A stretch of 32,173 nt of DNA, taken from NCBI GenBank assembly GCA_025059915.1, contig JANXDD010000002.1, positions 1 to 32,173 of the forward strand. The letters are read 5' to 3'. The notes under the pieces are model-generated. The model worked only from the letters and a program-made list of their open reading frames with translations, made no database searches and was not told the DNA's origin. Origin of the DNA: Bacteroidia bacterium (GTDB lineage: Bacteria > Bacteroidota > Bacteroidia > SpSt-205). Made by a program: the position numbers and the translations under genes. Positions within the stretch are counted from its first letter, which is position 1. The number at the start of each line of letters is the position of its first letter. Positions 1 through 32,173 of the stretch are shown in pieces.

Positions 1-63
1 AATTGCCTGTGGGGAAGCCTCTGTCCGCAAAATGAGCCACATACTTTCGCCTTAACAGAACTA

Positions 64-89
64 AGCAAAGGTAGGGTTATACCTTTGCT
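64..89. repeat. Perfect inverted repeat containing mirrored -7 elements
   Basis: AGCAAAGGTA-GGGTTA-TACCTTTGCT (10-bp arms, 6-nt spacer). Confidence 0.9.
80..87 (+). promoter_or_regulatory. Bacteroidota -7 element TACCTTTG, 3 nt before dapB ATG
   Basis: Exact TAnnTTTG; TACCTTTGCTTATG. Confidence 0.75.
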
Positions 90-90
90 T

Positions 91-765
91 ATGCGGATAG
101 GCATCATTGGCACAGGGCGAATGGGACAGGCGCTTGCTGCAGTCGCCGCCGAAAAAAACTACTCCATAGCTTACCAAATAGGGCGCTTCTCTCCTGAGCT
201 TGTGGAAAGTGCAGAGGTAGATGTAGTGATTGACTTTTCTCATGCAAGCCAGGTGCCTAACATCGTAGAAGTATGCCTGAGCCGGGACATTCCTCTTGTA
301 ACTGGTACGACGGGCTGGTATGCTGCCCTCCCTCATCTTCAATCCTTTGCCCAAAGAAAGCCCAGCGCCCGTTGGCTCTGGGGTGGTAACTTCAGCCGCG
401 GTATTCTCCTCATGAAGGTTGCTTTGCAGGCCTTACTTTCCCTATGGGATAAGTTTGGTGATTGGGAAGCCCTCCTTCTTGAGGCTCATCATAGACATAA
501 AAAAGATGCACCGAGCGGGACTGCTTTAGAACTTCAAAAGGTTTTTTCAGCTGTAAAGGCCATTCATAGCCTACGTGTAGGTGAAATTGTAGGAGAACAT
601 AAACTCATCCTCAGCGGCTCTGGCGAGGAGGTAGAAATCCTTCATCGTGCTCATGATAGACGTATATTTGCTCAAGGAGCTCTCTGGGCAGCGGAATGGC
701 TACTAAGTCAGCCATACTTTGTAGGGTCCTTTGAAATGGCTTTGGGAGTTCGGGTGAGCTCATAG
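91..765 (+). CDS. dapB: 4-hydroxy-tetrahydrodipicolinate reductase (DapB)
   Basis: N-terminal Rossmann motif MRIGIIGTGRMGQ, GTTGW, catalytic-region HHRHKKDAPSGTA. The ORF track starts at TTG 85, but ATG 91 lies 3 nt after an exact TACCTTTG -7 element and is the better start. Confidence 0.93.
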   Translation: MRIGIIGTGRMGQALAAVAAEKNYSIAYQIGRFSPELVESAEVDVVIDFSHASQVPNIVEVCLSRDIPLVTGTTGWYAALPHLQSFAQRKPSARWLWGGNFSRGILLMKVALQALLSLWDKFGDWEALLLEAHHRHKKDAPSGTALELQKVFSAVKAIHSLRVGEIVGEHKLILSGSGEEVEILHRAHDRRIFAQGALWAAEWLLSQPYFVGSFEMALGVRVSS

Positions 766-814
766 CCCAGAGCCAGAGAGGAAAGAAAAGAGTTAGTTTG
801 TCATATAAACTACA

Positions 815-822
815 TACCTTTG
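815..822 (+). promoter_or_regulatory. -7 element TACCTTTG, 3 nt before the Nfu ATG
   Basis: Identical 14-mer TACCTTTGCTTATG as at dapB. Confidence 0.75.
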
Positions 823-825
823 CTT

Positions 826-1365
826 ATGCTCATCTACACGGAAATCACTCCCAATCCTCATAGCCTCAAGTTTGTCCTTCCGCCTGAATACCCAGCGGTG
901 GAGCGGGGCACCCGAGAAGCTACCGAACCCACTCCACAGGATGAGCCGCTCTTACAAGCTCTCTGGGCTATCCCGGGGGTGCGCGGGCTATTTTTCACTC
1001 GGGCTTTCATTACAGTGTCTAAGTCTGAGGAAGCAAGCTGGCATGAGCTTATCCCGAAAGTGAAAGAGGTTTTGCAGACTTATCTGCCCTTAGGTCCTCT
1101 TGCAGCTTCTGAATCTGCTGGAGAGGCTACTGATAAGGCTTCAATAGAAGGGCAAATCCGAGCTATATTGGAAGAATACATTCGTCCGGGGATAGCAATG
1201 GATGGGGGGGATGTAGAGTTTTTGAGCTTCAATGATGGGGTGGTAAAGCTGCGTCTATATGGGAGCTGTGTAGGCTGCCCTTCCAGCCTCTACACTCTAA
1301 AAGCAGGCATAGAAAATCTCCTCACTCGCTTAGTTCCAGAAGTGCGGGCTGTGGAAGCAGAGTAG
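826..1365 (+). CDS. Nfu/NifU-like Fe-S cluster scaffold (Nfu_N plus C-terminal NifU domain)
   Basis: N-terminal TEITPNPHSLKFVL (Nfu_N) and C-terminal MDGGDVEF...GSCVGCPSS CxxC motif. ATG 826 is 3 nt after TACCTTTG. Confidence 0.92.
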   Translation: MLIYTEITPNPHSLKFVLPPEYPAVERGTREATEPTPQDEPLLQALWAIPGVRGLFFTRAFITVSKSEEASWHELIPKVKEVLQTYLPLGPLAASESAGEATDKASIEGQIRAILEEYIRPGIAMDGGDVEFLSFNDGVVKLRLYGSCVGCPSSLYTLKAGIENLLTRLVPEVRAVEAE

Positions 1366-1985
1366 GGGGGAGACTTTCTCTTTCTTGTTCTTCCCGAGGC
1401 TTCTCTCCCTTATCCAGGGTTGGAGGGCGCATACGCTTAGTGAGCCATTGCATTTTCCGTAACATGGGATCAAAGCTTTGATGAACCTCTGGGATAAAGC
1501 CCTGATATTTTTAGAACGCTAAGCTCTTGCCTTATGGCTTCTCGTCATTCTACCGTTGGGAGCTTGACTTTGTAAGCTCTTCTTACTGCTTTTCTCAAGA
1601 TATTTCCGTAGCAGCTGACAAAGCCTTTGCTTCTTGGGAAGCAGGGCTGCTTCATTTCTGCGCTCTGCGGTGATGTGAAAGTTCAAATGCAAAAGAGAGG
1701 CTTTCTCCATAGTCTGGGCTTTTCGCTCCATGACGGGCTGATAAAACCAGAGACTTCCCTTACACGACAGGCTCGGTATAGAAGAGGGAAATTGAGGCAA
1801 AGTATTTCTTGCAGCTGCCCTTTTATTTGGTGCGGGAAGGTAAGCGAGTACCTGAAAAGGACCTTCGCTCTTTTTCCGCTTTTGCAAGAAGGCGGCTTAT
1901 AGGGGTGTATCTTTTAGAGGGGTGTGAGTACAGCTCGGAGTATGGATTGTCCTTTACAAGGGAAAACGGCACGGAGGAGCTGATT

Positions 1986-3410
1986 TTATGAGAGGAGGGG
2001 AGCTACTTGCCGGAGGAGGGCCTCAATCTCCGCAGAAGAGCTGCGAGATACAGTCTGACGGTATTCACTTAGCTTTTGCTGCTTTATGTGGGCCTCAATC
2101 CAATCTGGGAGAAGGGTAATTTCCCAGAAATAGCGCTCAGCAGGAAAGGATGAAAGGTGCTGATGCCATTCATTGGCCACAGCTGAAAGTACTTTATGGC
2201 GTAAGCGGGCTTGATAGAGCTTTTTGATAATCCGAGAGAGAAGAGAGGCTGAAGCGAGGACATTTTGAGTGTCTCGGAGCCACTTGAGCAAATGCCGAAG
2301 ATGCCGTATAAGTTCATGCCAGCGTTGACTTTCGGTATAGATGAGCAGAAGTATGAGGGCTGCTTGTAAGTAAGCAAACCGCTTCTCTTTTACCCGTTCC
2401 ATAAGCCTCTCTGAGAGCTGAATGGCTTCTTTGTACCTTTCCCCTAACCAAAGGAGTTGAACCCAAACGAACTGGTTCTCAGGAAGGGAGGCATAGCGCA
2501 AATACCACCTCTCTATTTCGTCAAGCCTTTGAGAAAGATAGGAAGGACTGCTGTAAAGGAGTAGAGTAAGAAGCAGACGATTGAGCAGGATAGCCTTTTC
2601 TTGCTCGGAAAGACGAGATTTGTGTAATGTAGAGAGGGAGGAGAGGTATTCAGCGAGGGGATGCCGGAGCATAATTGCACATATCCATCGGTTGAGGAGG
2701 ATAGTGGGGTAGTTTTGGATGCTGGGATAGAGAGAGAGTTGATAGGCCTCGCCAGGGCTTCCTTGTGTGAGGAGGTATAGCATACGGAGGTTGATATGGG
2801 GAAAGAGCTCGTTGGGCTCTTCTGGTGCGGGCCGCTGCCAGTAAGGGTGCTTTTCCAACCGACGAAGGAAGCGTCGTCCTACCTCTGTATGGGCTCCTCC
2901 ATAATCCCTCAGCAGCCTCCACAAGTAAATTTGAAGCTCCTCCCGTTCCGCAAATTCCTTTATCTTTTCTGCAATGCAGCTTATTTCTCTGAGAGTTGAA
3001 AGGGATTCTTTATTGAGCCCTTGTTCTATTTCAATTCTCAATCGGGTGAAAAGGACAACGAGAGTCTGTAAAGGGGAGCGTGATTCTGATTGTAGAAGAG
3101 AGAGCGCCTCTTCAGAAAGCCCCTTGTTGTGATACAGCAGGGCTCCCTTGCGTATCCATTCTGTAGGAGGGGAGCTATAGATGGGGTGTAGTTGGTGCTC
3201 TGAGAGATAGGCTCTCTTCCAAATCCATCGTTCCAGACGTTTAGCCAGTTCTTTTTCAGAGGGGGTCAGGGTTTGAGGAATACCTGTGCTTCGCAAACGA
3301 TGGAGAAGGTTGAGCATTTTTTCTCCCCTCAGTTCCTGGTGAGCGGCAGCGTAGAGCTCCGTCCATTCTTTGTCAGTTAGCTTGCGCAGGTAGCGCTGAA
3401 GGCGTCCCAC
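1986..3410 (-). CDS. All-helical (TPR/HEAT-like) protein of unknown function
   Basis: 474-aa intact ORF with GTG start, Leu/Arg/Glu-rich amphipathic helices throughout and no recognisable catalytic motif. Confidence 0.75.
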   Translation of the reverse strand: MGRLQRYLRKLTDKEWTELYAAAHQELRGEKMLNLLHRLRSTGIPQTLTPSEKELAKRLERWIWKRAYLSEHQLHPIYSSPPTEWIRKGALLYHNKGLSEEALSLLQSESRSPLQTLVVLFTRLRIEIEQGLNKESLSTLREISCIAEKIKEFAEREELQIYLWRLLRDYGGAHTEVGRRFLRRLEKHPYWQRPAPEEPNELFPHINLRMLYLLTQGSPGEAYQLSLYPSIQNYPTILLNRWICAIMLRHPLAEYLSSLSTLHKSRLSEQEKAILLNRLLLTLLLYSSPSYLSQRLDEIERWYLRYASLPENQFVWVQLLWLGERYKEAIQLSERLMERVKEKRFAYLQAALILLLIYTESQRWHELIRHLRHLLKWLRDTQNVLASASLLSRIIKKLYQARLRHKVLSAVANEWHQHLSSFPAERYFWEITLLPDWIEAHIKQQKLSEYRQTVSRSSSAEIEALLRQVAPLLS

Positions 3411-3529
3411 TGTTTACCTATTTTTGACCTTAGCGTTATCCGAGGGCAAATTTACCATTTTTCCTTTGTTGACCAGAGTAGAAATATGGTTTTTTGATAA
3501 GTGAATTTGCTCTGTAAAATTGTGGTGGT

Positions 3530-5029
3530 ATGAGATACACAGGCTTTCTTTTCGGAGTTGGAGCGCTGGTAACTCTTTCGCTCCGAGCTAATAATCTGCA
3601 GATTACGAACTTTAGCGTGAATCAAGCAAACCAGACGGTATCATTTCAAGTCAGCTGGCAGAATGCATGGCGATTGACCACACCGCCTAACAACTGGGAT
3701 GCTGTGTGGATTTTTGTCAAGTTCCGAGCGTGTAATGAATTTACGCAGCCATGGACCCATGGGGTTATCAGCACCAACTTAGCAGATCACACTATTCCAG
3801 CTGCTTTAGAACCTGTGCTATCAGATGGAAGTGGGATAGGAATAGACCCAGCTCCTAACAATCTGGGGATAATGCTTAGACCTGCGACTCCTGGTACATA
3901 CGCCACGTTTGGTCCGCACAGTGTCACGCTCAAAATCACAAATATGCCAACGACAGGGCAGTACGACTTTCGGATCTTTGGTATTGAGATGGTATTTATC
4001 CCTGAAGGAGCTTATACGTTGGGTACCTTGGACGGCTGGCACAGCACCTCTACTGAAGCTGCGAGAGCATTTGATCAAAACGGAAACAATGGGGATCCTC
4101 ATGTTCCATATAACATTACCTCGGAAAATGCGATTAGCCTACGATGGGCAGGGTCGGGTAACACTTCCATTACCGTTCCGGCCTCATTTCCAAAAGGTTT
4201 CAAGGCTTTTCATGTCATGAAGTATGAAATATCTCAAGGGCAATACGCAGCTTTCCTAAATACCCTACCTGCCAGTAATGCTTCTCTTCGTTATTTAGGC
4301 TCTTACAATACTAACCGAAATAGGCTGGCGAACAATGGGTCTTATCCCAATCAATACTATTCTGACCGCGAGGACAGAGCTCAAAATTTCCTCTCTTGGC
4401 ATGATTTGTGTGCCTATCTGGACTGGGCAGCCCTCCGACCGCTTACGGAAATGGAGTATGAGAAGATATGTAGAGGCCCCTTGCCTGAGGTGAGGGGGGA
4501 ATATGCTTGGGGGACGACCAACATAGTCTTTGGAAATACTATTGGTCTTATTCCTGAAAACGGCACCGAAGTATTTACCGACCCTGCTAATGCTAATTGT
4601 ACGGGAGGAGCAGTTGCCTATACAGGCGGAGATGGAGGGCAGGGGCCAGTAAGGGTAGGCATTCATGCTAAGCCGAACTCTCCTAGCAGAGAGGCAAGCG
4701 GTGCATCTTACTATGGAGTAATGGATATGAGTGGAAATGTGTGGGAAATGGTAGTGATGGTATCGGCACCTGATGGCACAGTAGGCTCTCCTACTTATAC
4801 AGGTAACTGGGGAGATGGGGTTCTGGACTGGACTACAGGTACGGCCAATCAGCCCTCTTGGCCTTTAGGAAATCCGGGAGGATTCGGTTTGCGAGGTGGT
4901 TATTGGGGGAATAATTGGTGGGAGCACCGAGTGTCTGCCCGAAATTGTTCTTATCCTGGACATACGTGCAAAAACACGCGCAATCCGGATCACAGGTCTT
5001 CAGATGCGGGTGGCCGAGGTGCTCGCTGA
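3530..5029 (+). CDS. Secreted FGE-sulfatase/SUMF1-like (C-type lectin fold) protein with Bacteroidota N-terminal beta domain
   Basis: Signal peptide MRYTGFLFGVGALVTLSLRA; FGE core (VFIPEGAYTLG, YEISQGQYAAFLN, RPLTEMEYEKICRGP, YGVMDMSGNVWEMV, GLRGGYW...GGRGAR). Confidence 0.88.
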   Translation: MRYTGFLFGVGALVTLSLRANNLQITNFSVNQANQTVSFQVSWQNAWRLTTPPNNWDAVWIFVKFRACNEFTQPWTHGVISTNLADHTIPAALEPVLSDGSGIGIDPAPNNLGIMLRPATPGTYATFGPHSVTLKITNMPTTGQYDFRIFGIEMVFIPEGAYTLGTLDGWHSTSTEAARAFDQNGNNGDPHVPYNITSENAISLRWAGSGNTSITVPASFPKGFKAFHVMKYEISQGQYAAFLNTLPASNASLRYLGSYNTNRNRLANNGSYPNQYYSDREDRAQNFLSWHDLCAYLDWAALRPLTEMEYEKICRGPLPEVRGEYAWGTTNIVFGNTIGLIPENGTEVFTDPANANCTGGAVAYTGGDGGQGPVRVGIHAKPNSPSREASGASYYGVMDMSGNVWEMVVMVSAPDGTVGSPTYTGNWGDGVLDWTTGTANQPSWPLGNPGGFGLRGGYWGNNWWEHRVSARNCSYPGHTCKNTRNPDHRSSDAGGRGAR

Positions 5030-5049
5030 TAGGTCTTATGAAAGTCTGA

Positions 5050-8000
5050 ATGCCTATGCGCTGGCGATGGATTATCGGCTGGGTGGGAGTGCTTCTCGCC
5101 CAGCCTCCGGCAAATGATAACTGTGCAAATGGCTCTTTTATCTCCTTTGGAAGCCCGCATGAGCCGTATGCCGTAGGCACCTTTTACAGTCAGGTTGTGG
5201 ATATCACTCATGCGACCCTTCAGGCAGGAGAATATGTGCCACCAGGGGTGCCGAATGGGAAGACTGTTTGGTATCGGTTCTATCTACCTACCACTCGCAC
5301 AGTGCGAATCGTTCTGCGTCAAGTGGGAAATACTATAGACCCCACGCATGCGGGCTGGACCTTGTACCGAGCCGATGCCTGCTTACCAACATCAGCTCAA
5401 AGGGTTGACCCTCCTATCGTGCTCATGGAGGGATACACCCATGCCTGCCTTTCCCGGGGATGGTACATGGTGCAAGTGGGGGCAAATCTTGCAGCCAGCG
5501 GTCAGGTATTTTTAGAGCTCATCGTTTCTCCTCCTTCGGTCAGCGCAGGTGCTGAAGCGGAGTACGACCACATGGTTACAGCCCAAAATTTGGGAGTACT
5601 TACCACATCTTCCTCGTCAGTTTTGGTCAAGGATGTTGCATTTGACTTTGCCTGTCAGTCAGTGAGCAAAGGCGAGGCAATTTGTGATAATGATTCCTCC
5701 TGGAGTAAGTCATCATGGCATGTATTCCGGACAGATGCCCACGTAGACTGGGTGGGGATAGAGCTTGCGGAGGATCCGTGGGATAATACTGACCCTTCGC
5801 CACGTGAATGGCGTCTCTTTCTCTATCAGGGAAATGCCTTGACAGACTCTGCGGCAGGTCTGACCTTGATTCAGGGCTGCATTCCCTTGATTCAAAACAA
5901 CAGTACCACCAGTGCTCGCTATGACTGGCTCTGTCAGCTTCAACCGAATACCTATTACTCCATAAAGATTCTGGGGCGCACTACCTATGCGAACAGAGTG
6001 CGCCTGCGCTTGTATGAAAGAGGTAGTCAACCGCCCATTTCTTACAATCCTCTTACGATTCCCATCACACATCAGCTGGGTGCGCTGACTTTTGGGCCGA
6101 CCTATACGGTGAATGACTATTGGGGCTGTCAGAGTCGTATTTCCAGTTCTCCTTGTGGGGGTTTAGGCAGTAGCGTCACTCCCGATGATACAATAGGTGA
6201 TTTTGACTTAGCTCTGTACTACACCTTTACCTTAAGTGGAGCTGCTCATGTAAGGTTCTGGTATTCTGAGCCGTGGGGATGGTATTACTGCATGGGCGGG
6301 GTTCGGTTTAGGATTTTTGAGGGAACTCCCGCATCTAATGGATGTAATCTTACGCTGCGGGCAGTTGTAGATAATGATGGATGGGCAAACTGTTTGCCGG
6401 CAGGGACCTATACAGTACAGGTGCTGGCTCGGATAAATCGTTCGGTGCTGTGGAATCTTTGTAGGTCTCCTTATGCTGCATTGGGGCTTCCAGTTAGTTT
6501 TCATATGCAGCTGGGCTCAACTCCTCAGCAGCTTTTTGGCTTGCATAATAGACCTCAGGAAGCTGATGCTATCAATGGAGGCCTTCCTCTGACGCCTGGG
6601 GTAACTTATTATGCGCAATGGGATACTTTAGATTGTCGCACTACAGTTCTGCCGGCCGGAGATGTTTGCGAACCCACTAATAACCGAGCTATTTATCGGG
6701 TTGTACGAGTGGATCAAGAAGGCATCTTGGAGATTGGTGGTGGCAACTGGTGGCGATTCCGATACAGACTCTACAGAGGGGATGCCCGAATAGAGCCTAT
6801 AGTAGGAGGACGCATTCAGAATCTGATAGATCAAGTAGGATGTCAAGACCTTTACTGGCCGGTCAAAGTGTGTGTAACGCCGGGATACTATACGCTGGTG
6901 AGTTTTGGGGATGATATGGATATTGGGGAGCGGGATCGGCCGTGGTTTCGCTTTCATGTGTTTCCACCGGGAGAGCGGCGATTTTATACCCCAGCTGCTC
7001 CCGTGAGCTTGCCGGGCAGTCCTGACCCTCGTCCAAATGTAGAAGAGGTCGGGACGATAGGGGGCTCCACCCATTCCCTTACAGCGACATGGACACGAGT
7101 TACATGCGAGAATAATCCCCTTACTATCTTAGGCTACCCCCCATGTGGAGGTGCGACAAAACAGTTCTACTGGGAAGTTTATATTGCTGAGCCGAGCTTG
7201 ATTACCTTTTCACCGCAGTATGCCTATGTAGCCTGGCCAGAGCTTGGAATAACGGGATGGCGCACTTTTAGAGGGCGCATTAGTGATGGGTCTCTAACCT
7301 CCCTCTATAGAGATTGTCATGGAAGTTACACGGCATGCATGGAGCCGGGATGGTACACTTTTGTAGCTTATGCGGTAGGGGGCACCTATACTAATCCCTC
7401 CTACTCAAATGGGCGAGGGGGAGCTATTGGAAACCGAATATGGTTCGTTATTTCACGAGACCCAAGAGTCCAGAAGTATGGAACCTTCGCCACAGCCCAT
7501 CGCCCTGGAAACTTAGACTGGGTTCCCCATTATACATATGCGCCTAATCAACATCGGAGCTATGCTTTGGATTGGGAATTCTGGTCTTGTGCAAATAATC
7601 TTCCTTTTCCTTCCGGTATTACGCCCTGCGGTGCGGGTCAAAATCGGGTGAGTTATCGGGTCTTTTCTGTTACGCGTCCGAGCTATTTGGTTATTTTTCA
7701 GGATGGCTGCTATTCCTCCTCTCGCTTGTATCAGGGGGATATTACCGCTATGGGTCCGCCTTATACAATTATCCATGATTGCTTCTCTGGAACGGGGAGA
7801 ATATGCTGGGTGCCGCCAGGAACCTATACGCTTGTAACTTTCGCTTCCGATGCCTGTGTTGGCTTTACTTATACTCCCACTATCTATGTAGATTCGGTAG
7901 GGTATTCTCTGTATAACTACGCTGCTCAGGCTTATGACTTCGGCGTCCTTCCTGCTGATAATGTTGAATATCGCGCCCGACCGGGGGACCCTTTAGGGCC

Positions 8001-11000
8001 GTATGGACGGCCTGGGAGTACGGACTTTATTTTCTGTACCACTGATGCATATGCTACCAATCCCGCCGCTAACTGTCCGATAGGCACGATAAACACGGCT
8101 CCTGCAGGAGATGCCCCTCCCACTGTTCTGCCCAATCGTCGTCGCAATTTGTGGTACACTTTTGTAGCTGGAGGAAATGTACGCGTTCATGTAAGGGTCT
8201 ATGCAAGGACGCCGGGTACCACCGAGCAGCCAGCTTTTGCTGTCTATGAAAGCGATGATCCTATTGCAGCCTTTCCCAGTAGTGTAGATTCTACTTTGCC
8301 TGATGGGCTTACGCTGGTTGCTTCTTCCCAGGACTACTGGTGGTGCTGCGACCAATATTCTGGGGTGAGTTTTCAGCGAGATGGTTGTAAACCTCCCCGA
8401 CGGTACTATGTAGTCGTGTATCGCAATACATGTGGAAAGGAGCCTAACATTCAAATAGAAGTTGGTGTGCGCCTGGAACCTCTGCCAGGCGGAGGGGTCA
8501 ATTACGACCACTATTCAGAGGCTAATGTAATCACAGGCAATCCCACTACTCAATGCGATTTACCCTATACTTGGGCTCCTCTTTCGGCGGGAACTTACAT
8601 GGGCTGTCAAGGGGATCTGACCTGCGCAACTAAGGATCCGACAGACCAAAACACTTGCGGCACGCGCACAATCTGGTATGCCTTTGAGTCTGCTATCACA
8701 GGGTATGTCTTTATAAATTACGACAGACCTGGCGTCAGCCAATATAACTTCAATCCCGATGACGTTCAACTTTACTATCAAGCGGTACCGGGCGACTCTA
8801 GCGCTACCGGGCTTGTCCGAGTACCGCTTACAGGAGTATGGCAGACGCATCCAGATTTAGGGAATCGGTACTGGGGGCGAGGATGCGTAAGGCCAGGACG
8901 GTATTATCTGATGTTCACTGGCTGTAATCATCTGGGGTTAGTAGTACCGAGAATATGGCTACAGCGTCATTTAGGCGACTTTTGTCAAGATTCGGTTTCA
9001 ATTTCAGTCCCTTCTGCGGGGGGGCCCTATTCTACAAATCTCACCATCAGCTGCTTCACCATCGGTGAAGGAGCAGGGGAAGCAGATACAATTATGGCCT
9101 GCTTCGGTACTCCGGTGGGTAAGAAGTCTGCTTGGGTGCTGGTGAATAATCTCACTACTGATACGATGGATTTTGACGTGCAGATTATAGAAAATACGAC
9201 AGCGCTTGGAAGTCAGGTGCTCTATCGTGTCCTTACAGGAAATTGTAGCATGATGAATCAGGAGGAATGCGTAGCAGAAGGGACTTACATAACCTTACAC
9301 TTGAAGTGTCGTCCTCCTCTAAAGAGCTTTTGGATTCAGGTTGTTCTTCCTGAGTGGGCTACAGGGGATATTACCGTGAGCGTTACAGCTAATCGCATTC
9401 AGCAGGCATGCGTACCCCCGAATCCTGAGAAGCCGAGAGCAAACTTTGATTTTGTAAATACTTGCTTAGGACAAACAACGCAATTTTTGAACTACTCATC
9501 GGTCGGACCCGACATACAGTACTACTGGACCTTCGGGGATGGGGCATCTTCCACCCATTTCCAACCCCAGCATACTTATGCTGCGGCTGACACTTATCGG
9601 GTCTGCCTTGCAGTAACAAATGGGATTCAATCTGATACCGCCTGCCGCTTTTTGATTATTTATCCCAATCCTGGGGTGAGTGTGAGCATGTCTCCTTCTA
9701 GTCCTGTATGGGTGGGAGTACCTATTATTTTCACTCCGACTTATTCTGATACAGTGAGTGGAGCAGGGGCGGCGATTTATTGGAACTTCTGTGCTGGAGG
9801 AAGCTCTGGATGTGGGGCTTCTCAGATAGACTTTTTGGGGCCTCAGCCTCCCCCAGTGAGCTATTCTACTTCGGGGCGCAAACGGGTCTGTGTGACAGTA
9901 ACGAATGGAGGGTTATGTGATTCTACTTTCTGTATAGAGTTTGATGTGATATTGCCGCCACCGCGGGGGGGGCCGTATGATGGCTCTGCGAGCGCAGTTG
10001 TGACAGCGGCCTGTCCTACTTTCAGTTATGTAGGGGGGCCGTATGATGGGGCAGCAGTAGCATTTCGGGGCTCTATGTGCATGCTGCCAGTAGCTGGAGG
10101 ACCTTATGATGGGTCTGCCAGTGCGATATTGGTAGCGGGGTGCCCTGCTTGGAGCTATGTAGGGGGGCCTTACGACGGAGCAGCGACGAGCTTTGTCGGC
10201 TCAATATGTTGGGCTGTCACGCAATACACTGGTGGGCCCTATGATGGTGCAGCCGTAGCTTCTTTAGTCAGTTGTCCGCCTCCAGTTCATCCATATGCGG
10301 GTGGGCCATATGATGGGTCGGCAGACCAAATTGTGATAGCCTCTTGCTCGCTGGTGAGTTTGAATGGAGGCCCGTATGACGGGGCGGCGACGATGTTTAT
10401 AGGCTCTACTTGTCTATCGCCCATAGCGGGAGGACCATACGATGGCTCAGCGACTCAAGTTTGGGTTGGCGCTTGTCCTGGACTCAGCTATGCAGGAGGG
10501 CCGTACGATGGATCTGCGACTCAGATTGTTTTGGGAGGATGTGTGTGGCCTGTTGCAGGCGGTCCGTATGATGGGGCAGCGACAGCGTTCTTCAACACCC
10601 TCGTCGCTTCGGCAAAGGATACCACCGTATGTGCGGGAAGCACAGTTACTCTCGTAGCGGGGGGACCTTCCAATTGGTATCTTGTTCCTTCAGGGGGCAC
10701 ACCAGTTGCTTCTAATACCTCGTCTTTGACTATTTCGCCTCTCAACCATTCTCAGCTTTACTGGTTGGAAAATTCCTGTACTGCCCAGCGGGTACCGGTG
10801 GCTGCAATTGCTTTGCCTCAACTGAATGGACAAATCTCTGTCAGTCCTACGCCTCACTGTGTGGGTCAGCCTGTTACTTTCACGAATCAAACGCTTGTTT
10901 CGGGGACGAGTCAGCCCAGTTTCGGTTCTCTCATCACAAGCTTTGGAACCCACGGGACAGTGCCAGCGGCAAGTCAGCTCACTTTCTCCTCCGTTCAAAC

Positions 11001-12111
11001 TGCAAACTTTTCACAGCTGGGTGATGGTATCTACCAAAACGGTACAGCATGGACGGCAGGTAATTCCGGGGCTGGCACCCAATGGGCGATGTGGCGCTAT
11101 CCCATACCTCGTAGCGTGAATCGCATTGTATTCTGGGCCTGTCAGAGCTGCCCTAATGCTGCTCAACGGCTTCCACGCTATGCCAGACTTTACTATAACG
11201 ATGGCAGCGGCTGGAAGTTAGCGAAGGCTTTCTCCTTCGCTCCGGGCACATATGTGTATGATAGTGGAATCTTTACGGAGACGCAGGTCATCTTTGCGCA
11301 GTTGTGGCGGCTGGAGCTTGATGTATCAGCGGCTAATGCGCCAAGTTTCGGAGAATTTCAAGTTTATTCCAGTTCCCCTGTCATAGGAGGCCATGTACAA
11401 TGGAGCTGTGATGGCGGAAATACATGGACCGCAGGCAATTCTCATTCATGTACATGGAGTACGCCAGGCACGAAGACTATCACGATGGTAGTGAATGCAC
11501 CTGGAGCTTGTCCAGATACTGTCCAGCAGACGGTAAGTATAGCCAACTGTGGTCCTTTGCCAGCTATTCAGAGTATTTTGGCGGCTTATCCGACTTCTCA
11601 GGCTCATGTTCGTCTTCTCTGGCAGACCAACGTGCCTATTGAATATGCGGTGCTGGAGAAAAAAACTGATACGGGATGGACGGCTATTTATCGTCATGAA
11701 GTGCGGGGGGCTACTACTTTTGGCTGGATAGATAGCTTCCCGACTTTTGAAGGTAATAACCTTTACCGCGTAGTTAGCGAACATGGTGTAGGGCAGCTTA
11801 TATACAGTAATGTAGCTGAGGTGCGTTTTGCTGAGGGAGGGGAGGCTGTGGAAGAGTTTCTCCGAGCCTTCCCTAATCCAGTAACGGAGCAGCTGACAGT
11901 GCAGTTTGGGGTTAGCACAGAGGCTTACATCAGCATTCGGGTTTATGATGCGAGGGGAGCTTTGGTCGCTTACCTTACGCCTGAGCAATATAAAGCAGGA
12001 CTTCATGAGAAGAAAATAGATACCCGCAGCTGGGCAACAGGCGTCTATACTCTGCAATTCCTAAAAGGCGAAAGGGAGCATACCTTGAAGCTTCTCAAGA
12101 TAGTCCCATAG
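5050..12111 (+). CDS. Giant T9SS-secreted surface protein: signal peptide, tandem PPC-like Cys-rich domains, PKD domains, ten GGPYDG repeats, Ig-like region, C-terminal T9SS sorting domain
   Basis: MPMRWRWIIGWVGVLLAQPPANDNCANG signal peptide plus PPC start; repeated 'LWYTFV...PGTYTL/PGRYYL' blocks; PKD 'YYWTFGDGASSTHFQPQHTYAAADTYRVCLAVTN'; C-terminal FPNPVTEQLTVQF...YDARGALV...STRSWATGVYTLQF-type sorting domain. Confidence 0.92.
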   Translation: MPMRWRWIIGWVGVLLAQPPANDNCANGSFISFGSPHEPYAVGTFYSQVVDITHATLQAGEYVPPGVPNGKTVWYRFYLPTTRTVRIVLRQVGNTIDPTHAGWTLYRADACLPTSAQRVDPPIVLMEGYTHACLSRGWYMVQVGANLAASGQVFLELIVSPPSVSAGAEAEYDHMVTAQNLGVLTTSSSSVLVKDVAFDFACQSVSKGEAICDNDSSWSKSSWHVFRTDAHVDWVGIELAEDPWDNTDPSPREWRLFLYQGNALTDSAAGLTLIQGCIPLIQNNSTTSARYDWLCQLQPNTYYSIKILGRTTYANRVRLRLYERGSQPPISYNPLTIPITHQLGALTFGPTYTVNDYWGCQSRISSSPCGGLGSSVTPDDTIGDFDLALYYTFTLSGAAHVRFWYSEPWGWYYCMGGVRFRIFEGTPASNGCNLTLRAVVDNDGWANCLPAGTYTVQVLARINRSVLWNLCRSPYAALGLPVSFHMQLGSTPQQLFGLHNRPQEADAINGGLPLTPGVTYYAQWDTLDCRTTVLPAGDVCEPTNNRAIYRVVRVDQEGILEIGGGNWWRFRYRLYRGDARIEPIVGGRIQNLIDQVGCQDLYWPVKVCVTPGYYTLVSFGDDMDIGERDRPWFRFHVFPPGERRFYTPAAPVSLPGSPDPRPNVEEVGTIGGSTHSLTATWTRVTCENNPLTILGYPPCGGATKQFYWEVYIAEPSLITFSPQYAYVAWPELGITGWRTFRGRISDGSLTSLYRDCHGSYTACMEPGWYTFVAYAVGGTYTNPSYSNGRGGAIGNRIWFVISRDPRVQKYGTFATAHRPGNLDWVPHYTYAPNQHRSYALDWEFWSCANNLPFPSGITPCGAGQNRVSYRVFSVTRPSYLVIFQDGCYSSSRLYQGDITAMGPPYTIIHDCFSGTGRICWVPPGTYTLVTFASDACVGFTYTPTIYVDSVGYSLYNYAAQAYDFGVLPADNVEYRARPGDPLGPYGRPGSTDFIFCTTDAYATNPAANCPIGTINTAPAGDAPPTVLPNRRRNLWYTFVAGGNVRVHVRVYARTPGTTEQPAFAVYESDDPIAAFPSSVDSTLPDGLTLVASSQDYWWCCDQYSGVSFQRDGCKPPRRYYVVVYRNTCGKEPNIQIEVGVRLEPLPGGGVNYDHYSEANVITGNPTTQCDLPYTWAPLSAGTYMGCQGDLTCATKDPTDQNTCGTRTIWYAFESAITGYVFINYDRPGVSQYNFNPDDVQLYYQAVPGDSSATGLVRVPLTGVWQTHPDLGNRYWGRGCVRPGRYYLMFTGCNHLGLVVPRIWLQRHLGDFCQDSVSISVPSAGGPYSTNLTISCFTIGEGAGEADTIMACFGTPVGKKSAWVLVNNLTTDTMDFDVQIIENTTALGSQVLYRVLTGNCSMMNQEECVAEGTYITLHLKCRPPLKSFWIQVVLPEWATGDITVSVTANRIQQACVPPNPEKPRANFDFVNTCLGQTTQFLNYSSVGPDIQYYWTFGDGASSTHFQPQHTYAAADTYRVCLAVTNGIQSDTACRFLIIYPNPGVSVSMSPSSPVWVGVPIIFTPTYSDTVSGAGAAIYWNFCAGGSSGCGASQIDFLGPQPPPVSYSTSGRKRVCVTVTNGGLCDSTFCIEFDVILPPPRGGPYDGSASAVVTAACPTFSYVGGPYDGAAVAFRGSMCMLPVAGGPYDGSASAILVAGCPAWSYVGGPYDGAATSFVGSICWAVTQYTGGPYDGAAVASLVSCPPPVHPYAGGPYDGSADQIVIASCSLVSLNGGPYDGAATMFIGSTCLSPIAGGPYDGSATQVWVGACPGLSYAGGPYDGSATQIVLGGCVWPVAGGPYDGAATAFFNTLVASAKDTTVCAGSTVTLVAGGPSNWYLVPSGGTPVASNTSSLTISPLNHSQLYWLENSCTAQRVPVAAIALPQLNGQISVSPTPHCVGQPVTFTNQTLVSGTSQPSFGSLITSFGTHGTVPAASQLTFSSVQTANFSQLGDGIYQNGTAWTAGNSGAGTQWAMWRYPIPRSVNRIVFWACQSCPNAAQRLPRYARLYYNDGSGWKLAKAFSFAPGTYVYDSGIFTETQVIFAQLWRLELDVSAANAPSFGEFQVYSSSPVIGGHVQWSCDGGNTWTAGNSHSCTWSTPGTKTITMVVNAPGACPDTVQQTVSIANCGPLPAIQSILAAYPTSQAHVRLLWQTNVPIEYAVLEKKTDTGWTAIYRHEVRGATTFGWIDSFPTFEGNNLYRVVSEHGVGQLIYSNVAEVRFAEGGEAVEEFLRAFPNPVTEQLTVQFGVSTEAYISIRVYDARGALVAYLTPEQYKAGLHEKKIDTRSWATGVYTLQFLKGEREHTLKLLKIVP
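9967..10602 (+). repeat. Ten-copy GGPYDG[S/A]A protein repeat (period about 21-23 aa) inside the giant surface protein
   Basis: GGPYDG occurs ten times in frame from 9967 to 10558, nine followed by one Cys per unit; S-type and A-type units roughly alternate. Confidence 0.97.
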
Positions 12112-12153
12112 GAGCGGTTTTTTCCGGCGAGCAAGCCTGAGGGAGGAGAGCGC

Positions 12154-12185
12154 ACTGGGAGCAGCTATGCTCCCAGTTTTTATTT
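12154..12185 (+). terminator. Rho-independent terminator after the giant surface-protein gene
   Basis: Perfect 10-bp stem ACTGGGAGCA-GCTA-TGCTCCCAGT followed by TTTTATTTT. Confidence 0.9.
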
Positions 12186-12249
12186 TGGGAAAAAACTGAG
12201 TTTCCTATGCCTGCGTAGCAAAGTCAATAGCTCAGCCCCCCTTTCACTC

Positions 12250-13002
12250 TTATGCCCTGACTAATCCCGAGGCTTTGAGGAATGCTTGAAGATTAGAGGG
12301 AAGGGCTGCAATCTCACGGAGCATATCTTCCTTAGAGCCCTGCCACTCTGCTCGCCCCTCGTATAAGAAGAGAATACGCTGCCCCATGTCCATCACACTT
12401 TTGAGGTCATGGGTTACGACCACGGTAGTCGTGTGGAATTCTTCTGTCAGCTCCTGTATAAGCTCATCTATCCTTCGCGCCGTGAGGGGGTCTAAACCAG
12501 AGTTAGGCTCATCGCAAAAAAGGTACTGGGGATTTAGGGCGATAGCTCGGGCAAGGCCTACCCGCCGTTTCATACCGCCAGACAGCTGAGCGGGATATTT
12601 TTCCTGCGTGCCTGCCAGGCCCACCCGTTCTAAGCAATAAGCCACCCTATCTTGAATCTCCGCTTCACTTTGCTGGGTGAAAACTCTCAGGGGAAAAGCT
12701 ACATTTTCTCCCACCGTCATAGAGTCAAAAAGAGCAGAGGACTGGAAGAGCATGCCTAAGTTACGAAGAATGTTACGCTTCTCCTCTGGCGAAAGGTCCA
12801 GGAAGTTTATATCCCCAAAATACACTTTCCCCTCTTCTGGGGTGATTAGCCCTACGATGCACTTGAGGAGGACGGTTTTTCCACAGCCGCTCGGACCGAT
12901 GATCATATTCACCTGTCCGGGCTGAAAGGTGAAAGATATATCATGAAGCACGTGCTGCCGGCCGAACCATTTAGAGATATGCTCTATCCGCAGCTGACTC
13001 AT
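12250..13002 (-). CDS. mlaF: ABC transporter ATP-binding protein, MlaF family
   Basis: Walker A GPSGCGKT, signature LSGGMKRRVGLARA, Walker B YLFCDEPNSGLDP; directly follows an MlaE permease. Confidence 0.93.
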   Translation of the reverse strand: MSQLRIEHISKWFGRQHVLHDISFTFQPGQVNMIIGPSGCGKTVLLKCIVGLITPEEGKVYFGDINFLDLSPEEKRNILRNLGMLFQSSALFDSMTVGENVAFPLRVFTQQSEAEIQDRVAYCLERVGLAGTQEKYPAQLSGGMKRRVGLARAIALNPQYLFCDEPNSGLDPLTARRIDELIQELTEEFHTTTVVVTHDLKSVMDMGQRILFLYEGRAEWQGSKEDMLREIAALPSNLQAFLKASGLVRA

Positions 13003-13748
13003 AGAAGAAGCTGCGCCAAAACATAATCCGCCACCAGTATCATGAGAGAGCTTATCACGACCGCCCGGGTGCTGGCATTGCCCACTTCTAAAGCACCTCC
13101 CCGCACATAGTATCCTTGATAGGCAGATACAGTAGAGATGATGAACCCAAAGGTAAAAGCCTTGATTAGCATGAATATGATTTGGAAATCTTCATAGAAG
13201 CTGCGGATGCCAATCACAAATTGGGTGGGGTTGACAGCGCCAGAAATCATGCCCGCCAAAATGCCCCCCACATGAATGATAAAGCAAGAGTAGATCACTA
13301 AGACGGGGAAGAAAATGATTGCTCCGAAAAGCCTTGGGAGGATGAGATAGGTGGCAGAGTTTATTCCCATGACTTCTAATGCGTCAATTTGCTCACTGAC
13401 GCGCATAGAGCCTATCTGAGAGGCGATATTAGACCCTACTCGTCCTGCCAGAACCAGAGAAGTGATAGTTGGGGCAAGTTCCAATATGGCTGAAGTAGAG
13501 ACTATCGCGCCAATAGTAGATTTAGGGATAAAGGGAGACACGATTTGATAGGCGGTCTGGACGGTAGTTACAGCGCCAGTAAAGAGAGAGATGATGGTTA
13601 CGAGGAATAAGCTATCCCGCCCTATTTTGATGGACTCAAAAGTCCAGAGTTCCCAATAGAGGCGAAACCGCAGCAGGCCAGTAAAACTGCGCCTAAGAAG
13701 AAGGAGATATTCCCCAAAGCTTTCAAACCCTTTCAGAATGAGATTCAT
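12999..13748 (-). CDS. mlaE: MlaE family ABC transporter permease
   Basis: MlaE-type sequence (AVTTVQTAYQIVSPFIPKSTIGAIVSTSAILELAPTITSLVLAGRVGSNIASQIGSMRVSEQIDALEVMGI). Start may be ATG 13754 or 13748. Confidence 0.94.
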   Translation of the reverse strand: MNLILKGFESFGEYLLLLRRSFTGLLRFRLYWELWTFESIKIGRDSLFLVTIISLFTGAVTTVQTAYQIVSPFIPKSTIGAIVSTSAILELAPTITSLVLAGRVGSNIASQIGSMRVSEQIDALEVMGINSATYLILPRLFGAIIFFPVLVIYSCFIIHVGGILAGMISGAVNPTQFVIGIRSFYEDFQIIFMLIKAFTFGFIISTVSAYQGYYVRGGALEVGNASTRAVVISSLMILVADYVLAQLLL

Positions 13749-15369
13749 AAGCATACCAGTCTGGGGATTGAAGAATCAGGGGTAAGGTTACGGTAAAGGT
13801 CGTGCGTCCTGGCTGACTTTCCACAGTGATATTCCCCCTATGCTTCTGTACAATGCGCCTGCAGATGTCTAACCCCAATCCTGTACCTTCTCCCTTAGGT
13901 TTTGTAGTAAAGAAGGGCTCAAAAATACGGGGCAAGATTTCAGGGGGGATGCCAGGACCGGTATCGGTGAAAGAGACTGAGAGTTGATTAGACATAAGGC
14001 GAGCTTCTATGTAAAGGTCGCCGCGGCCTTGCATGGCTTGAATGGCATTTTGTATGAGGTTAGTCCAGACCTGTCCTATTTCGTCTGAAAATAAGTACAG
14101 AGGGGGTAGATGAGGGTCATATTCGGTATGCACGGTGATGCCTTGTTTGAGCTGATTCTGGTAGAGAGTAAGGATGGTCTCTATGGATTCCTCTATGCGA
14201 GTGAGAGTGGGCTTGGTGTGGTCGGTAGTGTGAGCATAGCTTTTTAGGGCAAAAACGGTCTTTCGGGTGCGATTAGCCGCGGTAACGATATTTTCCAGCT
14301 GCAGCTTGAGCTGTCCGAAAAGGTAAAGAATATCCAACCCCTCTGGCGCTGTGAGGGTAGGGAGGAGAGGTGTAAGGTCCTCAGTGATGAGGCCGGCTTC
14401 TACGAGGCGGCGGGCTACAGTTTCAGCTTCAGGTATGCCGTGGGCCTCTAACTCATTTAGGTACCGCTTTCTCAAGGCGCGTTCTTCTTTGGAGGTAAGA
14501 AGGGGACGCTGCCCCTCTTGGAAGTAGCTTTGAAGCCATCTCAGCGCATGGACGAGATTTTCCGGGGCATTGGTAGCGGCTTGACTGAGGAGGTGAAGGA
14601 GCTGAGGAAGGGCTTCCAGTAAAGTCTCTGCAGAGCCTTTGACAGCGCCTAACGGGCTATTAATTTCATGAGCGACGCCGGCGACCAGCTGCCCCAGGGC
14701 CGCCATTTTTTCAGAAAGAATAAGCTGTTGCTGCGCTGATCTCAGCTCTCGTAGAGTTTCTTGGAGTTCTTGTGTGCGCTTCTGGACGCGCTCTTCCAAT
14801 GACGCATTGAGGGAATTTAGCTCTGCCTGGGCCTCTTCTAAGCGAGCGAGATTTTCCTGAAGGAGGGCATTTTGTCTCTGCTGTTCTTTCAAAAGGCGTT
14901 GGATGCGCTGCTGCTGAAATACATTGCTGATGAGCATGCCCAGAAGGCGCTTGTTATCCTCCAGCCAGGAAAGTTCTTGAGGGGAGAAGTCCCTTAGCAG
15001 AAGGGCTTCAGTTACCGCCCACGTCTGTCCCTGATACACCCACGGGTAGATCCAGTGATATTTGGGGGAGACAGAGCCGAAGCCGTAGCTTTGAGGTGGG
15101 ATGCCTTCTGGCTGATATAGGAATGCCCGCTGCTGGCGCGCTGCCTCGCCTATGAGCCCTTCTCCCCACGCCAGCGAAGAAAGATTAGGAGCAGCTATTC
15201 CGTAGCCTACGATGTATTCTATCTTTTCCGCTTCTATGACGCCATACAAAGCTGAAGAAAGGATGGGAAGGGAGTGGCGCAGCGTGTGAAGGAACCGAAG
15301 TCCCCATGAATCTATACTATCCTCAGGTCTCCAAGCCAATTCCGCAATGAATCCAAATCCTTCATTCAT
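13723..15369 (-). CDS. Sensor histidine kinase (GAF-like N-terminus, coiled coil, HisKA with long insert, HATPase)
   Basis: H-box GVAHEINSPLGAVKGSAETL, N-box VWTNLIQNAIQAM, G-boxes DTGPGIPPEILPRIFEPFFTTKPKGEGTGLGL. Confidence 0.94.
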   Translation of the reverse strand: MNEGFGFIAELAWRPEDSIDSWGLRFLHTLRHSLPILSSALYGVIEAEKIEYIVGYGIAAPNLSSLAWGEGLIGEAARQQRAFLYQPEGIPPQSYGFGSVSPKYHWIYPWVYQGQTWAVTEALLLRDFSPQELSWLEDNKRLLGMLISNVFQQQRIQRLLKEQQRQNALLQENLARLEEAQAELNSLNASLEERVQKRTQELQETLRELRSAQQQLILSEKMAALGQLVAGVAHEINSPLGAVKGSAETLLEALPQLLHLLSQAATNAPENLVHALRWLQSYFQEGQRPLLTSKEERALRKRYLNELEAHGIPEAETVARRLVEAGLITEDLTPLLPTLTAPEGLDILYLFGQLKLQLENIVTAANRTRKTVFALKSYAHTTDHTKPTLTRIEESIETILTLYQNQLKQGITVHTEYDPHLPPLYLFSDEIGQVWTNLIQNAIQAMQGRGDLYIEARLMSNQLSVSFTDTGPGIPPEILPRIFEPFFTTKPKGEGTGLGLDICRRIVQKHRGNITVESQPGRTTFTVTLPLILQSPDWYAYESHSERV

Positions 15370-15472
15370 CTGCTGCAGAAATAGAGGCTTAGGGCAGGGA
15401 CGATTAGCCAGGCTAAGCCTTTAAGAAGGAAAAATAGAAATACGCCGATACCTCCTCGCTTAAGCCACACTT

Positions 15473-15865
15473 TCAGGCGGGAAGGACCTGTTGTATCTGG
15501 GACAGGAGGGCGTTGCGTTCCCATGGTTTGCGAATAAAAGCAAAAAGATTGGCATAGCGTTGGGCTCGCTGAATCGCCTCATCATCCGCATAGGCAGAGA
15601 GCATGATAAGCCGAATGTCTGGATAATGGGTAGCTACTCGGATAAGAAAGCTATCCCCTTTTTCCAAAGGCATCAGCCAATCGCTAATAAGGAGAACGAT
15701 TCGCTTTTGGGTTTCCTTGTACTCTTGGATGAGTTCCCAGGCCTCTTCTGCGCTTTGGGCGGTTTCATACTCATATTTATCCCCGAAGGCTGACCGCACC
15801 TGCCCTAAAAGAGTGTCTAGCACTAACTTCTCATCATCTACGAAAAGGATGACAGGGCGGCTCAT
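15473..15865 (-). CDS. Single-domain response regulator (CheY-like)
   Basis: ILFVDDEKLVLDTL ... LLISDWLMP ... FIRKPWE receiver motifs; stand-alone REC domain. Confidence 0.93.
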   Translation of the reverse strand: MSRPVILFVDDEKLVLDTLLGQVRSAFGDKYEYETAQSAEEAWELIQEYKETQKRIVLLISDWLMPLEKGDSFLIRVATHYPDIRLIMLSAYADDEAIQRAQRYANLFAFIRKPWERNALLSQIQQVLPA

Positions 15866-16254
15866 TTTTCCAAAGCTTTCTGAACTAACGCCATAAGCTC
15901 GTCTTTATCCCATGGCTTCGTTACGAAAGCGAGAATGTGAGCTTCTTTTTGCGCGCGTTCTATCGCCTCGGGACTGGCTTGTCCAGAGAGCATGATGAGC
16001 TCTACTTCTGGAAAGCGTTTATGGACTCGCACTAAGAATTCATCGCCTTTTACGCGAGGCATGAGCCAATCACAGATAATCAAATGTACATTCTCCCCTT
16101 CCGCATAAATCTCATCTATGAACTCCTCTGCCTCCTCCGCACTGGTGAAAGACTCATACAGGTACCGATTTCCAAAGGTTTGATAGAGCTGACCCATAAG
16201 GGTGTTTAGGACGACTTTTTCGTCATCTATGCATAAGATACGCTTCTTTGGCAC
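15862..16254 (-). CDS. Single-domain response regulator (CheY-like), paralogue of the adjacent one
   Basis: ILCIDDEKVVLNTL ... LIICDWLMP ... FVTKPWDK. The track ORF starts at 16350, but GTG 16254 (VPKKRILCIDDE) lies 4 nt after TACTTTTG and gives a normal REC N-terminus. Confidence 0.9.
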   Translation of the reverse strand: MPKKRILCIDDEKVVLNTLMGQLYQTFGNRYLYESFTSAEEAEEFIDEIYAEGENVHLIICDWLMPRVKGDEFLVRVHKRFPEVELIMLSGQASPEAIERAQKEAHILAFVTKPWDKDELMALVQKALEK

Positions 16255-16258
16255 TCTA

Positions 16259-16266
16259 CAAAAGTA
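16259..16266 (-). promoter_or_regulatory. -7 element TACTTTTG, 4 nt before the GTG of the first response regulator
   Basis: Reverse complement reads TACTTTTGTAGAGTG. Confidence 0.7.
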
Positions 16267-16274
16267 CAAACTGC

Positions 16275-17327
16275 TTATGAGCCGAGCCGTTCTCGGTATT
16301 GCAGCTCGTAGTAGCGCTGATATTCTCCGGAGCGGACGGAATCCAGCCACTCCTTGTGAGAAAGGTACCAGTGTATAGTTTGACGGAGTCCTTCTTCCAG
16401 AGGTATCTGGGGGCGCCAGCCCAACGCCTTCAAATGAGGGGAGGGCTTGATGGCATACCGAAGGTCATGTCCCGGGCGATCTTTTACGAAAGTTATGAGG
16501 GAGCGTGAGCATGTCTCTCCTGTAATCTCATCATATAAATCGCACAAAAGCTGAACGATTTCTATATTCCTTCGGGGGCTTTCTGCGCCGATGAGATAAG
16601 TGTGCCCCACTTTACCCTTTTCAAGGAGGAGGGCTATGGCTCGTACATGGTCTTCCACATGTATCCAGTCCCGTACGTTTTCTCCCTTTCCGTATACGGG
16701 GATAGGCTTGCGTTCTATGAGGTGCGTGATAGTGAGGGGGATTAGCTTCTCAGGGAACTGATAGGGTCCATAGTTATTGCCGCAATTGCTGATGAGGAAG
16801 GGGATGCCGTAGGTATGTCCATAAGCACGCACGAAATGGTCAGCCGCTGCTTTAGAAGCAGAGTAAGGGCTGCGAGGGTCGTAGGGACTACCTTCAGTGA
16901 AGAACTCCCCTTCCGCCAAGCTGCCATAGACTTCATCCGTAGAGACTTGATAGAAAAGAACATCTGAGCGCCCTTTCCAGTGGATTCGTGCCATTTCTAA
17001 GAGCGTAACGGTGCCGAGAACATTCGTATGGACAAAATCTAAGGGTGATAAAATGCTTCTATCCACATGGCTCTCCGCCGCTAAATGGAGAATGGCATCT
17101 GGTGGCGCCTTTTCCCAGAGATTCTGAATGGCTTCTCTGTCTGCAACATCTACCTTATGAAACTTGTGCCGAGGGTGGGGTAGAACATCCGCAAGGTTTT
17201 CAAGATTGCCCGCATAAGTTAGAGCATCTATGGTATGGATTTCCCATGCTTCTTTGGTATGGAGGAGATAGCGGACTAAATGATTTCCGATGAAGCCAGC
17301 GCCTCCTGTAACCCAGACTCGCTTCAT
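16275..17327 (-). CDS. rfbB: dTDP-glucose 4,6-dehydratase
   Basis: VTGGAGFIGNHLVRYLL, STDEVYGSL, YSASKAAADHFVRAYGHTYG, NNYGPYQFPEKLIPL. Confidence 0.95.
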   Translation of the reverse strand: MKRVWVTGGAGFIGNHLVRYLLHTKEAWEIHTIDALTYAGNLENLADVLPHPRHKFHKVDVADREAIQNLWEKAPPDAILHLAAESHVDRSILSPLDFVHTNVLGTVTLLEMARIHWKGRSDVLFYQVSTDEVYGSLAEGEFFTEGSPYDPRSPYSASKAAADHFVRAYGHTYGIPFLISNCGNNYGPYQFPEKLIPLTITHLIERKPIPVYGKGENVRDWIHVEDHVRAIALLLEKGKVGHTYLIGAESPRRNIEIVQLLCDLYDEITGETCSRSLITFVKDRPGHDLRYAIKPSPHLKALGWRPQIPLEEGLRQTIHWYLSHKEWLDSVRSGEYQRYYELQYRERLGS

Positions 17328-17331
17328 GCAG

Positions 17332-17339
17332 CAAAGGTA
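17332..17339 (-). promoter_or_regulatory. -7 element TACCTTTG, 4 nt before rfbB ATG
   Basis: Reverse complement reads TACCTTTGCTGCATG. Confidence 0.75.
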
Positions 17340-17463
17340 GCAGCGGTGAGAAAGAGTAAGCTGAAGAAAAGACTCTTACGACAAAGGCTCCGAAAGAAAG
17401 TTTCCCTCGCGGAGTCCCTCTAAGAGCTTTCAGCATTGCTCAAGCCCACCCCTGCCAAAGTCG

Positions 17464-17471
17464 TACCTTTG
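17464..17471 (+). promoter_or_regulatory. -7 element TACCTTTG, 6 nt before fumC ATG
   Basis: TACCTTTGAAGCCTATG. Confidence 0.72.
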
Positions 17472-17477
17472 AAGCCT

Positions 17478-18857
17478 ATGGACTACCGCATAGAATACGA
17501 TACCTTAGGGGAAGTTCGGGTCCCGGCGGATAAGCTCTGGGGAGCTCAGACGCAGCGTTCGCTGGAAAACTTTCGCATAGGAGGGCACCGAATGCCCAAG
17601 GAGGTGATTTATGCGCTAGCGATAGCCAAAAAAGCCGCTGCTCTGACCAATGCGGAGCTGGGAGTACTCCCACCCGATAAAGCCCAAATAATTGCTGAAG
17701 TGTGTGATGAGATTCTCGCAGGGGCTTTAGATGAGCATTTTCCTCTGGTGGTGTGGCAAACCGGCTCTGGCACCCAGACCAACATGAACGTAAATGAGGT
17801 GATTGCCAATCGGGCAAATCAAAAGCTGGGGCAGCCCTTAGGCTCTAAAAAGCCCATTCACCCAAATGATGATGTCAATCGCTCTCAATCTTCTAATGAC
17901 ATTTTCCCCACAGCCATGCACATAGCTGCTTATATTGCTGTGGTGGAGAAGCTCTTTCCTGCGCTAGACAAGCTTCAAAAAGCTTTGGAGGCAAAAGCGC
18001 AGAGCTTCTGGGACATTATCAAGGTAGGAAGAACTCATTTGATGGATGCAGTGCCGATTCGGCTTGGACAGGAGTTTTCCGGTTATGCTCAGCAGGTAGC
18101 AGATAGTCGGCGAGATATAGAGCGGGTGCTCCCGCAGGTAGCAGAACTGGCTTTAGGTGGTACTGCCGTGGGAACGGGGCTGAATGCCCCTAAAGATTTT
18201 GCCCAGAGAGTAGCTCAAAAGATTGCTGAACTGACAGGCTATCCCTTCCAGTCGGCACCTAATAAGTTTGCTGCCTTGGCTTCTCATGATGCTTTAGTGG
18301 CGCTCTCGGGAGCTTTGCGCCGAACGGCTGTGGCTCTTATGAAGATTGCAAATGATATTCGCCTTTTGGGCTCAGGGCCTCGAGCTGGACTTGCAGAGCT
18401 CAACTTGCCAGAGAACGAACCCGGCTCCTCCATCATGCCCGGTAAGGTCAATCCTACCCAAAGCGAAGCTATGACCATGGTATGCTGCCAAGTAATAGGA
18501 AACGATATGGCTATCACCTGCGGCGCTTTTCAAGGGCACTTAGAACTCAATGTCTTCAAGCCCCTCATCATTCACAATATCTTAGAGTCTATTCGGCTGC
18601 TGGCTGATGCATGTCATTCTTTTACAGATAATGCGGTGGTGGGGATAGAGCCTAATCTTCCGATGATTCGCAGGCACTTAGACAGGAGTCTCATGTTAGT
18701 TACGGCGTTGAATCCTGTGATTGGATATGAGAAAGCCGCTAAAATTGCCCAGAAGGCTCATAAAGAGGACAAGACGCTCAAAGAGGCAGCGATTGAGCTG
18801 GGCTATTTGACAGAAGAGGAGTTTGACCGTTATATTCGTCCTGAAAACATGGTATAG
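17478..18857 (+). CDS. fumC: Class II fumarate hydratase
   Basis: [58 protein letters not shown]. The track start TTG 17436 would cover the TACCTTTG element at 17464; ATG 17478 gives the canonical N-terminus. Confidence 0.95.
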
Positions 18858-18859
18858 CG

Positions 18860-20359
18860 ATGACCCAGCTTCCCCTGAGTCTGTGGGAAGCGGAGCCTAT
18901 CTTGCAGCATCTTTCGGCAGTTGCGGATACGCTGGGCTACCCTGCTTATATAGTAGGGGGATGGGTGCGAGATTTTTTCCTGAGCGGGGAAATAGGCTCC
19001 GCGCTGGATGTAGTTACGGTCGGTAATCCTACGCTTTTTGCAGAGACGCTGGCGCAGCGTTTAGGCACGACGATTGCCGCAGAGTTTCGGCGCTTCTATG
19101 TGGCGGTGGTTCGGTGGCAGCATTATGAGATTGAGATTGTAGCCTCTCGTCGTGAGAGCTACACCCCAGAGTCGCGCAATCCCGCTGTAGAACCCGCTCC
19201 CTTAGAAGAGGATTTCCTTCGCCGAGATTTCACTATAAATGCCCTCTATGTGGGCTTGCATGCAGCAGAAAGGGGCACAATCTTAGACCCCTTTGGTGGC
19301 ATTCGCGATTTAGCGCGAAAGCTTATTCGCACGCCTACGGATCCCGCACGCACCTTTAGCGATGATCCTTTGCGCATGTTGCGGGCTATACGGTTTGCGG
19401 TGCGTTTAGGGTTTGAAATTGAGCCTACGACCTATGCGGGCATTCGGCAGGAGGCCCCTCGGCTACAAATCGTCTCACCTGAACGCATCACGGAGGAGTT
19501 TCACAAAATCCTTCTAAGTCCGGACCCGACGCGAGGCTTGCGCTTGCTTTTTGATACAGGGCTTTTGGAGCAGTTCCTTCCAGAAGTAGCTGCCTTAGCA
19601 GGTACAGAAATGCAGCAGGGCTACGCTCATAAAGACAACTTTGCCCATACCCTGAAGGTGATTGAGCAGCTTCTTTCGGAGCGTCCGCAGGCTTCTTTGT
19701 GGCTGCGGTGGGCAGCGCTCCTTCATGACGTAGGGAAACCGCGCACTAAGAGGTTTGATGAGAAGCTGGGCTGGACATTTCATCTGCATGAGGAAGTAGG
19801 GGCGCGATTAGTAAAAGACATCTTCAAGCGCCTGCACCTTCCTTTAGATGAACGCTTGCGATATGTTCAGAAGCTGGTGCGTCTCCATGGGCGTCCGATA
19901 GCCCTCGCTCAAGAGGGGGTTACAGATAGTGCTATTCGCCGCCTGGCTGCTGAAGCCGGCGAAGACTTAGAAGACCTTATTCTCCTCTGCCGCAGCGATG
20001 TAACTACTCGCAATCCACGCCGTCGTCAGCGTTTCTTAGAAAATTTTGACCGTGTAATGCAGCGAGTTCGGGAAGTCCAGCAGAAAGACCAACTGGCTCG
20101 TTTCCAACCCCCTATCCGAGGTGAAGACATTATGCGCACTTACAACTTGCAGCCCGGAGCTCTGGTAGGCGCCATAAAGGAGGAAATCCGTCAAGCCATT
20201 TTGGATGGGATTATCCCTAACGAATATAACGCTGCTTTTGCTTATATGCAGAAGGTCGCGCCGTACATATTAGCGGGTAAGCCAGTTCCAGAGGAGCTTC
20301 GCCAGAATGCCCAAAACAAAGAGGGAGAGCGAAATGAAATTCGTACGACGCATGAATAG
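18860..20359 (+). CDS. CCA tRNA nucleotidyltransferase / poly(A) polymerase family with HD domain
   Basis: IVGGWVRDFF, EEDFLRRDFTINALYVG, SDDPLRMLRAIRFAVRLGFEI, HD motif ALLHDVGKP. Confidence 0.92.
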   Translation: MTQLPLSLWEAEPILQHLSAVADTLGYPAYIVGGWVRDFFLSGEIGSALDVVTVGNPTLFAETLAQRLGTTIAAEFRRFYVAVVRWQHYEIEIVASRRESYTPESRNPAVEPAPLEEDFLRRDFTINALYVGLHAAERGTILDPFGGIRDLARKLIRTPTDPARTFSDDPLRMLRAIRFAVRLGFEIEPTTYAGIRQEAPRLQIVSPERITEEFHKILLSPDPTRGLRLLFDTGLLEQFLPEVAALAGTEMQQGYAHKDNFAHTLKVIEQLLSERPQASLWLRWAALLHDVGKPRTKRFDEKLGWTFHLHEEVGARLVKDIFKRLHLPLDERLRYVQKLVRLHGRPIALAQEGVTDSAIRRLAAEAGEDLEDLILLCRSDVTTRNPRRRQRFLENFDRVMQRVREVQQKDQLARFQPPIRGEDIMRTYNLQPGALVGAIKEEIRQAILDGIIPNEYNAAFAYMQKVAPYILAGKPVPEELRQNAQNKEGERNEIRTTHE

Positions 20360-20477
20360 AAGATTGAAGCGGCTGCTTCCTGAAAGATGGCTCACACTTG
20401 AACTGCGGGGGTCAAAGGCTTTCCATAGTCTTCGCATGAGAAGTATAACTTTTTGAGTTTCTGAAGAGTTTCGCATA

Positions 20478-21605
20478 CTAAGGAGAGGCATTTGCATTTG
20501 AGGTACCTTGAGGGGCGGAGGAAGAAGGCGCCTTGTTAGCTCCTTTGGCTTCTCCTTTATGGCTTTCGGTATTCTTTGAGCCAGAAGAGGGAGGGGTTCC
20601 CGTAGCTGAAGAGGAAGGATGGGGGGGCTTAGGAGCGACAGAAATGGATTCAGCTTCTTTAGGCGGGGGCAGCTGAGATTTTAGCATATTGGGAACCTTG
20701 GGGTTGGAAGGAGAGGAAGCTGAGGTAGAGTCTTTGGCTGAAGAGGAAAATGGCTGAAATGGAATCATCTGTCCCATGAAAAAGCCAGACAAAAGAGCTA
20801 CTACTGTCATAGCCAGAGCTCCCCATACGGATATGCCAGCCTTAGGAGCAGAAGCACCGCTTTTTTTCACCTCTACTAGGATAGCGGTAGCATTATCATA
20901 ACCCCCTGCATGGAGCGCCGCATGTATGATAGATTTGACCCGCTCGGGAAGGGGAGATTTTTGATTGAGGATAGCGGCTATCTGGTCATCTGGCACTAAC
21001 CCACTCACTCCATCCGAACATAGGAGAAAGAGGTCCTTCGCCCGCAAAGGTAAAGGATGGGCAGGCACATCCACCACAGTGATACTATTGCTACCACCTA
21101 AGGTGAAAAGCAGTTGGTTACTCTGGGGATGTCCGAAAGCTCCCTCAGGTGTGATGAAGCCAGAATCTACTAAAAGCGAGACGTAGCTGTGATCATGTGT
21201 GAGCCTGAGGAGTCGTCCTTCTCTCAAAAGGTATAAGCGAGAATCCCCTGTATGTGCCCACCATGCTTCTCCCTGCGGCGTAAGAAGGAGAAGCACAATC
21301 GTGGTACCCATCCCACTGGCGCCATAGACCATCTGAGCGTGATTTTGAATGGCATAATGTGCATGAAAAATAGCTCGTCTCAGCCAGTAAGGTATGGGCT
21401 GGGTGGGATGGACGGTGGAGAGAAATTCTTTGACTTTTTGGATGGCGATGGTGGCAGCGACATCACCAGCCGCTTGACCGCCCATCCCATCACACACGAT
21501 GAAGGCATGCCCTAATGGGCACTCAAAGGCATCATAACGGTCCTCATTGTGATCCCGGTGATGCCCTACATGGGTTTCTGCTGCCCAAGAATATGGACTG
21601 CGCAT
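20478..21605 (-). CDS. PP2C-family Ser/Thr phosphatase with C-terminal TM and Ser/Pro-rich tail
   Basis: HNEDRYDAF, VCDGMGGQAAGDVAA, THTGDSRLY-type (AHTGDSRLY), LCSDGVSGLV, GYDNATAILV; TM ISVWGALAMTVVALLSGFFMG then low-complexity tail. Confidence 0.94.
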   Translation of the reverse strand: MRSPYSWAAETHVGHHRDHNEDRYDAFECPLGHAFIVCDGMGGQAAGDVAATIAIQKVKEFLSTVHPTQPIPYWLRRAIFHAHYAIQNHAQMVYGASGMGTTIVLLLLTPQGEAWWAHTGDSRLYLLREGRLLRLTHDHSYVSLLVDSGFITPEGAFGHPQSNQLLFTLGGSNSITVVDVPAHPLPLRAKDLFLLCSDGVSGLVPDDQIAAILNQKSPLPERVKSIIHAALHAGGYDNATAILVEVKKSGASAPKAGISVWGALAMTVVALLSGFFMGQMIPFQPFSSSAKDSTSASSPSNPKVPNMLKSQLPPPKEAESISVAPKPPHPSSSATGTPPSSGSKNTESHKGEAKGANKAPSSSAPQGTSNANASP

Positions 21606-22783
21606 CAGCCGGCGATTTGGACGATGATAGCACCGAGGCGTATCTTGTCCCCGATTCGGACAGGATGTTGAGTTACGCGCTGTTCATTTACAAAGGTACC
21701 ATTTGTGCTGCCCAAATCCTGCACGTACCACTGATTCCCTTGGAGAAAGAGACGGGCGTGGCGAGAAGAGACTGTATTGTCTGCAATCACGACTGTGTTA
21801 TCTGGTGCTCGTCCTAAGGTTATGGGGGCGGTGGAAGCCGAAAGATTGATTTCCTGCTGCGTATGAGGGTACGAGACAATCAGACGGCGGATGACAGGGG
21901 CGGGCGGTGCGACTGGCGCTGGTGGAACCGAAGGAGCCGCTGAGGCAGGTGCAGCAGGATAAGGAGCTGCGGATGGTGGCGGGGGAGGGGTAGGTTTAGA
22001 GCTGGGACGCAGCACTAATACCAAAATCAGCACCACAATTACTATTACAGCAGCGCCCCCAGCGATCCATACCCACAGGGGTATTGCTTCCTCTTTCCTT
22101 GTGTCGGTAGGTGCTGGCTGGGCAGAGGCAGGAATCTCTGGAATAGCAGCTTTCTGAGAACTTTCCTCTACTTTGCGCCAGACTTGGGTTATGTAGGAGC
22201 GCAGCTTTTCGCCCGCCTGAGGGTCTTTGGGGTCTATAATCCTGAGCTTGTCTTTTTCTCCTTCCAATGCCCCTGAGAGTCTCTTGAGGAAGCTCTGAAT
22301 AGTCTCATCGTTTGCCAGCCAGCCGATAGCCGCAAAATACAGCTCTACATTGTTTTTACTTGCGAGCTGTCGGATTTTCTCCTCGGAGATGCCGCGGCCG
22401 GTCTCTTTCCCAGAAAGAAGGATGAGAATATGGGAGCTGTACCCCTTATTGATGGCTTCTTCTATGGCATGGAATAGATTGACCTGATAAATAGAGTCGC
22501 AGCGGGGCTGGATGCGACTAAATACCTTGAGGCATTCATCGTCCCCCAAGGGTTGAACTGGTGTAGTGAGCCATGTGAGGGTTTGGGCTCCTTGGATTCT
22601 TGAGAATACAGCGACAGCTACTTTACCAGAGGGTCGGTCGCATAGAGCCTTGATCAGGGCTTGTTGAGCCAGCTCAATCGGCTTTCCACAGGTGAGGTGG
22701 CTCGTTTCCACCAAAATTGTAAGGTCGGCTTGCTGAGCCCACAAAAAGGTAGCGAGAAGCAGAAATTGCCCAACTTTTTTCAT
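21605..22783 (-). CDS. Transmembrane protein: signal peptide, VWA-like extracytoplasmic domain, TM, Pro-rich linker, cytoplasmic FHA
   Basis: MKKVGQFLLLATFLWAQQ; VWA-like ADLTILVETSHLT...SSHILILLSG; TM WVWIAGGAAVIVIVVLILVLVL; FHA ITLGRAPDNTVVIADNTVSSRHARLFLQGNQWYVQDLGSTNGTFVN. Confidence 0.88.
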   Translation of the reverse strand: MKKVGQFLLLATFLWAQQADLTILVETSHLTCGKPIELAQQALIKALCDRPSGKVAVAVFSRIQGAQTLTWLTTPVQPLGDDECLKVFSRIQPRCDSIYQVNLFHAIEEAINKGYSSHILILLSGKETGRGISEEKIRQLASKNNVELYFAAIGWLANDETIQSFLKRLSGALEGEKDKLRIIDPKDPQAGEKLRSYITQVWRKVEESSQKAAIPEIPASAQPAPTDTRKEEAIPLWVWIAGGAAVIVIVVLILVLVLRPSSKPTPPPPPSAAPYPAAPASAAPSVPPAPVAPPAPVIRRLIVSYPHTQQEINLSASTAPITLGRAPDNTVVIADNTVSSRHARLFLQGNQWYVQDLGSTNGTFVNEQRVTQHPVRIGDKIRLGAIIVQIAG

Positions 22784-22796
22784 ATGGAGGTGCGTT

Positions 22797-23441
22797 TTAG
22801 ATGGTCCTGAATCGGAACTCCGTATTGCCTACTTTAATCACATCGCCATCCCGCAGCTTGCCTTCGTTTTGCATTTCGCCATTGACGAAAGTCCCGTTAG
22901 TGCTGAGCTCATCGCGGAAAAGAAATTCTCCTGCCCGGTACAGGATAGTGAGATGATGGCCCGACGCTGCGGGGTCATTGATGACGATATCGCACCTGTG
23001 GTCTGTGCCGATGGTATTCCTTCCCTCGTAGAGGCGGAAGTCAACTCCATTTGGGTGAAGGGTGAAGCTAACCAGCCAGCCGACAATTTTGCGGTTTTGG
23101 GGAGCTTGACGAAGTAGGGGGGAAACTCCTGGTCCTTGATAAATCTGAGTCCGAGTAGGGTCAAACGTGGCTTCTTTTCCTGGAGCGGCTCCCCCTCCGA
23201 TGACCTGGGTACGCTTTGGGTCAAAGGACTGCCCGCCAGGAGGAGGGACAAAAGGCTGGGGACGCCCAAAATCGGCTCCGGGGGGGAGCGGTTGGGTCCT
23301 TTGAGGGTCAAAGGTAGGGTTATAAGGCTGGGTTCGCTGCGGGTCAAAGCCAGGCGTATTAGGAGTGTAAGGCTGAGTCCGCTGAGGGTCAAAACCAGGA
23401 CCGAGTGGCTGAGTGCGCTGAGGATCAAAGTCGCTGCTCAT
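22797..23441 (-). CDS. FHA-domain protein with N-terminal FDPxRTQ threonine-motif repeats
   Basis: Six FDP[QKT]RTQ copies, then FHA NTIGTDHRCDIVINDPAASGHHLTILYRAGEFLFRDELSTNGTFVNGE. ATG 4 nt after TACCTTTG. Confidence 0.93.
   Translation of the reverse strand: MSSDFDPQRTQPLGPGFDPQRTQPYTPNTPGFDPQRTQPYNPTFDPQRTQPLPPGADFGRPQPFVPPPGGQSFDPKRTQVIGGGAAPGKEATFDPTRTQIYQGPGVSPLLRQAPQNRKIVGWLVSFTLHPNGVDFRLYEGRNTIGTDHRCDIVINDPAASGHHLTILYRAGEFLFRDELSTNGTFVNGEMQNEGKLRDGDVIKVGNTEFRFRTI
23157..23432 (-). repeat. FDP[QKT]RTQ repeat tract in the FHA protein
   Basis: MSSDFDPQRTQPLGPGFDPQRTQPYTPNTPGFDPQRTQPYNPTFDPQRTQPLPPGADFGRPQPF...SFDPKRTQVI...TFDPTRTQIY. Confidence 0.95.
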
Positions 23442-23445
23442 GAAA

Positions 23446-23453
23446 CAAAGGTA
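23446..23453 (-). promoter_or_regulatory. -7 element TACCTTTG, 4 nt before the FHA-protein ATG
   Basis: Reverse complement reads TACCTTTGTTTCATG. Confidence 0.75.
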
Positions 23454-23468
23454 AGTATTTTGCGCAGG

Positions 23469-26400
23469 ATGTGGAGTGCTCTCCTCAGAATAAGCATACG
23501 CTCAACCGCTTTTTCCCTTAGTGTGCTGACTCTTTTTCTTCTGATAGGGCTATATGGGATTTTGCAGATTCAGGTAGATGCTGTGCCGGACATTACTAAC
23601 AATCAGGTTCAGGTCTATGCATATGCGCCGGGCTATTCTGCCGTAGAGGTGGAGGCGCTGATCACTCGTCCTATAGAGGCGGCTTTGGCTACCATACCGC
23701 GGCGCGTTGAGTGGAGGTCAATTTCCCGCATGGGGCTTTCCCTAATCACGATGGTATTTGAGGAAGATGTGGACATTTATCAAGCCAGAGCTCAAATCAC
23801 GGAGAGGCTATTAGCGGTGCGGGAGCTTTTGCCTGTGGGGGTTCAGCCTGAAATCGGTCCTGTAAGTACTGGACTTAGTGAGGCATTTCAATATGTGCTC
23901 AAACCGCGTATGCCGGTATCTCTGACGGAGCTTCGTACGATACAAGATTGGGTGGTGCGCCGAGCCCTTCTGGAGACGCCCGGCGTGGCTGATGTCAGCA
24001 GTTTCGGAGGTTATGTGAGGCGATGGGAGATTTGCCTCTATCCCGAAGCCCTTCAGCGATATAACCTTTCCTTAGGTGAAATAGAAAGCGCTCTATTAGC
24101 GACTAATCATCTCTTTGGCATAGGGCATATAGAACGCGGAAGCCATGTCATTGCTCTGCGGGCAGAAGGGCAATGGCGCTCTGCCGATGATATTCGGCAG
24201 GTCGTAGTGGCTCTTCAAGGGGAGAGACCTATTCGTCTGCAAGATGTAGGGGAGGTACGAGAGGGACATTTACCGCGGTATGGGGCTCTGCTCAGCGATA
24301 CAGTAGGTGAAGCAGTAGGAGGCATCGTGCTTGTTCGTAAAGGAGAAAATACCGCCAAAGTCATCCAGCACCTCAAGGAAAACATCAAGTCTCTGGAGAA
24401 GCGGCTGCCTTACGGTATTCGGATAGAGCCATTTTTGGATAGAGAGGCGCTTATTCAGCGGCTTCTGAATACAGTCTTTTCCAACCTTCTCAAGGCGGCG
24501 GTGATTGTGATAGCGCTACTTACGATTCTTTTGGGTAGCTGGCGAGCGGGACTTTTGGTAGGAGCAGTAATTCCCTTATCCATGCTTTTTGCTCTGGGGC
24601 TCATGAGTGTGACGGGAATCTCAGCGAATCTGATGAGCTTGGGGGCTATTGATTTCGGGCTTATCGTAGATGGGGCAGTCATTTTAGTGGAAGCGGTGAT
24701 TGTGCGGCTACCGATGTATGAGAGCCGTTTGCAGGCGGCAGAAGAGGGGGCCATTCATATTCGTCAAGCCAGCCTTTTCGGAGAGTTAGTGGTGATATCT
24801 GTGTATTTGCCTCTGCTTCTGCTGAGCGGAGTGGAGGGAAAGATGTTTCGGCCGATGGTATGGACGATGCTATTTGCTCTGGGGGGGGCACTGATTCTGT
24901 CTCTAACAGTGGTTCCGTGGGCTTCCGCAAGGTTCCTTCGCCGTCATAGTTTGAGATGGAGTGAGAGGCTATCAGAGCATTTGCGAGAAAGGGTATTGAA
25001 GGTTTTTAGGTGGAGTGCTCGGCGACCTTGGGTGGCTCTGAGCTTATGGGCAGGCGTTTTAGGTAGTGGGGTTGGAGCTTTTCTTTTCTCTGAGACGATT
25101 TTCTTGCCTGAGCTGGATGAGGGTGCTTTTGCCATGGAGACGCGGCTTCCACTGGGAAGCTCCCTTCACCAGACCATAGCCTATTGCGATTCTATTCACC
25201 GTCTCCTTCTGACCAAGCTACCTGGCATTTTTTCCAGTGCTATCGCCAAGATAGGCACCTCCGAAATACCTATGGACCCCATGTTCGTAGAGAGTGCGGA
25301 TATCATTTTGAATCTTTCTCCTACGCTTACGTTCTCCCGAAGTGATTTAGCAGACACGATAAAAAAGCTCATCAATGCCCACTATCCGGGGATTTTCATT
25401 GGGGTTCAGCAGCCTATCCAGATGCGTTTTAATGAGCTTTTAGCTGGGGCCCGAACAGATATTGTCCTGCGGTTGATAGGACCTAATCTGGATAGTTTGC
25501 GCTATTGGGGTGAGGTGATTGCCCAACATTGCGAGAAAGTTGAGGGGGTGGCAGACTTATCGCGACCGCTTTTTTACGGCTCTCAGCAGCTGGTTATTCG
25601 GTGGAAGCCAGAGGCTTTAGCGTTTTATGGGGTTGATTTGAATGAAGCGCTTCGGTGGGTGCAGGCATATCGGGCGGGGATCACGCTGCGTCCAGTGCTG
25701 ACAGAGGAGGGATGGCGTTTCAATACAGCTTTGAAACTCCTGCCTGAGAAAACTCCCTTGGATATCCGACACCTTCCTTTACCCTCTCTTCGTGGAAACT
25801 GGGTTCCATTAGAAAATGTTGCGGAGGTGCAGCTTATTCCCTCTTACAATGAAATTCCGCATGCGGAGGGGGAGCGCACTTATCAGATTGGAATTAATGT
25901 GCGGGGGCGAGGGGCTATCTCGGTCGTGGAGGAGCTGGAGAAGTATGTAGAGCAGCTGCCTCTTCCTGCGGGGTACAGGGTACGATTTGGAGGGGCATGG
26001 GAAAACTATCGCTCCGCTCGGCGTCGTCTCCTCTGGGTAGTTCCTGCTACGGTGGGATTGATTGCGCTTTTGATGTATCTCACTTTGCGTAGGATAAAGG
26101 GGATTCTCCTTATCCTGCTAATATCCACGGTGGCGCCTGCGGGCGGTATGCTTGCACTGAGTTTGCGCGGCTTGCCTTTTAGTTTATCAGCAGCGATTGG
26201 ATTGATTGGAGCTTTTGGCTTAGCGACCCTGAATGGGACTGTTTTGCTCAACCGTTTCTATCATCTTTCATATCTCGGTTCGCTTCGGAGGGTATATTAT
26301 GCCCTGGCTGAGCGCAGTCGTCCGATTTTGGCTACGACCTTAGTGGCAGTGGCCGGGCTTCTGCCGATGGCTTTTTCGGAACAAGCGGGGGCCGAGGTGC

Positions 26401-26510
26401 AGCGTCCTTTCGCCACTACGATTATAGGGGGACTGCTCACAGGAGCAGCATTCAATCTCTGGGTGCTGCCGATTCTTCTTTTGAGGGGAAGGGACAAAAA
26501 GACAAGGTAA
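23469..26510 (+). CDS. Efflux RND transporter permease, HME (CzcA/CusA) family
   Basis: Starts MWSALLRISIRSTAFSLSVLTLFLLIGLYG; VDAVPDITNNQVQVY; HME signature DFGLIVDGAVILVE. The track ORF start 23136 is antisense read-through of the FHA gene; ATG 23469 is the natural start. Confidence 0.93.
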   Translation: MWSALLRISIRSTAFSLSVLTLFLLIGLYGILQIQVDAVPDITNNQVQVYAYAPGYSAVEVEALITRPIEAALATIPRRVEWRSISRMGLSLITMVFEEDVDIYQARAQITERLLAVRELLPVGVQPEIGPVSTGLSEAFQYVLKPRMPVSLTELRTIQDWVVRRALLETPGVADVSSFGGYVRRWEICLYPEALQRYNLSLGEIESALLATNHLFGIGHIERGSHVIALRAEGQWRSADDIRQVVVALQGERPIRLQDVGEVREGHLPRYGALLSDTVGEAVGGIVLVRKGENTAKVIQHLKENIKSLEKRLPYGIRIEPFLDREALIQRLLNTVFSNLLKAAVIVIALLTILLGSWRAGLLVGAVIPLSMLFALGLMSVTGISANLMSLGAIDFGLIVDGAVILVEAVIVRLPMYESRLQAAEEGAIHIRQASLFGELVVISVYLPLLLLSGVEGKMFRPMVWTMLFALGGALILSLTVVPWASARFLRRHSLRWSERLSEHLRERVLKVFRWSARRPWVALSLWAGVLGSGVGAFLFSETIFLPELDEGAFAMETRLPLGSSLHQTIAYCDSIHRLLLTKLPGIFSSAIAKIGTSEIPMDPMFVESADIILNLSPTLTFSRSDLADTIKKLINAHYPGIFIGVQQPIQMRFNELLAGARTDIVLRLIGPNLDSLRYWGEVIAQHCEKVEGVADLSRPLFYGSQQLVIRWKPEALAFYGVDLNEALRWVQAYRAGITLRPVLTEEGWRFNTALKLLPEKTPLDIRHLPLPSLRGNWVPLENVAEVQLIPSYNEIPHAEGERTYQIGINVRGRGAISVVEELEKYVEQLPLPAGYRVRFGGAWENYRSARRRLLWVVPATVGLIALLMYLTLRRIKGILLILLISTVAPAGGMLALSLRGLPFSLSAAIGLIGAFGLATLNGTVLLNRFYHLSYLGSLRRVYYALAERSRPILATTLVAVAGLLPMAFSEQAGAEVQRPFATTIIGGLLTGAAFNLWVLPILLLRGRDKKTR

Positions 26511-26597
26511 CCCTGAAAAACTCTTCCACCCTTTGCGTTCCAAGGGCATTTTGCAAATTATGTGAGGTATCCGAACTTTTGATATTTACGCTAATCC

Positions 26598-29500
26598 ATG
26601 AACTGGCGGGGGGAGTGGGGGATATTCAGGCGCATCTTGATTTTAGGGGGAATTCCTGCGTTTCTCAGGGCTCAATGGGTGGATACGATTTTCCCTGCCG
26701 AAGTTTCGCAGTGGGTGCTTCCGCGCGGTTGGCTTCGTCCCGGAAGTGTGCAAATGGAGCCCCCTGTCAGATGGCGATATGATACCGCTGCTCATAAACT
26801 TATCTGGGATTCCTCGGGCACAGCTGTAAGGGTGAAAGCGGAAATTCTTCCTTTGCCGGAGGCTCCTGCTCGTTTTTCTCCTCTGCCGTGGAAAGCTTTA
26901 GAGCGATGGGATAGTTTAGCGCGTATTTCTTATGCGCCTGCGAATGTCCCCCATAGTCAGGGGGATACATTTACGCCGCAAGTAACTCGCAGTGGGAGCT
27001 TGATTCGCTCCCTCACCATAGGAACTGGCCAAAATGCCACCCTCAATAGTGCTTTTCGGCTAAATTTAGAAGGCAAAATTGCACCTGACCTTTATCTCAT
27101 TGCTGCGCTGACGGATGAGAATCTACCCTTTCAGACAGCGGCGACGCAAAGTATAGCCGACTTTGACCGTGTAAATATTGGGCTGCGCTGGCGGTACGGA
27201 CAGCTGCTTCTGGGTGATTTGGAGCTGCGGGAGAGCCGTTCAGCTTTTGCTAACTTCTATCGGAATGTGCTGGGTATAGAGGCGCGAGCTACTTGGAGGA
27301 AAAACGAGATGCGCCTTGCCCTGGCAGAGGCGAAGGGACAGTTTCACACTAACTCTTTCATGGGGCAAGAAGGGCGGCAAGGGCCCTACCCCCTCACAGG
27401 CAAAAATGGAGAAAGGTTCATTACCATCTTAGCTGGGTCTGAAAAGGTGTATGTCAATGGGGTGCTCATGCAGCGAGGACAAGACCGGGACTATGTGATA
27501 GAATATACCGTTGGTGAGATTACTTTCACGCCGCGGGTGCCTATTACGGCAGCCACCCGAATCGTAGTAGATTTTGAGTATGCGGATAGGAGTTATAGCC
27601 GAAGCTTCATTTGGCTTACCGAGAGCTGGCAGGGAGAGCGGTTCAAGATAAACACTTCCTATTTCAGGCAGGCGGATAACTTTCGGCGCCCTTTGGACTT
27701 TGCCCTCTCAGCTGAAGAAGAAGCAGCTTTAGCAAACCTTCCCCGAGGAACTCGGCAAGGACTCCTTTCAGGAATAGATACGCTTCCCTACGAGCCAGGG
27801 GCTATCCGATATGCAGTGCGGGATACCCTGATTCAAGGGGTGCCCTATCAGTATTTCGTCCAGAGCCAAAATCCTCGGGAAGCACTTTATCAGCTAAGCT
27901 TTACTTATGTGGGCTCTGGGCGAGGGGAGTATATTCGGGATGCCAGTTCTATCAATGGAAACATCTTTCGCTGGGTCGGCCCGGGAAGGGGCGAGTATAT
28001 TATCGGACGGGCTGTGCCCTTGCCAGTGAGTATAGAGGTTTTTTCTTTTCGGCATGAGTGGCAGGTGCTGAGGCGCCTTCGCTGGGAAGGCGAGACGAAC
28101 CTCAGCCGTTTTGATGAAAATCGTTTCGCTCGTCATAGAAGCTCTGATATAGCCCTTAGACAAACCCTGCGGGGAGAGCTTTTTCCCGACACCTCCGCAT
28201 GGCAGCTCAAACCTGAACTCACCCTCCAGTACGTAGGAGCAAACTATCAGAACGCTGATCGGGTGTATGAGCGCGAATACGGACGGCTATGGAACTACAA
28301 TGACTTGGAGTCTCGGCAGACGGAGCGCCTGATAGAGAGCCGCCTTACTCTGAGTTACAAGAACCGCTATCGGCTCACACCTCATATAGGATGGCGCAGG
28401 TGGGGCGATTCCCTTCGCACCTTTCGTAGTGCCCTTCTGTGGGAAGGGACAGATACTACGCGCGGGCTTGGAGGGTCGTATTTGATAGAATATATCCCCA
28501 CCTACACCCTCCGAGGGGTAGACAGATGGCTACGCCACACAGGACGAGTATTTTTCTCTTACAAAAAGTGGCAAATCGGAAGCGTAATCTGGACAGAGGA
28601 TCGCCGAAGTGCCCTACAGGATACGACGAACTTCCACTTCTATGAGTACACCCCTTATGTGCGATACGAGGGGAAAAAGTGGTTTTGGCGGATTGCCTAT
28701 CAGTGGCGGCGGGAGTGGCAGCGCCCTGTTGGAGAACAGCTCGGTCATTTAGCCCTGCGATTTTATGCCTATATGCCGCAGGGAGAGATTCGCTATCAGT
28801 CAGAGAGGGTATCGTTTTCTTTAGTAGGGTCGTACCGCTTTTTTGAGCCGGGCAGCAGGGTTTTCGGGCTGGAGGCGGCTCGGACATTTCTGGGGCAAAA
28901 CAGTCTCCGCCTCCGATTGCGCCCATGGGATATAGAAACTTTCTACCAAATTTCAGCTGAGCGCACCCCTCAGCGTCAGATACTTTTTGTTGCCGTAAAT
29001 CCAGGGCAGGGAACTCATGAATGGCGCGACCTCAATGGAGATGGACTTCAGCAGATAGAAGAATTTATCCCCGCAGTCAATCCGCTTTTGGCTAACTATA
29101 TTCGGGTGCAGCGGGCTACGGGGAGGTTTATTCCCAGTATTACGCTTAGTGCAGCTGTAGCGGTTCGGTGGCAGCCTGAGCGGCGCCTCAAATGGATAAG
29201 CTACCAACTCAATACTCGGCTGGAGCAGCGGCAAAATGCTCCAGATAGCCGGTGGAGCCGCTACCTACCCAGTTTGCCGCGGGCAGATACTACATTCCTC
29301 AGCTGGTCTCTCCTTCATCGGCAAGACCTTTTCCTTTTTAGGCAAGCTCGGCGAGGGGACCAAACCTTCTCTTTTCAATATCAGCTCTCTCAGCTCATAC
29401 CTCTTTCTGGCCTCCAAACCCAAGTTCAAAGGACCTACGCCTCACGCTCCCGATATAATTTTTCGCGCAGCTTTGGTACAGAGGCTTTGCTTACCTACAC

Positions 29501-29945
29501 TGAGAAAAGGAGCTTAGCTCCATTTCAGGCTGAGCTCAATTATGGGTATCAGGGGGTGGAAATTTATCCGCAGCTGATATATCAACCCTCAGGAAAGTGG
29601 CGCAGTAGCATAGGGCTGGCTTACAGGCAAAGGTGGGGAGCTGCTCCGTTGGGATTTAGTTTGCGAGGTCTGAGGGTGCCTATGGAGCAGCGGTGGGCCT
29701 GGCGCGCAGGGGCCCTTTTTAACTTGCGAGTAGAGCCGGCTATTTATCGCTCTACTGCCCAGCTGCCTCCACTACTTCTTTTTGACCTTCTGGAGGGCAT
29801 GCAAGTAGGACGCAACCTCTTTTTAGGTTTGACGCTGAGCATTCCTATCAGCCGATATGTAGAATTGTCTGCTCTCTATGAGGGGCGGTTTAGTGAGCGG
29901 CTGCCAGTCCATTCAGCCCGAATGCAAGCCCGAGCGAACTTTTAG
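26598..29945 (+). CDS. Large outer-membrane beta-barrel-like protein of unknown function
   Basis: N-terminal signal-like segment RRILILGGIPAFLRAQ; PLTGKNGERFITILAGSEKVYVNGVLMQRGQDRDYVIEYTVGEITFTPRVPI; many alternating aromatic/basic beta strands; EF-hand-like DLNGDGLQQIEEF; C-terminal residue F. Confidence 0.8.
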   Translation: MNWRGEWGIFRRILILGGIPAFLRAQWVDTIFPAEVSQWVLPRGWLRPGSVQMEPPVRWRYDTAAHKLIWDSSGTAVRVKAEILPLPEAPARFSPLPWKALERWDSLARISYAPANVPHSQGDTFTPQVTRSGSLIRSLTIGTGQNATLNSAFRLNLEGKIAPDLYLIAALTDENLPFQTAATQSIADFDRVNIGLRWRYGQLLLGDLELRESRSAFANFYRNVLGIEARATWRKNEMRLALAEAKGQFHTNSFMGQEGRQGPYPLTGKNGERFITILAGSEKVYVNGVLMQRGQDRDYVIEYTVGEITFTPRVPITAATRIVVDFEYADRSYSRSFIWLTESWQGERFKINTSYFRQADNFRRPLDFALSAEEEAALANLPRGTRQGLLSGIDTLPYEPGAIRYAVRDTLIQGVPYQYFVQSQNPREALYQLSFTYVGSGRGEYIRDASSINGNIFRWVGPGRGEYIIGRAVPLPVSIEVFSFRHEWQVLRRLRWEGETNLSRFDENRFARHRSSDIALRQTLRGELFPDTSAWQLKPELTLQYVGANYQNADRVYEREYGRLWNYNDLESRQTERLIESRLTLSYKNRYRLTPHIGWRRWGDSLRTFRSALLWEGTDTTRGLGGSYLIEYIPTYTLRGVDRWLRHTGRVFFSYKKWQIGSVIWTEDRRSALQDTTNFHFYEYTPYVRYEGKKWFWRIAYQWRREWQRPVGEQLGHLALRFYAYMPQGEIRYQSERVSFSLVGSYRFFEPGSRVFGLEAARTFLGQNSLRLRLRPWDIETFYQISAERTPQRQILFVAVNPGQGTHEWRDLNGDGLQQIEEFIPAVNPLLANYIRVQRATGRFIPSITLSAAVAVRWQPERRLKWISYQLNTRLEQRQNAPDSRWSRYLPSLPRADTTFLSWSLLHRQDLFLFRQARRGDQTFSFQYQLSQLIPLSGLQTQVQRTYASRSRYNFSRSFGTEALLTYTEKRSLAPFQAELNYGYQGVEIYPQLIYQPSGKWRSSIGLAYRQRWGAAPLGFSLRGLRVPMEQRWAWRAGALFNLRVEPAIYRSTAQLPPLLLFDLLEGMQVGRNLFLGLTLSIPISRYVELSALYEGRFSERLPVHSARMQARANF

Positions 29946-29948
29946 CCT

Positions 29949-29956
29949 TATGTTTG
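29949..29956 (+). promoter_or_regulatory. -7 element TATGTTTG, 4 nt before the enoyl-CoA hydratase ATG
   Basis: TATGTTTGCTCTATG. Confidence 0.7.
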
Positions 29957-29960
29957 CTCT

Positions 29961-30755
29961 ATGGAGGACCAAGCTAAAGCCCCACTACTCATCAAGACCG
30001 AGGTACGGGATCGGATCGGCTACCTTACTCTCAATCGTCCTGAGCGCCGCAATGCTCTTAGCTATGCTTTAGTCAGTCAAATCAAGCAGGCCCTTACAGA
30101 GTGGCAGGAAAAGGATGAAGTGCGGCTGGTAGTCTTGAGAGCGGAGGGGCCGGTATTTTGCTCTGGCGCTGATATTGAATACCTGCAGAAACTCCAGAAC
30201 TACTCTTTCCAAGAAAATCTGGCGGATTCTATGCACCTCATGGAGCTCTATTTGCTTATGTATCGCTACAAGAAGCCCCTTATTGCTCAAGTGGAGGGTC
30301 CTGCCTTGGCAGGCGGCGCTGGGCTTGTAACCGTCTGTGATCTCGTCGTTGCTACGCCAGAGGCTACTATTGGGTATCCTGAGGCGCGAATAGGCTTCCT
30401 CCCAGCAATGGTTACCTACTTCCTTATACGCCGTGTAGGAGAGGGATGGGCGCGCCAGCTTCTAATTACAGCTGAACCCTTTTCCGCAGAAAAAGCTCAT
30501 GCCGCCGGGCTTTTCAACTACATTGTGCCGAAAGAAGAAATCAAAACCTTCGTGCACGAGCTTGCCACTAAAATAGTGCGGCAGAACTCTCCTACTTCTT
30601 TGGAGTTTATTCGTAAGCTGATTGCGGACATGCAGGATATGCCTCTTCAGTTGGGGCTGGAATTTGCGGCCAAGATGAATGCTCATGCTCGGGCTACGGA
30701 AGATTTTCGGCGCGGGATAGCGGCTTTTCTACGCAAGGAGAAAATAGAATGGTAG
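29961..30755 (+). CDS. Enoyl-CoA hydratase/isomerase family protein
   Basis: GYLTLNRPERRNALSYALV, EGPVFCSGADIEYL, VEGPALAGGAGLVTVCDLVVATPEATIGYPEARIGFLPAM. Confidence 0.95.
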   Translation: MEDQAKAPLLIKTEVRDRIGYLTLNRPERRNALSYALVSQIKQALTEWQEKDEVRLVVLRAEGPVFCSGADIEYLQKLQNYSFQENLADSMHLMELYLLMYRYKKPLIAQVEGPALAGGAGLVTVCDLVVATPEATIGYPEARIGFLPAMVTYFLIRRVGEGWARQLLITAEPFSAEKAHAAGLFNYIVPKEEIKTFVHELATKIVRQNSPTSLEFIRKLIADMQDMPLQLGLEFAAKMNAHARATEDFRRGIAAFLRKEKIEW

Positions 30756-31195
30756 GGCGCCGCATTTTGACTACTAAAGAGGTAGAGCACACCCTTCACC
30801 GCATGGCTCTGGAGATTATGGAACGGCATTATGGAGAGGCTTTACCTATCTTAGTGCCAGCCAGTGAGCGAGGTCAGCCTATCGCCGCTTATGTACAATC
30901 CCTTCTCCAGAAAGAAGGCATAGAAATTCAGCTGAGGGACTCCTATCCTCCCCATCCTGAACCCATTTTGCTCGTAGATGATGTGCTTTATACGGGGAAG
31001 ACGCTTCTTTCCCGCTTACATGACCTTATGGCTCTTTACTTTCCCCCACGAGTAGAAATACTTGTGCTGGTGGATCGCGGGCATAAGCAATATCCTATCT
31101 GTGCGGATTATGTAGGGCTTCGCTTGGCTACCACCCTTCAAGAGTATGTGCGGGTGAAAGCCTTACCCGAAGGATGGGAGGTTTGGCTGGAATGA
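30749..31195 (+). CDS. PyrR-like phosphoribosyltransferase
   Basis: PRPP-binding motif ILLVDDVLYTGKTLLSRL, LVLVDRGHKQYPICADYVGL; 7-nt overlap with the upstream gene. Confidence 0.88.
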   Translation: MVGRRILTTKEVEHTLHRMALEIMERHYGEALPILVPASERGQPIAAYVQSLLQKEGIEIQLRDSYPPHPEPILLVDDVLYTGKTLLSRLHDLMALYFPPRVEILVLVDRGHKQYPICADYVGLRLATTLQEYVRVKALPEGWEVWLE

Positions 31196-31202
31196 AGGGA
31201 GC

Positions 31203-31967
31203 TTAGGAATACCCCCAGAATCTTCTTAGCGCGGCAAGAGTAGCAGAAGGGTTATCCACATGCACCCAATGCCCTGCGTTAGGAATGGTTTCAATAGAAG
31301 CGTTTGGAAATAGCTTAGTCATCTCCTCTATGTCGGAGGCTTTTATGTAGGGAGAAAGCTCGCCACGCAAAAAAAGCACAGGCCCGAGGTACGACGGACC
31401 CTCCACAGCCGCAATAACATGAGGATATTCTTGGATCAGCACAGGCAGGTTTAATCGCCAAAAGAAGTTTCCTTTTTCATCTCTGGCCAGGTTTTTGAGC
31501 AGGAAAAGGCGCACTCCCGCATCAGGGATGAACTTAGCAAGCTGAGCTTCTATTTCCTCCCTGCGAGCTGCGCGCAAATCTACCTGCGAAAGTGCTTGAA
31601 GAATCACTTCATGACCGCCAGAATAGGCTCTCGGCGCAATATCTACCACTACCAGAGACTTCACTCGGTCAGGGAAGTGCATCGCTGCATACATGCCTAC
31701 CTTTCCTCCCATAGAGTGCCCTAAAAGATGGGCAGAGGGGATATTTTCGGCATCTAAAAGTTCTATGAGGTCTTGAGCTAACTCAGGATAACGATGAGTG
31801 GGCGCATGGGGAGATCGCCCATGATTACGAGCATCTACGAGATAGGCAGAGCCTGAGAGAGAAAGGCTTTTGGCAATAGTGCGCCAGTTGTCTCCACTGC
31901 CTAAAAACCCGTGTAGGAATACATAAGCCGGTTCGCCTGACCCCAGCCTCTCAAAGTGAAGTAGCAT
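31203..31967 (-). CDS. Alpha/beta hydrolase (YbfF-like)
   Basis: FLHGFLGSGDNWRTIA, DARNHGRSPH, nucleophile elbow LLGHSMGGKVGM, GHWVHVDNP. Confidence 0.92.
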   Translation of the reverse strand: MLLHFERLGSGEPAYVFLHGFLGSGDNWRTIAKSLSLSGSAYLVDARNHGRSPHAPTHRYPELAQDLIELLDAENIPSAHLLGHSMGGKVGMYAAMHFPDRVKSLVVVDIAPRAYSGGHEVILQALSQVDLRAARREEIEAQLAKFIPDAGVRLFLLKNLARDEKGNFFWRLNLPVLIQEYPHVIAAVEGPSYLGPVLFLRGELSPYIKASDIEEMTKLFPNASIETIPNAGHWVHVDNPSATLAALRRFWGYS

Positions 31968-32105
31968 CCATGCAAAGCTGAGAGAAATGAAGAACTTGGG
32001 TGAGGAAGCTAGAAAAGGGCGTAGGGGAGGTTGTGTTTGAGTGGGGTGCTAAAAAGGTTGTTGCGGTAGCGTTGTTTATAGGGTGTGAAGTTGGGTTTGT
32101 TTTTT

Positions 32106-32140
32106 GGGGCGCGCCAGCGCCGAAGGCGCGGGCGCGCCCC
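32106..32140. repeat. Long GC-rich palindrome (REP/BIME-like candidate)
   Basis: GGGGCGCGCC-A-GCGCC-GAA-GGCGC-G-GGCGCGCCCC: 10 + 5 bp pairing around one A/G mismatch and a GAA loop. Confidence 0.85.
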
Positions 32141-32173
32141 CCATCCTCCAAAACCGTCCCCGGACCATTGAAC

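Follow-up and report, generated by a model that had tools for sequence, protein, structure and literature searches.

A GGPYDG repeat array from a hot-spring Bacteroidia bacterium is part of a conserved two-gene module with an exported FGE-fold protein

The array gene and its ten repeat units

Why should one exported protein carry the same hexapeptide ten times, each time in a different DNA spelling? The question arose from a first-pass annotation of a 32,173-nt stretch of DNA (GCA_025059915.1, contig JANXDD010000002.1), the whole of which is called the window here. The gene concerned belongs to a hot-spring bacterium and lies on the forward strand, as do its upstream neighbor and the parts of both genes described below, at 5050–12111; from its ORF and its Pfam and NCBIfam matches, it is predicted to encode a T9SS-exported protein of 2353 aa. 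The ten-unit GGPYDG array (9967–10623, in frame in this ORF) is preceded by a PKD_4 domain (Pfam, residues 1462–1530, 9433–9639) and followed by an Ig_7 domain (Pfam, residues 1856–1923, 10615–10818). The protein ends in a Por_Secre_tail, the T9SS type A C-terminal sorting domain (residues 2274–2347, 11869–12090), which was matched above the cut-off in both databases (TIGR04183, 7.6e-08; PF18962, 1.6e-10), and this marks the array protein as a predicted T9SS cargo.

The GGPYDG copies start at nucleotides 9967, 10033, 10096, 10162, 10231, 10300, 10366, 10429, 10495, and 10558, and such repetition of the peptide is far beyond chance. Several points of the annotation held when the units were recounted: the ten hexapeptides are identical, in frame, and encoded by ten different 18-nt spellings; nine of the ten units hold one Cys; and the two unit types, with Ser or Ala after the motif, follow the order S A S A A S A S S A. 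The first nine units are 22, 21, 22, 23, 23, 22, 21, 22, and 21 aa long, and the tenth, which has no Cys, merges into the Ig_7 domain. The two-unit building block that had been suggested is better described as a 22/21 alternation in length, the phase of which is shifted by a central pair of 23 + 23 aa (units 4 and 5, 10162–10299) that is kept in relatives; after this pair, the parity of between-unit similarity flips. The annotation had also recognized no named repeat family, in agreement with the database searches, as neither Pfam nor NCBIfam has a model that covers the window array and no Pfam repeat family, the curlin repeat included, matched the proteins of the window or of the related loci L030, L035, L033, and L034. 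Elsewhere in the window, an ORF of 1115 aa without a Pfam match (26598–29945) lies downstream of an AcrB-family transporter gene.

DNA spelling and constraint on the hexapeptide

Strong constraint at the amino-acid level, as proposed in the annotation, was borne out by a count of changed codons in positionally orthologous units of five species. All 100 changed codons in GGPYDG were synonymous and none was nonsynonymous, against 166 synonymous and 193 nonsynonymous (193/359) in the rest of the unit. The hexapeptide is thus under strong purifying selection.

The annotation had further considered that the ten spellings might reflect selection against identical DNA, which could slip or recombine, and the fact that all ten differ is what speaks for this explanation. 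Synonymous codons were therefore drawn 2000 times from the array gene's own usage. The expected number of distinct spellings was 9.92 of 10, ten of ten were reached in 93% of the simulations, and the mean number of codon differences between GGPYDG copies was 3.71 as compared with an expected 3.76 ± 0.24, so that the diversity is exactly that predicted for a random draw. Because the spellings match random synonymous choice, the units of the window are saturated at synonymous sites, in line with the old duplications claimed for them; the window's own units are anciently diverged. In the arrays of relatives, by contrast, units are 94–98% identical in DNA, often at two-unit offsets, which is recent duplication, and distinct spellings are often fewer than random (12/18 and 8/13). 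Identical DNA is therefore tolerated, and the arrays grow and shrink. Selection against identical DNA was ruled out by the codon-usage simulation, and we regard it as extremely improbable.

Relatives and the wider GGxxDG family

Relatives, both within the genus and from further families of its class, carry the array in this position, with a PKD domain before it and an Ig_7 domain after it; the named records among them come from metagenome-assembled Bacteroidetes. Of the genus arrays, those that are fully readable contain 10, 10, 10, 14, and 18 units, all even numbers, while the array of genome G007 is broken by a frameshift. Frameshifts within or beside the repeats were noted in two hot-spring genomes (G007, L031:5940–6002; G005, L030:5490–5526), for which assembly error and real decay are both possible.

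Other arrays differ in unit or motif: L048 has 25-aa units, L035 has GGSYDG, and that of G118 is Cys-less with GGPNDG/GGSGDG. These arrays tie GGPYDG to a wider GGxxDG family. The kinship with GGxGDG-type repeats that the annotation had loosely drawn is upheld, since G118/L051 and many other arrays bridge both forms. Most units hold one Cys; the arrays of L104, L107, L109, L115, L116, and L124 have none. Altogether, GGxxDG arrays were present in 43 of the 395 sampled Bacteroidia genomes.

Predicted fold of the array

When the array was modeled with its flanking domains in AF2 (11 rows), its pLDDT was about 30 and no fold was defined. For five units with 26 non-overlapping rows, the best model (pLDDT 72.9, pTM 0.67) showed two strands per unit with GGPYDG in the turns, that is, one strand-turn-strand layer per unit, and the five models disagreed (pLDDT 72.9 to 46.0). 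A Foldseek search returned no significant fold match for the array model, the weak matches being mostly solenoids, with the E. coli CsgA fibril among them. The array is provisionally read as a possible beta-arch solenoid. The curli CsgA repeats are similar in having glycine-rich units of about 22 aa and possible strand-turn-strand layers, but they differ from the array in motif, and the array has no Pfam match and no significant fold match to them. A sequence search of PDB chains also showed a short GG(Y/F)DG likeness to Kelch repeats, spanning about 18 aa of a 45–50-aa blade; this was taken as convergence, and Kelch membership was rejected because the resemblance is limited to the short motif.

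The upstream FGE-fold protein

Ending 20 nt before the array gene, and upstream of it in relatives as well, is a gene for an exported FGE-fold (PF03781) protein of 499 aa (3530–5029). Its FGE-sulfatase (formylglycine-generating-enzyme-like) domain (residues 224–413, 4199–4768) was matched in Pfam at 1.2e-13, above the curated cut-off. Read by eye, the protein has a signal peptide that contains no lipobox Cys, and no sorting tail was found in it. In the alignment, a variable C-terminal face (4898–5008, RGGYWGNNWWEHRVSARN...) is followed by a conserved GGRGAR tail.

Catalytic FGE acts on Cys and has an active-site Cys pair near its C-terminus. Among the 76 aligned FGE-fold proteins, no conserved Cys was found in that region. 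The window protein thus shares the fold and the domain match with formylglycine-generating enzyme (PF03781) but lacks its catalytic Cys pair, and no sulfatase partner was found in the window. Conversion of Cys to formylglycine was rejected on the absence of the Cys pair and of Cys in several arrays. Using the window protein alone as the query against 295 genomes of the class (E ≤ 1e-20), exported Cys-less FGE-fold proteins were found in 53 of them. An internal G[DN]G loop, at residues 428–430 of the window protein and present in 74 of the 76 proteins, recalls the GDG of the partner; covariation of the loop with the partner motif was inspected, and no obvious match was seen.

Pairing of the FGE-fold gene and the motif gene

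The association of the two genes was examined from both sides. Sixty loci were fetched by FGE-fold similarity and, with the window and a few relatives added and duplicates removed, 63 loci were compared. The strict GGxxDG motif occurred in 35 of the 63 genes directly following the FGE-fold gene and in 9 of 407 other ORFs, at least two copies in 30/63 and 5/407, and the loose GGxxxG motif in 54/63 and 63/407; the p values for these contrasts are too small, as the array had been the first route to a few of these loci and related rows are not independent, yet the effect is very large despite this non-independence. Several of the nine GGxxDG-bearing other ORFs are themselves array genes with an FGE-fold gene nearby.

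Starting from the array, with a profile (A6) built from mostly non-GGPYDG arrays, an FGE-fold gene was found directly upstream in all 16 array loci with upstream sequence, some of which come from genomes already sampled and are not all independent; two further loci stop at contig edges. The gene was upstream in every relative with sequence there, including those with partners of unrelated architecture. Within the genus, six genomes have both the array and the FGE-fold gene and four have neither. In another class, G392 (L052) keeps the pair, while its sibling G290 (L053) has no FGE-fold gene and its GGSYDG array gene is frameshifted, which is joint decay of the pair and was counted for the pairing. 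The tag gene and the FGE-fold gene thus form a conserved pair, a two-gene module. A search of the open-access literature for the motif and the pairing yielded neither a function nor a description of the system, which points to a module undescribed within that literature; it may have been described elsewhere.

Partner proteins and the variable face

In most motif genes, the motif starts a few residues past the signal peptide. The minimal partners (L110, L117, L118, and L121), of only 115–137 aa, are built from three parts: the signal peptide, an approximately 30-aa peptide with a single motif, and the T9SS tail. From this build, the cargo would seem to be the motif peptide itself, with the arrays as its multi-copy form.

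Mapped onto the tree built from 56 FGE-fold proteins, the motif classes of the partners, which we assigned ourselves, clustered strongly (14 changes as compared with 30.5 after shuffling). All GG[PS][YF]DG partners fell in one 14-row clade, and these partners differ in their domains and in length, from about 300 aa up to 2500 aa or more. Vertical linkage could account for this clustering in part or alone.

The C-terminal face is the most variable part of the FGE-fold proteins (mean identity 0.48, as compared with 0.69–0.71 in the core), and a conserved GGRG(V/A)R tail comes after it. In one pair of loci from G015 and G557 (L125:5129–10352 and L142:6227–11453), near-identical motif partners, changed at 2 of 1161 codons, adjoin strongly diverged FGE-fold genes, with differences along their whole length that peak at the face (14 nonsynonymous and 2 synonymous changes in 25 codons); the loci are from draft MAGs, one with an estimated 6% contamination. 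Gene conversion, cassette exchange, or a MAG artefact could explain the contrast. The variable proteins of diversity-generating retroelements likewise combine an FGE/C-type-lectin fold and a variable face close to the C-terminus (PMC5006420, PMC6328139). Unlike in those systems, a search of ten genomes found no reverse transcriptase (RVT_1) in nine, among them G000, the genus relatives, G015, and G557, and no template repeat was found in the L125 and L142 loci; a diversity-generating retroelement was therefore rejected.

Proposed function of the module

As the partner is constant and the face variable, the face is argued to bind something other than the constant motif, and docking of the motif is therefore placed elsewhere on the FGE-fold protein, perhaps on its well-conserved N-terminal domain. 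In the reading that we favor, at a little less than an even chance, a T9SS-anchored motif scaffold displays variable FGE-fold binding proteins. GGPYDG would be a lineage form of a GGxxDG/GGxxxG tag borne by the T9SS-exported partners of an FGE-fold (C-type-lectin-like) protein; the tagged partner would serve as a surface-anchored scaffold, and each tag would dock one FGE-fold protein, itself without a sorting tail. An array of 10–18 tags could then present a variable binding protein in many copies simultaneously, in a scaffoldin-like manner, with the unit Cys possibly stapling or stacking a beta-arch solenoid. A surface location of the FGE-fold protein, as supposed here, would need it to be exported together with its partner or along a different path. 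The cellulosome scaffoldin (cohesin-dockerin) compares with this arrangement only in how it would work, as an anchored scaffold with repeated docking sites and separately encoded clients; it has no sequence relation to the array, and docking in the array system is proposed. That an FGE fold without the catalytic Cys pair can act as a docking hub is known for PorK, GldK, and GldJ (PMC12421860), which also share the Bacteroidota export context and whose substrate groove now serves protein contacts (PMC12421860, PMC12635249). These are lipoproteins of a periplasmic ring or track, whereas the window protein has no lipobox and differs from them in having its own N-terminal domain, one variable face, and a paired GG-motif gene.

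The same pairing would also fit an enzyme. The FGE-fold protein might act in the periplasm, ahead of T9SS export, and modify a Cys, Tyr, Asp, or Gly in each unit of the motif; the array would then be a multi-site substrate and the minimal partners modified surface peptides. The strict one-to-one pairing of the genes, the resemblance of the minimal partners to precursor peptides, and the one Cys of most units, given the Cys chemistry of catalytic FGE, agree with such a role. We nevertheless consider it unlikely, because none of the 76 aligned proteins has the canonical catalytic Cys pair, several arrays have no Cys, and the most variable region lies where the FGE active-site cysteines would sit, which suits binding over conserved chemistry. 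Also improbable in our judgment is a role of the array as a stalk or fibre of the curli-like or beta-helix type, in which the FGE-fold protein would be its chaperone, nucleator, or export helper and the single motifs would not be docking sites. Periods of 19–28 aa, the layer-per-unit geometry of the best model, the mostly solenoid weak fold matches, and the growth and shrinkage of arrays by two units are consistent with a stalk; many partners, however, carry a single motif and cannot form one, the models disagree without a significant fold match, and a hypervariable face is not expected of a chaperone.

Extended from the favored scaffold reading, the module may represent a widespread and undescribed surface-recognition system of Bacteroidota, in which an anchorless hypervariable FGE/C-type-lectin-fold protein sits on a constant T9SS-anchored scaffold via GGxxDG tags, singly or in tens; we put this forward as a possibility and somewhat doubtfully. 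Treating the FGE-fold proteins and the GGxxDG arrays as parts of a single module makes a function for each of them testable. Should docking hold, tags of six residues would represent a new, modular way of displaying proteins on the bacterial surface, and variable receptors shown in tens of copies would be relevant to attachment and to the recognition of prey or phage; should modification hold instead, the Cys-less FGE fold would perform a new peptide-modifying chemistry.

Additional loci

The genome of the window (G000) holds a second pair on contig C4 (L200:1–1650), where an FGE-fold gene disrupted by a stop codon lies at the contig start and the downstream gene encodes 315 aa with GGMGSGYDG, GGTGGG, and GGIDDG motifs and a T9SS-like tail. 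In G640 (L087:1–5478), several tandem FGE-fold genes lie 5' of one array gene, and the same arrangement was seen in L100, L108, and L184.
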